A stretch of 64,000 nt of DNA. It comes from Brevibacillus laterosporus. Its GTDB lineage: Bacteria > Bacillota > Bacilli > Brevibacillales > Brevibacillaceae. The notes beneath the pieces were generated by a model. The model searched no databases. It was not told where the DNA came from and was given only the letters and a program-made list of their open reading frames with translations. Location: contig CP033464.1 of NCBI GenBank assembly GCA_007833815.1, positions 2,117,501 to 2,181,500 of the forward strand, in the 5' to 3' direction. This document shows positions 1 through 64,000 of this stretch, in pieces (position 1 is the stretch's first letter; every line of letters starts with the position of its first letter). The translations under genes were made by a program, and so were the position numbers.

Positions 1-244
1 AGCCTGTCATTTTTTTGTCCAACGATAGAAGAAAGTGAAACATTGAGGTATGGGTGGCATCGATATGCTGTTTCATGGCCCTTTTCGCTTCATACCAATA
101 TTCACCCTGTGGATAAATAATGCCTTCTTCATAGGACTGACCACAAATCAGACATGTATAGCTCTCTTGTTTTTCATTGTATACATAACCGTTCTTGATC
201 TCTTCCATGGAGGCTTTCCAAAATAAGTCGGCTAATATGTCCAT
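1..244 (-). CDS. DUF2087-type regulator, N-terminal part (runs off the left edge)
   Basis: Reverse-strand reading frame whose first ~81 codons lie in the window. The start ATG at 244 has GGAG nine bases upstream; an in-frame ATG at 259 lacks a good ribosome site. The visible part starts MDILADLFWKAS and carries a CLIC pair near residues 30-33, then a His pair in KQHIDATH, so a small C2H2-like zinc-binding fold is likely. This N-terminus resembles Bacillales proteins of the DUF2087 family, which pair such a finger with a LuxR-like helix-turn-helix and a DUF2087 domain. The regulator part lies outside the window, so the assignment rests on the N-terminal pattern alone. Confidence 0.6.
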   Translation of the reverse strand, partial: MDILADLFWKASMEEIKNGYVYNEKQESYTCLICGQSYEEGIIYPQGEYWYEAKRAMKQHIDATHTSMFHFLLSLDKKMTG

Positions 245-358
245 AGATAAAAACTCCATTCGTCTGTTTATTTATAGACATATTAATATTTCGTTTGTTT
301 TTAGTCAAGATGAAAGTATGAAAACCCACCGGGACTAGGCGCGCTGTGGGCTAGTAAG

Positions 359-1660
359 CTACCGTTTTGACCCTTTTAAACCAAATTCTCTAACATTCAC
401 CTTTACATGGACGTCAATAGGAATCTTACTAAATTCCTCATCCCAATTATCTTTCATCTTTTCCCAAACATCTGGGTGGTGAACGGATAAAGCTTTGTTG
501 AATTCCAAAACATCTATTTTCCATTTTTTTTGGAGCTTGTTGAGACTTTTTCTGGTCAATTCCTTTATTTTTTTCTCAAATGCTTTTTCTGTCTTCACAA
601 GATAGCTGTCATCAAAGCCATTTTCCTCTGGAGACCAGTCTTCGCCAATTCGTCCATTTAACTTAATATGTACGGAAAAAGAGACTTGTCCATTTTGAAC
701 TTTAGGAGTTATTTTACTTGAAATAGTACGAATCTCATATATGAGTAGGCTATTTGTTGGTGGTAAGACGGTTTTAATAAGACCTGCGTGCTTTTCCCAC
801 TTTGATTTACCACTACCCAGGAGGAGATTGGCTCCACTTACCTCCTCTTCGTTTAACCACCCAATCATTTTCCCCGTATCACCTTTAATGAGAGAAGCTC
901 CAGCTATTTTTATTGTCTTTGTGGATACTTCCACTCGAGGAATCATAAAACTTTTTCTTGTAGTCATGTGCTCTGAAATAAACCCAAGTGAAGTCGGGGT
1001 AGCAATAGCTAAATTTTTTCTAACATTATCCAGGATGCTAAGTATTTCGATAGCAGGAAGTGTTTCGTTAAGAGGTTTTTTATTTAATACATCAAGAGCG
1101 CGACCTTTGGCTACAACAACTAGTACGGTTCTACGCAGTTCGGTGTCACGTAAAAAGTACTCCAGCGTTTTTTCGATGCTTAATTTTCTTGCAAAGTCTT
1201 CTCCAATCACCATCGTTTTGACATGCAAAAAGAAGGGCGGTTTGGAGCTTTTAGTAGAAAAATTACGGATTATTTCAAAGAACGAGGTACCTTCGCCTGA
1301 AATATTGAAGTAGGCTTGCTTCTGTGTGCCGGTTACTTTAGCTGTACCGGTAAGGACTTTGGGTACAACATTTTGATGAGTTAAGAGAATGGGGATTTTC
1401 TGTTGAGTACTTTGGTTTGCATTGGATTCATCCCCTTGATGTGCTGATTCAGAGTCAGCATCAGATGAGCTAGCTTCTTCTGAGTCGGCATTCGTTTCCG
1501 AGTCTGAATCGTTTTCCTTTAGAGGAGTGTCAACTCCTACGCCAATTACCATGGCTAGATCTTCTATTTCCTGACGGTCCCAACACCCCGATATCAAGAG
1601 TGTCAAAGAGAGAGTGAGCACGCATGCCAACCAATTATGTTTGTTTGTTTTGTTGGGCAT
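359..1660 (-). CDS. Ger(x)C-family spore germination lipoprotein (receptor C subunit)
   Basis: C subunit of a GerA-type germinant receptor, a lipoprotein on the outer face of the spore inner membrane that acts with the A and B subunits to sense nutrients. Residues 1-26 form a lipoprotein signal with lipobox LISGC (Cys26), followed by the WDRQEIEDLA motif typical of GerAC/GerKC. The length (433 aa) is somewhat above the usual ~370-410 because residues ~50-85 hold a Ser/Asp/Glu/Asn-rich low-complexity insert. The start overlaps the end of the upstream B-subunit gene by 26 bases, so translation is probably coupled; GGAGG lies ten bases upstream. The ligand specificity cannot be told from the sequence. 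Confidence 0.93.
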   Translation of the reverse strand: MPNKTNKHNWLACVLTLSLTLLISGCWDRQEIEDLAMVIGVGVDTPLKENDSDSETNADSEEASSSDADSESAHQGDESNANQSTQQKIPILLTHQNVVPKVLTGTAKVTGTQKQAYFNISGEGTSFFEIIRNFSTKSSKPPFFLHVKTMVIGEDFARKLSIEKTLEYFLRDTELRRTVLVVVAKGRALDVLNKKPLNETLPAIEILSILDNVRKNLAIATPTSLGFISEHMTTRKSFMIPRVEVSTKTIKIAGASLIKGDTGKMIGWLNEEEVSGANLLLGSGKSKWEKHAGLIKTVLPPTNSLLIYEIRTISSKITPKVQNGQVSFSVHIKLNGRIGEDWSPEENGFDDSYLVKTEKAFEKKIKELTRKSLNKLQKKWKIDVLEFNKALSVHHPDVWEKMKDNWDEEFSKIPIDVHVKVNVREFGLKGSKR

Positions 1661-2747
1661 TGGCAGATTTCCTCCATTTTGAAAAAAGTAGCAATAAAAT
1701 CGGGATGATACCGGATGCTAATACTGAAACGTAGCCAAGATGTGTACCCAAAGAAAATGCTTGATCTAAATTCTTGGGTAGCATGGCGAAAGCGTACAAA
1801 AGGGGAGTCAACAGGACTTGCAACAAACGTAGGCGTATAGGTACAAGTAGACTTAATCCTAGACTTACCAAATAAAAGCAGAATACAAATGTAGTAAAAA
1901 TACTAAGAACCCAGATGACCATAAAAAACAATTCATAGTGTTCAAAGAAGGCACCAGGAAATTCGATCTGTTTCACAAACTCCATCGTTGGCCATGTAAG
2001 GGTTTTTACCTCATGGGCTGTTAGGGTTCCGACAATCATCAGAGTGATTGTAGTATAGATCAGGGTAGCGAATCCAAGACCAATGACAACGCTTTTAGTA
2101 GCACCTGCTGGCGACTTCATCATGTAGGTCAGAAACATAATAATCTCTAAGCCCATATAAGAAGGCGTAGTGGCAGACAAGCCATGAAGCACTGGTGTCC
2201 AGCCATGATGTAGAACTGGTAACAAATTATCGATATGGAAACTCTGATAGTTAAGAATGGCAATTGAAAATAAGATAAGTATCGTAGCAGGAAAATAGAG
2301 GAGAAACAGACGTACAATAGGCTGCGGACCGCCGATCACCAAGTATAATCCTGCCAGTAAGAAAGAAATGATCGTTACATGAATAGGCGTTTGATCCAAC
2401 AAGAAATGGCGAATTACCTCAGATTGCACCCGCGCTTCATAGACACACAGAAAAAAGAAATAGAGAGAATAGAATAGGGTAAGCAGGGCGCCCCCCCATT
2501 TCCCTAATAGGATCCCCGTTATTTGATAAAAGTGATACGAGGGGTAGTGTTGGCTTAATTTGGCGCAAAAATAACCAGCTAACATTGCTAACAGACCGCC
2601 AACCAGCGCATCAATCCAGACATCCGGTGTCCCTACTGCATCGACAGCGACACGAGGTAGAGTCAGAATGGATACTCCAATTACCATAGATGCAATTACA
2701 GCGGTCACATCAAGACTGGAAAACTTAGGCTGGAAATTAAGTGACAT
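1635..2747 (-). CDS. GerAB/GerKB-type germination permease (receptor B subunit)
   Basis: Integral membrane B subunit of the germinant receptor, a member of the APC transporter superfamily (Spore_permease). It has 370 aa, the normal family length, and about ten hydrophobic helices. The opening segment VTAVIASMVIGVSILTLPR corresponds to the broken first helix of APC-fold proteins. In related receptors the B subunit binds the germinant. The start follows AGGAGG in good spacing. It lies 38 bases downstream of the A gene and overlaps the C gene, so A-B-C form one operon. Confidence 0.93.
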   Translation of the reverse strand: MSLNFQPKFSSLDVTAVIASMVIGVSILTLPRVAVDAVGTPDVWIDALVGGLLAMLAGYFCAKLSQHYPSYHFYQITGILLGKWGGALLTLFYSLYFFFLCVYEARVQSEVIRHFLLDQTPIHVTIISFLLAGLYLVIGGPQPIVRLFLLYFPATILILFSIAILNYQSFHIDNLLPVLHHGWTPVLHGLSATTPSYMGLEIIMFLTYMMKSPAGATKSVVIGLGFATLIYTTITLMIVGTLTAHEVKTLTWPTMEFVKQIEFPGAFFEHYELFFMVIWVLSIFTTFVFCFYLVSLGLSLLVPIRLRLLQVLLTPLLYAFAMLPKNLDQAFSLGTHLGYVSVLASGIIPILLLLFSKWRKSANAQQNKQT

Positions 2748-2785
2748 GATCTCGTACCTCCTTCTTTTCTTATGCTAGGAATGTA

Positions 2786-4348
2786 TTAAGGCTTCTTCTT
2801 TATTCTTTTTGAATCAAGTGGATGTAGAATCTGTGGACGTTTCGTTAACGACTTTTGAGGTAAGCGTAAAATAAAATCTTTCCAATCATGGAGGTTTAGT
2901 GGTGCTATAGGTGCAAGATAATCTACGCCGAAACTCTTTAGCTTCACCAAATGACTAGTAAGTATAATAAAGAACAAAATGACCCCATACAGTCCCAAAA
3001 AGGCAGCAGATAACATCATACCAAAACGTAAAATACGAATTACGATGCCTGCTTCGTATTGGGGAATAGTAAACGAAGCGATGGCAGTGAGAGCTACTAC
3101 TACGACCATGATGGGACTAACAATTCCGGCTTCTACCGCAGATTGACCGATAACCAATCCGCCAACAATGCCGATCGTTTGACCCAGAGGTTTAGGTAGG
3201 CGCAATCCAGCTTCACGTAAAATTTCAATTGTAATCTCCATGATTAACGCTTCAATGATGGTAGGAAAAGGTACACCTTCCCGTGTCCCAGCGATCGTAA
3301 AAGCGAGCCGCATTGGAATAAGTCCCTGATGATAGGAGACTAGCGACACATAGAGGGAAGGTAGGAACAGCGAGATTAGTATGCAAATAAAACGTAAAAA
3401 TCGAAGGAGCGACCCAATATACCAAAGCTGGTAGTAGTCATCTGGAGACTGCAACAACATAGGGTAGGTTACGGGAGCAATTAAAGCAAATGGTGAACCG
3501 TCAACTAAAATCCCAATTCGTCCTTCTAGTAAAGCAGCTTCCACGCGATCAGGTCGTTCCGTACTTTGGATGAGTGGAAAAGGTGACCAGGGATCATCTT
3601 CAATCAAATCTTCCAAATAGCTGGATTCCTGTAGATCATCTATCTCGACGCTTTTCACTCGACGTAATACTTCATCCACTAAGGCAGGGTTTGCAATATC
3701 TTCTATGTACGAGACAACAACAAGTTTGGGAGCATGCTCCCCAACTTGTTGAGAGAGAAATGTTAAATTGCGATTTCGGATGCGATGGCGCAATAAGGCA
3801 ACGTTGTCAGCAATCGTTTCCACAAAGCCAATCCGGGGTCCTCGAATGACTGATTCGGTAACCGGTTCGTCCATTGTGCGAGAAGGAAAAGAAGCGGTAT
3901 CCAGTAGAAAGGCACAAGCATACGAATCAATTAATAGTGCTGTATAACCAAATAGGATGTCATCTATGCAATCTGATGGTCTCTCAAATGTCTTTACTGT
4001 GCGACAAACAGCTAGTGTACTAACTAACTGCTCAATGGATGGAGCTGTGGCTGCCTCCTCGTTTGTCTGTGCAGATTGGTCTTTAGCCGTTTGATGATTT
4101 GAGGTAAATGGAGATAAAAACTCTTTCGATAGTGCTTGGTCTATAATTCCTTCTACATAGACTATTGCTGCTTTTTTTTGTAATTGATTTAGATAGATTT
4201 CACGTGTAGTGATATCATAGCTTTGTCCTAAAACAGTATGCAGTTGAGTAAGAGCTACCGATAACTCGGATGAAAAGAGAGAGCCCTTTTCTTGTGCAGA
4301 CAGATGGCTTTGTCGCTTCCATTTTGCGCGTTGAAAAAAAGTAGACAT
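2786..4348 (-). CDS. GerAA/GerKA-type germination protein (receptor A subunit)
   Basis: A subunit of the same germinant receptor. The 520-aa product starts MSTFFQRAKW. This ATG at 4348 is preferred over the longer open frame up to 4495 because AAGGGG lies six bases upstream and the extra 49 residues are unlike the family. The N-terminal soluble half carries the family block RPDRVEAALLEGRIGILVDG (around residues 268-287), followed by four or five hydrophobic helices in the C-terminal half and a short basic tail, the usual GerA architecture. In GerA receptors this subunit oligomerises and probably forms the ion channel that opens on germinant binding. It is the first large gene of the operon. 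Confidence 0.94.
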   Translation of the reverse strand: MSTFFQRAKWKRQSHLSAQEKGSLFSSELSVALTQLHTVLGQSYDITTREIYLNQLQKKAAIVYVEGIIDQALSKEFLSPFTSNHQTAKDQSAQTNEEAATAPSIEQLVSTLAVCRTVKTFERPSDCIDDILFGYTALLIDSYACAFLLDTASFPSRTMDEPVTESVIRGPRIGFVETIADNVALLRHRIRNRNLTFLSQQVGEHAPKLVVVSYIEDIANPALVDEVLRRVKSVEIDDLQESSYLEDLIEDDPWSPFPLIQSTERPDRVEAALLEGRIGILVDGSPFALIAPVTYPMLLQSPDDYYQLWYIGSLLRFLRFICILISLFLPSLYVSLVSYHQGLIPMRLAFTIAGTREGVPFPTIIEALIMEITIEILREAGLRLPKPLGQTIGIVGGLVIGQSAVEAGIVSPIMVVVVALTAIASFTIPQYEAGIVIRILRFGMMLSAAFLGLYGVILFFIILTSHLVKLKSFGVDYLAPIAPLNLHDWKDFILRLPQKSLTKRPQILHPLDSKRIKKKP

Positions 4349-4454
4349 AGTTAGCCCCTTGTAATTCAGTAATAAACGAGAAGAGAAATCAGGTACATTG
4401 TTTACCTGTAGATATAGGAAGTATTTGTATTTTGTTGGCAAAACATGCAAATCA

Positions 4455-4616
4455 TCATTCTGAAACGATAGAGCGATATAACAAAAACATTCCATACACT
4501 CCTAGGTAGGCGCCACTCATCAGAAAACCTGGATGTAGCAAAAAATGATACTTCACTTGCAACAGCACTAGGAGCAACGGGCTGAGTAAAACAGTTAAAA
4601 ATAACAGAAACCTCAT
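4455..4616 (-). CDS. 53-aa hydrophobic protein, candidate germinant-receptor D subunit
   Basis: Short gene in front of the receptor genes. ATG at 4616 has AGGTGG four bases upstream. The product runs MRFLLFLTVLLSPLLLVLLQ..., with a hydrophobic segment at residues 2-20 and a second at about 31-47, separated by KYHF and ending in YRSIVSE. Several Bacillales ger operons encode a small two-helix D protein that modulates receptor function. Size, topology and position fit, but no sequence match was tested. It lies 106 bases before the A gene and 22 bases after a candidate sigma-G -10 element, so it would be the first gene of the transcript. Confidence 0.6.
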   Translation of the reverse strand: MRFLLFLTVLLSPLLLVLLQVKYHFLLHPGFLMSGAYLGVYGMFLLYRSIVSE

Positions 4617-4638
4617 TTTTCCACCTCAAGTTTTTTAC

Positions 4639-4666
4639 TAGTATGTGACGTTTTTCTTGTTATGCA
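4639..4666 (-). promoter_or_regulatory. Candidate sigma-G promoter of the ger operon
   Basis: On the minus strand, TGCATA (4666-4661) is followed after 15 bases by CATACTA (4645-4639). CATACTA matches the forespore sigma-F/sigma-G -10 consensus and TGCATA matches the -35 consensus, though the spacer is slightly short. Germinant receptor operons are normally transcribed by sigma-G in the forespore. The inferred transcript would start near 4632, just before the ribosome site of the 53-aa gene. Confidence 0.55.
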
Positions 4667-4669
4667 GCA

Positions 4670-4728
4670 AAAAAAGGGTGTTTCCGCTGTCCTCCTATGT
4701 TCAGGAGTTACAGGGCTACACCCTTTTT
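4670..4728 (-). terminator. Terminator after the siderophore-binding gene
   Basis: Arms AAAAAGGGTGT and ACACCCTTTTT enclose a smaller hairpin CTCCT/AGGAG. Read leftwards, the stem ends in a T-run, so it should stop transcription from the binding-protein gene that ends at 4775. It overlaps the upstream edge of the ger promoter and separates the two units. Confidence 0.7.
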
Positions 4729-4774
4729 AGATGTGGTTCCTATGTGTTTTGATTTATCAATTTATATCTGTGAC

Positions 4775-5752
4775 TTACAATTTTTCAATGAAGGTTGCAA
4801 ACTCATCTAGCATTTTATTAGCAGCTTTGATACCACCAGACGTGTTCCAAATAATCTCGTTTACTTGGAGGGCGGTATTTTTCTTGGCCACATTGAGATT
4901 TTTGAAGAGTGGGTCATTCATCCACTCTTGTTGGTTCTTTGTTCCGCCTTTTTTCTCATCATAGTCTGCGTTAAAGAAGAACATGATGTCGCCATCTAAA
5001 TCATTAATACGTTCTTTTGTAACGACTTCCATAAAGGCGTCTTTATCTTGTGATGCAGGACGAGCAACACCTAAATCTTTAAGCATTACGCCAGCGAACG
5101 TGTCTTTTTGGTAAATACGCACAGCGTTTGGCAAGAAACGAACGATGGATACTTTACCTTTTGCTTTATCGCCGAGTTTGGTTTTAAGCTCTTCCACATG
5201 CTTGTCGTAAGCAGCCATGGCTTTTTTGCCTTCTTCTTCTTTGTTCAAGGCTTTTGCGTACAAGTTGAAGTTTTCTTTCCATTGACCTGCTAAATCTGTG
5301 GAGAATACAGTCGGTGCAATGCTTTTCAACTGGTCGTAGATTTTTTCATGACGTCCTTTATTACCAATGATCAAATCAGGCTTTAAGGAAGCGATTAGCT
5401 CAATGTTTGGCTGTGACTCATCACCAAGTTCCGTTACGCCATCCATTTCACTTTTAATATGTGGATACCAACCATCGCCTACACCCGATTTAACAGCACC
5501 CGCTGGTTTTACACCAAGTTCCAACAGTGCTTCGGTTCCTTCATTCGTCAAAATAACTACTCGTTGTGGGGTGCCTTTTATCTCTGTCTTCCCCATGGCA
5601 TGTTCTATGGTGTATGTATCACCTGCTGGTTCTGTTGTAGCATTTGCAGGAGCTGCGTTATTAGTCGCGCCACCGCAACCGGATATAACGAGGGAAAACA
5701 CCATGCAAAGTAGCATAAAAACAGGAATTTGAAGCCATTTCTTTTGAACCAT
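4775..5752 (-). CDS. Iron-siderophore ABC transporter substrate-binding lipoprotein
   Basis: Captures ferric siderophore at the outer face of the membrane for the FecCD permeases encoded upstream. The signal peptide ends in lipobox VISGC (Cys26), followed by a flexible Ala/Thr/Asn linker. The remainder is a FeuA/FhuD/BtuF-type two-lobed fold (Peripla_BP_2): block PQRVVILTNEGTEALLELGVKP at the start and ELIASLKPDLIIGN in the first lobe, as in the family. The length, 325 aa, is normal. A near-consensus Fur box lies 48 bases upstream, between this gene and the permeases, so it can be transcribed on its own in iron starvation. Siderophore specificity is not visible. Confidence 0.9.
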   Translation of the reverse strand: MVQKKWLQIPVFMLLCMVFSLVISGCGGATNNAAPANATTEPAGDTYTIEHAMGKTEIKGTPQRVVILTNEGTEALLELGVKPAGAVKSGVGDGWYPHIKSEMDGVTELGDESQPNIELIASLKPDLIIGNKGRHEKIYDQLKSIAPTVFSTDLAGQWKENFNLYAKALNKEEEGKKAMAAYDKHVEELKTKLGDKAKGKVSIVRFLPNAVRIYQKDTFAGVMLKDLGVARPASQDKDAFMEVVTKERINDLDGDIMFFFNADYDEKKGGTKNQQEWMNDPLFKNLNVAKKNTALQVNEIIWNTSGGIKAANKMLDEFATFIEKL

Positions 5753-5799
5753 GAATTGATTCTCCCCTTAATTGTTCTAAATTTGGTGAATTATCAAAT

Positions 5800-5818
5800 G
5801 ATAACAATAATCATTATC
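5800..5818. promoter_or_regulatory. Fur box before the binding-protein gene
   Basis: The 19 bases at 5800-5818 match the classical Fur box at 17 of 19 positions. The site lies 48-66 bases upstream of the ATG of the siderophore-binding gene, where bound Fur would block transcription when iron is sufficient. Confidence 0.8.
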
Positions 5819-5880
5819 AAACATATTTTATAAATAATAAAAGGTGAATGTCAATAAGTATTTTCAGAACATCTAGTATA

Positions 5881-6942
5881 TTAGTGATTCTTCCCATATC
5901 CACGATAGAGCAAATAGAGAAAGAATGGTGCTCCGATGATAGCGGTAAAGACGCCAGCAGGTATATCGAGCGGGGAAAATAACATTCTTCCTGCAAGATC
6001 AGCTAGCACCAAAATAATGGAGCCTAATAATGCAGAGGCTGGAATTAATACGCCGTACAGAGAGCTGACTAAGCGTCGAGCAATATGTGGTGCTGTTAGT
6101 CCAATAAACGATATACTTCCAGCTAGTCCAACAGCAGCTCCAGCGAGTGCTACACTTATTACAAGTAGTAGAAAGCGGGTAATTTGAACAGGATTGCCCA
6201 ATCCGGTTGCGATACCATCACCTAACGTCAGTACATTTAGCCTACGAGTGAGCAACCAAGCGAGTGGGAGAAACAAGACGATCCATGGAAAAATAGCTAT
6301 TACATGTTTCATAGATGTTCCATAAATGGTACCAGTCAACCAACCAAGGATCTGAGAAGCTAGATGAGCTGGACCACTTATTAATAAAAAAGTGGTCAAT
6401 GCGGACATGGCAGTAGAAATACCGATACCAATCAGTACTAATCGATAAGGGGATACCCCACCCTTCCATGCAAACGTATAGTTTACCAATGCAGTCACAA
6501 AGGCTCCTCCAATAGCAAGAAGTGGCAGCCAATGGATGCTAGCTTGTCCATTATTAAATGTCATAAATGCAACAGCGGCAACAGTTCCTCCTCCTGTCAC
6601 ACCTAATAGATCAGGAGAGGCTAATGGGTTGCGGAAGACTCCTTGTGTGATTGCACCGGCTACGCCCAAAGCAGCACCGATCATCATGGCCATTAAGGTT
6701 CTTGGCATTCGTAATTCCAAAATGACGATTCTATTGGTTACATCTCCACCCACAAACGTAGCTAGGATGTCAGGAATAGGGATATGAGTTGTGCCCAAGG
6801 CAATGCTTATCACCGAGCAGACGATCAATAAGAAGAACAAGACGACTAACACAAGCATGTCCCGAATGGAAAGCTGAGCGGAAAGAGCCGGTTTGTTGCT
6901 CCGTATGGTTATATATTTATGCAAAAGAGATGGTTTACTCAT
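5881..6942 (-). CDS. FecCD-family iron-siderophore ABC permease (second)
   Basis: One of two membrane subunits of a siderophore importer, BtuC/FecCD fold with about ten helices. Visible family blocks are LRMPRTLMAMMIGAALGVAG and the cytoplasmic coupling region FIGLTAPHIARRL. I place the start at ATG 6942 because AAGGAG lies five bases upstream; a TTG start at 6960 has no such site. The start overlaps the end of the first permease gene by eight bases, so the pair is translationally coupled. The product has 353 aa, normal for the family. Confidence 0.92.
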   Translation of the reverse strand: MSKPSLLHKYITIRSNKPALSAQLSIRDMLVLVVLFFLLIVCSVISIALGTTHIPIPDILATFVGGDVTNRIVILELRMPRTLMAMMIGAALGVAGAITQGVFRNPLASPDLLGVTGGGTVAAVAFMTFNNGQASIHWLPLLAIGGAFVTALVNYTFAWKGGVSPYRLVLIGIGISTAMSALTTFLLISGPAHLASQILGWLTGTIYGTSMKHVIAIFPWIVLFLPLAWLLTRRLNVLTLGDGIATGLGNPVQITRFLLLVISVALAGAAVGLAGSISFIGLTAPHIARRLVSSLYGVLIPASALLGSIILVLADLAGRMLFSPLDIPAGVFTAIIGAPFFLYLLYRGYGKNH

Positions 6943-7945
6943 AGCTACTCCTTCTAGCAATATAAATAAGGAATGGGACGCCTAATAATGCGGTAGCCAC
7001 GCCAACTGGTACCTCTTTTGGCATCAACAGGAATCGAGAGGCTGTATCAGCAGCAACCAGTAGAATTGCCCCAGTTATTCCGCTAAAGGGAATCAGCCAT
7101 TTGTGATCAACCCCAACGATATAGCGGCAGATATGGGGGATAATGAGTCCTACAAAAGCAATCGGACCAGCTAAGGAAACAGAGCCACCAGCTAACAGTA
7201 TCACCACGAGAATAATGAAAAGTTTAGCGACAGCAGTTTGTAAACCTAAGCCTTTTGCCATATCGTCGCCCATCGCCATTAGATTAAGTGCGTGTGAAAG
7301 ACACAGAGCGATAATCCAACCGATCACCATATAAGGCAAGACCGTGGTGAGATGTTCCATTTTGCGTCCAGATACGGAGCCTACTAGCCAAAACAATGCT
7401 TGATTTAAGGATTCATTGTTTATGAGCATAATGCCTGAAGTGAAAGAGGAAGCAAAGACGGAAGCGGCGGCTCCTGCCAATGTTACTTTGATGGGGAGAA
7501 ATCCATCCTTGCCCATTGTTCCAATAATCAGCACAAGAACGGCAGTCACACCAGCTCCAACAAAAGCGATCCAGACCATTTGTGTGAGGGTTAAATCCGA
7601 ATCAAAGAAAAATAAGGTCAGCACGATAAAAAGCACCGCACCGGCATTAATACCGAACAAGGAGGGGGAGGCTAACGGATTTTTTGTTAGATTTTGCATC
7701 AAAACACCAGCAATGGCTAAACTTGCGCCAACACTGGCTGCGATAAAAGCTGCAGGTAGTCTAACATCTCTGAGGAGCAGATGTTCTTTTGTACCGTCAA
7801 ACTGATATAGCATGTCCAATAATAACTGGATAGAAAACATATGATAGCCGAACAAGATGCTCATCAGCATAGAGACTAACAGCAACAAGATACCAGTCAA
7901 CAATGCCCATACTTTGGCTCGGCGGCTCTGCAATAAACCAGACAT
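6935..7945 (-). CDS. FecCD-family iron-siderophore ABC permease (first)
   Basis: First membrane subunit of the importer, 336 aa, FecCD/BtuC fold. Family landmarks are LRDVRLPAAFIAASVGASLA near the N-terminus and FVGLIIPHICRYIVG in the ATPase-contacting loop. It would pair with the downstream permease as a heterodimer, as FeuB/FeuC do in Bacillus subtilis. No ATPase gene lies next to it; in the Feu system the ATPase is a shared protein encoded elsewhere. A Fur-like box is located 72-90 bases upstream. Confidence 0.92.
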   Translation of the reverse strand: MSGLLQSRRAKVWALLTGILLLLVSMLMSILFGYHMFSIQLLLDMLYQFDGTKEHLLLRDVRLPAAFIAASVGASLAIAGVLMQNLTKNPLASPSLFGINAGAVLFIVLTLFFFDSDLTLTQMVWIAFVGAGVTAVLVLIIGTMGKDGFLPIKVTLAGAAASVFASSFTSGIMLINNESLNQALFWLVGSVSGRKMEHLTTVLPYMVIGWIIALCLSHALNLMAMGDDMAKGLGLQTAVAKLFIILVVILLAGGSVSLAGPIAFVGLIIPHICRYIVGVDHKWLIPFSGITGAILLVAADTASRFLLMPKEVPVGVATALLGVPFLIYIARRSSYE

Positions 7946-8016
7946 GACAGAGACCCCTCTCTAGGAAAATAATGCATATAGATCGCATCTTGATTGTAAA
8001 AAATTCGCAATATAAT

Positions 8017-8035
8017 GTCAATGAAAATCGTTATC
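8017..8035. promoter_or_regulatory. Fur-like box before the permease genes
   Basis: Nineteen bases matching the classical Fur box at 15 of 19 positions, with the core TGAAAATCGTTATCA. It lies upstream of the two-permease unit on the minus strand. With the stronger box at 5800 it suggests two Fur-controlled transcripts for one transporter. Confidence 0.65.
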
Positions 8036-8184
8036 AATTATATGCGAGGAAACTTTTCCAAATAAAAAAACGCAATATATATCCCTGGCAAGATAACTCC
8101 CCAATATGCGCTATTTCTTCTAAATAGATAATATTGGAATTCCAGGTATTACAAGTGCAACTAAGAATTGAAGCATGTGAACGA

Positions 8185-8484
8185 TCAATCATCAACTCTT
8201 TCCTTTTTATATTTATCAATAATGATTTTCGCTACTTCTAAACTAATACGTTCATCAATTACTAAGTTTTTAATCATATGAACGAACTCTACTTCGTCTT
8301 CCTTGCTATGCAGTTCAATTTTTTTTATTAATCTATCCAACTTAGCCCTAACCGTTGGATAAGAAACATCATATATTGCAGACATATTCTTTAGAGAACC
8401 CGAATTTATAATAAATTTCCTTATAAATTCAAGGGACTCCTTATCTAAAGATAAAATCCAGGATGGAATTTCTTCACGATCCAT
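8185..8484 (-). CDS. DUF2089-family small protein
   Basis: A 99-aa protein resembling the DUF2089 family, usually taken as small DNA-binding regulators. The segment SLKNMSAIYDVSYPTVRAKLDRLIKKIE (about residues 30-57) has the shape of a helix-turn-helix in which a recognition helix follows the YDVSYPTVR turn. It has no membrane segment or signal. The start is well defined: AAGGAGGTGA lies a few bases upstream of ATG 8484. Genes of this family often precede a membrane-protein gene, but none follows here; the 140 bases up to the Fur-like box show no convincing gene. Confidence 0.75.
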   Translation of the reverse strand: MDREEIPSWILSLDKESLEFIRKFIINSGSLKNMSAIYDVSYPTVRAKLDRLIKKIELHSKEDEVEFVHMIKNLVIDERISLEVAKIIIDKYKKERVDD

Positions 8485-8672
8485 TAACTCACCTCCTTAT
8501 TTTTAAATTATATTAACTTAATTATAACTAGGAGTAAGTCATTTAGCAGTGTCGAAATTCGAGCGAGCTGCAAGTAATCCTAAAAATAGAATGAAAATTA
8601 GCACATTAAGGAAAAGGACACGATGTAACCGATTTTGTAAAAACGGTTTATGAGACGAAGAAGAATAAAGAG

Positions 8673-8707
8673 AAAAAAGCTACCGAAAAATCTGCGGTAG
8701 CTTTCTC
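8673..8707 (-). terminator. Terminator after the flavinylated reductase gene
   Basis: AAAGCTACCG (8676-8685) pairs with CGGTAGCTTT (8695-8704); on the minus strand the stem is followed by a T-rich run. It lies 25 bases after the reductase stop codon. Confidence 0.75.
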
Positions 8708-8730
8708 CTGTTGTATAGTTAAAAACCAAT

Positions 8731-10599
<1,869 letters not shown>

Positions 10600-10612
10600 T
10601 CATAAAACAACA

Positions 10613-10628
10613 AGTGAAAAAAATCACA
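10613..10628. promoter_or_regulatory. Fnr/Rex-like palindrome before the flavinylated reductase
   Basis: AGTGA-N6-TCACA, one mismatch from TGTGA-N6-TCACA. It is about 100 bases upstream of the reductase start codon. The same palindrome, with zero or one mismatch, lies before nirB, pflB and pplA. Confidence 0.5.
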
Positions 10629-10668
10629 ATTTAACAATTCTGACATATTCTTATTTTTTAAGAATGGC

Positions 10669-10682
10669 CTAAAGCGCTTTCA
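10669..10682. promoter_or_regulatory. cre-like site (weak)
   Basis: On the minus strand TGAAAGCGCTTTAG, 12 of 14 positions of the CcpA cre consensus, about 157 bases upstream of the reductase start. It could equally serve the divergent DUF402 gene. Two mismatches make this tentative. Confidence 0.3.
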
Positions 10683-10841
10683 TATCAAGTCTTTTAAGGG
10701 ATTGTGTTTAATTTGTGAAGCGTAATTAACGATATTTTCAGTTAAGTAATTGTGCCATATCTCTCAAAATTCCAATTATAATTCAATCTGTTACAATGAT
10801 AAAAGATAAAGAATGCTACAGGGTATAAAGGAGACTTATTC

Positions 10842-11405
10842 ATGAAACGGAAATATGCAGACGTAACGGGATGGACCACCGTAGTAGACAAGCATTTTGT
10901 ACCGCTGGCTAAACGGGGAGAGTACTTTGACGGGAGCATTACTGGATTAGTACTTACCAAAATGGCAGAACCATACTGGATAACGCTTAACGGACAAGCG
11001 ATTTGTATAGCAGATGATGATTATGTATGGGTTCAATGTTTTCCAGCGGGTAGACATTATGTGATGACTGCGATGATGGATCAGACAGGTAAAGTAGTCT
11101 ACTTCTATTTTGATATTGTTCTGCGGCATGGTACGGGGGAAAATGGTGTTCCTTGGTACGATGATTTGTATCTTGATTTAGCGATGATTCCTTCTGGAGC
11201 AAGGGAAGTATGGGATGCGGATGAACTGGAGGAGGCGTTACAAAATAGAACTATTGGTGAGTGGGAGCGAGATTTGGCAGTGTTGGAAATGGAGCGTCTA
11301 CTTCTAGAAGTAACAAATGGCACATGCACCTTACCACAAATGGTACTAACTCATGCTAACGAGTGGCGAAATATTATCCTTCAAATGAAAGAATCCTCCC
11401 AATAA
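10842..11405 (+). CDS. DUF402 domain protein
   Basis: A 187-aa cytoplasmic protein with the DUF402/FomD-like fold. The block VYFYFDIVLRHGTGENGVPWYDDLYLDL near residues 86-113 holds the Tyr, Asp and Asp residues conserved in this family, and a charged helical tail follows. Relatives include nucleoside phosphatase-like and nucleotide-binding proteins that use divalent metal. A cellular role here is unknown. The start ATG 10842 has AAAGGAG upstream. The gene stands alone and converges on yunB. Confidence 0.8.
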   Translation: MKRKYADVTGWTTVVDKHFVPLAKRGEYFDGSITGLVLTKMAEPYWITLNGQAICIADDDYVWVQCFPAGRHYVMTAMMDQTGKVVYFYFDIVLRHGTGENGVPWYDDLYLDLAMIPSGAREVWDADELEEALQNRTIGEWERDLAVLEMERLLLEVTNGTCTLPQMVLTHANEWRNIILQMKESSQ

Positions 11406-11422
11406 AGGAGGATTCTGTTGAT

Positions 11423-12133
11423 TTATTTAGCTGGCGGCTCTACCTGCATTCTAGGCACTTCTGGCTTGCCTATCGGATTGTTGTACAGATAGTCTGGCAC
11501 TTCTCCAACGACAAGAGAATTGGTTATCGGGATGGAGGTGGTTACGATGGTCTGGTCGGTTGCAAACGGTATAATCACTTGCAAACGCACTTCTACTTGA
11601 AGATAGACCGTTATCATTACCATGTTGATACCGGCTTCCGACAGCTTAGGGTCGAGCCAGGTTTTCGCAGAACCAACAGGTATAAAGGTGACGGGTAGCT
11701 TAGGCCCCGCATCGGAGAAAAAGGAGCTTCCTGTGGCTAATCCGAGAGGTACACCCGCCTCGATTTTTTCATTTTCAAACTCTTTTAGCCTGTTTTTAAT
11801 GCGTTGGTTAGCCTCTCCCATGATTTTTGAATAGCCTTGAAAGTTAAAGTTAATAGCACGTATTTTGTTATCTTTATCTTTTTCAATGTCTAGAACTTGA
11901 GCCGTATCCATATCGATTTGGGCAATCTTCTTGGTCACCGCGTCTGCGATGGCTTCTTTGGCAATCTGCTCAGATTTTTGCTTGGCGATCACTAATAAAG
12001 TGGGTTTCATTTTTTGCTCCACGAAGAAGAGACTCTGGATAAGCATTGCAAGAAAAACAATAAAAGCTATAAAAAAAATTTTCTTTTTTGACTTAGACGC
12101 TCGAATGCGTCTTCGTCCCATGCGAATAGCCAT
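11423..12133 (-). CDS. yunB: Sporulation protein YunB
   Basis: A 236-aa protein with a very basic N-terminus (RMGRRRIRASKSKKK), one membrane helix at about residues 26-44 and an extracellular domain. The pattern of a basic tail, an anchor, and then a MKPTLLVIAKQKSEQIAKEAIADAV-like amphipathic stretch is that of YunB, made in the mother cell under sigma-E and needed for efficient sporulation; its biochemical role is unknown. GAGGTG lies at proper spacing before ATG 12133, and a sigma-E-like promoter is 20-50 bases upstream. Confidence 0.85.
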   Translation of the reverse strand: MAIRMGRRRIRASKSKKKIFFIAFIVFLAMLIQSLFFVEQKMKPTLLVIAKQKSEQIAKEAIADAVTKKIAQIDMDTAQVLDIEKDKDNKIRAINFNFQGYSKIMGEANQRIKNRLKEFENEKIEAGVPLGLATGSSFFSDAGPKLPVTFIPVGSAKTWLDPKLSEAGINMVMITVYLQVEVRLQVIIPFATDQTIVTTSIPITNSLVVGEVPDYLYNNPIGKPEVPRMQVEPPAK

Positions 12134-12154
12134 CTTGGATCACCTCATCTGTAA

Positions 12155-12184
12155 ACTATATGTTACAAAGAGGGAGAAACATGC
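12155..12184 (-). promoter_or_regulatory. Candidate sigma-E promoter of yunB
   Basis: Minus strand GCATGTT (12184-12178), 15-base spacer, CATATAGT (12162-12155). Both halves are partial matches to sigma-E elements with normal spacing; yunB is a sigma-E gene in Bacillus subtilis, which raises the plausibility. Confidence 0.4.
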
Positions 12185-12278
12185 TAGCTTGCCTATGGTT
12201 CATGCAAAGAACTTCACTTAAAGGACAGGAATATTTCGTTTATAATGAAAAGGAAGTCAGGAAAAGGGAGAGAAGCGC

Positions 12279-13061
12279 ATGTCTTATAAAGTTATCTTTT
12301 TTGATATGGATGGCACGCTGCTAAACGAACAGAAACAGATTCCAGAAGATACCCGAGAAGCGTTACGAAGCTTACAGGATAGCGGAATTCATACCGTTAT
12401 TGCCACTGGGCGTTCCCCCTTTCATGTGAGGGAGATCGCAGAAGATTTAGGAATTGAGACGTTGGTTTGCTTTAATGGTGCCTACGTAGAGCACAAAGGA
12501 GAAGTAGTCTACTCTACTCCTATTGATGTCGAAAGTATTGAGAAGCTGTACCAGCTTGTGATGGATCGAAACCATGCACTCGTATATTTAAGTGACGATT
12601 CCTTTTATGCGACACATGAGGAAAATGAGATGGTGAACAGCGCTGTTTCTTCTATTTTCTTTGAACCACCAGGCATGAATGCAGAGGTATTCCGCAACAA
12701 GCCGATCTACCAATGCTGGCTTCATTGTGCTGAGGGGGAAGAAGAGGTCTACGAGCAAGATGATGCTCTAACAGACGTACGCTTTTTCCGTTGGCATAGC
12801 GTGTCCTTAGATGTGATGCCTAAAGACGGCTCCAAGGCGAAAGGTATCGAGGCATTGCTTCAGCACCTAGCGGTAGACAAATCACAAGCGGCAGCATTTG
12901 GAGATGGAAAGAATGACATCGAGATGATCGGATATGTAGGGATGGGAATAGCTATGGGAAATGCGCATCCAGAGGTCTTTCCGCATGCGCAATTTGTGAC
13001 GAAGCATGTGGATGAGGGCGGTATTAGCCATGCTTTGAAGGAATTAAAGATTTTGTTGTAG
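12279..13061 (+). CDS. Cof-type HAD-IIB phosphatase
   Basis: A 260-aa cytoplasmic haloacid-dehalogenase phosphatase of the Cof/YidA group. Motif I is FFDMDGTLL (Asp9 and Asp11, nucleophile and acid), motif II is VIATGRS, and the last metal-binding motif is AFGDGKNDIEMI. A C2B-type cap lies between residues ~85 and ~180. Such enzymes dephosphorylate sugar phosphates, pyridoxal phosphate or flavin precursors with broad overlap, so the substrate is open. GGGAGAG precedes ATG 12279. It is a single gene ending in a strong terminator. Confidence 0.9.
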   Translation: MSYKVIFFDMDGTLLNEQKQIPEDTREALRSLQDSGIHTVIATGRSPFHVREIAEDLGIETLVCFNGAYVEHKGEVVYSTPIDVESIEKLYQLVMDRNHALVYLSDDSFYATHEENEMVNSAVSSIFFEPPGMNAEVFRNKPIYQCWLHCAEGEEEVYEQDDALTDVRFFRWHSVSLDVMPKDGSKAKGIEALLQHLAVDKSQAAAFGDGKNDIEMIGYVGMGIAMGNAHPEVFPHAQFVTKHVDEGGISHALKELKILL

Positions 13062-13064
13062 GGG

Positions 13065-13103
13065 AAAGCCGACCGTCTGCTTCATTGACGATCGGCTTTT
13101 TTT
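13065..13103 (+). terminator. Terminator after the HAD phosphatase gene
   Basis: A 13-base stem beginning AAAGCCGA with one mismatch, loop TGCTTCATT, followed by a T-run. It starts four bases after the stop codon. Confidence 0.85.
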
Positions 13104-13325
13104 GTTTCTTGCAAGAGGTTCTTGAACGATGTAAGCATTAGCTAGTAAAAATGTTCTATTTATCTGTGATGTAGAACACACCTGCTGGTCTTTTTCTATA
13201 CTATACTCGGGCAGTAAGTAGATAAAAGGATCAGTAAATCCCTAATATATCAGCTTTTTAAAAACGTAAAAATAGAATAACTCAAATGCTAGTAGGTCAT
13301 TTTAGAATCAGTTTAAACCTAATTT

Positions 13326-13341
13326 TGTGCATTATTTCACA
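13326..13341. promoter_or_regulatory. Fnr/Rex-like palindrome before nirB
   Basis: TGTGC-N6-TCACA, one mismatch from the Fnr consensus. Extended to TTGTG...CACAA (13325-13342) it also matches the Rex consensus at 16 of 18 positions. It ends 34 bases before the nirB ATG. Fnr activation or Rex repression cannot be separated by eye. The rest of the 13.1-13.37 kb gap shows no gene. Confidence 0.6.
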
Positions 13342-13375
13342 AACATATATAGAAATTTTTGGGAGGATTGTCTAT

Positions 13376-15811
13376 ATGAAGAAACAACGTCTTGTGCTAA
13401 TTGGAAACGGTATGGCTGGTGTCAATGTCATTGAACAGATCCTGAAGCAAAACAAAGAAATGTATCACATCACAATCATAGGAAATGAACCTCATCCTAA
13501 CTACAATCGGATTATGCTATCTTATGTGTTGGAAGGTAGCAAAACTATTGATGACATCGTGTTAAACGACTATAGCTGGTACAAAGAGAACCAGATCGAA
13601 CTACAGACGGGAACAGCGGTGACTCATATTGATACCGAAGCTAAAATGGTGTATACGGATAATGGATCGGTATATTCTTACGATAAAGCAATTATTGCGA
13701 CTGGCTCTCAACCATTCGTTTTACCAGTACCTGGTGCAGATAAAAAAGGCGTGGTTGGGTTCCGCGATATTAACGATTGTAATCAGATGCTGGAAGCGGC
13801 TAAATCCTGTAAAAAAGCTGTCGTAATTGGTGGCGGTCTGTTGGGATTGGAAGCTGCTAAAGGTTTGGTTCATTTAGGTATGGAAGCAACGGTCGTTCAC
13901 TTGGGGAATGTGCTGATGGAGCGTCAATTGGATGATGTGGCAGCAACCATGTTAAAAGAAGAGCTAAAGCGTCAGGGTATTCAATTTGCGATGGGCAAAC
14001 AAACAGCAGAGCTACTTGGGGATGAACGTGTTACAGGGCTACGTTTCACAGACGGAAGCATACTTGACGCCGATTTCGTCGTGATGGCAGTAGGTATCGT
14101 ACCGAACACAAGCGTGGCTAAAGCAAGTAACATTGAAGTAGCACGTGGTATTGTTGTTAATGACATATTGCAAACGTCAGCACCAGATGTGTATGCGGTT
14201 GGGGAATGTAACCAACATCGTGGACTTTGCTATGGTCTGGTAGCTCCGTTATTTGAGCAAGGTGCTATCTTAGCTAAGCATCTATGCGGGATTGAGACCA
14301 CAGGTTACGAAGGTTCAGTCGTATCTACCAAATTAAAAATTTCTGGCGTAGACGTATTTTCAGCAGGTGAATTTCAGGATCAAGCGGATATGACCATCGT
14401 ACGTATGCAGGATGACTGGAAGAAAATCTATAAGAAGGTTCTGATTCGTGACAACAAAATCGTAGGAGGTATCCTATTTGGTGATGTCAGTGAATCGGCT
14501 CGTTTACAAAAGCTGGTCAACACCCAAACAGAAATGACAGACGAGGTCTACGCTTCCATTATGGGTGGGGGAACATGTTGTGGTGGTGGCAACCAAGTAG
14601 CTTTAGTAAGAGAGATGTCTGATGAGGAGATTATTTGTGGATGTAACGGTGTAACCAAAGGGAGTATCGTGACGGCGATAAAGGAGCAAGGATGCTCAAC
14701 GGTTGATGAAATAAAGGATTGCACAGGTGCAGCACGCTCTTGTGGCGGCTGCAAGCCAATGGTGGAACAAGTGCTTCAGTATGTACTCGGTGATGATTTT
14801 GATGCCAATGCGAATAAACAAGGAATCTGTGGATGCACCACATTGAGCCGTGATGAAGTGGTAGCCCAGATGCAAGAAAAAGGTCTAACTACGATTAAAG
14901 AAGTGATGCATGTACTAGAATGGAAAAACCCGGAAGGATGTTCCAAATGCCGTCCTGCATTGAACTACTATCTGGGCATGATTCATCCGACAACGTATCA
15001 AGATGAAAAAGCCTCCCGTTTTGTTAATGAACGTTTGAACGCTAACATTAATAAAGACGGTACCTATACGGTAGTACCACGTATGTACGGTGGGGTAACG
15101 ACAGCAGAAGATCTGAAGAAAATCGCTGATGTTGCTGTGAAATACGATGTAAAAATGGTGAAAATGACAGGTGGACAGCGGATTGACTTGGTAGGTGTAC
15201 AGAAGGAAGACTTGCCAAAAGTCTGGGCAGAGCTTGATATGCCATCTGGTTATGCTTATGCCAAAGCCCTGCGTACCGTAAAAACCTGCGTTGGTTCTCG
15301 TTTCTGTCGCTTTGGTACGGTCGATTCTATTGGTATGGGTATTGCTCTTGAGAAAAAATTTGAACGTCTCGATATGCCAGCCAAGTTTAAAATGGCGGTA
15401 AATGGTTGTCCACGTAACTGTGCCGAGGCTTGCACGAAAGATATCGGTATTGTAGGTAATGATGGCGGCTGGGAAATCTATGTCGGAGGTAATGGCGGTA
15501 TCAAAGCCCGTGTAGCAGATCTATTGTGTAAAGTAAAAACAGATGAGGAACTAACCGAGATTTGTGGAGCGATCATCCAGTACTACCGTGAAACAGGAAA
15601 GTATTTGGAACGTACTTCTGATTGGGTCGAGCGCATCGGACTTGAAACCATTTCTACAAATGTTGTAGAAAATGTAGTGAATCGTCAAGCACTATTTACC
15701 CGCATTGAATTGGCACTAGGTCAAGTAGAAGATCCATGGAAAAAAGTACTGCAAGATCAAGAAACGAGAACAAAACTGTTTGAACCAATTATAGTGGAAA
15801 GTCTGTCCTAG
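13376..15811 (+). CDS. nirB: Assimilatory/dissimilatory nitrite reductase [NAD(P)H], large subunit
   Basis: Reduces nitrite to ammonium in the cytoplasm with NAD(P)H. ATG 13376 is chosen because GGGAGG lies nine bases upstream; the open frame extends 30 codons further without support. The 811-aa product has an FAD/NAD pyridine-nucleotide oxidoreductase domain (VLIGNGMAGVNVIEQI near residue 6, VVIGGGLLGLEAA near 150), two BFD-like [2Fe-2S] segments (CGCNG...CGGC near 420 and CGCT...CSKC near 485), and a siroheme/[4Fe-4S] domain with TCVGSRFCR and NGCPRNCAEAC supplying four cluster cysteines. Everything needed in the large subunit is present. The downstream small-subunit gene is broken. Confidence 0.95.
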   Translation: MKKQRLVLIGNGMAGVNVIEQILKQNKEMYHITIIGNEPHPNYNRIMLSYVLEGSKTIDDIVLNDYSWYKENQIELQTGTAVTHIDTEAKMVYTDNGSVYSYDKAIIATGSQPFVLPVPGADKKGVVGFRDINDCNQMLEAAKSCKKAVVIGGGLLGLEAAKGLVHLGMEATVVHLGNVLMERQLDDVAATMLKEELKRQGIQFAMGKQTAELLGDERVTGLRFTDGSILDADFVVMAVGIVPNTSVAKASNIEVARGIVVNDILQTSAPDVYAVGECNQHRGLCYGLVAPLFEQGAILAKHLCGIETTGYEGSVVSTKLKISGVDVFSAGEFQDQADMTIVRMQDDWKKIYKKVLIRDNKIVGGILFGDVSESARLQKLVNTQTEMTDEVYASIMGGGTCCGGGNQVALVREMSDEEIICGCNGVTKGSIVTAIKEQGCSTVDEIKDCTGAARSCGGCKPMVEQVLQYVLGDDFDANANKQGICGCTTLSRDEVVAQMQEKGLTTIKEVMHVLEWKNPEGCSKCRPALNYYLGMIHPTTYQDEKASRFVNERLNANINKDGTYTVVPRMYGGVTTAEDLKKIADVAVKYDVKMVKMTGGQRIDLVGVQKEDLPKVWAELDMPSGYAYAKALRTVKTCVGSRFCRFGTVDSIGMGIALEKKFERLDMPAKFKMAVNGCPRNCAEACTKDIGIVGNDGGWEIYVGGNGGIKARVADLLCKVKTDEELTEICGAIIQYYRETGKYLERTSDWVERIGLETISTNVVENVVNRQALFTRIELALGQVEDPWKKVLQDQETRTKLFEPIIVESLS

Positions 15812-15860
15812 TACAGAGAAGCTAAAGCAGACAAAGACATTGTAAAAAGGAGTGAACAGC

Positions 15861-16042
15861 ATGAGCAATTCTACTAAAACAATAACAAAAAGTCCCTATC
15901 GGGGAGGATCTTTATCGGAAGGTATCGTCTCGGGATTTGCTTAGAAAGTGGTCAGGTTCAAGAACCAGATACAGGCCAAATAGGAATATGCCAGTTACAA
16001 GTGGTAGGAGAAATGGTTAGAATTGATCTGAAACGAGCTTGA
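15861..16042 (+). pseudogene. nirD: Remnant of nirD (nitrite reductase small subunit)
   Basis: A good ribosome site (AAAAAGGAG) and ATG at 15861 open a frame, MSNSTKTIT..., that stops after 27 codons at 15942-15944. In another frame the following bases encode LESGQVQEPDTGQIG... and end VRIDLKRA at a TGA (16040-16042). That is the C-terminal end of a Rieske-type NirD, where CPxH is followed by a WxxxLxxGxV-like stretch. The central ~50-70 residues, including the usual Rieske core, are missing. I read this as internal deletion plus frameshift. A terminator follows immediately. Confidence 0.75.
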
Positions 16043-16047
16043 AAATT

Positions 16048-16080
16048 AATGATACAGGTATTGTACCTGTATCATTTTGT
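16048..16080 (+). terminator. Terminator of the nir unit
   Basis: A 13-base perfect stem (AATGATACAGGTA with its complement) and a TTG loop, followed by TTTTGTTTG. It lies just past the nirD remnant. Confidence 0.85.
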
Positions 16081-16159
16081 TTGTTTGATGACTTGAAACG
16101 TGTTATATATCAATGGTTTTTAGTGTTAAAACAGATTTACAATAAAAATGAAACAAATT

Positions 16160-16175
16160 TGTGAATCATGTCACA
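16160..16175. promoter_or_regulatory. Fnr box 1 upstream of pflB
   Basis: A perfect TGTGA-N6-TCACA palindrome. Its centre is 29 bases from the second box and about 240 bases upstream of the pflB ATG. The 16.04-16.41 kb gap otherwise holds the nir terminator and a long untranslated leader; I see no gene in it. Confidence 0.7.
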
Positions 16176-16188
16176 AAATAGGTATATA

Positions 16189-16204
16189 TGTGATGTTTTT
16201 CACA
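16189..16204. promoter_or_regulatory. Fnr box 2 upstream of pflB
   Basis: A second perfect TGTGA-N6-TCACA palindrome, 13 bases after the first. Tandem perfect sites before pyruvate formate-lyase fit strong induction without oxygen; Rex or another CRP/Fnr-family protein could also use them. Confidence 0.7.
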
Positions 16205-16406
16205 CTCTGACATATAATCTGTCTTGTATGATGAAACTGTAAAGAGTAGCTCACTAGTATCAAGAACAAGCGCTCTTTCAAAAAAGATACTTTTATATCC
16301 TATTTGCCAATATAGAATGGCCTTCGTTACAGGCAGAGACACCTCACGTAAAGAGTTGTGCTGCCGAGTTCAGAGCAACGAGCCAATACTTTAGGAGGTA
16401 TGTAAG

Positions 16407-18671
16407 ATGGCGATTCAAGAAAAAGACCTACAGACTTTGGAACATGCATGGAGAGGTTTTAAGCCAGGTAAATGGACGAAAACGATTGATACTCGCGACT
16501 TCATTGAAGAAAACATCACTCCTTACCATGGCGATGATACATTCTTAGCTGGTGCAACTGCTAATACAAAAGCACTGTGGGACATCATCTCTGACCTAAC
16601 AAAAAAAGAACGCGATAACGGTGGTGTACTTGATGTAGATGTTAACACTCCTTCTACCATTACATCCCATAAACCGGGTTACTTGGATAAAGATAAAGAA
16701 ACAGTTGTAGGTTTGCAAACAGACGAACCATTCAAACGTTCGCTTCAACCTTTCGGTGGTATCCGCATGATGATTGATGCTTGCAAAGCGTATGGCTTTG
16801 AAGTACCGGAATCCATCATTAAAATGTTTACTGATATTCGTAAAACACATAACCAAGGTGTTTTTGATGCTTATACAGAAGATATGAAAAAAGCTCGTCG
16901 CGCAGGTATCATCACAGGTCTTCCAGATGCTTATGGTCGTGGTCGTATCATCGGTGACTACCGTCGTGTAGCTCTATACGGTGTTGATCGTCTTATTGCT
17001 GAGAAAAAAGGTGACTTGCTTCAATTAGAATTAGATTCTTTGACAGAAGACGTTATTCGTCTGCGTGAAGAAATCTCCGAGCAAATTCGCTCCCTGCAAG
17101 AACTAAAATTCATGGCAAAAGAGCATGGATTCGATATCTCTGTACCTGCTACGAACGCACGTGAAGCATTCCAATGGTTGTACTTCGCTTACCTTGCTGC
17201 TATTAAAGAGCAAAATGGTGCAGCAATGAGCTTGGGTCGTGTATCTTCTTTCTTGGATGCCTACATTGAGCGTGACCTAGCTGAAGGTACACTAACAGAA
17301 GAAGAAGCACAAGAATTCGTTGACCATTTCGTAATGAAATTGCGTATTGTTAAATTCCTGCGCACACCTGATTACAATGAATTATTCTCTGGTGACCCAA
17401 CTTGGGTAACAGAATCCATCGCTGGTATGTCCACGAGTGGTAAGACTCGGACAACAAAAAACTCTTTCCGTTTCTTGCATACACTATATAACCTAGGACC
17501 AGCTCCAGAACCAAACTTGACTGTTCTTTGGTCAAAAGATCTTCCTGAGAACTTCAAAAAGTTCTGCTCGAAAGTATCTATTGAAACAAGTTCTATCCAA
17601 TACGAGAACGATGACTTGATGCGTCCTTACTTTGGTGATGACTACGGTATCGCTTGCTGCGTATCTGCTATGCGAATCGGTAAACAAATGCAATTCTTTG
17701 GGGCACGTGCTAACCTAGCAAAAGCATTGCTTTATACAATCAATGGTGGCGTTGACGAGAAATTGGGCATGCAAGTTGGACCACAATTTGCTCCGATTAC
17801 TTCCGAAGTACTTGAATTTGATGAAGTAATGGCGAAGTTCGAAAATGTAATGGATTGGCTTGCTAAACTATACATGAACACATTGAACGTCATTCATTTC
17901 ATGCATGATAAATACTCGTATGAGCGTATTGAAATGGCACTACATGATCGTGAAATTCTACGCACAATGGCTTGCGGTATCGCTGGTCTATCCGTAGTAG
18001 CTGACTCCTTGTCCGCGATCAAGTATGCGAAAGTAAAACCAATCCGTAATGAACAAGGTATCGCTGTTGACTTCGAAACAGAAGGCGAATACCCTCAATA
18101 TGGTAATAACGATGATCGTGTTGACTCTATTGCGATTGATATCATGGAGCGCTTCATGAACAAAATCCGTAAACATAAAGCATACCGTAATGCGTTGCCA
18201 ACGATGTCTGTACTCACAATCACGTCCAACGTGGTGTATGGTAAAAAGACAGGTACAACTCCAGATGGACGTCAAGCCGGCGAACCATTTGCACCTGGGG
18301 CTAACCCAATGCACGGACGTGACAAAAAAGGAGCTTTGGCATCCTTGTCTTCCGTAGCTAAACTTCCTTACGAGCACAGCTTGGATGGTATCTCTAATAC
18401 ATTCTCTATCGTGCCAAAAGCATTGGGTAAAGATCTAGAATCCCGCATAAATAATATGGTTGCAATGATGGACGGATACATGACTCCAGATGGTGGTCAT
18501 CACCTAAACGTAAACGTATTTGACCGTGAACAATTGGTGGAAGCAATGGAACACCCAGAAGATTACCCACAATTAACAATTCGTGTATCTGGTTATGCGG
18601 TTAACTTCATCAAATTGACTCGTGAACAGCAATTGGATGTTATCAACCGTACTTTCCACGGCAAAATTTAA
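16407..18671 (+). CDS. pflB: Formate C-acetyltransferase (pyruvate formate-lyase)
   Basis: Converts pyruvate and CoA to acetyl-CoA and formate in anaerobic fermentation; cytoplasmic glycyl-radical enzyme. The catalytic cysteine pair is in GIACCVSAM (Cys417-Cys418). The glycyl radical lies in RVSGYAV near the C-terminus (Gly729). The length of 754 aa is normal. ATG 16407 follows AGGAGG. The activase gene pflA follows after a 140-base spacer with two strong hairpins. Tandem Fnr-like boxes lie upstream. Confidence 0.98.
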
Positions 18672-18694
18672 GCATACATGCATCCCGACTGTTT

Positions 18695-18720
18695 CCGAGG
18701 CGGCCAGCTGGCTGCTTCGG
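18695..18720 (+). repeat. Hairpin 1 between pflB and pflA
   Basis: An 11-pair stem (two G-U) closing on AGCT, 23 bases after the pflB stop. No T-run follows, so it is more likely an mRNA 3'-end stabiliser or processing signal than a terminator. Confidence 0.55.
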
Positions 18721-18721
18721 G

Positions 18722-18792
18722 CAACAGCAAGGGAAGGAAAGTTACGGAGAAGGACACACTAACTTAGAACAGCTTTCCTTCTCTTGCTGTTG
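18722..18792 (+). repeat. Long hairpin 2 between pflB and pflA
   Basis: Twenty-base arms at 18722-18741 and 18773-18792 are complementary except for one G-U position; the loop is 31 bases. The distal arm ends 20 bases before the pflA ATG and just before its ribosome site (AAAGGA). It lacks a T-run. It could lower pflA output relative to pflB or mark a processing point. Confidence 0.65.
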
Positions 18793-18812
18793 TGTAGAAA
18801 GGATTGATCAAC

Positions 18813-19553
18813 ATGAAAGGTCGTATTCACTCCCTTGAAACATTTGGTACAGTAGACGGTCCTGGTATTCGTTTTGTACTATTTTTGCAAGGCTGCGCTC
18901 TAAAATGTAAATTCTGTCATAATGCAGATACATGGGATACCACTGGTGGAACAGAAATGACGGTAGATGAGGTCTTGGCTGAAATTGAACCCTACTTAAA
19001 TTATTATCGTAACTCCGGCGGCGGTCTGACTGTAACAGGTGGCGAGCCAACTTTACAAGCACCATTTGTCACGGAGATATTTAAAGCGGTTAAAGAAAAA
19101 TGGGGGCTTCATACTACTTTAGATTCTTCTGGGTTCTCTGAAACAGCTAAAGCGGAAAAATTAATGGAAGTGACCGACTTGGTTCTGCTTGATCTTAAGC
19201 AAATGGATCGCGAAAAGCACATCTGGCTCACTAGTCAACCAAATGATCGGACGTTAACATTTGCAAAATATTTATCTGACCACGGCAAGAAAATGTGGAT
19301 TCGTCACGTATTGATTCCAGGCATTACGGATTCGGCTAGTCATTTGCTTAAAATGGGGGAGTTTATCGGTTCTCTACATGGTGTAGAAAAGGTAGAAATT
19401 CTTCCCTATCATGAAATGGGTGTATATAAATGGGAAGAGTTAGGCAAAGAGTATCCACTAAAAGGGCAGCGCTCTCCCTCCGATGACGAAGTCGAACGTG
19501 CATATGAATGGATTAATAAAGGTAGAACGAAACAGCTTCAAGTAATGAAATAA
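18813..19553 (+). CDS. pflA: Pyruvate formate-lyase activating enzyme
   Basis: Radical SAM enzyme that installs the glycyl radical on PflB. ATG 18813 lies nine bases after AAAGGA; an upstream TTG at 18804 is in frame but inside that spacing. The product has 246 aa. The N-terminus has GRIHSLETFGTVDGPGIRFVLFLQGC, then the cluster motif CALKCKFC (CX3CX2C) and the SAM-binding GGGLTVTGGEP. All expected motifs are intact. The IS element begins 38 bases downstream. Confidence 0.95.
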   Translation: MKGRIHSLETFGTVDGPGIRFVLFLQGCALKCKFCHNADTWDTTGGTEMTVDEVLAEIEPYLNYYRNSGGGLTVTGGEPTLQAPFVTEIFKAVKEKWGLHTTLDSSGFSETAKAEKLMEVTDLVLLDLKQMDREKHIWLTSQPNDRTLTFAKYLSDHGKKMWIRHVLIPGITDSASHLLKMGEFIGSLHGVEKVEILPYHEMGVYKWEELGKEYPLKGQRSPSDDEVERAYEWINKGRTKQLQVMK

Positions 19554-19662
19554 CATCTGTTCATGTAGCGAAACCCTCCACTCTTTGAACTGCCCCCCGT
19601 CAAGTAGACAATGGAAAAATAAAAGATCAGACACCAACTATTCACTTAGGTTGGTGTCTTTC

Positions 19663-20466
19663 TTATGATGCTGAACTTTGAAGGTATTGCCTGTATTCCA
19701 AAGGTGTCATACAGTTTAGTCTTTTCTGGTATCGATGGTTATTGTAGTAATTTATGTATTCCATAATTGCTACTTCCAGCTCTTTGTATGTATTGAATTT
19801 ATTGAGATCATACATTTCGGATTTTATCATTCCCCAAAACGATTCCATCGGGCCATTATCTATGCACCTAGATACCCTCGACATGCTTTGTATCATTCCT
19901 GCATCGTCCAGTTTTTTCTTGAATTTTTTGCTCGTATATTGGAACCCTCGGTCACTATGAAAGATAGGTTTAGCATTAGGATATGACTGATGTGCAATAT
20001 CAAAAGTTCTAAAAACAAGTTCATTGTTGTTGGAATGCCCGATCACAAAAGAAACAATACTTTTATCTGACAAATCCAGGATTGCACTCAAATAAGCCTT
20101 GCTTTGAAGGCCATACTTCATTTCCGTCACGTCAGTGAGCCATTTTGTACCGAATCCATCGGATTCGAAATCTCTGTTCAAGACATTTTCCGTCGTAATT
20201 TCCGTCGTTGAAGGAATGTAATTCTTTTTCTTTCTGCGGCATACCGATTTTATTTGTAAGATACACATGAGTCTATATATCCGTTTATGGTTAACAGTAA
20301 GATTGTGTTGTCGGTTTAGTTTGATTGTCATCTGACGATATCCAAGGATCCCATTTCTTTCTTCATAGGCATCCTTAATCATGGGAAGCAACTCTTTGTT
20401 GAATTTCTCGTTATGACTTTCTTTCCTATTTAGCCATTTATAATACGAAGAACGTTGAATTCCCAT
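19663..20466 (-). CDS. IS3-family transposase OrfB (DDE catalytic part)
   Basis: A 267-aa integrase-fold domain of the IS element. The catalytic triad is visible: Asp in WLTDVTEM, Asp in FHSDRGFQYT and Glu in GPMESFWG. The N-terminus has the HTH_21-like YEERNGILGYRQMTIKLN. The open frame continues upstream of the annotated ATG, and expression most likely comes from a -1 frameshift out of orfA that yields an OrfAB fusion. No internal stop or missing catalytic residue was seen, so the element may be active. Confidence 0.93.
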   Translation of the reverse strand: MGIQRSSYYKWLNRKESHNEKFNKELLPMIKDAYEERNGILGYRQMTIKLNRQHNLTVNHKRIYRLMCILQIKSVCRRKKKNYIPSTTEITTENVLNRDFESDGFGTKWLTDVTEMKYGLQSKAYLSAILDLSDKSIVSFVIGHSNNNELVFRTFDIAHQSYPNAKPIFHSDRGFQYTSKKFKKKLDDAGMIQSMSRVSRCIDNGPMESFWGMIKSEMYDLNKFNTYKELEVAIMEYINYYNNHRYQKRLNCMTPLEYRQYLQSSAS

Positions 20467-20552
20467 GTTTTCACAGAGTAGACTTATGGGATATGATTTC
20501 CTTTCATGAAGATCACGTATTGCAAGATATACAGGTTCATAACGGACTTGGC

Positions 20553-21221
20553 TTAGAATCGCCTCCTTTGGATTTCGTCCAGCTTTTTTAATAAATCAAT
20601 CTCCATTTGCTTTCTTCTGTTCTCAGCTTGAAGCAGCTTATTTTGTGCCCTCAGCTTCTCCACTTCGGACATCTCATCTTCAGACTTTCGCTTCCCACGT
20701 TTATCCTGAAGTGCATCTACACCAGATGTAACGTATTTATTTGTCCAAGAATAAACTTGCTGATAGGATACCTGAAATTTCTGTGCGGTTTGGGCTTCTA
20801 TACAGAATCTTACGATTTCAATTCTTTCCTTGTAAGTAGTTGCTCGTCCTTTTGTCATGATTGGCGTTCCTCCTGAGCCGGAAGCTTTCGGCTTCTCATG
20901 ACCATTATACTTCAGGATCCAGTTACGCAGTTGGCGGGTTGATTTGATGCCATATCTTTTACATATATCCATGTGAGAACCACGACTAGCCAGATAATCC
21001 TCGACAGCTGTTTTCTTTAATTCTGTGGAATAGGAGGAGTTCTTGGATGTATGGAGCAATCCGTTTGGACCTAATGATTGATAAGTTTGAAGCCATTGTT
21101 TAATAGATGGAAAGGAAACATCTAGAAGATTTGCTAAATGATTAAGCGAATCTTCCCCACGAAGATGTTTTTCAATAGCTGCAATCTTTTCAGACCCAGA
21201 TATTTTTGCTTTATGGGACAT
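20553..21221 (-). CDS. IS3-family transposase OrfA (DNA-binding part)
   Basis: A 222-aa helix-turn-helix protein of the IS element, longer than most IS3 OrfA proteins. It carries repeated HTH segments (about residues 10-55, 65-105 and 130-170) and ends in a coiled-coil rich in KLRAQNKLLQAENRRKQME, probably a dimerising leucine zipper. Near its end AAAAAAG (20589-20583, minus strand) reads as A AAA AAG in the OrfA frame, the classic slippery run for -1 frameshifting into OrfB. ATG 21221 has AAGGAGGAGC upstream. Confidence 0.9.
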   Translation of the reverse strand: MSHKAKISGSEKIAAIEKHLRGEDSLNHLANLLDVSFPSIKQWLQTYQSLGPNGLLHTSKNSSYSTELKKTAVEDYLASRGSHMDICKRYGIKSTRQLRNWILKYNGHEKPKASGSGGTPIMTKGRATTYKERIEIVRFCIEAQTAQKFQVSYQQVYSWTNKYVTSGVDALQDKRGKRKSEDEMSEVEKLRAQNKLLQAENRRKQMEIDLLKKLDEIQRRRF

Positions 21222-21327
21222 AAAAATGCTCCTCCTTGTAAGGAAACAGTTATATTATTTCAACTGTCTACCACAAGGGGAGCATATCACTTGATGAAAA
21301 GGAGGGTTTTTATTATTGATGGTACCG

Positions 21328-22539
21328 TTAAAAATAATCAGCAAACCAAGGTGTTTCATTTGGTATTATTTTTTCTAACCAGCGAACAGCTTTCGATGAA
21401 CCATGTAATCTTCTAATTTTATATAAATAGGTAGGGCGTTTATAGCTCATCATCATGGTGGTTAAGGTTTGAATCGTTAGAGATATACCACCTTCTTTTG
21501 ATTCATTTGTAATTCGTAAGCGATCTTCCTCGTCCCATGTTAGTACAAACGTACGATTATTCCAATCCAGCAGGGGATCTTCTACATGCAAAACCATTTC
21601 CTTACAACCATTTCGAGTAAAAGGAAAACGCTCCAAAAATCCTTTGACATCAACAATGCGCCCCATAAAGTAGGGGGAAATTCTCTGCTCGATTTCCCCA
21701 TCTTCCAGTAGAAAAGCAATAGGCTCGTTTGTAAAAATACGCCCCTTTACAGCATATACCATCGAGATATGAGCCCGGATGAAGTTCCACAAGCCTTGAC
21801 GAGCATCCTCATCCAAGTAGACCTTTTCAGCTACATAGAAAGTTTCATCTTCCACTTTATAATAAAGGTAACCAGTAGGATGATCGTTTGCATTGTAGTA
21901 AATAGCAACAGATAACTCATCCCTCTTCCAACGAAAACGTTCATTCCAGGCAATTGGATTTCGAAGCATTGCGCCGTTGGTTTGTTCGGCGAATCTAGCA
22001 TAGACCTGTTGAAGGTCGGGATGCGTAAACTCAGCTCGAATCATGCGCCCAGTAACCTCATACATCTTGGGAAGCTGAGTATCTTTTATTTTGTAATCAA
22101 TCATGTCACATATAATTTCCCAACCTTTTTTACGATAGAAAGGAATGGAATAGGGATATAGATAAGAAATGGTTTGACCCTTCTCTTTCATGATAGTCAA
22201 ACTTTCTTTTATGAGCGCTTGAATTAGTCCGTATCCAGCGTATTCTGGATAGGTTCCAACGCCAGTTACGCCACCCATTTCGTAAGGGATGCCGTGAATG
22301 TTAACCATAAATGGATAAACCATGATTTGTGAGACAAGCTTATCTTGATCAAACCAACCGATGGTATTACAGGAACGAAGAATAGGTCTTTTTTGTTCCA
22401 CCCAGAATTCCTCGTCTAAATCCCTTATATCTGTGTTGGTCACTTGAAACACATATTTAATTAGTTCGTTAAATTGATCCAAGTGCTCCTCTGTCACGCT
22501 TCTTATTTCTAATCTATCTTTAAGTTGGCTTTTTAACAT
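21328..22539 (-). CDS. Eis-like GNAT N-acetyltransferase
   Basis: A 403-aa cytoplasmic acetyltransferase with the Eis layout: N-terminal GNAT fold, second degenerate GNAT region, and C-terminal SCP2-like domain. The acetyl-CoA loop is visible in VGTYPEYAGYGLIQALIKESL (about residues 93-113), and the C-terminus ends in WFADYF, so the terminal carboxylate used as base in Eis enzymes is retained. Relatives acetylate amine groups of aminoglycosides, peptides or polyamines; the substrate here is unknown. AAGGAG precedes ATG 22539. Confidence 0.85.
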   Translation of the reverse strand: MLKSQLKDRLEIRSVTEEHLDQFNELIKYVFQVTNTDIRDLDEEFWVEQKRPILRSCNTIGWFDQDKLVSQIMVYPFMVNIHGIPYEMGGVTGVGTYPEYAGYGLIQALIKESLTIMKEKGQTISYLYPYSIPFYRKKGWEIICDMIDYKIKDTQLPKMYEVTGRMIRAEFTHPDLQQVYARFAEQTNGAMLRNPIAWNERFRWKRDELSVAIYYNANDHPTGYLYYKVEDETFYVAEKVYLDEDARQGLWNFIRAHISMVYAVKGRIFTNEPIAFLLEDGEIEQRISPYFMGRIVDVKGFLERFPFTRNGCKEMVLHVEDPLLDWNNRTFVLTWDEEDRLRITNESKEGGISLTIQTLTTMMMSYKRPTYLYKIRRLHGSSKAVRWLEKIIPNETPWFADYF

Positions 22540-22849
22540 TTTTATTACTCCTTCTATTGAAACCTTAATAAAGGAAATTGTTATGTGAATGGATAGGGTA
22601 TCTAACCATCACTGAGCAACTTATGTGACGTATTCTACATGACATTCTAGTTTATATGATCTAACTTCCCTTGTTCTTCAATTTTTTATCCCCAACAGAA
22701 TGAGACAAGCTAAATAATAAAAATTTACATATAACGTTGGGATTATTTAGTGTAATACGATCATGATCCTATCCCATAACAAAGCCTTTGTCCGTCACTA
22801 ATTTAACTTTTGTCAACATTCTTCATGACGGAACTACATTTTCATTTTG

Positions 22850-22878
22850 TTGAATCAGGAACGAGATCATTCTACTAT
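22850..22878 (+). promoter_or_regulatory. Candidate sigma-A promoter of the mannitol operon
   Basis: TTGAAT, 17 bases, TACTAT, ending 62 bases before the mtlA ATG. Just upstream, CCGTCA (22792-22797) and TGACGG (22826-22831) form a widely spaced inverted repeat that could be an MtlR site. The rest of the 22.54-22.94 kb gap shows no gene. Confidence 0.5.
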
Positions 22879-22940
22879 TAAGTCAATAACAAGACATTAT
22901 TTGTTACTCATATGGAGCTTGTGTTGAAAGGAGCATGACT

Positions 22941-24407
22941 ATGAAGCAGACATCTGTAGCGCAACAGCAGACTCAAGATACGGGCCTACGAGTCAAGGTT
23001 CAAAAATTTGGACGTTTTCTAAGTGGGATGGTAATGCCAAATATTGGTGCCTTTATTGCTTGGGGGCTGATCACTGCTCTGTTTATTCCGACCGGCTGGA
23101 TTCCCAATGAAGAGTTAGGTAAAATGGTAGGTCCGATGATCACGTATCTCCTACCGTTATTAATTGGGTATACTGGGGGTAAAATGATCTACGATGTACG
23201 CGGTGGCGTGCTTGGTGCGATAGCTACCATGGGGATTATCGTCGGTGCAGAAATTCCGATGTTCCTTGGTGCAATGGTTATGGGCCCACTTGGCGGATAC
23301 GTTATGAAAAAAGTGGATGGGCTGTTTGAAGGGAAGATCAAGGCAGGTTTTGAGATGTTGGTTAACAACTTCTCAGCAGGTATTCTCGGAGCAATTTTGA
23401 CCATTATTGCCTACACAGGAGTAGGTCCGGTCGTTTCTGCTCTAACAAATGGTTTGGCGGCAGGTGTTCAAGCGATTGTTGACATGGGTCTATTGCCTCT
23501 CGTTAGCATCTTTATTGAACCAGCCAAGGTTTTATTTTTAAACAATGCGATCAACCACGGAATCTTAGGTCCTATCGGATTAAAAGAAGCGGCTGAAGCT
23601 GGTAAGTCGATATTTTTCTTGCTTGAAGCAAACCCAGGTCCTGGGTTTGGAATCCTGTTAGCTTATTGGTTGGTAGGGCGCGGTGCAGCAAAGCAATCTG
23701 CTCCGGGTGCAGCGATTATTCACTTCCTAGGTGGGATTCACGAAATTTATTTCCCTTACATCTTGATGAAGCCAAAGTTGATTTTAGCAGCAATTGGCGG
23801 TGGAATCAGTGGGGTATTCGTTTTCAAAATGCTAGGTGCTGGTTTAGTAGCAACTGCTTCTCCAGGTAGTATCTTTGCTATAGCTGCTATGGCTCCAAAA
23901 GGTGGATTATTCCCAGTATTAGCAGGGGTAGTAGTTAGTACGGTTGTTTCTTTCCTCCTTGCATCCGTGTTCTTAAAAGCTTCAGCATCGGATGAAGAAG
24001 ATGAATTGCACAAAGCAACTGCACAAATGAAAGCAATGAAAGGCAACAAAACAGAAAGCACTGTTGTAAACGCTAACGTCACAACACAGACAGACCAAGT
24101 AGCTGCCAACAATGAATTGCCTGCAAAAGAACAGGTGAAAAAAGTAATCTTTGCTTGCGATGCCGGAATGGGTTCTAGTGCGATGGGAGCTTCTATTCTG
24201 CGCAAGAAGTTTCAAAAAGCAGGCATTGATGTGGAAGTAACAAATAAAGCGATTAATGATTTACCGAAGAATGTGGACATTGTTGTTACGCACAAATCCT
24301 TGACGGAGCGCGCTCAACAAACCGTACCTCAAGCGCATCATATCTCAGTGGATAACTTCCTAAGTAGTCCTAAATATGATGAGTTAACCACTTATCTAAG
24401 CGAATAA
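22941..24407 (+). CDS. mtlA: PTS mannitol transporter, EIICB component
   Basis: Imports and phosphorylates mannitol to mannitol 1-phosphate. ATG 22941 is chosen because AAAGGAG is seven bases upstream, rather than ATG 22935. The 488-aa product has an EIIC membrane domain (residues ~15-345, starting RFLSGMVMPNIGAFIAWGLIT), a charged linker, and an EIIB domain with the phosphocysteine in FACDAGMGSSAMG (Cys406). EIIA is a separate protein, MtlF, three genes on. This matches the mtlA-mtlR-mtlF-mtlD order found in several bacilli. Confidence 0.96.
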   Translation: MKQTSVAQQQTQDTGLRVKVQKFGRFLSGMVMPNIGAFIAWGLITALFIPTGWIPNEELGKMVGPMITYLLPLLIGYTGGKMIYDVRGGVLGAIATMGIIVGAEIPMFLGAMVMGPLGGYVMKKVDGLFEGKIKAGFEMLVNNFSAGILGAILTIIAYTGVGPVVSALTNGLAAGVQAIVDMGLLPLVSIFIEPAKVLFLNNAINHGILGPIGLKEAAEAGKSIFFLLEANPGPGFGILLAYWLVGRGAAKQSAPGAAIIHFLGGIHEIYFPYILMKPKLILAAIGGGISGVFVFKMLGAGLVATASPGSIFAIAAMAPKGGLFPVLAGVVVSTVVSFLLASVFLKASASDEEDELHKATAQMKAMKGNKTESTVVNANVTTQTDQVAANNELPAKEQVKKVIFACDAGMGSSAMGASILRKKFQKAGIDVEVTNKAINDLPKNVDIVVTHKSLTERAQQTVPQAHHISVDNFLSSPKYDELTTYLSE

Positions 24408-24440
24408 ATCGGAAATAAACAGGAGAAAGGCGGTGTACAC

Positions 24441-26609
24441 GTGCAAATTTCAGTGAGACAACAACAGATGATCATGATGCTCCTACGGGAGAACGATGGG
24501 ATTACTATTGCCAAAATTGCTGACGAAATTCAAACGAGTACACGCACTGTACACCGTGAATTGCCTGAGATCGAACCGCTGATGGAGCAATACGGACTTC
24601 ACTTAATGAAACGGTCGGGGGTTGGCCTGATTCTCCAAGGCTCTGATCAAGACAAAGAGAGATTACATCAAGCATTGGATCAGGCCATGCAACATTCCTC
24701 CGATCATTTATGGAATCAAGGACAACATCAAGGATCATTTCATGTTACCCAAAGAGAGTTTACCCCAGAAGAACGGCGTATTATTATTTTGTGCACATTG
24801 CTAGCAGCGAATGAACCCATTAAGCTATTTTTGCTGGCGCATAATTTGAAGGTGGCTGTTCCCACCATTAGTCATGATCTAGATCAATTGGAGGATTGGG
24901 TTAAGGGTTTTCAATTAAAATTGGTACGTCGCCGAGGATACGGAATCGAGATGAAGGGTATGGAAGCGGCTAAGAGAAAAGCCATGACGTCCTTACTCTC
25001 ACAAAACTTGGATGAAACGCAACTAATTGGTCTATTAAAAGAAAACATCCAGCAAAAAACGTCTCAAGAGGTAAATAGTGCTTCCGAGCAATTATTAGGT
25101 CTGATTCAAAAGGATCGGTTGATTGCTGTGGAAAATACACTACAACGTGTGCGGAATGACTTGCCCTATCCATTGGCTGATAGCTCCTACATTGCTTTGG
25201 TGGTTCATTTATCCCTCGTGATAGAACGACTCTTGAAAGGGGAACACATCGAAATTGATCAGCTTTACCTTGATGACTTGAAAATGCAAACGGAATATAA
25301 GATTGCAAAGCAAATCATTAGCGAATTAGAAAGCACCTTTACCATTCAATTTCCTGAATCAGAAATTGCTTACATCACTATGCATCTGCAAGGCTCCAAG
25401 CTACGAATGAGCCAGCACGATCTGTTGGAGATCAACAATGCGGAAGTAACCGCCGTAGCACAAAAGCTGATGGAGGGTGCCGGGAAAAAATTAATGGTCA
25501 ATTTTTATGAAGATCGATCATTATTATCAGGACTTTTAACCCATCTGGAACCAGCAATGAATCGAATGAAACGAGGCATGCACATTCGCAATCCGTTGCT
25601 GATTAAAATCAAACAAGACTATAGACATGTTTTCCAAGTGGTAGCTGAAACAGTCAAAGAGGCGTTTCCTGATGTACTGGTTCCTGAGGAAGAGATTGCT
25701 TATCTAGTGCTACATTTTGGCTCTTCAATGGAGCGGTTAAAGAGAACACGTATAAAATACAGGGCGTTAATCGCTTGCTCAAGTGGGATCGGATCTTCCC
25801 GTATGCTGGCAGATCGGATCGAGGCCGAAATTCCGGAAATAGAAGTTTTCAAGCATGCTTCTATCTTTGAGGTAAATCAAATTGATTCTACGAAGTACGA
25901 CTTGATTATCTCAACGATTCCCGTCCCCTTTGATCAGAAGCCATACATCACAGTAAGCCCGTTATTATCACGTGAAGAAATTGGTAGCATACGGAATTTT
26001 CTCAGTCAGGTACAGATAGAACCCATGACCGAAGATAAGCCTCGTCAACCACAAACGATAGAAAATATGCTGGATCATATGGAGGCAGGCGAATCCTACT
26101 TAAAATATACGCTGACCATTTGCAAGGGTTGGTATGATGTTCAACTGAATAACCAGGGCAAGGATATTATTGAAACGCTGGAAACGATGTGTGAGCAATT
26201 AGAGAAACAAGGAGTCATGCGTGATTATCGAAAAGTGGTTCGTAAATTGCTAGAACGCGAAGAAAAAAGCGGACTTGGTATCCCAGGTACCACGCAGGTT
26301 CTCTATCATGTAAAAAGCGCAGAAATTGTACAGCCCTCCTTTTCGATTGGATTTTTACAAGAGCCAATCGTTCGCAGGTCGATGGATGGGGAAGAGATGA
26401 ACATTACCAAATTGCTTGTGTTGGTAAGCCCAAAAGAAATGCCTAGTCAAGGGACAGAAATTTTAAGTGAGATTAGTTCTTTATTAATTGAAGAAGAGAC
26501 GATCAGCATAATAGAGAACAGTCAGCCTATCACAATCCAAGCCTACTTTATAGAAAAATTGAAACAGTTCTGTTTCAGAAAAGTTGGAGAGAGAGGAAAC
26601 CACCTATGA
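24441..26609 (+). CDS. mtlR: Mannitol operon transcriptional activator MtlR
   Basis: A 722-aa DeoR/BglG-like activator regulated by PTS phosphorylation. The GTG start has AAAGGCGG upstream. The order is: HTH_11 (residues ~5-60, ITIAKIADEIQTSTRTVHREL), a second HTH (~85-155), two PRD domains (~195-405), an EIIB-Gat-like domain (ALIACSSGIGSSRM near 450), and a C-terminal EIIA-like domain (~545-715). In Bacillus MtlR the PRDs and the EIIB and EIIA domains are phosphorylated or bind EIIA/EIICB to set activity. It overlaps mtlF by four bases. Confidence 0.94.
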   Translation: MQISVRQQQMIMMLLRENDGITIAKIADEIQTSTRTVHRELPEIEPLMEQYGLHLMKRSGVGLILQGSDQDKERLHQALDQAMQHSSDHLWNQGQHQGSFHVTQREFTPEERRIIILCTLLAANEPIKLFLLAHNLKVAVPTISHDLDQLEDWVKGFQLKLVRRRGYGIEMKGMEAAKRKAMTSLLSQNLDETQLIGLLKENIQQKTSQEVNSASEQLLGLIQKDRLIAVENTLQRVRNDLPYPLADSSYIALVVHLSLVIERLLKGEHIEIDQLYLDDLKMQTEYKIAKQIISELESTFTIQFPESEIAYITMHLQGSKLRMSQHDLLEINNAEVTAVAQKLMEGAGKKLMVNFYEDRSLLSGLLTHLEPAMNRMKRGMHIRNPLLIKIKQDYRHVFQVVAETVKEAFPDVLVPEEEIAYLVLHFGSSMERLKRTRIKYRALIACSSGIGSSRMLADRIEAEIPEIEVFKHASIFEVNQIDSTKYDLIISTIPVPFDQKPYITVSPLLSREEIGSIRNFLSQVQIEPMTEDKPRQPQTIENMLDHMEAGESYLKYTLTICKGWYDVQLNNQGKDIIETLETMCEQLEKQGVMRDYRKVVRKLLEREEKSGLGIPGTTQVLYHVKSAEIVQPSFSIGFLQEPIVRRSMDGEEMNITKLLVLVSPKEMPSQGTEILSEISSLLIEEETISIIENSQPITIQAYFIEKLKQFCFRKVGERGNHL

Positions 26610-27028
26610 CAAACATCGTAATTGCACGAAACCAAAAAGCAGACAACAAGCGTGAAGCGATTGAACTAGCAGGTAAACTATTATGGCAAGAGGGTCATGT
26701 TGAAGCGAGCTATATTGATAAAATGCAGGAGCGCGAAGAGATGCTAACCACTTATCTTGGCAATGGTGTGGCAATCCCCCATGGAACTAATGAGGCAAAG
26801 ACAATGATTAAAAGTACAGGAATTTCTATTGTACAACTTCCAGATGGGGTTGATTTCGGTGAAGGAAATAAAGCGCGTTTATTGATCGGTATTGCAGGAG
26901 TGGGTGATGAGCATTTGGATATCCTGTCTGATTTAGCGATTGTGGTATCTGAGGAAGAGAATGTCGAGAGATTGGTCAATGCCACTACCGATGAAGAGAT
27001 CATGGATATCATCAAGGGAGGTATGTAG
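26606..27028 (+). CDS. mtlF: PTS mannitol-specific EIIA component
   Basis: A 140-aa PTS EIIA of the mannitol/fructose type, the cytoplasmic carrier passing phosphate from HPr to MtlA. The active histidine lies in GNGVAIPHGTNEAK (His59). ATG overlaps the mtlR stop as ATGA, which indicates coupled translation. Confidence 0.95.
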   Translation: MTNIVIARNQKADNKREAIELAGKLLWQEGHVEASYIDKMQEREEMLTTYLGNGVAIPHGTNEAKTMIKSTGISIVQLPDGVDFGEGNKARLLIGIAGVGDEHLDILSDLAIVVSEEENVERLVNATTDEEIMDIIKGGM

Positions 27029-27029
27029 G

Positions 27030-28175
27030 ATGCGTGCCATTCACTTTGGGGCAGGTAACATCGGACGGGGATTCATCGGACTGCTGCTAGAGCAGGCAGG
27101 TTATGAAGTATGTTTTGTGGATGTTAATGAAGCACTTGTTAATGAAATTAACCAACGTAAATCTTACACCGTACAGATTGCCGATGAAGAAACGCAAGAA
27201 TTTACGGTCCGAAATGTGTGCGCTTTACATGGAGCAGACGAACAAGCGGTAGCCCAAGCCATTGCTACTGCCGACCTCGTCACGACAGCGGTAGGGCCGC
27301 AAATTCTACCCTATATTTCTAAATCGATTGCTCTGGGCATGAAAGAACGTATGAATCAAACCACTGAGGCTTTAAACATCATTGCTTGTGAAAATGCGAT
27401 AGCTGGAAGCACTCTGCTAAAACAATATGTATACAGCCACTTAAACGATGTAGATCAGGCAAAAGCAGATCAACAATTTGGATTCCCTGATTCTGCTGTA
27501 GACCGAATCGTTCCAATGCAAAAGAATGGTGATATGCTAGTAGTAATGGTGGAAGCCTATTTTGAATGGGTTATTGATCAATCACAGGCAAAAGGTAAAT
27601 TACCAGAATCTTCTGATATTATATATGTCGATAACCTCGAACCGTATATTGAGCGTAAACTATATACAGTGAATACAGGGCATGCCACGGCAGCATATCT
27701 TGGCTATCTCAAAGGTTATATATATATGGAAGAAGCGATTAAAGATCCGCAGATTCGTCGTTTAACAGAAGAAGCTTTGCAAGAGACAGGCAACGTGTTG
27801 CAGGCCAAATACGGTTTTAACGCAAAAGAGCATGCTACGTATATTACTAAGATCATTCACCGCTTTGAAAATAAACATTTACAAGACGAAGTGACACGTA
27901 TTGCACGTTCACCTATTCGCAAACTCGGTCTAAACGATCGCTTTATCAGCCCAGCTCGTCAAGCATTGATGTATCAGATGGAGCCAAAGGCACTCTGCTT
28001 GGGTATTGCAGCGGCTCTTTCATTTGATTACAACCAAGATGTAGAAGCATTGGAGTTACAAAATAGTATTAAGCAGCAAGGTCTGAAGGCAACAATTATT
28101 AAATATTGTGGACTGACAGAAGAAAGTACGTTGATAGATTGGATTGTGGAGAAGTACGCAGAAATTCAAAAATAG
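27030..28175 (+). CDS. mtlD: Mannitol-1-phosphate 5-dehydrogenase
   Basis: Oxidises mannitol 1-phosphate to fructose 6-phosphate with NAD+, linking mannitol to glycolysis. The N-terminus MRAIHFGAGNIGRGFIG is the family nucleotide-binding loop, and the active-site region NTGHATAAYLGYLKGY (about residues 211-226) is present. ATG 27030 lies one base after the mtlF stop, with GGGAGG eight to thirteen bases upstream; longer frame starts run inside mtlF. The 381 aa are normal length. A terminator follows. Confidence 0.96.
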   Translation: MRAIHFGAGNIGRGFIGLLLEQAGYEVCFVDVNEALVNEINQRKSYTVQIADEETQEFTVRNVCALHGADEQAVAQAIATADLVTTAVGPQILPYISKSIALGMKERMNQTTEALNIIACENAIAGSTLLKQYVYSHLNDVDQAKADQQFGFPDSAVDRIVPMQKNGDMLVVMVEAYFEWVIDQSQAKGKLPESSDIIYVDNLEPYIERKLYTVNTGHATAAYLGYLKGYIYMEEAIKDPQIRRLTEEALQETGNVLQAKYGFNAKEHATYITKIIHRFENKHLQDEVTRIARSPIRKLGLNDRFISPARQALMYQMEPKALCLGIAAALSFDYNQDVEALELQNSIKQQGLKATIIKYCGLTEESTLIDWIVEKYAEIQK

Positions 28176-28192
28176 TAGTACATTTTTGCTGG

Positions 28193-28220
28193 AAAGATCG
28201 GGATTCTCCGGTCTTTTTTT
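28193..28220 (+). terminator. Terminator of the mannitol operon
   Basis: AAAGATCGG pairs with CCGGTCTTT (one G-U) and is followed by a long T-run. Confidence 0.85.
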
Positions 28221-28245
28221 TTGTTAATGATAAATAAACCTATTA

Positions 28246-28274
28246 TTGACAAAAAAGTAAAATAAATATAATGT
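28246..28274 (+). promoter_or_regulatory. Near-consensus sigma-A promoter of the radical SAM/ATP-grasp/MFS operon
   Basis: TTGACA, a 17-base AT-rich spacer, then TAATGT. It ends 73 bases before the first ATG. No operator-like palindrome is obvious, so the operon may be fairly constitutive or controlled by a factor I cannot see. Confidence 0.75.
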
Positions 28275-28347
28275 TTAAATCAATATTGTATGATTTTCAT
28301 GCTGTATAAAAGTATGGACAAACCAATTAATTAAGGGAGGTAACAAA

Positions 28348-29484
28348 ATGACAAGAATGACTGAAACCTTCATCTCTGAACGAGAAAGAGAGATGCAGAA
28401 GCAAGTAATGCAAAAGTTCCGCTCCAAAATTAGTCCTTCACTAGCAAAGATCGTGAAACAATCGCCAGGTGTCGCCAAACAGTTTGTACCAAGTCCCTAT
28501 GAAGCATTAGAATATGGCACAGAAAAGCCATTTGAAGAAGGAAAAAATAATAAAGGAATTTATGGACTTGAAAGAATATATGAAGATCGAGCAGTATTAA
28601 CACCTTATTTTGAATGTTCTGCCTATTGCAGGTACTGTTTTAAGAAAACCCGTACACTAGCGGGTGAAGCCAAGCGAATGTCAGATGAAAATATTGCAGA
28701 TGCTATCTCCTATATTAGCAATGATGAACGGATTAAAACAGTACTAATTACAGGAGGAGACCCATTCCTAGATGTGTCATTACTGCATAAAGTTTTACAG
28801 CAAATTAAAGAAATTGATCATGTGCGAAACGTTCGGGTAGGTACCAGAAATATTTTATTTGCACCTGAAAAGATTACGGACGAAACAGCAGAAATGTTAA
28901 CGGAATTTAATCAAATTAACTACGATAATCCACGTTTATCTAAGAACCTTTCAATCGGTTTATCACTTAACCATCCAGATGAACTTACCCCAGAAGTTAT
29001 ACGAGCTGCCCAAAAAATTATTTCCCGAGGTATTACAATAAGAGGTCAAATTGTCTTAATGAAAGATATTAATGATAATACCAAAACCATGAGAGAATTA
29101 ATAGAATTGTTCCTTTGTAATGGGATTGTGCCTTATTATCTCTTCCACTGTATGGCCGTAGTAGGAGCTAAGCATTTCCGTACATCTGTTCAGAAGGGTA
29201 TTGATATCATACGAGAATTATCTGCTTTCTCTGGTAGCATTGCCCCTCATTATGTTTATGTAACCCCTATTGGTAAGCATCGAGTTGGTACGAATTCTCA
29301 GCTTGATTATGTAGAAATTGACGGTCAACAGTATATTCGTTCCACTACACCTTATAAAGCTGCGGACTTCTTGCAATTCTCTGATAACAAGATGTTGCCA
29401 CCTCTCCATGAAATAAATGAAAACGGATACATCGTTTCTCATTACCTTGATGGAGACGATAAGCCAATGGAGGTATTGGTATGA
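28348..29484 (+). CDS. KamA-like radical SAM aminomutase-family enzyme
   Basis: A 378-aa member of the lysine 2,3-aminomutase (KamA) family. The radical SAM cluster motif is CSAYCRYC (Cys90, Cys94, Cys97), with SAM-binding LITGGDPFL following. The segment PYYLFHC...GAKHFRTSVQKGI is the KamA equivalent of PYYIYQCD...HFRTPVSKGI. Lys310 in TPIGK is the likely pyridoxal phosphate lysine. Two Asp residues that hold the lysine side chain in KamA appear replaced (about Met269 and Val305/Thr306), so a different substrate is likely. It is shorter than typical KamA and lacks much of the C-terminal extension. GGGAGG precedes ATG 28348. It overlaps the next gene by four bases. Confidence 0.85.
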   Translation: MTRMTETFISEREREMQKQVMQKFRSKISPSLAKIVKQSPGVAKQFVPSPYEALEYGTEKPFEEGKNNKGIYGLERIYEDRAVLTPYFECSAYCRYCFKKTRTLAGEAKRMSDENIADAISYISNDERIKTVLITGGDPFLDVSLLHKVLQQIKEIDHVRNVRVGTRNILFAPEKITDETAEMLTEFNQINYDNPRLSKNLSIGLSLNHPDELTPEVIRAAQKIISRGITIRGQIVLMKDINDNTKTMRELIELFLCNGIVPYYLFHCMAVVGAKHFRTSVQKGIDIIRELSAFSGSIAPHYVYVTPIGKHRVGTNSQLDYVEIDGQQYIRSTTPYKAADFLQFSDNKMLPPLHEINENGYIVSHYLDGDDKPMEVLV

Positions 29485-30845
29485 CTCAATTAATCGTATT
29501 TATTGAAAATCTTTCGGTACTTCCTGCTATAAATAGAGCTGTCCAAGCTAATAAAATGGGTTATAAGTGCGCCCTTATTTCCCGTCCTTTAGTTGCTCAT
29601 GAAAGGTCTAGAATCTCTCAATTAGAAGTAGAAAATGAAATTGATTCTTTATTTGTAGAAATCATCGAGACGAATCACTTTGGCTATGAGGAATTAGAAA
29701 AAAAGATGTGCTCACTTGAAGAATCATACAACGTTTCTGCTGTTTTTAGCATTTTGGGGTTATTTTCAAGTGACGGTCTACTTGGGGCTGATGTAGCCAA
29801 GCTAGCGGAAAAAAGAGGTCTAGCTTCCCAGGATTCCGATGCTTTGTATCGTACAAATAATAAATATCTCATGCGTGATGCGCTAAGACATGCTGGTGTG
29901 ATAACCGTTGATTATGGAATAGCTGTAGATATTGAATCAGCAGTCACTCATGCTGAACGTATTGGCTATCCAGTAATTTTAAAACCGATTAATGGAGTAG
30001 CTTCTCATTTAATTCTAAAATCCAACAATCAACAGGAGATAAGGGACAATTTTACATATGCCCTTCAAAAATTACCTGACTGTAATTATTCAAATCTTTA
30101 TGCATCCTGTCACACCTATGCAACAAGGGATGGGAATCTAATTGATTTTGATCCCATGGCTTGCATGCTAGTTGAGAAATATATGAATGGTCGGGAAGCC
30201 AGCGTAGAGATGGTTATTACAGAAAATGAAATCGTTCCTCTGCTTGTTCATGACAAGGTAAAGGTAACGGAAGAAAAACAAGTTTTCTATGAGCATCTAT
30301 TAGTCGTTCCTCCTCTTCGTTTTACACAGAAAGAAGTAGAAGAACTTAAAAATTATGCAATAGAAGCTGTGCGTGCTGTAGGCTTAAAAAATTCATTATC
30401 TCACGTTGAATTACGTTACGATGAAAAATTAGGACCGCAAGTATTAGAGATCAATCCACGTATAGGTGGCATGTGTGTCAAGGATAGCTTGGAAACAATG
30501 CTTGGGTTTGATTCTGTGAGTGCCCAGTTGGAGATTGTTTTAGGAAAATTTGAATTACCTACTCAGTTGAATCAGGAAGAAACACCTCACGCCATGTTTA
30601 CCTTATATCCAAAAGAAAGCGGGATTCTACGAGCGGTAAACGGTATAGAAGAGCTGGAAAAAATCCCTGGTGTGTTGAGAGTGACACAAGTTTACCCGGT
30701 AGGAACAGAGGTAAGAGGAGACGAGGAAGAAGTGTTTTTAGTGATGTGCTGGATGCGTGGAGAAAGCTATGAACACATTGAACAAGTGTATCAGAAGGCG
30801 TGCGATCTAGTCACATTCGAAATTGAGAAAATGGTCAATGTGTAG
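29481..30845 (+). CDS. ATP-grasp carboxylate-amine ligase
   Basis: A 454-aa ligase that would activate a carboxylate with ATP and join it to an amine, as in BacD-type dipeptide ligases or biotin-carboxylase-fold enzymes. A Rossmann-like pre-ATP-grasp region occupies residues ~1-110. The ATP-grasp part shows YPVILKPINGVASHLI (nucleotide Lys), VEKYMNGREASVEMV (adenine-side Glu) and ELRYDEKLGPQVLEINPRIGG (metal-binding Glu and Asn). The tail has a typical small C-terminal domain. The substrate pair is unknown; the upstream aminomutase-like enzyme suggests a beta-amino acid as one partner. The start sits in ATGA with the previous stop. Confidence 0.85.
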   Translation: MTQLIVFIENLSVLPAINRAVQANKMGYKCALISRPLVAHERSRISQLEVENEIDSLFVEIIETNHFGYEELEKKMCSLEESYNVSAVFSILGLFSSDGLLGADVAKLAEKRGLASQDSDALYRTNNKYLMRDALRHAGVITVDYGIAVDIESAVTHAERIGYPVILKPINGVASHLILKSNNQQEIRDNFTYALQKLPDCNYSNLYASCHTYATRDGNLIDFDPMACMLVEKYMNGREASVEMVITENEIVPLLVHDKVKVTEEKQVFYEHLLVVPPLRFTQKEVEELKNYAIEAVRAVGLKNSLSHVELRYDEKLGPQVLEINPRIGGMCVKDSLETMLGFDSVSAQLEIVLGKFELPTQLNQEETPHAMFTLYPKESGILRAVNGIEELEKIPGVLRVTQVYPVGTEVRGDEEEVFLVMCWMRGESYEHIEQVYQKACDLVTFEIEKMVNV

Positions 30846-30856
30846 GAGGAAAGAAG

Positions 30857-32101
30857 ATGACGACAACTATTCCAGCAGGACAGAATAATAAAATGCGTTA
30901 TATTTACCAGTTGATTGCTGGAAGAACCATTTCAGATATAGGCAGTTATTTAGATATGATTGCACTAAATCTGTATGTGTACTTATTAACGGGCAGTGCT
31001 GTTTACATGGGATTATTTATGGCTGTCCGTTTAATAGGAAGCTTTTTAGCAGGTTTCTATTCTGGAATGCTAGCTGATAAATTTAACCGCAAAAAGTTAA
31101 TGATTATTAGTGACGTCGTTCGGTTTGGTCTCCTATTTTCCCTTGTCATTACTCCACAAGAGTATCATTTTTATATGTTATATTTTGTGACTTTTGGTAT
31201 GGGAATGTTCAGCTCCATGTTTAATGTGTCAATGCAATCAAGTATTCCAATGCTTGTTTCGCCAGAAAATAGAGTAAGAGCCAATGCTTTATTACAATCG
31301 TGGCAAGCAATGGCGATGGTTGTCGGAATGCTATCGAGTGGGATTCTAATTAATTTGTTAAGTTATCAAAGTATCTTTTTCATTGACTCCCTTACCTACT
31401 TACTTTCAGCCGTTAACTTGTTTAGTCTGCCTATCAAAACGAATGAAACCCGGACGCAACCAGATCAAAAAACATCGCTTTTTTCGGAGTTTTCGTTTAT
31501 CTATCGTTATTTACGTGTAATTCCCGTTCTATTATCTTTAATGACGATTCGATTATTTGATACCTTTGGTTCCGCAGCACACAACGTAGGGATTCCGATT
31601 TACTCTTCTATGATAAAGCCAGACAATCCCTCCATGATTATGGGCTTTATTTGGGGGATATGGGCAATCGGTAATCTAGTCGGCTCTCGTTTTATGAGTA
31701 AGCATTCAAAAAATGCAAAGGAATCATTCACAGAAAAAGCATTTGGTATCTCTACGATTTTAATGTCTTTCTTTTTCATTTTGCTGTTTGCTTTTTCTTC
31801 AACGTATCTTCTACTTATATGCGCTTTCTTTGCAGGAATATCTGATGGGATCTCAGCTATTTGCTATAACTCGCGTTTACAGCAAGTATCTGATGATAAG
31901 CGTGGACGTGTCTTTGGAGTATCCTCCACGTTGCAAACAATTGGATTTGCATTCGGTATGTTGATTTGTTCACCTTTATTTGAAATCATGCTGCCTATTT
32001 GGGTAGTAGGTATCCTACATGGTGTACCTATGATCATGGCGCTTATTTTCACGATTTACTTCTATCGGAAATGGAAGGTACCAAAAGGATTAGCGTCATA
32101 A
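30857..32101 (+). CDS. MFS transporter (exporter-like)
   Basis: A 414-aa major facilitator protein with about twelve helices. The segment YSGMLADKFNRKKLMIISDVVRF is the loop between helices 2 and 3 (MFS signature). Its overall form is that of MFS_3/BacE-like drug and metabolite exporters. It follows the ligase gene by 11 bases with AGGAGG before its ATG. As last gene of a biosynthetic-looking operon it most likely exports the product or gives self-protection. A strong terminator follows. Confidence 0.88.
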   Translation: MTTTIPAGQNNKMRYIYQLIAGRTISDIGSYLDMIALNLYVYLLTGSAVYMGLFMAVRLIGSFLAGFYSGMLADKFNRKKLMIISDVVRFGLLFSLVITPQEYHFYMLYFVTFGMGMFSSMFNVSMQSSIPMLVSPENRVRANALLQSWQAMAMVVGMLSSGILINLLSYQSIFFIDSLTYLLSAVNLFSLPIKTNETRTQPDQKTSLFSEFSFIYRYLRVIPVLLSLMTIRLFDTFGSAAHNVGIPIYSSMIKPDNPSMIMGFIWGIWAIGNLVGSRFMSKHSKNAKESFTEKAFGISTILMSFFFILLFAFSSTYLLLICAFFAGISDGISAICYNSRLQQVSDDKRGRVFGVSSTLQTIGFAFGMLICSPLFEIMLPIWVVGILHGVPMIMALIFTIYFYRKWKVPKGLAS

Positions 32102-32132
32102 ATGATTCCTCAAACATGTAGTGTATGAGCTT

Positions 32133-32162
32133 AGCACCGCTATATGAAGCGGTGCTTTTTTA
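32133..32162 (+). terminator. Terminator of the radical SAM/ATP-grasp/MFS operon
   Basis: AGCACCGC and GCGGTGCT enclose an eight-base loop and are followed by TTTTTTAT. Confidence 0.85.
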
Positions 32163-32194
32163 TGGAAGGAATATTTACGTTCTAAATGAGAGTG

Positions 32195-32240
32195 ACGATG
32201 GCTCTTTTCTGAGCTAGGGGCATGACAGAGCCATCGTTTT
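32195..32240. terminator. Bidirectional hairpin between convergent genes
   Basis: ACGATGGCTCT and AGAGCCATCGT form an 11-base perfect stem with a 21-base loop; T-rich sequence follows on the plus strand. It lies 18 bases past the stop of the minus-strand oxidoreductase gene and can serve both directions. Confidence 0.6.
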
Positions 32241-32257
32241 CTTTACTAGGGGTGTAG

Positions 32258-33175
32258 CTACCCATTCATTTCTTTGATCATATTTGTTACAAGACGCTGT
32301 GACTCGACACCTTCCCAACCATCAACAAGAGGTTTTTGATCCCCGTTCAAACAGTCCATAAAGTGTTGAACGGCTCCTTCAAATCCTCTCCGTTTCAAAA
32401 TGGAGTCCCAAGGATGAGACATTACCTGCTGTGTATATCCTTCACTTTCTACCTCCATCATCTCTAGATTTTGGATTCGAGTGATCCCATCGATAGAGAC
32501 AATTTCCAATTGCTCCTTATTGGAACCGGACTGGCGATGCATGGCTGTCGTAATGGAATAGGTACCTGCTCCCAATTGATGCTGGGCATGAAGGAGTTGC
32601 CCCTTTTCAGTAAGCGCAATAGTGCCATTTCTTATAGAGGAGGCTCCTAGCCAACGAGCTGTATCGATCAAATGAAGATAGTCATCCAATAAAGTAAATG
32701 CAGCAGAATGACCAGCATGAACTCCATGTTTACGATGTTTCTCAAAACGAATCCATGCAGTGGTTCCCATCTTTGCTTTTGCTTCTATATAAAGAGGTGC
32801 AAATCTTCTATTAAAACCAACCATTAGCTTACGGTTATGTTTTTCACTTAGCTCAGCTAGGATTTCAGCCTGTTCCACGGTTTCAGCTAAAGGTTTGTCG
32901 ACAAAAACATCGACCCCGGATTTCAATGCATGCTGGACAATCTCAAAATGTGTGGAAGTGGAGCTATGTACAAATACGGCGTCACAGGCTTGGATGAGAG
33001 TATTCATATCAGAGTAGGAATTCATTCGATAGTGCTTACAAATTTCCTCACGTTTAGTTGCTGTGGGAGAGTAGGCACCTATTAATTTCCAATTCTTTTC
33101 GATTGCTACTAATGGTAAATATGCTTTTTGGGCGATGGAGCCCAGTCCAATTACTCCGATTCTAGGTTGAAGCAT
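32258..33175 (-). CDS. Gfo/Idh/MocA-family NAD(P)-dependent oxidoreductase
   Basis: A 305-aa cytoplasmic oxidoreductase. The N-terminal Rossmann fold starts IGVIGLGSIAQKAYLPL, and the family motif DKPLAETVEQAE (EKP-type, here DKP) lies near residues 93-104, with a C-terminal alpha/beta domain after residue ~125. Family members act on sugars, inositols or related cyclic polyols. Substrate unknown. AAAAGGAGGGG precedes ATG 33175. It faces the KamA-like operon and is separated by terminators, so I do not count it in that operon. Confidence 0.88.
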   Translation of the reverse strand: MLQPRIGVIGLGSIAQKAYLPLVAIEKNWKLIGAYSPTATKREEICKHYRMNSYSDMNTLIQACDAVFVHSSTSTHFEIVQHALKSGVDVFVDKPLAETVEQAEILAELSEKHNRKLMVGFNRRFAPLYIEAKAKMGTTAWIRFEKHRKHGVHAGHSAAFTLLDDYLHLIDTARWLGASSIRNGTIALTEKGQLLHAQHQLGAGTYSITTAMHRQSGSNKEQLEIVSIDGITRIQNLEMMEVESEGYTQQVMSHPWDSILKRRGFEGAVQHFMDCLNGDQKPLVDGWEGVESQRLVTNMIKEMNG

Positions 33176-33481
33176 GTTGTTCCCCTCCTTTTATAACACA
33201 TAGGTAAGTGTAGTGGTTTTCAGGGCAGAAAAACATAAAGACTTTCTCACAAAATGCTGACAATATTATTTCACAGTATCATTACTGGCACGTGTAACAA
33301 AGCAGTCAGATATCAATTCTGGCTACTTCCCTTTTAAGAAAATCTATGTTCAGTTATCAACTACAGTCAAAAAAGTTTTTTCGGTAAAAAAAGCATACCA
33401 ATCTAGCAGGAAACAGGTACAATGAGAGCTAAGACTTATACATAACAGGCTGCGTTTTGCCAATATAAAGGAGGATATTAC
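33176..33481. other. Intergenic region between divergent genes
   Basis: 306 bases without a gene. It must hold promoters for the oxidoreductase (minus) and oligopeptidase (plus) genes. TACAAT at 33418-33423 is a possible -10 for the plus strand, but I see no good -35, and no palindromic operator. Confidence 0.4.
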
Positions 33482-35281
33482 ATGCTACAAAATCTTAAAC
33501 CCGTTTGGGACTTAGATAGCATCTTCCCAGGAGGAAGTGAATCAAAGGAATTAGCAGCATTTCTAGATAACTTAAAGGAACATACTTCTTCCTTAACTGC
33601 TGATTTAAAAGCATTGGAAGCCTCACAATCGCTGGAACAGCTAAAAAAATTGGAATCGATTGTAACACGTTTTGAACAGGTGCGTTCCGATTTGATGCAA
33701 GCTAGCTCTTTCATTTCATGCTTAGAAGCACAGAATGTACATGATGGAAAAGCTGCTTTTCTACGTGATCGTGTAACGCAATTAGGAGCGGCAAGTGCAG
33801 AAACAGGCACTTTGTTTGATCAATATATTTTAGAAGTACCTGAGGAGCTATGGAAACAATTCCTTGAATTAGATAGCATGAAGCCAATTGCTTTCATTTT
33901 GGAGGAACGCCGTCAATTAGGGGCTGCTAAACTCCCAACTGAGCAAGAAATTCTGGCAGAAAACCTAGCAGTTGATGGGTATCATGCATGGTCGCAGTTA
34001 TATGATGTGATTGTTGGTCGCATGCACATCCCAAGTGAGAAAGATGGGAAAATTGAAAATTTATCAGTAGGACAAGCATTTAACCTACTATCTGATACCA
34101 ACCCTACAGTGCGTAAACAGATGTTCGCAAATTGGAAAACAGCGTGGTCTGAAAACGAAGACCTATGTGCAAAAGCTTTGAATCATTTGAGTGGTTTCCG
34201 TTTGGCGTTATATAAAGAGCGCAAATGGGATGACTTTTTGAAAGAGCCGGTTGAAATTTGCCGCATGAGCGAGAAAACATTGAATGTCATGTGGGAAGTT
34301 GTTGAGAAGAATCGTGAGCGTCTTGTGCCTTATTTGAAGCGAAAAAAGGAATTGCTCGGTATTGATTCTCTGTCTTTCTACGATTGGACAGCACCATTGC
34401 CTGGTAGTACAAGTAAAATGAGCTATGATGAAGCAGCACAATTCATCACAGAGCAATTTGAGAAATTTAGTCCCAAAATGGCTGAATTCGCTACATTGGC
34501 ATTTGAAAATCATTGGATTGAAGCTGAGGATCGTCCTGGTAAGCGACCAGGTGGTTTCTGCACCGATCTACAATCGAGTAAAGAAACACGTATTTTCATG
34601 ACGTTCGACGGTAGCATGTCAAGTACGTCTACACTAGCTCATGAATTAGGACACTCCTATCACACGTATGTAATGAAAGATTTGCCTGAGCTAGCAAAAG
34701 ATTATGCCATGAACGTAGCAGAGACTGCTTCTACATTTGCAGAATTAATCGTGAAAGATGCTGCATTAAAAAATGCGAAATCGGACGCAGAACGTATTTC
34801 CATGATCGACGACAAGTTGGGCGATGCTGTTTCCTTCTTTATGGATATCTTTACTCGATTTACATTTGAGAAAAAATTCTATGAACAGCGCAAGAATGGA
34901 ATGCTGAGTGCTGAAGAAATGAATCAATTAATGGAAGAAGCACAGAAGTTTGCTTATGCAGGGGCTTTGGATGAGTACTTCCCGAACTTCTGGTCAGCTA
35001 AGCTTCACTTCTATATTAGTGATGTACCATTCTATAACTTCCCGTATACATTCGGGTACATGTTGAGTGCTGGTTTGTTCGCACAAGCACAAAAAGAAGG
35101 GGCTTCCTTTGAAGAGAAGTATATTGATTTCTTAAAAGATACGGGTCGCATGACGGTAGAAGATCTGGCAAAAGCCCACCTCAATGTAGACTTGACTCAA
35201 CCAGATTTCTGGCAAAGTGCTGTAGATGCAGCCTTGGCCAATATTGATGAATTTATGGCGCTCACAGAGAAAAAAGCGTAA
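33482..35281 (+). CDS. M3-family oligoendopeptidase (PepF-like)
   Basis: A 599-aa cytoplasmic zinc metallopeptidase that cleaves oligopeptides. HELGHSYH at residues ~387-394 gives the HEXXH zinc site and the third ligand is expected in the following AETASTFAEL segment. The N-terminal coiled helical domain (residues ~1-200) matches oligoendopeptidase F-type M3B proteins. AAGGAGG lies before ATG 33482. In Bacillales some M3B members affect sporulation peptides, but nothing here points to a specific peptide. Terminator follows. Confidence 0.93.
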   Translation: MLQNLKPVWDLDSIFPGGSESKELAAFLDNLKEHTSSLTADLKALEASQSLEQLKKLESIVTRFEQVRSDLMQASSFISCLEAQNVHDGKAAFLRDRVTQLGAASAETGTLFDQYILEVPEELWKQFLELDSMKPIAFILEERRQLGAAKLPTEQEILAENLAVDGYHAWSQLYDVIVGRMHIPSEKDGKIENLSVGQAFNLLSDTNPTVRKQMFANWKTAWSENEDLCAKALNHLSGFRLALYKERKWDDFLKEPVEICRMSEKTLNVMWEVVEKNRERLVPYLKRKKELLGIDSLSFYDWTAPLPGSTSKMSYDEAAQFITEQFEKFSPKMAEFATLAFENHWIEAEDRPGKRPGGFCTDLQSSKETRIFMTFDGSMSSTSTLAHELGHSYHTYVMKDLPELAKDYAMNVAETASTFAELIVKDAALKNAKSDAERISMIDDKLGDAVSFFMDIFTRFTFEKKFYEQRKNGMLSAEEMNQLMEEAQKFAYAGALDEYFPNFWSAKLHFYISDVPFYNFPYTFGYMLSAGLFAQAQKEGASFEEKYIDFLKDTGRMTVEDLAKAHLNVDLTQPDFWQSAVDAALANIDEFMALTEKKA

Positions 35282-35316
35282 AAAATCTACCGACGTAACA
35301 AGTAGGATGAAAAGGG

Positions 35317-35345
35317 AAAAGCTCTCGTATAAGAGGGCTTTTTCC
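35317..35345 (+). terminator. Terminator after the oligoendopeptidase gene
   Basis: AAAAGCTCTC and GAGGGCTTTT pair with one G-U over a six-base loop and end in T-rich sequence. Confidence 0.75.
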
Positions 35346-35397
35346 TGCATCTAAAGCTATCATCTTATCTAATACATAGAAGTGAGGGACTATTTTT

Positions 35398-36873
35398 ATG
35401 GCTAAAACATTACAGGAAGTCTTGCAACATCCCGTATTTCATTATTTTGCAGAAATATCTAACATTCCACGGGAATCTGGAAATGAGCAAGCAATTAGTA
35501 CATATTTATTAGATTTTGCTACACAGCATGGATTAGAAGCTACACGAGACGAAGCATTGAATGTTATCATTCGTAAACCAGCCTCCGCAGGATACGAGGC
35601 ATTACCTACCATTATTTTACAAGGGCATATGGATATGGTTTGTGAAAAAAACCAAGGAACAACGCATGATTTTCTAACAGACTCCATCCAGTTACGGGTA
35701 GTAGACGATATGCTATATGCAACGGATACAACATTAGGTGCTGATAATGGGATAGCTGTGGCTTATATGTTGGCTTTGCTAGCTGATTCCACTCTCAAGC
35801 ATCCTGCTTTAGAAGCACTTGTAACCACAGAAGAGGAATCTACGATGGGAGGTGCTATGCATCTTGATTTTAGTCATCTGAAGGGTTCCATTCTACTTAA
35901 TATTGATTCTGAAGAGGAAGGTCGTTTGCTAGTAAGTTGTGCAGGTGGTGTCACTGCGAGACAACGACTTGAGATTGAGTGGGCAGAAGTCGATGTTCAA
36001 AGTAAGCCATTACGATTGTCGGTACGGGGACTACAAGGAGGACATTCGGGAGCAGAGATTCATAAGGGACGCGGTAATGCAAATAAACTATTAGGTCGTG
36101 TGTTGCATGGTCTACAACAAGAGATTTCCTATCACATCCAACATGTACAAGGTGGAATGAAAACCAATGCTATTCCACGAGAAGCAGAGGCCATTTTATT
36201 TATTAAAGATGTAGAGATTGACAAAGCGAAGCAACTAGTGGGACAACTGCAAGAGCGATTTGCCACGGAATTGCGGGCGAGTGATCCAGAAGTTCTTATG
36301 GAGTTAACAGAAGTCCAGGTAAATGGAACACGTGTATTTTCCTCTCAGACGTTTGGTCATTTGCTTGCATCCTTTATGCTTACACCAAATGGGGCCCAAA
36401 CGATTAGTCAAGAAATTGAAGGACTAGTAGAAAGCTCAACCAACTTAGGTGTTGTAAGAACAGATGAGACCCACATTTATTTAGAAAATGAGGTGAGAAG
36501 CTCTGTTGCAAGTTTGAAGGGAGCCATTGTTAAACAGTTGGAGATGCTTGCTTCCCTGACTGATTCTGAGCTAGTCACCGATTCTGATTATCCAGAGTGG
36601 GCTTATCGTCCTGAATCGGTTATTCGTGAGATTTGTGAACAGGTTTATGAAAAGATGAATGGAGAAAAACCGGAAATTACAGCTGTGCATGCTGGATTAG
36701 AATGTGGCGTATTTGCGGAAAAAAATCCTGATCTAGATATGATATCGCTTGGACCAAACATTTATGGAGCCCATACACCACAAGAGCATGTTGAAATTGA
36801 TTCGGTCACTCGTATTTGGGAGTATTTAGTAGCTATTTTAGCTGCAACGAAAGAGTCTAAGCGTTTAGTCTAA
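35398..36873 (+). CDS. pepD: Aminoacyl-histidine dipeptidase (M20C, PepD)
   Basis: A 491-aa dinuclear zinc dipeptidase acting on Xaa-His and related dipeptides. Metal and catalytic motifs are present in order: LQGHMDMVCEKN (His80, Asp82), TLGADNGIAVAYM, and TTEEESTMGGA (catalytic Glu pair near residue 147). The dimerisation lid lies between residues ~205 and ~370. The length fits the M20C group rather than shorter M20 peptidases. GAGG lies before ATG 35398. It stands alone between a terminator and the gab regulator. Confidence 0.92.
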   Translation: MAKTLQEVLQHPVFHYFAEISNIPRESGNEQAISTYLLDFATQHGLEATRDEALNVIIRKPASAGYEALPTIILQGHMDMVCEKNQGTTHDFLTDSIQLRVVDDMLYATDTTLGADNGIAVAYMLALLADSTLKHPALEALVTTEEESTMGGAMHLDFSHLKGSILLNIDSEEEGRLLVSCAGGVTARQRLEIEWAEVDVQSKPLRLSVRGLQGGHSGAEIHKGRGNANKLLGRVLHGLQQEISYHIQHVQGGMKTNAIPREAEAILFIKDVEIDKAKQLVGQLQERFATELRASDPEVLMELTEVQVNGTRVFSSQTFGHLLASFMLTPNGAQTISQEIEGLVESSTNLGVVRTDETHIYLENEVRSSVASLKGAIVKQLEMLASLTDSELVTDSDYPEWAYRPESVIREICEQVYEKMNGEKPEITAVHAGLECGVFAEKNPDLDMISLGPNIYGAHTPQEHVEIDSVTRIWEYLVAILAATKESKRLV

Positions 36874-36917
36874 CCATAAGCGTGTTATGATGAAGGAAAA
36901 GTATACGGGGGATACAC

Positions 36918-38333
36918 ATGGACAAGGCAGACACAGAAAAATGGATGAGCCGCATTTTGAAACAGATTGTCCACTATTCTCATGAGCACCTACTTATTAC
37001 GGATGGAGATGGTGTTGTTCAGTTGGTCGGGCCTACATGCGAAGCGATTTATGGAAAAAAACAGCAAGAGCTACTGGGACGAAATGTACGAGAGCTGGAG
37101 GAGGCTAAAATCTTCTCCCCTTCAGCTACTCGCTTGGTTTTAGAATCAGGGGAAGCCCAGACAATGATGCAGGAGACGATCTATAAACAAAAGCTGATGG
37201 TGTCTGCCTTTCCCATTTGGAAACCGACTGGTGAAATGGAAGGTGTTATTAGTTTTTCGCATGATTTGACTGAAATTCTGGAATTAAAACGCCGTTATGA
37301 AAATCTTACACAGCAATTAAAACAATTTGAGAATGAGATTGAGGAATTGCGGGAGAAAAATAGTGGGTCAGATCAAGTTGTAGCAGTAAGCCCAGCCATG
37401 AAAGAGATGTATCGCTTGGTAGAAAAAGTTGCGGGAGTGGATTCAACTGTCCTTATTTTAGGGGAATCGGGTGTGGGGAAAAACGTTATCGCCCGGGAAA
37501 TACATCAGCGTAGTCGCCGTTCGCAAGGGGAAATGGTGGAGATTAACTGCGGGTCTATTCCAGACGGATTACTGGAGTCGGAACTATTTGGTTATGAAGC
37601 AGGCTCTTTTACGGGAGCTGCCAAAGCTGGGAAGATGGGGATAATTGAACGAGCCAACCAGGGGACTTTGTTTTTGGATGAATTGGGGGAATTACCCTTG
37701 CCCTTACAAGCCAAGCTGTTAAAAGTCATTCAGGAAAAACGGCTACAACGTATTGGGAGTACTACGTATCGGGATGTAGATTTTCGGTTGATCGCGGCCA
37801 CGAATCGAGATTTAGAGGAAATGGTAAAAAGCGGAACGTTCCGCCAGGATTTGTATTTTCGCTTACATGTCATTCCTTTGCAGATTCCTCCCTTACGTGA
37901 ACGAAAGGAAGATATCGCTGCCCATCTGAAATGGACATTGCGTTCTTTAAATGATCGGTACGGTTTACAGAAACGACTTTCCTCACAAGCAACTCAGCTG
38001 CTTCTCCAATATGAATGGCCGGGAAATGTACGAGAGCTAGAGAATGTTTTAGAAAGAATGGTGGTCATCGCTGACGAGGATAAGGTAACAGCTGAACATC
38101 TCCCAGCGGAAATCAGTAAATTACGTTTACCTACCATACTCACAGGAGAACTCCCTTTAACTCCAACTGTACCGTTGAAGCAAGCGATGGAGAGATTAGA
38201 GAAAAGTATGGTAGAACAGGCGGCTAACATTTGTCAAACAACAGTGGAGATGGCACAGATGTTAGGAATTAGTCAGCCTTCTGTGGTGAGAAAGTTACAA
38301 AAGTACCAGATTAAACGATTCAAAAATGAATAA
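36918..38333 (+). CDS. Sigma-54-dependent PAS/AAA+ activator of the gab genes
   Basis: A 471-aa enhancer-binding protein. It has a PAS sensor (residues ~15-120, LLITDGDGVVQLVG...), a coiled linker (~125-155), an AAA+ domain with Walker A GESGVGKN, the sigma-54 contact loop GSFTGA (usual GAFTGA, Ala to Ser), Walker B GTLFLDELGELP and ATNRD, and a Fis-type HTH at the end (MAQMLGISQPSVVRKLQKY). It resembles GabR/RocR-like regulators. The next genes are gabT and gabD, reached through a -24/-12 promoter with two palindromes. The first palindrome lies in the 3' end of this gene. The PAS ligand is unknown; GABA or a related amine is an inference. Confidence 0.92.
   Translation: MDKADTEKWMSRILKQIVHYSHEHLLITDGDGVVQLVGPTCEAIYGKKQQELLGRNVRELEEAKIFSPSATRLVLESGEAQTMMQETIYKQKLMVSAFPIWKPTGEMEGVISFSHDLTEILELKRRYENLTQQLKQFENEIEELREKNSGSDQVVAVSPAMKEMYRLVEKVAGVDSTVLILGESGVGKNVIAREIHQRSRRSQGEMVEINCGSIPDGLLESELFGYEAGSFTGAAKAGKMGIIERANQGTLFLDELGELPLPLQAKLLKVIQEKRLQRIGSTTYRDVDFRLIAATNRDLEEMVKSGTFRQDLYFRLHVIPLQIPPLRERKEDIAAHLKWTLRSLNDRYGLQKRLSSQATQLLLQYEWPGNVRELENVLERMVVIADEDKVTAEHLPAEISKLRLPTILTGELPLTPTVPLKQAMERLEKSMVEQAANICQTTVEMAQMLGISQPSVVRKLQKYQIKRFKNE
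38318..38331. promoter_or_regulatory. Palindromic operator 1 for the sigma-54 activator
   Basis: ATTCAAAAATGAAT, a perfect 5-4-5 palindrome that overlaps the last codons of the activator gene. It shares the ATTCA-N4-TGAAT core with operator 2, exactly 50 bases downstream centre to centre. Confidence 0.7.
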
Positions 38334-38364
38334 TTATTTGTTAGTGAATAAAACTGAAAACGAT

Positions 38365-38384
38365 TTTATTCAAAAATGAATAAA
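38365..38384. promoter_or_regulatory. Palindromic operator 2 for the sigma-54 activator
   Basis: TTTATTCA-N4-TGAATAAA, an 8-4-8 perfect palindrome about 73 bases upstream of the -24 element, at a normal enhancer distance. A further half-site-like GTGAATAAA lies at 38344-38352, between the two palindromes. Confidence 0.75.
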
Positions 38385-38444
38385 CGACTGTTGTCTTACA
38401 CATGGTGTTGCGTATTACCATGTTATTTTCTCCTCTTTCTATAT

Positions 38445-38461
38445 TTGGCATGATAATTGCT
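38445..38461 (+). promoter_or_regulatory. Sigma-54 (-24/-12) promoter of gabT-gabD
   Basis: TTGGCATGATAATTGCT matches the YTGGCACG-N4-TTGCW consensus except for T in place of the last C of TGGCAC. GG and GC are ten bases apart, the required spacing. It lies 80 bases before the gabT ATG. Confidence 0.85.
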
Positions 38462-38540
38462 ATTTATAAAAATAGTAGTAAAAAAACAGCTAAATAGCAA
38501 TGGCACGCAAGCGCAGGTAAATATGAAGGGGGAGTATAAC

Positions 38541-39905
38541 ATGACAACTACTACATTTATATCCATAAATACTAGCATTCCTGGACCAAAATCAATGGAG
38601 CTAATCGAGAAGCGTAAGACATATGTACCAAAAGGTGTGGGCAATAACGCACCTATTTTTGTCGAAAAGGCAGATGGAGCACTCATTCATGATGTAGATG
38701 GAAATGTATTGCTTGATTTTGCAGGAGCTATTGGAACGTTAAATGTAGGGCACCGTCCAGAGGAAGTCGTCGAGGCAATCAAAGCCCAATTGGATAAATA
38801 TATTCATACATGCTTTCACGTGGCGATGTATGAGCCTTATCTTGCTCTTGCTGAAAAACTGGCAGAGATCACGCCCGGTGCTTTTGAGAAAAAAACCATC
38901 TTATTAAATAGTGGGGCGGAAGCGGTTGAGAATGCTGTAAAAATTGCTCGTAAATATACGGGTAGATCGGGCATTGTTTCATTTACGCGTGGATTTCATG
39001 GACGTACACTGCTTGGCATGTCCTTGACCAGTAAAGTTAAGCCATATAAATTTCAAATGGGGCCGTTCGCACCAGCTACTTATAAAGCGATGTTTCCCTA
39101 TCCATTACACCGTCCCGTTGATATGACGGAAGAGGCGTATGCTGAGTTTTGCGTCAGTCAATTTGATGATTTCTTGCACACAGAAGTAGCCCCAGAAGAA
39201 TTGGCTGCAGTGATCATGGAGCCTGTTCAAGGAGAAGGTGGCTTTATTATTCCACATAAAAAGTTCGTGCAAGGTATTTATAACATTTGCCGTAAGCATG
39301 ACATCTTGTTTATTGCTGATGAGGTACAAACAGGCTTTGGGCGTACAGGTGAGATGTTTGCGTCCACCCATTTTGATATTGAGCCAGATTTGATTACTAT
39401 GTCTAAATCTCTTGCTGCTGGCATGCCGATAAGTGCTGTCTTGGGACGTGCAGAAATTATGGATGCTCCATCGCCTGGAGAAATTGGCGGTACATATGGA
39501 GGAAGTCCGCTTGGTTGTGTAGCTGCTCTGGCTGTGATTGAGAAAATGGAAAAGGAGAATCTAGTGGATCGCTCTCGACAGATTGGTGAGCAAATCATGC
39601 AGAATTTCCTCACCTTGCAAAAAGAGTTACCAATCATTGCTGAAGTTCGTGGTTTAGGGGCGATGTGTGCCATTGAACTCCTTCACCCATCTACAAAACA
39701 ACCGATGAAAGAGTTTACATCTGCTTACACTAAATCTCTATGTGAACAAGGTGTTATTATGCTGTCTGCTGGTGTGCATGGGAATATTCTACGCTTCTTG
39801 ACACCACTTGTTATTACCGATGAACAATTGATAGAAGGTCTTGGCATTATGAACCGTCTTTTAGTCAGTATGTATCAATCAACAGTAGCGACGGAGGTAA
39901 AATAG
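38541..39905 (+). CDS. gabT: 4-aminobutyrate aminotransferase
   Basis: Class III PLP aminotransferase that transfers the amino group of GABA to 2-oxoglutarate, giving succinic semialdehyde. ATG 38541 is chosen because AAGGGGGAG sits six bases upstream; the open frame reaches back into the promoter. The 454-aa protein has the PLP lysine in TMSKSLAAG (Lys289), the phosphate-binding NSGAEAVENAVKIAR, and EPVQGEGGF with DEVQTGFGRTG. The neighbour gabD would oxidise the product. Other omega-amino acids are possible substrates. Confidence 0.93.
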   Translation: MTTTTFISINTSIPGPKSMELIEKRKTYVPKGVGNNAPIFVEKADGALIHDVDGNVLLDFAGAIGTLNVGHRPEEVVEAIKAQLDKYIHTCFHVAMYEPYLALAEKLAEITPGAFEKKTILLNSGAEAVENAVKIARKYTGRSGIVSFTRGFHGRTLLGMSLTSKVKPYKFQMGPFAPATYKAMFPYPLHRPVDMTEEAYAEFCVSQFDDFLHTEVAPEELAAVIMEPVQGEGGFIIPHKKFVQGIYNICRKHDILFIADEVQTGFGRTGEMFASTHFDIEPDLITMSKSLAAGMPISAVLGRAEIMDAPSPGEIGGTYGGSPLGCVAALAVIEKMEKENLVDRSRQIGEQIMQNFLTLQKELPIIAEVRGLGAMCAIELLHPSTKQPMKEFTSAYTKSLCEQGVIMLSAGVHGNILRFLTPLVITDEQLIEGLGIMNRLLVSMYQSTVATEVK

Positions 39906-39906
39906 C

Positions 39907-41334
39907 ATGAAAAAACATTTATATATTAACGGTGCTTGGAAAGAAGCGAAGGAATATCAATCACTCACATCCCCTTATTCAGGAGAAGTAATTGCACAGA
40001 TCGGGCAAGCCGATCAGGACGATGTAAAAGATGCGATTGGAGCAGCCAAACAAGCCGCTATTATCATGGCCAAAATGCCTGCTCATCAAAGAGCCACTAT
40101 CCTAGAAAAAGCGGCAGCTATCATGGAGAATCGCAAGGAGGAATTAGCTCGATTACTAGCATTGGAAGCAGCTAAACCAGTGAAGACCGGTCGCGCCGAA
40201 TTAGCTCGCACCATTCAAACCTACAAATTCGCTGCTTCAGAAGCACGCAACATTCATGGAGAAACCGTTCCGTTGGATGCGGCTCCTGGTGGAGAAGGAC
40301 GACTTGCTTTTACTGTTCGTAAACCAATAGGGGTTGTAGGAGCTATCACACCATTTAATTTTCCATATAATCTGGTAGCACATAAAGTAGGTCCTGCTAT
40401 TGCTGCTGGCAATACCGTAGTTTTAAAACCTGCGGGACAGACCCCTCTTGCGTCATTGGTTTTGGCCGAGATTTTTGAAGAAGCTGGCTTACCAGCAGGG
40501 GCACTCAACGTGTTGCCAGGCAAAGGAAGTGTAGTTGGAGATTTACTGGTTACGGACTCAAGTATTGCTGCTATTACCTTTACGGGTAGCCCAGAAGTGG
40601 GGATTTCTCTAAAAGGAAAAGCAGGATTAAAACGTGTTACTTTAGAGTTGGGTTCCAATGCGGCGCTGATTATCAATGATGATGTGGAGCTTACACAAGA
40701 GCTAATTGATCGTTGTGCATTTGGTGCCTTCACATTTGCAGGTCAGGTTTGTATTTCCGTGCAACGAATTTTTGTGCATGAAAGCAAGTTTGCAGACTTT
40801 GTTAGTAAAATGAAGGTAGCTGCTGAGAAGATGGTAGTAGGTGATCCACTTGATGAAGCGACTGATTTGTCTTCCTTAATTGCTCCAAAAGAGATTGATC
40901 GAATGGAAGAATGGGTTAGTCAGGCTAAGAGCTTAGGTGCTAACGTAGTGACAGGGGGAAAAAAATTGGCTGAGCGATTGTATGCGCCAACCATCCTAAC
41001 CGATGTACCTACTCATGCAAATGTCTCTTGTCAGGAAGTGTTTGGACCACTTGTTATGATAGCACCATTTACGACGCTAGATGAGGCGATTGCGATGGTT
41101 AATGATTCTCGATATGGTTTGCAAGCAGGTATCTATACCAACAATATTCATGCGGCAATGAAAGCTGCCGAAGAGCTTGAAGTAGGTGGTGTCATGATTA
41201 ATGATTTCCCTACATTCCGCGTAGATAACATGCCGTATGGAGGTGTTAAGGAAAGCGGATTTGGTCGTGAGGGTATCAAATATGCCGTTGAGGAAATGAC
41301 AGAATTGAAATTGATTAGTATAAAATTGTCATAA
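39907..41334 (+). CDS. gabD: Succinate-semialdehyde dehydrogenase-like aldehyde dehydrogenase
   Basis: A 475-aa NAD(P)-dependent aldehyde dehydrogenase. Catalytic residues are visible: Glu247 in TLELGSN and Cys282 in GQVCIS; the cofactor-binding FTGSPEVG and PFNFPYNLVAHK are present. It starts one base after gabT, and its place after the aminotransferase argues for oxidation of succinic semialdehyde to succinate. Closely related sequences are also annotated as general aldehyde dehydrogenases, so the substrate is from context. Confidence 0.88.
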   Translation: MKKHLYINGAWKEAKEYQSLTSPYSGEVIAQIGQADQDDVKDAIGAAKQAAIIMAKMPAHQRATILEKAAAIMENRKEELARLLALEAAKPVKTGRAELARTIQTYKFAASEARNIHGETVPLDAAPGGEGRLAFTVRKPIGVVGAITPFNFPYNLVAHKVGPAIAAGNTVVLKPAGQTPLASLVLAEIFEEAGLPAGALNVLPGKGSVVGDLLVTDSSIAAITFTGSPEVGISLKGKAGLKRVTLELGSNAALIINDDVELTQELIDRCAFGAFTFAGQVCISVQRIFVHESKFADFVSKMKVAAEKMVVGDPLDEATDLSSLIAPKEIDRMEEWVSQAKSLGANVVTGGKKLAERLYAPTILTDVPTHANVSCQEVFGPLVMIAPFTTLDEAIAMVNDSRYGLQAGIYTNNIHAAMKAAEELEVGGVMINDFPTFRVDNMPYGGVKESGFGREGIKYAVEEMTELKLISIKLS

Positions 41335-41477
41335 GGATAAAATTGGATGGGGTAAAAAAAGAGGGAAGATTTATCCCTCTGAAGAAATCATTACATTTGT
41401 TCAGAAGAAGTAGAGATGATATTATTGTCTCAAGGATCTTTGTTAACAACGTTCTTACATTAACAAAGTTCACTTAC

Positions 41478-41533
41478 TACCCAATCCAAATATTTACCCT
41501 GTTCAAGCTATTTGCTTGGATGGGGTATTTTTT
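41478..41533 (+). terminator. Terminator downstream of gabD
   Basis: TACCCAATCCAA and TTGGATGGGGTA form a 12-base stem with one mismatch and are followed by six T. A smaller hairpin AGAGGGA/TCCCTCT (about 41362-41382) lies nearer gabD. The 268-base gap holds no other gene. Confidence 0.6.
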
Positions 41534-41602
41534 CATTTGTTTTTTTGTGGGATTATTTGGAATAATTATGCTATAGTCAAAGATGAAAAGGGAGATGGTT
41601 GG

Positions 41603-42066
41603 GTGTTAGTAGAGAGAGAGGACAAAAATGTTATCACATTACGCGGACACCATTTATTATGTGTACACGGTTTCGAGGAATGGGATATAGTCCAGCCTTT
41701 GCTGTCAAAATGAAAGAGATCGTTGAAAGAGTTAGGGATGAACATGACGACTTCTCTATTCGAGTGGTTCGTGCTTTAGACGATACCTGTCAATATTGTC
41801 CTCATAAAGGTGCAGGTATTTGTGTGGCAGACCCGACATCAGAAGAGCATGTGCAGACAATGGATCTGGCTGCTCTTACACAATTGGGTTTGGAGCCAGG
41901 TCATATATACCGCAAGTCAGAGCTGGTAGAGCGAACAAAAAACATAGTGGAACCTTCTGATTTGGATCGAATTTGTGCAGGGTGTTCTTGGCTAAGATAC
42001 GGGGTTTGCAAAAAAGGGATTGCATTACTGAAAGAAAATAAATATTTAGAGATAGACGCTATCTGA
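41603..42066 (+). pseudogene. DUF1284 protein, frameshifted
   Basis: From a GTG start at 41603 (GGGAG at 41590-41594) the frame reads LVEREDKNVITLRGHHLLCVHGF, the typical DUF1284 beginning. After GGTTTC at about 41671 this frame diverges, while the -1 frame continues RGMGYSPAFAVKMKEIV, as the family needs. Reading through would join GF to RGMGYS, so one base is missing near the TTT run. The rest is intact, with Cys in DDTCQYC, GICV and ICAGC...GVC that suggest a metal or cluster site. A sequencing error or a real inactivating deletion are both possible. Confidence 0.75.
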
Positions 42067-42186
42067 TAGTTGATGAGCAATGACATGTAATTCATCCATC
42101 TAGAGCTTTAATTAGGTAAGACACAGAAGGTATGGAAAAGAGGAGAGAGGGGCATAAAGAAAGAAAAAAGGCAGGCATAGGAAGGG

Positions 42187-42498
42187 ATGAAAAACTTGGC
42201 ACCAACACCAACTCCTGATAAAAAACCGTACTATTTATCCATTCACCCTCATTCAGTAACGGGAGATATCATCAACAATCCCACTGATACATCGTTTGAT
42301 TATGAAGTTTTGGCTACACCTGGTGAGATAAGACAGCTTCAGGACTTGTTTGAAATGGCCTACGACGAAGACCTGAGTGGGGAACCGTATGAATACGATG
42401 AAACCCTCGATAAGATTTATCAACTCATTTACCACTTAGGCAGTTCAGATACTCGGAGTAGATTAGAGAGTATTGGAATACATGGTGATGTTCACTGA
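42187..42498 (+). CDS. Uncharacterised 103-aa acidic protein
   Basis: I do not recognise the family. The sequence begins MKNLAPTPTPDKKPYYLSIHPHS, has no signal or membrane segment, and is acidic in its second half (DEDLSGEPYEYDETLDKIYQLIYHL). The strong site AGGAAGGG ends directly before ATG 42187; from that site an in-frame TTG at 42196 has the better nine-base spacing, so the true start may be three codons later. It lies alone between the DUF1284 gene and the ACT-domain gene. Codon use resembles its neighbours. Confidence 0.6.
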   Translation: MKNLAPTPTPDKKPYYLSIHPHSVTGDIINNPTDTSFDYEVLATPGEIRQLQDLFEMAYDEDLSGEPYEYDETLDKIYQLIYHLGSSDTRSRLESIGIHGDVH

Positions 42499-42608
42499 TG
42501 AAGTGTGGGTATGTGAAAAAAGTAGAGTTTTCCCTTCAGTAAGCATTGCTTATTATCGTCTGACGATGTATATATAGGATACATTGACAGTACGAGAGGG
42601 GAAACAGT

Positions 42609-43136
42609 ATGACAGATTACTCAGGTTTGCGCTCATTAGTTAAATTAGTGGAGCGTTTTGAGCCAAATATGGAACAAGTAACACTAACCATCATGACTGC
42701 CGATGATCGGGAACAAATTGTTAGTTTGTTACTTACGGGATTACGTGAATTACATCCAGATATGCAAATAAAATTGGAAAATAGCACAGGGGAATATGCA
42801 AGTCATGTAGCCCAGCTCGTAGTTGGAGGAAACAAGTATGTATTCTCCAAGGATTATAGAGAGACTTATATAAGTGAGATTAATGTATACGCGTGCCGTA
42901 TCACAGCAGACACCCATGGTATATTAGTGTATCACCGTGATTATCCTGGGGTTATTCACGATGTTTCTCGCATTTTGGCCCAACACGAAATTAACATTTC
43001 CAAACTGAACGTTTCTCGTGAACAAAAGGGAAAATTGGCTTTACTGGTTTCTCTGACTGATGAGGAGATACCAGCTAAAGCTAATGAACAAATTGAGGGA
43101 TTGCCGAATGTCACGAAAGCGATTTCAATGCAGTAA
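42609..43136 (+). CDS. Stand-alone ACT-domain protein (SerA C-terminal-like)
   Basis: A 175-aa protein. Residues ~15-95 resemble the allosteric substrate-binding-like domain found before ACT in some phosphoglycerate dehydrogenases; residues ~103-175 form an ACT domain (ILVYHRDYPGVIHDVSRILAQHEINISKLNVSREQKGKLALLVSLTDEEI). The Gly in YPGVIHDV lies at the usual ligand turn. No dehydrogenase part is attached, so it is a free sensor or regulatory subunit. Which enzyme or amino acid it serves is unknown. Start ATG 42609 follows GAGAGGGG. Confidence 0.75.
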   Translation: MTDYSGLRSLVKLVERFEPNMEQVTLTIMTADDREQIVSLLLTGLRELHPDMQIKLENSTGEYASHVAQLVVGGNKYVFSKDYRETYISEINVYACRITADTHGILVYHRDYPGVIHDVSRILAQHEINISKLNVSREQKGKLALLVSLTDEEIPAKANEQIEGLPNVTKAISMQ

Positions 43137-43182
43137 CTTCAAAGATAATCAAAAAAGAATGAAAAATGGCGAAAAAGTGAAC

Positions 43183-43214
43183 AAGAGCGGGTAACAACCA
43201 GTTTTCCGCTCTTT
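43183..43214 (+). terminator. Candidate terminator after the ACT-domain gene
   Basis: AAGAGCGG and CCGCTCTT form an eight-base stem with a 15-base loop; the T-run is short. Confidence 0.45.
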
Positions 43215-43227
43215 GATAGCGCTTGCA
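43214..43227. promoter_or_regulatory. cre-like site, far upstream of ctaC
   Basis: TGATAGCGCTTGCA matches the loose cre consensus with one mismatch. It lies about 470 bases before ctaC. CcpA regulates cta genes in Bacillus subtilis, but the distance makes direct action uncertain. Confidence 0.35.
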
Positions 43228-43698
43228 TGTCATGGTATGATTATTTTGTGAATCAATGAAAAAAATCACATAGAACAGACTCTTCAGAGTCAAAAGAGTT
43301 ACATTTGTATGAACAATTTGTGAATTATTATCGCTCTTTTCCTAAAGCAGCCGGAAATTGTTTACAATGGATGTATCTGTTTTTAAAATTAGCTATTGTC
43401 TGTCTAGCCTCAATTGATTGTTAATTTATAATTGCGGCAAAACGACGCTACATATGGATGAGAAGGGGGCTATAACGGAACAGACAACGCAGTTTGTAAA
43501 AGTTCTCATTTAGTAAGAAGAAAGTTCTGTTATCATGATTTGTTCGGTTTACCAGATTTACATAATAACTATTGCTTCTGTTCGTAAATACTTGAGCACA
43601 TTCTAGATAACAAACATGATTGCATTAGTAGACTTAGTGTGATTACTATTAGTAAGTCTATTAAAGGTAAAAAGGAGAGAAAGTGGGGCTAGATCGCA

Positions 43699-44718
43699 AT
43701 GATGAGACGATTGCAGCAAGTAGGGCGCATGCTTCCTATGTTGGTAATGGTAGCGCTTTTACTAACTGGTTGTGGCGACCCTTATCTGTCTGCTTTGCAG
43801 CCTAAAGGGCCTGTAGCAGGCATGCAATATGACTTGATTAAGCTTAGTGTTATCATCATGTTAGGCGTCTTTACTGTGGTTATTGTTATCTTTACTTATG
43901 TATTGATTCGATACCGCAAACGTAAGGGCGATAACAGTATTCCAGAACAAATCGAAGGAAACCACAAGTTAGAAATTATTTGGACGGTTATCCCTTTCAT
44001 TCTTTTGATTGTTCTTGCGATTCCGATGGTTTCGACAACGTTTACATTGGCAAAGGACTATTCAAACGACAAGGATGCTGTTCAGGTCAAGGTAACCGGT
44101 CACCAATTCTGGTGGGAGTTTGAATATCCTGATTTAAAAATTAACACTGCTCAGGAATTATACATCCCTGTCAATAAAAAAGTGTATCTTTCTTTAGAGG
44201 CTGCTGATGTTATTCACTCCTTCTGGGTACCGGCACTTGGCGGTAAAAAAGATACAAACCCTGGTATGACCAACCATATGTGGTTAGAAAGTACAGTGGA
44301 AGGTACATTCCAAGGACGATGTGCGGAGCTCTGTGGTCCGTCCCATGCTTTGATGGACTTCAAAGTAAAGGTTGTATCACAAGAAGAGTTTGATAAATGG
44401 GTAGTAAAAATGACCAAAGGTGAAAATGCACCTGCTGAAAATAAAGCTGTTGCGACCCAAGGGGACGAAATCTTTAAACAAAGCTGTGTCTCCTGCCATG
44501 CTGTTGATGGTAATGGTGGTAAAATTGGTCCAGACTTAACTAACTTTGGTAATCGTCAAACCGTAGCAGGTGTGTTGCCAAATGATAAGAAACACGTTGC
44601 TGAATGGTTGAAAGATCCAGAATCAGTGAAGCCTGGTAACTTGATGCCTAACCTGAAATTACAAGATGATCAGGTGGATGCTCTTGTTGAATACCTGTCC
44701 AGCTTAAAACGTCAATAG
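43699..44718 (+). CDS. ctaC: Cytochrome c oxidase subunit II (caa3-type, fused cytochrome c)
   Basis: A 339-aa lipoprotein (lipobox LLTGC, Cys25) with two membrane helices, a CuA domain and a C-terminal cytochrome c. The CuA ligands are in GRCAELCGPSHALMDF (Cys, Cys, His, Met) with an upstream His in ADVIHSFWVP. The heme c site is CVSCH and the Met ligand probably lies in NLMPNLK. Electrons enter through this fused heme. ATG 43699 lies ten bases after GTGGGG. First gene of ctaCDEF. Confidence 0.96.
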   Translation: MMRRLQQVGRMLPMLVMVALLLTGCGDPYLSALQPKGPVAGMQYDLIKLSVIIMLGVFTVVIVIFTYVLIRYRKRKGDNSIPEQIEGNHKLEIIWTVIPFILLIVLAIPMVSTTFTLAKDYSNDKDAVQVKVTGHQFWWEFEYPDLKINTAQELYIPVNKKVYLSLEAADVIHSFWVPALGGKKDTNPGMTNHMWLESTVEGTFQGRCAELCGPSHALMDFKVKVVSQEEFDKWVVKMTKGENAPAENKAVATQGDEIFKQSCVSCHAVDGNGGKIGPDLTNFGNRQTVAGVLPNDKKHVAEWLKDPESVKPGNLMPNLKLQDDQVDALVEYLSSLKRQ

Positions 44719-44754
44719 TAACTGAATTTTGAATCTAAAAGAGGGGGCAAAACC

Positions 44755-46602
44755 GTGGCTCAACATGTTCGTCCAAGAAATACGGGCTTGTGGGATTGGA
44801 TCACAACCGTGGACCATAAAAAAATCGGCGTTCTTTACTTAATAGCCGGTGGATTCTTCTTCTTGCTTGGTGGACTTGAAGCATTGCTGATGCGTATTCA
44901 GCTTATGTATCCAAGTAGCAAACTGTTCATTGGGTCGACTTTTAATGAACTGTTAACGATGCATGGTACCACCATGATCTTCCTAGCTGCCATGCCATTG
45001 ATTTTTGCTGTCATGAATGCAATCGTACCACTACAAATTGGTGCGCGCGACGTAGCTTTTCCATTCGTTAACTCACTAGGCTTCTGGCTGTTCTTTTTCG
45101 GTGGATTGCTGCTTAACGTAAGTTGGTTTATGGGCGGTGCACCCGATGCAGGTTGGACAGCGTATGTGCCATTATCTTCGACCACATACAGTCAGACTGC
45201 TGGGGTTAGTTTCTATGTTCTAGGTTTGCAGATAGCTGGTTTGGGGACATTAATCGGGGGGATTAACTTCCTGGTTACGATCATTAACATGCGCGCTCCA
45301 GGGATGACCTTTATGCGTATGCCGATGTTTACTTGGACAGCATTTATTACTTCTGCATTGATCTTATTCGCTTTCCCTGCGATCACAGTAGGTTTAGTTC
45401 TATTGATGTTTGACCGAATTTTCGGAGCACAGTTCTTTGAAGTAGCTGGCGGCGGAAACGTACTGCTGTGGCAGCATTTGTTCTGGATCTTTGGTCACCC
45501 GGAAGTTTACATCTTGATTCTTCCAGCATTTGGTATGATTTCTGACGTTATTAGTACTTTTGCAAAAAAACGTCTGTTTGGATACTCTGCTATGGTATTT
45601 GCGACCATGGTTATTGGTTTCTTAGGCTTCATGGTATGGGTTCACCATATGTTTACGGTAGGTTTGGGGCCGGTAGCTAACTCGCTCTTCTCCATTGCGA
45701 CGATGTTGATTGCCGTACCAACTGGTATTAAAATCTTTAACTGGCTGTTTACTCTGTGGGGCGGTCAAATTCGCTTCACGACAGCTAATTTGTTCGCTAC
45801 AGGTTTTATTCCGACATTTACCATCGGTGGTATGACAGGGGTAATGCTTTCTGTAGCACCAGCTGACTATCAGTACCAAGATTCTTACTTTGTAGTAGCT
45901 CACTTCCACTACGTTCTCGTAGGTGGTATGGTGCTGGGATTGTTCGCAGCTTTCTACTACTGGTGGCCAAAAATGTTTGGTAAATTACTGAATGAAGCAA
46001 TCGGTAAATGGAATTTCTGGTTATTCTTCATCGGTTTCCATTTGACATTCTTCCCGCAACATTTCCTTGGTTTGATGGGTATGCCACGTCGTGTATATAC
46101 ATTCTTACCAGGTCAAGAGTTGGAATTAGGGAATATGATTTCTACTGTTGGAGCAATCATTATGAGTGTCGGTACCTTGCTGTTCATTGTAAACGTGATT
46201 TACACAGGTGCGAAAGGTAAAAAGGCTGTGGCGGATCCATGGGATGGTCGTACACTTGAGTGGTCAATTCCTTCTCCAGCACCTGAGTATAACTTTGCTC
46301 AAACACCTCGCGTGCGTGGTCTTGATGCTTTCTGGGTTGAGAAAATGGCAGGTAATAAAGCAATGACTCCGGCTGAACCGCTAGGCCCGATTCATATGCC
46401 ATCTCCATCTGTATTGCCGTTCCTGATGTCCGTAGGAATGTTTATTGCAGGATTTGGTTTTATTTATCACAAATATGTGTTGGTTTTCGTAGGAATGGGA
46501 CTGTTTTTACTTTGCATGTTTGCCCGTTCCATTAAAGATGACCATGGTTTCCATATCGAAGTAGAAGAGATCAAGGAAACAGAAAAAGGGGGTAGGCTGT
46601 AA
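44755..46602 (+). CDS. ctaD: Cytochrome c oxidase subunit I
   Basis: Catalytic heme-copper subunit, 615 aa, with about 12-14 helices. HPEVY in WIFGHPEVYILILPAFG holds the CuB His and the cross-linked Tyr, HHMFTVG is the next CuB pair, and VVAHFHYVLVGG carries both heme ligands. The start is a GTG with AGAGGGGGC upstream. It pumps protons while reducing oxygen at the membrane. It shares the TAATG junction with ctaE. Confidence 0.97.
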   Translation: MAQHVRPRNTGLWDWITTVDHKKIGVLYLIAGGFFFLLGGLEALLMRIQLMYPSSKLFIGSTFNELLTMHGTTMIFLAAMPLIFAVMNAIVPLQIGARDVAFPFVNSLGFWLFFFGGLLLNVSWFMGGAPDAGWTAYVPLSSTTYSQTAGVSFYVLGLQIAGLGTLIGGINFLVTIINMRAPGMTFMRMPMFTWTAFITSALILFAFPAITVGLVLLMFDRIFGAQFFEVAGGGNVLLWQHLFWIFGHPEVYILILPAFGMISDVISTFAKKRLFGYSAMVFATMVIGFLGFMVWVHHMFTVGLGPVANSLFSIATMLIAVPTGIKIFNWLFTLWGGQIRFTTANLFATGFIPTFTIGGMTGVMLSVAPADYQYQDSYFVVAHFHYVLVGGMVLGLFAAFYYWWPKMFGKLLNEAIGKWNFWLFFIGFHLTFFPQHFLGLMGMPRRVYTFLPGQELELGNMISTVGAIIMSVGTLLFIVNVIYTGAKGKKAVADPWDGRTLEWSIPSPAPEYNFAQTPRVRGLDAFWVEKMAGNKAMTPAEPLGPIHMPSPSVLPFLMSVGMFIAGFGFIYHKYVLVFVGMGLFLLCMFARSIKDDHGFHIEVEEIKETEKGGRL

Positions 46603-47228
46603 TGCAACACACAGATCATGGTGTTCTACCTGCTGAGCCTGAAAAGGCAACCCTTGAAGGCAGAAATAAGATACTTGGCTTTTGGCTTTTCCTTGGTGGA
46701 GAAATGGTATTGTTCGGTTCGTTATTTGCCACGTACCTGGCTTTGCGAGAACAATATGTATCAGGACCAGCTCCACATGAAATCTTTAAAATCGAACTGG
46801 TTGCAATGGCGACAATTTTACTGTTAACTAGTTCCTTAACCAGTGTATTTGCCATCATCGGTATGCACCGCCATAACTTCAAAATGATGATGTTCTGGTT
46901 TGCTGTAACCGTTGTACTTGGATTTGCGTTCTTGGGACTTGAGATATACGAGTTCTATCATTACTATCAAGAAGGTCATACGATGACTAGTAGTGCATAC
47001 GGTTCCGCCTTCTATACGTTGGTTGGATTCCATGGAGCGCACGTGCTGTTCGGGGTTACTTGGATTGCAACCTTGATGATTTCTGCTATGAAAAAAGGGT
47101 TGACCGTGGTTACTGCACCGAAGTTCTACATTGCAAGTTTGTACTGGCACTTCGTTGACGTTGTATGGGTATTCATTTTCACAGTCGTGTACCTGATGGG
47201 TATCATGTCTGGAAAAGGAGGAGCATAA
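46602..47228 (+). CDS. ctaE: Cytochrome c oxidase subunit III
   Basis: A 208-aa membrane subunit with five helices, the short bacillar form. Segments FWLFLGGEMVLFGSLFATYLALR and GFHGAHVLFGVTWI carry the subunit III hallmarks (Glu in the first helix pair and the FHGxHV motif). ATG overlaps the ctaD stop by one base. Confidence 0.96.
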   Translation: MQHTDHGVLPAEPEKATLEGRNKILGFWLFLGGEMVLFGSLFATYLALREQYVSGPAPHEIFKIELVAMATILLLTSSLTSVFAIIGMHRHNFKMMMFWFAVTVVLGFAFLGLEIYEFYHYYQEGHTMTSSAYGSAFYTLVGFHGAHVLFGVTWIATLMISAMKKGLTVVTAPKFYIASLYWHFVDVVWVFIFTVVYLMGIMSGKGGA

Positions 47229-47229
47229 G

Positions 47230-47544
47230 ATGGATCAACATAATCATTCATCTCAACCTTCGAAACATTCCCATGCTCATAGCACCAGCATGAAGCCACA
47301 TATCGTCTCATTTATTCTGTCCATTGTATTAACAGCATTAGCATTTGCGGCCGTTATCTACATGCCTGATAAAAAGGGTTTTGTTTATCCTTATATTATC
47401 CTTTTGGGTACTGTGCAAGCGCTGGTGCAGCTATACATCTGGATGCACTTAAAAGATAAGGGTCATCTGTTTCCTGTGGTGGGAATTTTCACTGGGGCAT
47501 TTATCATGGTTACATGCGTTGTCATGGCACTGTATTGGGTATAA
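47230..47544 (+). CDS. ctaF: Cytochrome c oxidase subunit IV
   Basis: A 104-aa protein with three helices, COX4_pro type. The His/Ser-rich start (MDQHNHSSQPSKHSHAH) is followed by VSFILSIVLTALAFAAVIYMPDK and a conserved LVQLYIWMHLKDK stretch. It lies one base after ctaE and ends the operon before a terminator. It aids assembly or stability of the complex. Confidence 0.94.
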   Translation: MDQHNHSSQPSKHSHAHSTSMKPHIVSFILSIVLTALAFAAVIYMPDKKGFVYPYIILLGTVQALVQLYIWMHLKDKGHLFPVVGIFTGAFIMVTCVVMALYWV

Positions 47545-47603
47545 GGGTAGGGAAAAAGGTCGAACTTTGATTAGATAGGGTGAAGACTTGGCCCGAACCT
47601 GAT

Positions 47604-47636
47604 AAAAGCGGGCTACTTAGGTAGCCCGCTTTTTTA
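47604..47636 (+). terminator. Terminator of ctaCDEF
   Basis: A 13-base perfect stem (AAAAGCGGGCTAC and complement) with a four-base loop, followed by T. Confidence 0.9.
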
Positions 47637-47867
47637 TGCAAAAGAAGCTAGCCTATTCTAGCTTCCTACAGAATTAGGGTTTTGTTTTGCTAAAAAAACC
47701 TTCCGTAGAATTTATGGCAAACAGGTGAACAGGGGGAGCGCATTCCCATTCTTGCTTGGCAAAAAGCATGTTAGTCACTGGCTTGTCTTAGGTCGGTTCA
47801 GTATAATATACATGTATGTTTCCACTTATCAGAAAATAGTTACCTTCCGCACGAGAGGGGGATACGG

Positions 47868-48773
47868 ATGGGTACCCATGAACAACATTTACTATTGCAT
47901 GGCTATCAACCGAAGTTTGCGGAGTTATGGAATCCTGAGTTTTTTGCTTTTGTCTTATTACTCGGTTTGGCGTATTTCCTGTTAATTGGTCCGTGGCGCA
48001 AACGCTTTGCCCATGCAGAATCTGTCTCAGTAGGAAAGCAATTCACTTTTGTAACTGCTCTTCTTACTTTATATGTTGCTATGGGGAGTCCACTCTATTT
48101 TTACGGGCACGTGTCATTTACCTTGCATATGACTCAGCAATCTTTGTTATTAATGATTTTCCCACCACTTTTTGTTCTGGGCTTGCCAACCTGGTTCTTG
48201 AGAGCGATCCTAGAACCATCTGCTGTAAGAAAATGGTTTGACCGTTTTACAAAGCCGTTGATTTCCTTATTTATGTTTAACTTATTTTTCTCTGTGTACC
48301 ATATTCCACTTGTACTTGATTTCGTGATGCAGTACCATGGAGCTCATATTGCATACAAGCTACTGTTATTATTCACAGCCTTTATGTTATGGTGGCATAT
48401 CATCTGTCCGCTTCCAGAGCTGCAACGGATTAAAAACGTCAAGTTAATGGGGTATATCTTTGCAGCAGGTGTGTTGATGACACCAGCCTGTGCGTTAATC
48501 ATCTTTGCTTCCCAATTGGTCTATGAATCTTATAGCTATGGTCCTCAATTGTTCGCCATCCTGCCGATACTGGACGATCAGCAACTCGGTGGTGTTGTGA
48601 TGAAGATGGTACAGGAAACAGCCTATGGGGTTGGGCTATGGTATGTTTTTTCCAGATGGTACCGTGAAGAGAATCCGACGACGGGTATTGATGAAATTGA
48701 TTCGCTCGATTCTTTTGAAATCATGGAACAGCGTAAGGAGCTCACTATCGTTCCCACTAGTGGACGAGTGTAA
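47868..48773 (+). CDS. ctaG: Cytochrome c oxidase assembly factor CtaG
   Basis: A 301-aa membrane protein with about seven helices, caa3_CtaG family. The N-terminal helix pair, the loop HVSFTLHMTQQSLLLMIFPPLFVLGLP and the segment HGAHIAYKLLLLFTAFMLWWHIICPLP carry conserved His residues thought to bind copper. It is needed for forming active caa3 oxidase. The start ATG 47868 lies after CGAGAGGGGGATACGG. It has its own transcription unit downstream of the cta terminator. Confidence 0.93.
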   Translation: MGTHEQHLLLHGYQPKFAELWNPEFFAFVLLLGLAYFLLIGPWRKRFAHAESVSVGKQFTFVTALLTLYVAMGSPLYFYGHVSFTLHMTQQSLLLMIFPPLFVLGLPTWFLRAILEPSAVRKWFDRFTKPLISLFMFNLFFSVYHIPLVLDFVMQYHGAHIAYKLLLLFTAFMLWWHIICPLPELQRIKNVKLMGYIFAAGVLMTPACALIIFASQLVYESYSYGPQLFAILPILDDQQLGGVVMKMVQETAYGVGLWYVFSRWYREENPTTGIDEIDSLDSFEIMEQRKELTIVPTSGRV

Positions 48774-48805
48774 ATTTCTAATAAAGAGTAAGAGGAAGTG
48801 ATCGA

Positions 48806-49264
48806 GTGCTAACGTTGTTGCCTGCACTTAGTACTAGTTTTATTGCCATCAGTGCAATCCTTGTAGCAATCGGTTGGTCTCAGGTAGCCAAACGTAAATT
48901 TGATGCCCACAAAAAAACGATGATCGTTGCTTCCGTGTTTGCCTTAGCATTTTTCATCATTTATATGTCTCGAACTATTTTTGTGGGAAATATGAATTTT
49001 GGTGGACCGGATGAACTGCGCTTGTACTACCAAATCTTTTTGATTTTCCATATCACTTTGGCTACCACAGCAGCCGTTTTTGGGCTGGTAACCTTGTATT
49101 TAGGCTTCACAAAGCAATTTTCTAAGCATCGTAAGTGGGGGCCAGTTACATCCATTATCTGGTTCGGTACAGCGATTACTGGTATAGCTGTTTATTTCCT
49201 GCTGTTTGTGATTTATCCAGGAGGAGAGACGTCTAGCTTACTCCGAACGATCTTAGGTTTTTAA
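48806..49264 (+). CDS. DUF420 membrane protein (CtaM/YozB-like)
   Basis: A 152-aa protein with four hydrophobic helices, DUF420. Its relatives YozB/CtaM are required for caa3 or related oxidase maturation, in keeping with its place 32 bases after ctaG. His residues within KFDAHKKTM, FLIFHITLA and FSKHRKWGPV match the conserved ones of the family. The start is GTG after AAGAGGAAG. Confidence 0.85.
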   Translation: MLTLLPALSTSFIAISAILVAIGWSQVAKRKFDAHKKTMIVASVFALAFFIIYMSRTIFVGNMNFGGPDELRLYYQIFLIFHITLATTAAVFGLVTLYLGFTKQFSKHRKWGPVTSIIWFGTAITGIAVYFLLFVIYPGGETSSLLRTILGF

Positions 49265-49311
49265 AGTAAGGGATAAAACACATCAAGAAAGAACCAACAA
49301 AGGCAAACAAT

Positions 49312-49352
49312 AACCTCCAAGTTCATTTTCCTAGTGGACTTGGAGGTTTGTT
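49312..49352. terminator. Bidirectional terminator between the DUF420 gene and gerQ
   Basis: AACCTCCAAGT and ACTTGGAGGTT form an 11-base perfect stem with a 15-base loop. The T-run is modest on the plus strand; on the minus strand AT-rich sequence follows. Confidence 0.7.
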
Positions 49353-49440
49353 TGGTTGATATAAATGTTCCATCAAAATCAATGCAGAACTAGATGTTCT
49401 GGTACATAGACGAGTTGTCTCTCTATGAAATGGCTAATAA

Positions 49441-49920
49441 CTAGCGAGTGCGAGCAAATGGATTAACTGGTGGAATGTAGTTAATCTCTTCATCAAATGT
49501 GACATAATCGAGGTTGAGCATTAGGAGCAAATAACGCATCCCAGTTTCTGGATCACTGATGATGATATGATCCCGACCAGCAGTTTCAATGACCCCACGG
49601 AATATTTTAGCGTTCCATTGGCTATTGTTCTCATAGGTCATATAGAAGGTAGCAACTTTTCCACGGTTGAAACGTAAAATATTTTCTACGTAGGACTCTT
49701 CGACCACTGGAAGGGGACCACCTGGAATATAGCTACCACTTGGATTGGGAGGCAGGCATTGCTGTTGTTGTTGCATTTGTTGTGTCGGACTCACTTGTGT
49801 GCTGGGAGTTTGCTGAGGTGTAGTTGGATAATAGGGATACATATAGTTTTGTGGATAAGTGGTAGTACCGCAGGACTCACAGCCTTGTTGTTGCTGTTGT
49901 TCATAATTATTGTAATACAT
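49441..49920 (-). CDS. gerQ: Spore coat protein GerQ
   Basis: A 159-aa coat protein. The N-terminal half is rich in Gln, Tyr, Pro and Asn (QQQQQGCESCG and a run of QQQQQC), suited to transglutaminase cross-linking, and the C-terminal half is the conserved domain (VEESYVENILRFNRGKVATFYMTYENN...GRDHIIISDPETGMRYLLL). In Bacillus subtilis GerQ is needed to place CwlJ in the coat; the two genes are adjacent here as there. It begins 17 bases after cwlJ on the minus strand. Confidence 0.95.
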   Translation of the reverse strand: MYYNNYEQQQQQGCESCGTTTYPQNYMYPYYPTTPQQTPSTQVSPTQQMQQQQQCLPPNPSGSYIPGGPLPVVEESYVENILRFNRGKVATFYMTYENNSQWNAKIFRGVIETAGRDHIIISDPETGMRYLLLMLNLDYVTFDEEINYIPPVNPFARTR

Positions 49921-49937
49921 CTGGTTTTCTCTCCTCT

Positions 49938-50360
49938 TTAATAAACTTCAGGGCAATCCTGAACAGTCGGTGCAAAGAAACAATGGGCTTTAAAGCGTCC
50001 TGTGTTTCGCTGGTTGTACCATGTGGGAGGGCAGCTCCCTTCAGGGCGATAGAACCATAGCCCGTTGCTTGCTGGATGTGTTTTCTCCCCATTAATTGAG
50101 CGCCTTGCCAAGCGTTTTTCTGATTCTCTAGCCCTTTGATAGAAGTACGGTTTCTGAACGGCTTCGTATCCACCAGGACTTTGGTATACCATTTGTGGGA
50201 TGGTTCGTATGTTTTTAAAATCTAAGCAGTTGCCTAGTACTCGATTTACCGATACATTGCCAACCATCAGCATTCCAAGATCTCCTTCTCCTTCAGCTTC
50301 TGCTCTAATTAACCTAGCCAGCATATCAATGTCACTGGAGTTGTGTTTAATAACGGCCAT
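49938..50360 (-). CDS. cwlJ: Spore cortex-lytic enzyme CwlJ
   Basis: A 140-aa cell-wall hydrolase (Hydrolase_2/SleB fold) without signal peptide, carried in the spore coat. The catalytic Glu lies in ARLIRAEAEGEGD (Glu21), followed by VGNVSVNRVL and NGLWFYRP...GRFKAHCFF. It degrades cortex during germination triggered by calcium-dipicolinate. AAGGGGAAG lies before ATG 50360. Forms an operon with gerQ. Confidence 0.95.
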   Translation of the reverse strand: MAVIKHNSSDIDMLARLIRAEAEGEGDLGMLMVGNVSVNRVLGNCLDFKNIRTIPQMVYQSPGGYEAVQKPYFYQRARESEKRLARRSINGEKTHPASNGLWFYRPEGSCPPTWYNQRNTGRFKAHCFFAPTVQDCPEVY

Positions 50361-50547
50361 TCGTTCACTTCCCCTTTCTCTCTACCATTCCAATATATTG
50401 TGTTATGCCAATTAGGTGATTGTACGTAGCAAAAAAACTGTGTTTTTTTCTCATTTTTAAGAAAAATCTATAAATAAAACAAAATGAATATTGTGTGGTA
50501 GGATACATATGTGAAGGAAACAAGTTTATCAATCAAGGGGGGGCAAT

Positions 50548-51960
50548 ATGAGCAAACTTTTGAGAAAAAAATCAGTTACTGACTTATTGCAACAAGGTCA
50601 AAAAAAATCATTGAATAAAACTCTTACATCTTTTGACCTTTCATTAATGGGAATTGGAGCAGTACTAGGTACAGGTGTTATGGTACTTACAGGTATTGTA
50701 GCAGCTAGAGATGCTGGTCCTGCGGTTATTCTTTCGTTTATGATCGCTGCACTTGTTTGCGGATTTGCCGCATTTTGTTATTCCGAATTTGCATCTACTA
50801 TCCCGGTTTCTGGAAGCGCTTACACTTATACATATGCAACACTAGGTGAATTTGTAGCGCATTTAATGGGATGGACACTATTATCGGTATATTTCCTTAC
50901 TACTTCAGCCGTAGCTGTGGGATGGTCCGCTTATTTTAATACCTTGCTTACTGGTTTTGGCTGGGGTTTACCTGAACAGTTGGTCAGTACCCCGATGCAG
51001 GGGGGAATCATTAATCTCCCGGCAGTCATCATTGTATTATTAATTACATTAGTATTATCCCGTGGAACAAAAGAAAGCAAGAAGTTTAACAACTTCATGG
51101 TTCTAGTAAAGCTAGTTGTTATTCTGTTATTTATTGTTGTAGGTGTATTTTATGTAAAACCAGAAAATTGGAGCCCATTCATGCCGTATGGCGTTGACGG
51201 AATTTTTGCTGGTGCAGCTGCCGTATTCTTCGCATTCTTAGGCTTTGATGCAGTATCAACATCTGCAGAAGATTGTAAAAACCCGCAAAAGGCGTTGCCA
51301 GTAGGAATTATTTCATCACTTGTTGTATGTACGATTCTTTATGTAATCGTTTGCCTTATCATGACAGGTATCACCTCGTACAAGAATCTAGATGTACCGG
51401 AAGCAATGGCTTACGTATTGGAACTTGTAGGTCAGGATAGCGTAGCGGGAATCGTTGCTGTAGGGGCGGTTATCGGCATTATGGCGGTAATCTTTGCTTA
51501 CGTTTATGCGGGAACCCGTGTTATCTTTGCGATGAGTCGCGATGGTTTACTTCCAAAACGATTCTCACGTGTTGATAAAAGATCGGAAACACCGGTATTC
51601 TCTACATGGCTGACAGGTCTTATCAGCGGGGGAATTGCTGGATTTGTAGAAATTAAAGAATTATCGAATTTAGCAAATATTGGTGCATTACTAACTTTTG
51701 CTATGGTAGCGCTATCCGTTATCGTGCTTCGCAAAACTCATCCGAATTTGGAGCGTGGCTTCAAGGTACCTTTGGTGCCGTTGCTACCGATCTTAACGAT
51801 GGTTTTCTGTGCTTTCCTTATGTTTAACCTTCCAGCAGCAACCTGGATGTACTTTGCAATCTGGATTGTAATCGGAACGGTTGTGTATTTCGGTTACTCC
51901 AAGAAACATAGCTTATTGGAGAGTATGGGAGCTTCTGGTGGATCTAAGAAGAGATCCTAG
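50548..51960 (+). CDS. APC-family amino acid permease
   Basis: A 470-aa secondary transporter with 12 helices, of the cationic-amino-acid/YfnA-like group. The broken first helix GIGAVLGTGVMVLTG and the segment FFAFLGFDAVSTSAEDCKNPQKALPVGI are the family signatures. ATG 50548 follows AAGGGGGGG. Substrate cannot be read. A terminator separates it from ald. An alanine or branched-chain role is possible but not shown. Confidence 0.92.
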   Translation: MSKLLRKKSVTDLLQQGQKKSLNKTLTSFDLSLMGIGAVLGTGVMVLTGIVAARDAGPAVILSFMIAALVCGFAAFCYSEFASTIPVSGSAYTYTYATLGEFVAHLMGWTLLSVYFLTTSAVAVGWSAYFNTLLTGFGWGLPEQLVSTPMQGGIINLPAVIIVLLITLVLSRGTKESKKFNNFMVLVKLVVILLFIVVGVFYVKPENWSPFMPYGVDGIFAGAAAVFFAFLGFDAVSTSAEDCKNPQKALPVGIISSLVVCTILYVIVCLIMTGITSYKNLDVPEAMAYVLELVGQDSVAGIVAVGAVIGIMAVIFAYVYAGTRVIFAMSRDGLLPKRFSRVDKRSETPVFSTWLTGLISGGIAGFVEIKELSNLANIGALLTFAMVALSVIVLRKTHPNLERGFKVPLVPLLPILTMVFCAFLMFNLPAATWMYFAIWIVIGTVVYFGYSKKHSLLESMGASGGSKKRS

Positions 51961-52002
51961 TTGGAAGCAGGATATGCTGCTATGATTTGATATAAGTGAT
52001 AG

Positions 52003-52036
52003 AGTCACCAGTTGAAATAGCTGGTGACTTATTTTA
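52003..52036 (+). terminator. Terminator after the amino acid permease gene
   Basis: AGTCACCAG and CTGGTGACT form a nine-base perfect stem, followed by TATTTTATTT. Confidence 0.8.
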
Positions 52037-52092
52037 TTTATATACTTCGAAACTATCAAACAACTTAGGCGAATGTGAATTCATAGATTTTT

Positions 52093-52106
52093 TGTAAGCG
52101 CTTTCA
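52093..52106. promoter_or_regulatory. cre site upstream of ald
   Basis: TGTAAGCGCTTTCA is a full match to the CcpA cre consensus. It lies 118 bases before the ald ATG, which suggests carbon catabolite control of alanine use. Confidence 0.7.
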
Positions 52107-52223
52107 TTTCCGCTTTGTGCATGTTACAATCAATGCGTGGATAAAGCTTCTACCTTGTACCAATCATCTCAATCATCAGAACAGTTTGAATTACTTATGC
52201 TTAACTACTGAGGAGGACGAAAC

Positions 52224-53351
52224 ATGCGCATCGGTATTCCAAAGGAAATTAAAAACAACGAGAATCGAGTAGCTATGACACCAGCAGGAGCATTGAATTT
52301 AATGAAGAATGGACACGAAATCTTCATTGAAACATCGGCAGGACTTGGCTCTGGATTTACTGATGAACAATTTGTAGCGGCTGGTGCAAAAATCGTACAG
52401 ACTGCACAGGAAGCTTGGGAAATGGAAATGGTTATGAAAGTGAAGGAACCATTACCAACCGAATATCAATACTTCCGTGAAGGACTTATTCTATTCACAT
52501 ACTTACATTTAGCTCCTGAACCAGAATTAACGAAAGCGCTAATTGATAATAAAGTTGTAGGGATTGCTTATGAAACAGTTCAACTGAGCAATGGCTCGCT
52601 ACCTCTGTTGACACCGATGTCAGAAGTTGCTGGTCGTATGTCTACCCAAATTGGTGCTCAGTTCCTTGAAAAACAGGAAGGCGGTAAAGGTATCCTTCTC
52701 GGCGGTGTACCAGGGGTGCAGCGTGGTAAGGTTACCATTGTTGGTGGGGGCGTAGCAGGTACTAACGCAGCGAATATGGCAGTAGGTCTAGGTGCTGATG
52801 TTACCATCATCGACTTGAACCCGGATCGCTTGCGTCAATTAGAAGACATTTTTGGTCATAGTGTAAAAACGTTGATGTCCAATCCATATAATATTGCACA
52901 AGCTGTCAAAGAATCCGATCTAGTTATTGGTGCTGTACTGATTCCAGGAGCAAAAGCACCAAAATTGGTATCTGAAGAAATGGTAAAATCCATGCAACAA
53001 GGTTCCGTTCTAGTTGATATTGCGATTGACCAAGGCGGTATCTTTGAGACAACAGATCGCATCACTACTCATGATAACCCAACGTATGAAAAACATGGTG
53101 TGGTTCATTATGCGGTAGCTAATATGCCTGGTGCGGTTCCACGTACGTCTACATTCGCGTTGACAAACGTGACTGTGCCATATGCCGTGCAAATCGCAAA
53201 TAAAGGATACCAAAAAGCGTGCCTCGATAATCCGGCGTTGCTAAAAGGTGTAAATACATTGCACGGGCATGTGACATATAATGCAGTTGCACAAGCATTG
53301 GGCTATGAGTCCGTAGATGCAAAGGAATTGCTAGAAAAAAATGAAGTATAA
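52224..53351 (+). CDS. ald: Alanine dehydrogenase
   Basis: Converts L-alanine to pyruvate and ammonia with NAD+; cytoplasmic, hexameric in known cases. The 375-aa product begins [20 protein letters not shown] and has the NAD-binding [38 protein letters not shown] and the [13 protein letters not shown] loop match the family. GAGGAGG precedes ATG 52224. The spore germinant alanine may be the substrate on outgrowth, but this is context only. Perfect cre site upstream. Confidence 0.97.
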
Positions 53352-53371
53352 AGCATAGTAGTAATGAAAAT

Positions 53372-53412
53372 AGGGCTATCCAACGTCTAAGAAGATGGGA
53401 TAGCCCTGTTTC
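53372..53412 (+). terminator. Terminator after ald
   Basis: AGGGCTATCC and GGATAGCCCT form a ten-base stem, then TGTTTCTATTTTG. A weaker hairpin at about 53458-53490 ends in T on the minus strand and may serve the DedA-like gene. Confidence 0.8.
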
Positions 53413-53536
53413 TATTTTGTTGTATATTCAAAATTTTAAGATAATAAAAGAACAAAAAAAGCTACCCCAACCATAGGGGCTACTTCATTTAGTAGGAACC
53501 ACATGATTGGGATAGCGATATGAACGGTAATCGATA

Positions 53537-54112
53537 TTATTTTTTGTTTGCACGTCGTTTTCTAACTTGCATGAAGATAAGCCAGCCCACAGCAAGTAAA
53601 ACAGCAACAACTAAAAGAGAGACATCCATGTATTCATCGATTAACAATTTAGCTTGTTTTCCGTATAGATGGAAGATGAGACCGATGAGAAAAAATTTGA
53701 AGCCTCGACCAATAATGGCATAAATCATTAGTTTTTTAAAAGAGAAGCCGAGTACACCAGAAAGGATGGTGAATACTTTAAAAGGAATGGGTGTGAAAGA
53801 ACCAATGATGATTGCGGCATCACCGTTTTTGGTCATTTGCTCTGTTGCTAGACCAATCCATTTTTCAGGGACAATTTTATTCATGAGTGGTCTACCAAAT
53901 AGTTTTCCAAGAACAAATCCGCATGGCGCTCCCAGTAAAGAGCCAATGAAAGCATAGGTAGCATATTCTATGGCAAGTGAAGGATCTAATAAACTCATAG
54001 CAATCTGTAAAAAGAAGGGTGGGAACGGCAAGATGATTGAATCTAGAAAGGAGAGTGTAAAAAGTCCCCACGTTCCATATTGCTGAAAAATATGATTGAT
54101 TTGGTCAAGCAT
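53537..54112 (-). CDS. DedA/VTT-domain membrane protein
   Basis: A 191-aa membrane protein of the VTT (SNARE-associated/DedA) family, with two re-entrant loops and several helices. ATG 54112 is preferred because AAAGGAG lies six bases upstream; the frame continues 15 codons further. The loops show FLDSIILPFPPFFLQIAM and GSFTPIPFKVFTILSGVLG, including the conserved Gly and Pro residues. Bacterial members are linked to undecaprenyl phosphate or phospholipid flipping. Exact role unknown. A basic tail (RKRRANKK) ends the protein. Confidence 0.88.
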   Translation of the reverse strand: MLDQINHIFQQYGTWGLFTLSFLDSIILPFPPFFLQIAMSLLDPSLAIEYATYAFIGSLLGAPCGFVLGKLFGRPLMNKIVPEKWIGLATEQMTKNGDAAIIIGSFTPIPFKVFTILSGVLGFSFKKLMIYAIIGRGFKFFLIGLIFHLYGKQAKLLIDEYMDVSLLVVAVLLAVGWLIFMQVRKRRANKK

Positions 54113-54366
54113 CGTAGTCTCCTTTATGTATAAAGTCGATTCTTTTTGCATGGTCAAGGATCGGACAAATTTTGGACTTATTTAGATGTATGGTCGTTCA
54201 AGCTAGGATATGACAAGTCCGACCAATATTATAGCATGCTACAAGGTTATACGAACACTTGGATAAAAAGGATTCAGTTTTTTCTCATTCTGCACATATA
54301 GTTGACGTTATCGAACTTCTCTACTACTATTAAGATAAAAATTTTGAGAATTCAGAGGGATTGCAC

Positions 54367-54585
54367 ATGAAAGATATTGGTTCCGGAGTCATTACTTTCT
54401 ATTCACCAGATGGAAATCGTCAAGACCTTAAAGGAGAGATTGTGGTACGAGGGGATCGTGTCTCCGTAACAGAAATCATTCGCTTCAATGGCCAGCCAAA
54501 TGGTGCTCGTGAAATCAATTTACCGCTTGCAAGTTGTGTTATTTATTGGGAACCAGAAGTATATGAAGTGATTGGTTTTGAATAG
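54367..54585 (+). CDS. Uncharacterised 72-aa protein
   Basis: I do not recognise it. MKDIGSGVITFYSPDGNRQDLKGEIVV... looks like a small beta-rich soluble protein without Cys motifs, signal or membrane segment. ATG 54367 has GAGGG about eight bases upstream; the longer TTG frame at 54361 is less likely. It lies 82 bases before mqnC on the same strand and could be its transcriptional partner or independent. Confidence 0.6.
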   Translation: MKDIGSGVITFYSPDGNRQDLKGEIVVRGDRVSVTEIIRFNGQPNGAREINLPLASCVIYWEPEVYEVIGFE

Positions 54586-54667
54586 CAATATACTTCTAGC
54601 ATAGGCAGGAAATTGATTTTATGATAGGATGAAAGGTGGAATATGCACAGGATAGGAGGAATTCCTC

Positions 54668-55774
54668 TTGATTGATCATATATTGGACAAAGCTCTTCGT
54701 GGAGAGCGACTTCAATTAGAGGATGGTTTAGCACTTTTTGCTTCTGATGAAATTGAGAAAATGGGTCATGCAGCGAATCAGATCATGCAAAAGTGGCATC
54801 CTGAACCGATCACGACCTTTGTCATTGGACGGAATATTAACTATTCCAACGTCTGTGATACCTATTGCCGCTTTTGCGCCTTTTATCGCCCGCCTGGTTC
54901 GAATGAAGGCTATGTTCTTCCAAAAGAAACAATTTTCGATAAGATTCAAGAAACAGTTGATGTGGGTGGAACGGAAATTTTGATGCAGGGCGGTACTAAT
55001 CCTGATTTAAAACTTTCCTATTTCACGGATTTGTTACGTGAGATTAAACAGCGCTTTCCAAACATCACGATGCACTCTTTATCCACAGCGGAAGTAGCTA
55101 AAATGGCTGAGGTTTCCAATGTTTCAATTGAAGAAGCATTGAGACAGCTAAAAGTAGCTGGTCTGGATTCTTTGCCGGGAGCAGGCGGAGAAATCTTGGA
55201 TAATCGGACACGCAAAAAAATTTCCCGTCTAAAAGGCACGTGGGAGCAGTGGATGGATATCCAAAAAACGGCTCATCGCGTAGGTCTGCCGGGTACTGCT
55301 ACGATGGTTATCGGATTTGGTGAGGAAATGGAAGAACGAGTGTTATCATTGATGCGGATTCGTGATGCTCAAGATGAGACCAATGGATTTAAGGCTTTTA
55401 TTGTCTGGACATTCCAACCTGATAATACCAACATGAAAGCGACAAAAAACACACCAGAAGAGTATCTGAAAACATTAGCGATTAGCCGCTTGATGCTGGA
55501 CAATATTCCTAACTTCCAATCTTCTTGGGTAACGATGGGACCTGAGATTGGTAAGCTTTCCTTAACCTATGGAGCAAATGATTTTGGCTCGACTATGATG
55601 GAAGAGAATGTTGTATCTGCGGCAAAATGTGCTTATAAAGTAAATACGAACAAAATCCTAGAACTAATTCGTGAAGCAGGAAAAATCCCTGCTCAGCGCA
55701 ATACCGCCTACGAAACTCTACATGTATTTCATGGGGGAGAAATGGCTGAGACGGATTTTGTAATGCAAAATTAA
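54668..55774 (+). CDS. mqnC: Cyclic dehypoxanthinyl futalosine synthase
   Basis: Radical SAM enzyme of the futalosine menaquinone pathway that closes the ring of dehypoxanthine futalosine. TTG 54668 lies eight bases after AGGAGG. The 368-aa product has the cluster motif CDTYCRFC, the SAM loop GGTEILMQGGTNPDL, and the C-terminal MqnC blocks GLDSLPGAGGEILDNRTRKKIS and GANDFGSTMMEENVVSAA. MqnE is the closest paralogue but has a different active-site pattern; the EILDNR block and the length favour MqnC. A terminator follows. Confidence 0.94.
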   Translation: MIDHILDKALRGERLQLEDGLALFASDEIEKMGHAANQIMQKWHPEPITTFVIGRNINYSNVCDTYCRFCAFYRPPGSNEGYVLPKETIFDKIQETVDVGGTEILMQGGTNPDLKLSYFTDLLREIKQRFPNITMHSLSTAEVAKMAEVSNVSIEEALRQLKVAGLDSLPGAGGEILDNRTRKKISRLKGTWEQWMDIQKTAHRVGLPGTATMVIGFGEEMEERVLSLMRIRDAQDETNGFKAFIVWTFQPDNTNMKATKNTPEEYLKTLAISRLMLDNIPNFQSSWVTMGPEIGKLSLTYGANDFGSTMMEENVVSAAKCAYKVNTNKILELIREAGKIPAQRNTAYETLHVFHGGEMAETDFVMQN

Positions 55775-55841
55775 TGAGTGTAGTCTAATCTACTAGTTAG
55801 TGATATTTGATGGACTACTTTCTTGATAGAAAACGTAAGTG

Positions 55842-55872
55842 AAACCCCGTCTCCTGTAGACGGGGTTTTCTT
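55842..55872 (+). terminator. Terminator after mqnC
   Basis: AAACCCCGTCT and AGACGGGGTTT form an 11-base perfect stem with a five-base loop, followed by T. Confidence 0.9.
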
Positions 55873-55898
55873 GTTTTGTATGACCATTCTATGACGTT

Positions 55899-55912
55899 TT
55901 AAAGCGTTTTCA
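55899..55912. promoter_or_regulatory. cre-like site upstream of pplA
   Basis: TTAAAGCGTTTTCA matches the cre consensus at 13 of 14 positions. It is about 220 bases before the pplA ATG and some 130 bases upstream of the candidate promoter. Confidence 0.4.
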
Positions 55913-56039
55913 TGCTAGGAATATTCGCATTTTTCAATCAATTCTTCCTTAGATTAGAATAAACAAAATCGTTCTTTAGATTGTCATAAAAACCCCTGTT
56001 TTATAGCCTAATTTAACATAAAAATGGAAAAAAAAGGTC

Positions 56040-56067
56040 TTGATTATTTAGTTAGGAATGTTAGAAT
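56040..56067 (+). promoter_or_regulatory. Candidate sigma-A promoter of the pplA-ndh2 unit
   Basis: TTGATT, 16 bases, TAGAAT. The transcript would begin near 56074. The 357-base gap after mqnC holds this, the mqnC terminator, the cre-like site and the palindrome at 56085-56100; I see no gene in it. Confidence 0.5.
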
Positions 56068-56084
56068 GATGGCGTAATGATATT

Positions 56085-56100
56085 TGTGTTTTTTTTCACA
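56085..56100. promoter_or_regulatory. Fnr/Rex-like palindrome in the pplA leader
   Basis: TGTGT-N6-TCACA, one mismatch from TGTGA-N6-TCACA. It lies downstream of the candidate -10, a repressor-like position that fits Rex better than Fnr activation. Its N6 is all T, so chance is possible. Confidence 0.4.
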
Positions 56101-56131
56101 TGCGTGTGGAGAAAAAGGGAGGAGAAAGAAA

Positions 56132-57004
56132 ATGAAAAAACTTTCACTTATTATGGCGAGTGTATTAACAGTTTCTATGCTAGCAGGTTGCGGTGCTGCT
56201 ACACAACCAACCCCTGAAAAGAAAACCGAAACAGCTACCTCTGCTGAAGCAACAGACAAAAAAATGGTGGATGGCGTATATTACGCTCAACAAAAAAATG
56301 CTGATGCTGATTGGAACTACGCTGTTGTTTTAGATGTAAAAGACGGAAAAATTACGAATGTTAACTGGACTGGTATCAGTAAGGATGCAGGTCCTGACAA
56401 AAAAGCATTGTCTAAAGACGGTAAATATGGAATGAAAGAACAAGCAAAAGCACAAGCTGAGTGGCATGAACAAGCTGAAAAAGTAGAAAAATTCTTGATT
56501 GAAAAACAAGACCCAGCTGCTATCACAGTAGATAACGATGGCAAAACAGACGCCGTTTCTGGCGTGTCTATAAAAGTAAATGACTTTGCTGCTTTGGTAA
56601 CAGAAGCATTGGCGGCAGGGCCACAACAATCCGGTCCTTATAAAGATGGTGGGTACCATGCAGAACAGCCAGAATTCGAAAAAGATTGGAAATATACAGC
56701 TGACTTAACTGTATTAAACGGTAAAATTGTAGCTGCTAACTGGAATGCAATCAATGAAAAAGGTGAAGCAGACAAGAAAACCCAGTCTAAAGAAGGCAAG
56801 TATGCAATGGTAGAGAAAGCAAAAGCACAGGCTGAATGGCATGAACAAGCAGCAAAAGTAGAACAAGCATTAATTGAAAAACAAGACCCAGCTTCTATTA
56901 CTGTAAACAATGAAGGTACAACAGACGCAGTTTCTGGCGTTTCCATTAAAGTGAACGATTTCGTGAAATTAGCTGAAGAGGCTCTAAAGGACGCGAAAAA
57001 GTAA
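56132..57004 (+). CDS. PplA-like lipoprotein with two FMN-binding repeats
   Basis: A 290-aa surface lipoprotein (lipobox LAGC, Cys20) with a Thr/Glu-rich linker and two copies of an FMN-binding domain, at about residues 46-160 and 172-286. Each repeat has a WNY/WKY core, KAQAEWHEQA and a DAVSGVSIKV motif (Asp140/Ser146 and Asp265/Ser271), close to the ApbE flavinylation motif DxxSGAT/S with Val for Ala. It resembles PplA of the Listeria extracellular electron transfer locus, where covalent FMN carries electrons to outside acceptors. ATG 56132 follows GGAGG; the upstream frame is ignored. The next gene is ndh2-like. Confidence 0.85.
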   Translation: MKKLSLIMASVLTVSMLAGCGAATQPTPEKKTETATSAEATDKKMVDGVYYAQQKNADADWNYAVVLDVKDGKITNVNWTGISKDAGPDKKALSKDGKYGMKEQAKAQAEWHEQAEKVEKFLIEKQDPAAITVDNDGKTDAVSGVSIKVNDFAALVTEALAAGPQQSGPYKDGGYHAEQPEFEKDWKYTADLTVLNGKIVAANWNAINEKGEADKKTQSKEGKYAMVEKAKAQAEWHEQAAKVEQALIEKQDPASITVNNEGTTDAVSGVSIKVNDFVKLAEEALKDAKK

Positions 57005-57084
57005 GGTAATTACGCTTTAAGGGGATTTCCGTCGTTGGTGAATCGTCAAAAGGGTAATGATCTATGGAAATGAGAGGAAATGTT

Positions 57085-58965
57085 ATGAAAAAAATAATTG
57101 TACTAGGTGGAGGTTACGGTGGTGTCTTGACAGCGAAAAAGCTGGCAAATAAATTTAAAAAAGATACTAACGTACAAATTACATTGATAGACCGTAAGCC
57201 ATTCCATACTCTTCTAACAGAATTGCATGAAGTAGCGGCAAATCGAGTCGAAGAGGATTCAATAAAAGTTGACTTGAAAAAGATTTTTGCAAAACGCAAC
57301 GTGGATGTAGTTTTGGATGAAATTTCCACAATTGATTTTGCCGGAAAAAAATTAGTGTCCGAGAATAACACCTACGAATATGATTACCTAGTAATGGGGA
57401 CAGGTTGTAAGCCATCCTTCTTTGGAATCCCCGGTGCAGAAGAGAATGCATTCTCCCTTTGGTCGTTTGAAGATGCTGTTAATCTGCGTGAGCAAATTCG
57501 CGATATGTTTATCAAAGCATCGAAAGAAACCAATAAACAAAAACGTCAGGATATGTTGAGCTTCGTGGTAGTAGGTGCAGGTTTTACAGGAATCGAGATG
57601 GTAGGGGAATTGGCGGAATTCCGTGATGAACTGTGCAAAACCTACGCAATCGAGCCATCTGAAGTACAACTACATGTTGCGGATATGGCACCAAAAATTT
57701 TGCCAATTCTGCCTGATAAGTTAATTCAGAAGGCGGAGCGCCATCTACATAAATTAAACATCAACATTATTACTAACAGCAAAATTACTGGTGTTTCCCC
57801 AGATGGCGTTGAATTGGGCGAGAGAGGATTACTTCGTTCTAAGACCGTTGTTTGGACTGCTGGAGTAGAAGGCTCTGACCTGTTGGAAAATGTTGAATTA
57901 GAACAAAAAGGCCGTAAGCGTATCGTGGTTAATGATAAGCTACAAAGTCCTGAGCATAACAATGTATATGTGGTAGGGGACAACATCTTCTTCATTCCAG
58001 AAGGCGAAGAACGTCCAGTACCACAAATGGTTGAGAACGCAGAGCACTCGGCTCCAATCGTTGCTCACAACATCTATGTTGATGTAAAAGGTGGTACACA
58101 CAAGTCCTACAAGCCTACGTTCCATGGCTGCATGGTATGCATCGGTAGCCGTTATGGTGTAGCTACTGTAGGGATGCCAGGGAAAATGTTCTTGATGAGC
58201 GGTTTCATGGCGATGTTTGTTAAGCACTTTATCAATATGGTATATCTGGTTCAAATCTGTGGATTTAATAAAGTTTGGTCTTATTTAATGCATGAAATTT
58301 TCCATGTTAATAATAGACGTAGTTTCCTAGGTGGACATTTTAGCAAGAGATCACCTAACTTTTGGCTAGTTCCTCTACGTGTCTTAGTCGGCTCCATGTG
58401 GTTGTCAGAAGGCTTAGCAAAAATGGGCAAAGTGTTAAAAGATCCAACCAACATCTTCTTAATACCGCCATCTCCAAAAGCGGTTGACGGAATTACGTCC
58501 GCTTCTCAAGCAGTACAAGATGTGACACAAGCCGTGGACACTTCTTCTGCAGCTTCAGCGGTCGCTACAGCGAAAGATGCGGTACAAGCCCTTCCAGTAC
58601 CTGGTTTTATTGATAGCATGGTAAAAGGTTCTATGGATATGTTCTTTTACAATGCAGATGGAAGCTATACAGCGCTTGCTTCTGTGTTCCAGACGATGAT
58701 GGTTTTCGCTGAAGTTATATTTGGTGTACTGTTGATCATCGGTTTGTTCACAGCTGTCTCTTCTATTGCGACAGTAGGTATGGGTCTGATGATCTGGACT
58801 TCCGGTATGGCTCCATATGAGATGCTTTGGTACCTTGCAGGGGGTATTGCTCTCATTGGTGGTTCTGGAAGCACGTTGGGTCTGGACTACTATGTATTAC
58901 CACAATTGAAAAAAGTGTGGAAGAAAATCCCGTTCGTTAAACGTTGGTATTTATACGTGGACTAA
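57085..58965 (+). CDS. Type II NADH dehydrogenase with membrane tail (Ndh2, EET-like)
   Basis: A 626-aa flavoprotein that would oxidise NADH and reduce a quinone at the inner membrane face. FAD motif GGGYGGVLTAKKL is at the N-terminus; the NAD motif VVVGAGFTGIEMVGELAEF lies near residue 165; FAD-contacting VYVVGD follows near 300. Normal NDH-2 proteins end near 400 residues. Here a C-terminal ~200 residues add DoxX-like helices (NFWLVPLRVLVGSMWLSEGLAKMG) and an Ala/Val/Asp-rich insert. This tail is characteristic of Ndh2 from the Listeria electron transfer locus. ATG 57085 follows AGAGGA; it is 80 bases after pplA-like. Confidence 0.9.
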   Translation: MKKIIVLGGGYGGVLTAKKLANKFKKDTNVQITLIDRKPFHTLLTELHEVAANRVEEDSIKVDLKKIFAKRNVDVVLDEISTIDFAGKKLVSENNTYEYDYLVMGTGCKPSFFGIPGAEENAFSLWSFEDAVNLREQIRDMFIKASKETNKQKRQDMLSFVVVGAGFTGIEMVGELAEFRDELCKTYAIEPSEVQLHVADMAPKILPILPDKLIQKAERHLHKLNINIITNSKITGVSPDGVELGERGLLRSKTVVWTAGVEGSDLLENVELEQKGRKRIVVNDKLQSPEHNNVYVVGDNIFFIPEGEERPVPQMVENAEHSAPIVAHNIYVDVKGGTHKSYKPTFHGCMVCIGSRYGVATVGMPGKMFLMSGFMAMFVKHFINMVYLVQICGFNKVWSYLMHEIFHVNNRRSFLGGHFSKRSPNFWLVPLRVLVGSMWLSEGLAKMGKVLKDPTNIFLIPPSPKAVDGITSASQAVQDVTQAVDTSSAASAVATAKDAVQALPVPGFIDSMVKGSMDMFFYNADGSYTALASVFQTMMVFAEVIFGVLLIIGLFTAVSSIATVGMGLMIWTSGMAPYEMLWYLAGGIALIGGSGSTLGLDYYVLPQLKKVWKKIPFVKRWYLYVD

Positions 58966-59096
58966 TTGTATAACAGGATAGCTACACCTTGGAATGGGGG
59001 AATGTGCTGTGAATTGTACATTCCCCTTCTTTACCACATAGGAGCTTATGGAATAGAAGTGTACAGAAAGAACAGCGTGAGTAGGGGATGATAGAG

Positions 59097-59534
59097 ATGA
59101 ATGGAATTCGGGAATCATTGCAGAAGTTGGAGAAGCAAATGTCACCACAAGCTTGTATCACGCTCGACGTAGATAGGCGGCTTTTGGAGGAGATGAGACA
59201 TCTGCTTGATTCATTTGAGCTTTCATCTGCACGCAAAGAACATATTTTTGGGTGCTATGTCCTGTTGCAAGCTGCTTTTCGCAAACATAAAAAGCTGACT
59301 ATCGAAAATCCATCTTTGACAAAGGATATTTTAGATGGTGATTATCTACAAAGCTTTTATTATGAATATGCATTTCAACATGGGGAAAGAGATTTGGTCA
59401 ATTTTTTGGCTCCTGTTTTAAAGCAGATTCAAATACGTAAGATACAAGGGAAATCAACGGAGCGAATCCTCTTGCAACGCATGGAAAAATTCTTGACAAA
59501 AACAGACCAGCAGGTGACTTATGAAGTTAGCTGA
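59097..59534 (+). CDS. HepS-like polyprenyl synthase component I (short)
   Basis: A ~145-aa soluble helical protein. The segment ILDGDYLQSFYYEYAFQHGERDLVNFLAPVLKQIQIRKI corresponds to the LAGDYFSGLYY...IRTLATAIKEINEHKI block of heptaprenyl diphosphate synthase component I (HepS), which binds and activates the catalytic HepT subunit. It is clearly shorter than HepS of Bacillus (about 250 aa). GGGG lies nine bases before ATG 59097; an in-frame ATG at 59088 is closer. It overlaps the following polyprenyl synthase gene by 14 bases, which supports the partner role. Confidence 0.7.
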   Translation: MNGIRESLQKLEKQMSPQACITLDVDRRLLEEMRHLLDSFELSSARKEHIFGCYVLLQAAFRKHKKLTIENPSLTKDILDGDYLQSFYYEYAFQHGERDLVNFLAPVLKQIQIRKIQGKSTERILLQRMEKFLTKTDQQVTYEVS

Positions 59535-60501
59535 CCAGTTACACATAAACCTAGACACCATTGACAAAGAAATGTTACGTATTGTTCGTACAGACATGAG
59601 TTTACCAATGCTATCAGCAATCGCTGGCAATATTGGTCGCATGATTTTGGCAGGTGGAAAACGATTACGCCCCATGATGGTTATGGTCGGCAGTCGATTT
59701 GGAAGAATGGCAGACCCGAAAAAAGTGTTACAAATGGCCGCCGTGACAGAATTCATCCATGTTGCTTCTTTAATACACGATGATGTAATTGATCAAGCGG
59801 ATATCAGACGGGGAAAACCAACGTTGCATGTGCTCACCGACGTACCTACAGCTATCCATACCGCTAATTATATGATGGCGAGAGTAGCTGAGTTGTTAAG
59901 CAAAGTAGAGGATGACAAAAATCCATATCGGGAAGAAATTACAGGCCTATTAACTTCCAGACTTTGTTTGGGAGAATATCAGCAGATGGCTAACCGTTTT
60001 AATTTTTCCCTATCTATGGATACCTATTTAAGTAAAACTCGCAATAAAACAGCCATCTTAATGTCGACCTGCCTGGAGGTAGGAGCAAGGTTGGGGCGTG
60101 CAACCCCAGAAGTAACTGCTAAGTTGGCGCAATTCGGAGATCATCTGGGGATGGCCTTTCAGATTCGGGATGATGTGCTAGATTTTACAGAGACATCAGA
60201 AGCGCTAGGAAAACCAGCAGGCAGCGATTTGGCTAATGGGAACATTACGTTACCTGTCATGTATGCATTGCAGGATGAGCGTTTGAGTGGCTCTGTGCGC
60301 CAGCTACATGAGCATTCGACAGAGGAAGAAATCCATAGGGTAGTGCAGATGATCCGCGATAGCGACATATTAGATAGAGCTGACCAGATGGCAGAGGAGT
60401 ATTTGCAGAAGGCGGCTAACATTGTCGGGGAATTGGCCGAGTATCCGGCGCATAAGGATTTGGAAGTGCTTATTACGTATTTTGGAAAGCGAAAAACGTG
60501 A
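59521..60501 (+). CDS. Trans-polyprenyl diphosphate synthase (HepT/DmkB-like)
   Basis: A 326-aa class I prenyl chain-elongating enzyme. The first Asp-rich motif is IHDDVIDQADIRRGKPT and the second FQIRDDVLDFT; GGKRLRPMMV is the usual third block. It would make the long isoprenoid tail for a (demethyl)menaquinone, probably with the HepS-like protein encoded just before it. Placed after pplA and ndh2-like genes it resembles DmkB of the Listeria locus. Chain length cannot be read safely. Confidence 0.92.
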   Translation: MKLADQLHINLDTIDKEMLRIVRTDMSLPMLSAIAGNIGRMILAGGKRLRPMMVMVGSRFGRMADPKKVLQMAAVTEFIHVASLIHDDVIDQADIRRGKPTLHVLTDVPTAIHTANYMMARVAELLSKVEDDKNPYREEITGLLTSRLCLGEYQQMANRFNFSLSMDTYLSKTRNKTAILMSTCLEVGARLGRATPEVTAKLAQFGDHLGMAFQIRDDVLDFTETSEALGKPAGSDLANGNITLPVMYALQDERLSGSVRQLHEHSTEEEIHRVVQMIRDSDILDRADQMAEEYLQKAANIVGELAEYPAHKDLEVLITYFGKRKT

Positions 60502-60781
60502 TAGCTAAAAACATAATTGAGCTACGGTGTGCGCTCAGAGAATATAACGATTGAACCATGGTTGATTCTTTTTTATGTAATATGAGGTGTGGTGGACTTC
60601 ATTATTGCAGATGAATCAGCTGTGGTTTTTTTGTTGTGGTTGCTTGCTTTGAGCGACATGCCCACTAATAGGAATGAGAGAATAGTTAATATAACTGATA
60701 TAAAAATATATACATAAAATACAAAAAAAGGTAAAATTTAATATAATTCTTGCACAACAATGTAAAGGAGTGTTTTTTCTT

Positions 60782-61504
60782 ATGAAGATGAACTCGATTG
60801 GTAAAATTGCAGGGGTTACAACTGTATTTGCACTTGTAGTTTCTGCTAATGTAATAACCGCAAAACAATCAGATGAATCTGAAATCCAAGTACTCAAGGA
60901 TGCTGTCGGTGGAAGTGTACTTTCTAACATGCCAGGGGAGGTATGGGTCACAGATGAAGAAGAGAAAAAACAAATTCAGTTCTTGGAAGAAAATCTTGAA
61001 CCGGACAAGAAGGTAGGTAAGTCCCAAAACGTAGACGCACTGGCTCCAAGATATGATGTTGAGAACAACCCGATTCTTATTGGTAAAAATTGGAATAAAG
61101 ATGATTGTGGAAAAAATGCATGGACTACTTATGCGCGCCATACAATTGGAGATAAGGATTCAGCCAGTGGTGATGGTGATTATTTGACGACGTATGGAGA
61201 AGCTAGCTGGTATAATTCAAACGGCAATATTGCATTGCCTTATCGCAATGGCTCTTCCAATACAGGACAAAATACTGTAGATGTAAAGAATGGTGTAACC
61301 TTCTCTGTGAGAGACATTAATAGCAATAAATCTATGACAGTAAAGCGAACAGACTTTGGACCGAATCAGTGCCCAAATTCTCGTTATACAAAGGTAATCG
61401 TGGATTTAGATACATCTACTTTTAAAGATTTGCATGGAAACACGAGTGATGGGGTGTTTTATAGTCGTACATGGGTACCGTTAACAAACTGGAATCCTTC
61501 GTAA
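60782..61504 (+). CDS. Secreted double-psi beta-barrel (RlpA-like) protein
   Basis: A 240-aa protein with an N-terminal hydrophobic signal (residues ~5-25). The C-terminal part reads GEASWYNSNGNIALPYRNGS...VKNGVTFSVRDINSNKSMTVKRTDFGP and then VIVDLDTSTFKDL, which fits the RlpA-like double-psi barrel, including the Asp in RTDFGP. One Cys pair (DDCGKN, NQCPNS) may form a disulfide outside the cell. RlpA proteins bind or cut glycan strands. AAAGGAG is eleven bases before ATG 60782; TATAAT at 60742-60747 is a possible -10. It is the likely partner of the next gene. Confidence 0.75.
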   Translation: MKMNSIGKIAGVTTVFALVVSANVITAKQSDESEIQVLKDAVGGSVLSNMPGEVWVTDEEEKKQIQFLEENLEPDKKVGKSQNVDALAPRYDVENNPILIGKNWNKDDCGKNAWTTYARHTIGDKDSASGDGDYLTTYGEASWYNSNGNIALPYRNGSSNTGQNTVDVKNGVTFSVRDINSNKSMTVKRTDFGPNQCPNSRYTKVIVDLDTSTFKDLHGNTSDGVFYSRTWVPLTNWNPS

Positions 61505-61528
61505 TGAATGAAAAGTAGGAGTAACGAT

Positions 61529-62713
61529 ATGGAGCCAATACAAGCAAAAGAGAAAAATGTCCTTTTGAAAAAAAACGTAGTTGTATGTCTGATTCTCCTT
61601 TTGGCTGTAATTGCTTGGTTTGTTGTGAATAAAATGTCCCCTCATGATAAGTACAAGGGACAATTGGCAGGTTTGGTTGGAGACATGTCTGATACTTCTT
61701 TTGTTGTGTACAATCCAAAAGATAATACGATGAAAGAACTTGCTAAGCTTGAAAACATATCATCAGATAATTATGCGGTTGTGAATTCAACAGGTACGTA
61801 CATTGCCTATACAAAGTGGAATCAAGCAGGAACAAAACGAACGCTTACAATCAAAGCGCTAAACTCTTTCTTTGGAAATTCTGAGAAGGAGTATTTTACA
61901 GAAATGCCAAATCAGCAAGAAATAAAGTATCTCTCTTGGTTTCCTGATGGTAAACGACTCTTATATCTCAAAAATGATGTTTCAAGTGATTTTGCCAAAC
62001 AAGAAATCAATGTGTTAGACACAGAAACGGGAAAGACAACAACGATCGCCCAAGGTGGGATATGGGATGGTCGTAATTGGGTGGTAACTAGTGACAAAAA
62101 AGATGGAATGTGGGAATATTACATGTCCCAGAAAGAACTTGATGGGCTTATAAAAAAATATGGAGGGAGAACAATTCCAATAGAAAAGGCGTCTCGTAAA
62201 ATGTGGGTTGAGTTCTCCTTTCCTACTATTTCTTCTGATGGAGAAAAAATAGCGTATAGCGCAACTTTATTCCGAAATGCAGCAGCAGAAGGAGATCGCC
62301 TTTGGATGGCTTCTGGTATTTGGGTAGCTGGGGTAAATGGAAAAGCTTCTGAACTTGTTTATGCTTCCCAAGATGAATCGTCCATTGGGAGAGTAGCATG
62401 GGAAGAGGATAGAAAAAATTTAATATTCCTACGATACGCTGGAATAAATGGTGAGAATGGAAAGATTGCTTCACTTGATCTGACAGATAAATCAACTAAG
62501 ATTATAGTTCCAGTGACAAAAGATCACTTTACAAATTTGGAACCAATTCCATTAGAAAATGGGGGTGTATCGTTTATTTCTGTTCCTAAAAATGGAACGA
62601 AAAAAGATGCCAAGCAACTCATTTTAAACACAAAAACGGGTGAAATTCTTGAGCAAACTATTAAACACAATGGAGAGAAACAGCTTTTATGGAGGTTTAC
62701 AAAGATTAATTAA
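61529..62713 (+). CDS. Membrane-anchored TolB/beta-propeller-like protein
   Basis: I do not recognise a named family. The 394-aa product has a basic N-terminus, one membrane helix (NVVVCLILLLAVIAWFVVNKM, ~residues 16-36), and an extracellular part with repeated TolB-like strands such as KYLSWFPDGKRLLYL, PTISSDGEKIAYSAT and GRVAWEEDRKNLIFL. I infer a beta-propeller. ATG 61529 follows AGGAG at seven bases. It begins 24 bases after the double-psi barrel gene, so the two are probably one transcript. Confidence 0.65.
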   Translation: MEPIQAKEKNVLLKKNVVVCLILLLAVIAWFVVNKMSPHDKYKGQLAGLVGDMSDTSFVVYNPKDNTMKELAKLENISSDNYAVVNSTGTYIAYTKWNQAGTKRTLTIKALNSFFGNSEKEYFTEMPNQQEIKYLSWFPDGKRLLYLKNDVSSDFAKQEINVLDTETGKTTTIAQGGIWDGRNWVVTSDKKDGMWEYYMSQKELDGLIKKYGGRTIPIEKASRKMWVEFSFPTISSDGEKIAYSATLFRNAAAEGDRLWMASGIWVAGVNGKASELVYASQDESSIGRVAWEEDRKNLIFLRYAGINGENGKIASLDLTDKSTKIIVPVTKDHFTNLEPIPLENGGVSFISVPKNGTKKDAKQLILNTKTGEILEQTIKHNGEKQLLWRFTKIN

Positions 62714-62752
62714 CTCAAATGATCATCTTAATGGAAAAAGATACTTTAAGTA

Positions 62753-62799
62753 ATCAGAAGCAACATTTTTAGTGAATTTACTAAGGTGTTGCTTCTGAT
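62753..62799. terminator. Convergent hairpin after the propeller-like gene
   Basis: ATCAGAAGCAACA and TGTTGCTTCTGAT form a 13-base perfect stem around a loop that itself can fold (TTAGT/ACTAA). No strong T-run follows. It lies between convergent genes. Confidence 0.5.
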
Positions 62800-62822
62800 A
62801 ATGTACAGGGTTTATTCAAAGT

Positions 62823-63695
62823 TTATTTCATGAAGAAAAAATCAACCAAGGTGCAGCTCAAAATAACCATACTAATCACCTGATTTAACTTATAGGAAGC
62901 CACTTTCATCAAGCTCCGATTAGCAGGCTTGATTATTTTATGTTCAGCTAGAAGTAACAATATCGAGATCGCCAATCCGACTAGATACACCAACCCCAAA
63001 TTCTGATAGAAATATAGGAATAACAGCAACAGAACCATAATCAGATGCAAGCCTCGAGCCATCCACAGCGCTGTTTGTAGTCCAAAATAACTAGGGATAG
63101 ACCATAACCCTACCTTGCGATCAAATTCAATATCTTGCGTAGCATAGATGATGTCAAAGCCAGCAATCCACAGCATCACAATGGTTCCTAGCACAAATGG
63201 CACAAATGCAATTTCACCTGTGACAGCAAACCAAGCACCAATTGGAGCAGAGGCAATGGTAAAGCCTAAATACAGATGGCTCAACCATGTAAAGCGTTTG
63301 GTATAAGAATAAGAAGAGATCAGTAAAATCGCTACTGGTGACAATAGAAGGCACAGTGGGTTTAACATATAGGAAGCAAAAATAAAGACTGCATAGTTCA
63401 AAATAATAAAAACGATGACTTCTTTTTCATGTAATAAGCGTTTAGGTAAATGGCGATTGCTTGTCCGTGGATTTTTGCGATCAAAATCCCTGTCTACGAG
63501 ACGATTAAAGGCATTGGCCCCGTTACGGGCAGCGACTAATGCAACCAATGACCAGATAAGTACATGAGAGGGGGCAAGCCCCTCGGCTGCCCAGACCATC
63601 GCAATGATGGCAAAGGGTAGTGAGAACAGCGTGTGGGAAAACATGACTAGTTCCCCGAACATTCGCGTCTTATGAAGGATCGTTTTCAAAACCAT
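62823..63695 (-). CDS. mqnP: UbiA-family prenyltransferase (MqnP-type)
   Basis: A 290-aa membrane prenyltransferase with about eight or nine helices. The first Asp motif is NAFNRLVDRDFDRKNPRT (NRxxDxxxD form) and the second is DIIYATQDIEFDRKVG. In futalosine organisms MqnP joins a polyprenyl tail to the dihydroxynaphthoate precursor; its neighbour is a UbiD-type decarboxylase. A 4-hydroxybenzoate prenyltransferase (UbiA) name is common for such sequences, but ubiquinone is absent from Firmicutes. ATG 63695 overlaps the upstream decarboxylase gene by 26 bases; an in-frame TTG at 63689 has better spacing to GGAGGG. Confidence 0.88.
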   Translation of the reverse strand: MVLKTILHKTRMFGELVMFSHTLFSLPFAIIAMVWAAEGLAPSHVLIWSLVALVAARNGANAFNRLVDRDFDRKNPRTSNRHLPKRLLHEKEVIVFIILNYAVFIFASYMLNPLCLLLSPVAILLISSYSYTKRFTWLSHLYLGFTIASAPIGAWFAVTGEIAFVPFVLGTIVMLWIAGFDIIYATQDIEFDRKVGLWSIPSYFGLQTALWMARGLHLIMVLLLLFLYFYQNLGLVYLVGLAISILLLLAEHKIIKPANRSLMKVASYKLNQVISMVILSCTLVDFFFMK

Positions 63696-64000
63696 ACTCC
63701 CTCCATTTCGCTTCTACCATGCTTTTGATCTCGTCTGACATCTCAATGTCGTCGGGCCATTCACGTGTATGACCTTCATTTGGCCATTTTTTGGTAGCGT
63801 CGATGCCGAGACGGTGACCAAAATAAGCGGTATTAGAAGAGTGGTCCAGCGCATCCAGGGGTCCTTCAGTTAATACAAGGTCTCGCTTAGGATCAATGTT
63901 ATTAAATACTTTCCACATTACTTTGGAAACATCGTGAGGATCTACGTTCTCATCCACAATAATGATCATTTTTGTGTACATCATCTGTCCCATGCCCCAT
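63670..64000 (-). CDS. mqnL: UbiD-type menaquinone biosynthesis decarboxylase, C-terminal end (runs off the right edge)
   Basis: The last ~110 codons of a UbiD-family prenylated-FMN decarboxylase. The edge reads WGMGQMMYTKMIIIVDENVDPHD, the conserved UbiD segment near the C-terminus, and later LDHSSNTAYFGHRLGIDATKKWPNEG, the domain that closes the family. The ATG visible at 63993 is internal, because the conserved Trp-Gly before it is also encoded. It overlaps mqnP and is most likely MqnL, the decarboxylase of the futalosine pathway. Confidence 0.85.
   Translation of the reverse strand, partial: WGMGQMMYTKMIIIVDENVDPHDVSKVMWKVFNNIDPKRDLVLTEGPLDALDHSSNTAYFGHRLGIDATKKWPNEGHTREWPDDIEMSDEIKSMVEAKWREYGFENDPS

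Follow-up and report, generated by a model that had tools for sequence, protein, structure and literature searches.

A three-gene operon in a genome of the Brevibacillus laterosporus group, which encodes a KamA homologue, an ATP-grasp ligase homologue and an MFS transporter, probably represents a self-contained biosynthetic cassette, in which an aminomutase acting on an uncharged amino acid would be followed by ligation and by the export of a dipeptide containing a β-amino acid. The three genes are a conserved, separable unit in scattered, distantly related bacteria. The operon lies in a stretch of 64,000 nucleotides, the whole of which was analysed and is referred to below as the window.

Organization of the operon

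The KamA and ligase genes are joined by an ATGA overlap, and 11 bases separate the ligase gene from the MFS gene (Table 1). All three lie on the forward strand, as tightly joined as the first-pass annotation had described them, and the families it had assigned were confirmed by profile matches (Radical_SAM/KamA, ATP-grasp_4 with LAL_C2, and MFS_1). The near-consensus promoter proposed there was also found, with an exact −35 box (TTGACA, 28246–28251), an exact −10 box (TATAAT, 28267–28272) and a spacer of 15 bases, which is a little short. It is the sole exact match to this arrangement in the window, and the shuffled sequences contained a mean of 0.02 such matches (n = 100; two shuffles with one match each). 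A generic promoter scan, which considered spacers of 16–18 bases only, did not list this promoter, and over the whole window it returned 12 promoter-like sites versus 17.9 in shuffles, which is no excess. The −35 box and the spacing are identical in three relatives, where the −10 box reads TATAAG. A terminator-like hairpin separates the operon from the upstream mtl genes, and the operon ends, as previously annotated, in a terminator (32133–32156) with a 9-pair stem and a T tail. The dN/dS values obtained against three relatives were 0.031–0.040 for KamA, 0.080–0.094 for the ligase and 0.035–0.039 for the MFS protein; purifying selection acts on all three genes.

Table 1. Coordinates of the genes and control elements of the operon within the window.
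Feature	Position	Strand	Details and basis
Terminator-like hairpin that follows the mtl genes upstream of the operon	28191..28218	+	sequence scan
Promoter TTGACA, 15-base spacer, TATAAT	28246..28272	+	exact-match search, relatives
Ribosome-binding site GGGAGG	28335..28340	+	read off the sequence
KamA-clade radical SAM protein, PLP-type aminomutase homologue	28348..29484	+	378 aa; profile, alignment, tree, fold search
ATP-grasp L-amino-acid-ligase homologue with LAL_C2 domain	29481..30845	+	454 aa; profile, alignment, fold search
MFS transporter	30857..32101	+	414 aa; profile matches
Intrinsic terminator of the operon	32133..32156	+	9-pair stem, 6 GC pairs, T tail

The KamA-clade protein and its putative substrate

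The operon KamA belongs, as far as tree and profile scores indicate, to a sharply separated and apparently uncharacterised clade. Members of this clade reach 558–672 bits and other KamA proteins of the same 11 genomes at most 193 bits, and the clade forms one side of a tree branch with a support of 100/100. The NCBIfam model of the KamA subfamily (TIGR00238) gave 184.6 bits, below its cut-off of 199.2, and the best solved fold was that of lysine 2,3-aminomutase (2a5h; TM 0.71, with an rmsd of 12 over the whole chain). Judged by its sequence, the protein is a distant branch of the KamA superfamily.

The cofactor part of the catalytic motifs, which had been annotated as intact, is indeed kept. 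The cluster cysteines C90, C94 and C97 (CxxxCxxC), G136-G137-D138 (GGD) and K310 are invariant in 20 clade rows; these motifs line up with the rows of AblA and of the glutamate and arginine aminomutases, and K310 aligns with the GK lysine of 12/12 outgroup KamA proteins. K310 is the probable PLP Schiff-base lysine, which in lysine 2,3-aminomutase we take to be Lys337. The placement of this lysine shifts by two positions with the choice of alignment: with AblA alone, as well as in a pairwise PDB alignment, K310 lies two positions off the PLP lysine and R312 stands opposite it, and the gap settles on K310 only after BlsG, glutamate-type and other rows are added.

The protein has the CxxxCxxC and GGD motifs, the PLP lysine and the fold of the lysine enzyme in common with AblA, GAM and BlsG, whereas it differs from them in pocket residues, in clade and in scores far below each equivalog cut-off. 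Asp293 and Asp330 of lysine 2,3-aminomutase, which presumably bind the lysine side chain, are replaced in 20 clade rows by M269 (invariant) and V305 (nearly invariant), and these pocket positions, Met/Val in the operon KamA, are Lys/Asn in three glutamate-type rows. The models of lysine (TIGR03820), glutamate (TIGR04368) and arginine (TIGR04468) 2,3-aminomutases gave 179.4, 199 and 183.7 bits, against cut-offs of 525.4, 650 and 600, respectively. Since both lysine-binding aspartates are replaced by Met and Val, lysine appears unlikely as the substrate, and with model scores this far below the cut-offs it was set aside. Given these pocket residues and the missing of every NCBIfam equivalog cut-off, the KamA-like enzyme of the first-pass annotation does not resemble a lysine 2,3-aminomutase. 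It may tentatively be suggested that the enzymes of this clade are naturally occurring radical-SAM 2,3-aminomutases whose substrate is an uncharged nonpolar amino acid (e.g., leucine, valine, methionine or phenylalanine) and that the cassette makes a new family of secreted β-amino-acid dipeptides, a more specific reading that is possible rather than probable. To our knowledge, the only instances of 2,3-aminomutase specificity for uncharged nonpolar amino acids come from engineered variants or from reports that are disputed.

Position 134 (lysine-enzyme numbering) is Arg in 12/12 outgroup KamA proteins and Lys in nearly all clade rows, and therefore carboxylate binding may differ. This replacement, along with the clade's own inserts and C-terminal stretch and the lack of the N-terminal region of AblA, would fit a different course of the reaction, in which the dipeptide is formed first by the ligase and its N-terminal residue is afterwards rearranged by KamA, or in which an amino acid or dipeptide bound to PLP undergoes other radical chemistry (epimerisation, desaturation). 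Such a course is considered unlikely, as the cofactor motifs of the aminomutases are conserved, and KamA is kept at two loci in genomes without the ligase clade, where its substrate would therefore be independent of the ligase.

The ligase and the transporter

Both PF13535 (ATP-grasp_4) and PF18603 (LAL_C2) scored above cut-off in the ligase, and K128, K168, E310, E323, N325 and R327, which we take to be the ATP/Mg residues, are invariant in 17 rows. The top solved folds were 3vot, 3wnz and 3vmm, ranks 1–5 being taken by the L-amino-acid ligases 3vot and BacD/YwfE, and rank 7 by RizA. By domains, residues and fold, the protein fits the class of ATP-grasp L-amino acid ligases, and dipeptide formation is predicted; the BacD equivalog gave 40.6 bits against a cut-off of 850. 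The faster divergence of the ligase compared with KamA suggests that a single fixed β-amino acid may be joined to a partner amino acid differing among lineages.

The MFS_1 domain of the transporter reached 146.4 bits (cut-off 33.4), and the nearest curated models, the H+ antiporter 2A0121 and EntS, were both below cut-off. KamA-family enzymes produce β-lysine and β-glutamate solutes in other organisms, a precedent for the view that the cassette makes an intracellular β-amino-acid solute (stress protectant) and that the MFS protein is an importer or an unrelated pump. This is regarded as highly improbable, considering that the nearest models, albeit below their cut-offs, are exporters or antiporters and that the MFS clade accompanies the cassette (500–704 bits in 16/23 genomes, the next best protein reaching 300).

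Distribution and inheritance of the cassette

The conserved co-occurrence in other genomes, on which the system proposed in the first-pass annotation depended, was found in the neighbourhood check. Among 21 loci chosen for holding the KamA clade, with gene content determined by profiles built from many of those loci, the ligase clade is adjacent to KamA on the same strand in 19, and all three genes stand in order in 16. In a draw of 399 genomes from the class of the window, in which scoring covered the best 4–5 first-look candidates per genome, 14 genomes had the KamA clade; the ligase clade was found in 13 of them and in none of the remaining 385 (Fisher p 1.6e-23, a value that treats non-independent genomes as independent, because the 14 fall in 8/145 genera). 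The KamA and ligase distances of 14 loci are correlated (Mantel r 0.90, p 0.0001), a relationship to which shared host descent adds, and both cassette enzymes co-occur in records of four bacterial phyla.

In a genome of the same genus (G001), mtlA-R-F-D is followed by pepF-pepD with ~265 bp between them, and the cassette is absent at this syntenic site. The Alicyclobacillus, Sandaracinus and Pseudolabrys loci are without the MFS gene, and none was detected in their genomes at E 1e-60. In G144, KamA is directly followed by the MFS gene and the genome contains no ligase of this clade, and an archaeal locus carries KamA alone, likewise in a genome without the ligase clade; therefore, the ligase is not always needed. 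The arrangement in G144 would agree with a free β-amino acid as the exported product, the ligase then yielding only a by-product or a masked version. Against this stand the adjacency of the ligase in 19/21 loci and the 399 genomes of the class, in which no ligase clade was found without KamA, and this explanation seems quite improbable compared with the export of a dipeptide.

A blastp comparison of 20 neighbourhoods at 1e-8, where shadow ORFs were picked in GC-rich loci, found hisS/hisZ and a hexapeptide acyltransferase type as the only neighbour families common to different host families; therefore, no clue to the product comes from a resistance, peptidase or regulator gene. The hisZ gene lies near the cassette at three Tumebacillus-related loci and in G060, and hisS in Kroppenstedtia; four of these five genes were scanned (one hisS, three hisZ), and they look like ordinary genes, as their scores are above the curated cut-offs. 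The place of the cassette between hisZ and a hexapeptide acetyltransferase homologue (NF058585, presumably B. subtilis YvoF-like) is read as an insertion site, because this homologue is found on the far side of the cassette in two Tumebacillus-related loci. A histidine link was set aside, though not disproved, in view of the ordinary genes and of this reading. A search for a riboswitch or T-box that would point to an amino acid gave 0 matches in 14 short loci, and the four RNA matches in six other loci were three tRNAs and one SAM riboswitch (L011, on the strand opposite to KamA and ~3 kb away from it), with no amino-acid-naming riboswitch or T-box among them. Carriage by phages or plasmids was rejected, as no match of at least 60% identity occurred in 99 plasmid and 19 phage records; the matches listed (best 30 of 99 plasmid and best 10 of 19 phage) were 29–35% identical.

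Comparison with known systems

The statement of the first-pass annotation that no named pathway consists of just these three proteins agrees with the literature matches listed, none of which describes one; the design itself, in contrast, has precedents in bacilysin, the Hil operon and a blasticidin-type cluster. Bacilysin formation combines amino-acid-modifying enzymes, a LAL-type ligase and an MFS protein, ligation being followed by export through BacE (PMC3684760). The cassette ligase has the ATP-grasp fold of BacD, whereas the modified amino acid of bacilysin comes from BacABC and the cassette has a KamA enzyme instead. The Hil operon of Pantoea and others, with HilA/B dioxygenases, HilD ligase and HilE MFS, is proposed to make a dipeptide antibiotic (PMC3684760). 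By its described gene content, it is likewise a small operon joining amino-acid modification to a ligase and an MFS protein, and it modifies by dioxygenases, whereas the cassette would do so by an aminomutase homologue.

The blasticidin S-type cluster of Kitasatospora sp. NBC_00039 is annotated with the blsG arginine 2,3-aminomutase, a DegT aminotransferase, an ATP-dependent carboxylate-amine ligase and an MFS protein. As in the cassette, genes for a KamA-family aminomutase, an LAL_C2 ligase and an MFS protein are close together, and the shorter form of the PLP-lysine loop is common to BlsG and the cassette KamA. Unlike the cassette, however, these genes belong to a more extensive nucleoside cluster, Asp293 is retained in BlsG, which falls outside the cassette KamA clade, the ligases match over 78 residues only (32%, E 2e-4), and the match between the MFS proteins is not significant (E 0.07). 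The passages of PMC5572114 that were examined mention neither BlsG nor BlsI.

Proposed pathway and its significance

The substrate of KamA would be an uncharged, probably nonpolar amino acid. Following the chemistry of its family, the enzyme would shift the alpha-amino group of this substrate to C3 with the help of SAM, a [4Fe-4S] cluster and PLP bound to K310, and a β-amino acid would be formed. The ATP-grasp ligase would convert one carboxylate into an acyl phosphate and attach a second amino acid through an amide bond, which would result in a dipeptide containing the β-amino acid, and the MFS transporter may export this dipeptide as an antimetabolite or signal. The cassette would spread or be lost as a unit, and because such gain and loss concerns very different bacteria, the product is probably of benefit in a wide range of settings.

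The two enzymes and the pump represent a compact, testable pathway, small enough for expression as a whole. If the proposed reading is true, the KamA clade would provide an aminomutase acting on a new class of substrates and the cassette a new family of secreted β-amino-acid dipeptides, and both chemistry and antimetabolite discovery would benefit from the aminomutase and the dipeptides.

Results

Operon layout and selection

The layout first proposed for the three genes, namely an ATGA overlap, an 11-base gap, a promoter and a terminator, was borne out when the sequence was re-examined (see table). The promoter carries perfect hexamers with a 15-base spacer; in three relatives TTGACA and the spacing are unchanged and the −10 element is TATAAG. 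The KamA protein is 96% identical to its homologue in a named B. laterosporus genome, which places the host in the B. laterosporus group. Since dN/dS between the window and the three relatives was 0.031-0.040 for kamA, 0.080-0.094 for the ligase gene and 0.035-0.039 for the MFS gene, all three genes are under purifying selection.

Coordinates of the operon and of related features (L, compared loci)
Feature	Location	Strand
Operon promoter	window 28246-28272	+
KamA ORF	window 28348-29484	+
ATP-grasp ligase ORF	window 29481-30845	+
MFS ORF	window 30857-32101	+
Terminator	window 32133-32156	
Gfo/Idh/MocA-type (YceM-like) oxidoreductase, between operon and pepF	window 32258-33175	-
Additional clade ligases, Tumebacillus-related genomes	L037:12095-14885; L046:12054-13418; L039:5585-6949	
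JmjC-type oxygenase ORF overlapping the ligase gene end, Pseudolabrys	L011:10758-11519	
KamA-clade gene, Diapherotrites archaeon record	L014:7992-9113	
KamA-ligase pairings, Rhizobium plasmids	L084:5227-7834; L089:3226-5834; L090:3230-5834	
KamA and ATP-grasp genes, Thioflavicoccus plasmid pTHIMO01	L083:6691-12172	

The KamA clade

The window KamA is a radical SAM protein to which aminomutase models are nearest, every cut-off being missed (bits obtained/required: glutamate type 199/650, lysine type 179/525, arginine type 184/600, EpmB 136/369, general KamA 184.6/199.2). Among PDB sequences, a search at E 0.001 matched lysine 2,3-aminomutase 2a5h alone; the same entry was the best fold match of the predicted model (mean pLDDT 86.6; TM 0.71, E 4.5e-24, with an rmsd of 12 for the full chain). 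In the KamA tree, with 12 outgroup rows, a long branch with support 100/100 sets the 16 cassette proteins apart, and whole-genome searches of 11 genomes gave 558-672 bits for clade members and at most 193 for all other matches. The clade is rare: the draw of the window's class had it in 14 of 399 genomes, spread over 8 of 145 genera, and in the other draws it occurred in 1 of 398 genomes of the window's phylum (the window's own genome), 2 of 193 of Archangium's phylum (one being Archangium itself) and 1 of 289 of Pseudolabrys' class (the Pseudolabrys genome itself).

The cluster cysteines, GGD, K310, R312, H267, C268 and M269 are invariant in 20 clade rows. Alignment with the lysine enzyme alone, in two versions, places K310 two positions off and R312 opposite the PLP lysine. 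When 12 other KamA proteins (AblA, glutamate type, arginine type and others) are included, the PLP lysine aligns with K310 in every row, and this broader alignment is preferred because the shorter loop is common to BlsG and the rhizobial proteins; K310 is thus the preferred candidate for the PLP lysine. At the positions of Asp293 and Asp330, which bind the lysine side chain in lysine 2,3-aminomutase, the clade has Met and Val, except that the Simkania row has Cys in place of Val. Among the outgroup proteins this pair reads Asp/Asp in AblA (two rows), Lys/Asn in the glutamate type (three rows) and Asp/Thr in the arginine type (two rows). From these residues we infer that the clade would be an aminomutase acting on a substrate with an uncharged side chain. 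All 12 outgroup rows have Arg134, whereas nearly all clade rows have Lys there, which tells against a fully standard carboxylate site.

The ligase

Both ATP-grasp_4 and LAL_C2 exceed their cut-offs in the window ligase. The best matches to its predicted fold (mean pLDDT 93.1) are L-amino-acid ligases, with 3vot, YwfE/BacD 3wnz, 3vmm and 3wo1 at ranks 1-5 and RizA 4wd3 following at rank 7. The candidate ATP- and Mg-binding residues K128, K168, E310, E323, N325 and R327 are invariant in 17 rows. In a pairwise alignment, Met331 stands at the position of BacD Trp332 (Ala in entry 3wo1), which restricts the first substrate of BacD to alanine; a first substrate larger than alanine is therefore plausible for the window ligase.

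In three of four Tumebacillus-related loci, one or two additional clade ligases lie behind the MFS gene; the three additional copies included in the ligase tree all group together. Outside the B. laterosporus group, identity to the window is 33-53% for the ligase, second copies included, and 53-75% for KamA in hosts with the ligase or in genome G144 (44% in the archaeon).

Conservation of the cassette

The neighbourhood comparison supported the suggestion that the three genes are conserved together. Among 21 loci, one per genome, chosen for holding the KamA clade and themselves part of the basis of the three profiles, the ligase clade adjoins KamA on the same strand in 19, and the order KamA, ligase, MFS is found in 16, in one of which the contig ends within the MFS gene. 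Of the 21 hosts, 14 belong to class Bacilli and 7 lie outside it; G005 and the relative L003 appear to be one genome and were counted once. An MFS gene is missing beside KamA and the ligase in Alicyclobacillus, Sandaracinus and Pseudolabrys, and G144 has KamA and MFS without the ligase. The Diapherotrites KamA stands alone, no clade ligase or clade MFS being found in that genome; one TAA lies inside its matched stretch, and the ORF used for comparison was open. Archangium is an isolate. Misbinning is possible at the deltaproteobacterial, Sandaracinus and Pseudolabrys loci, whose records are titled MAG, and at the Diapherotrites and Simkania loci, which look like environmental assemblies.

In a 399-genome draw of the class, taken to be the one above, where scoring covered the top few first-look candidates of each genome, the ligase clade (at least 595 bits) was found in 13 genomes, all 13 with the KamA clade; the next best ATP-grasp protein reached 148 bits. 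KamA and ligase distances were correlated across 14 loci (r 0.90, Mantel p 0.0001). The MFS clade was seen in 16 of 23 genomes, at 500-704 bits against 300 for the next best match; two same-genus genomes without KamA gave no member of it at E 1e-60.

Across 20 neighbourhoods, little besides the cassette is common between host families: hisS/hisZ with their neighbours (Tumebacillus, G060) and a hexapeptide acyltransferase type. The cassette-free genome G001, of the same genus, has mtlA-mtlR-mtlF-mtlD, about 265 bp, and then pepF-pepD; therefore, the cassette was gained or lost as one unit. The oxidoreductase of the window was not among the ORFs picked at that site in the relatives L003, L047 and L048, nor in the G001 stretch.

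Discussion

Systems that combine an amino-acid-modifying step with a LAL-type ligase and an MFS exporter are already known: bacilysin (BacD, BacE) is one, and the Hil operon has been proposed as another (PMC3684760). In a blasticidin-type cluster of Kitasatospora, genes for arginine 2,3-aminomutase, an aminotransferase, a ligase with LAL_C2 and an MFS protein stand in a row, so that the cluster resembles the cassette in its KamA-family, LAL_C2 ligase and MFS genes. The first-pass annotation had named the operon as its best candidate for an undescribed system. No description of the combination was among the papers listed in searches of an open-licence PMC library, which leaves out most subscription papers. 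New here are a KamA clade with altered pocket residues and a minimal form of only three genes, along with the spread of that form.

In all three Rhizobium plasmids examined, a different KamA clade lies downstream of an ATP-grasp gene, and the one ligase scanned there has the LAL_C2 domain; this is apparently a second KamA-ligase pairing, independent of the cassette. In one Bradyrhizobium relative no ligase is annotated next to KamA. On pTHIMO01 the KamA gene is convergent with an annotated ATP-grasp enzyme, and the pair adjoins SbnA-type diaminopropionate and diaminobutyrate transaminase genes.

A pathway for a beta-amino-acid dipeptide is the most likely reading of the cassette and is predicted with reasonable, though far from full, confidence. 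A nonpolar substrate for the KamA clade is a tentative and rather doubtful prediction. The lower conservation of the ligase relative to KamA would fit one constant beta-amino acid joined to varying partners.
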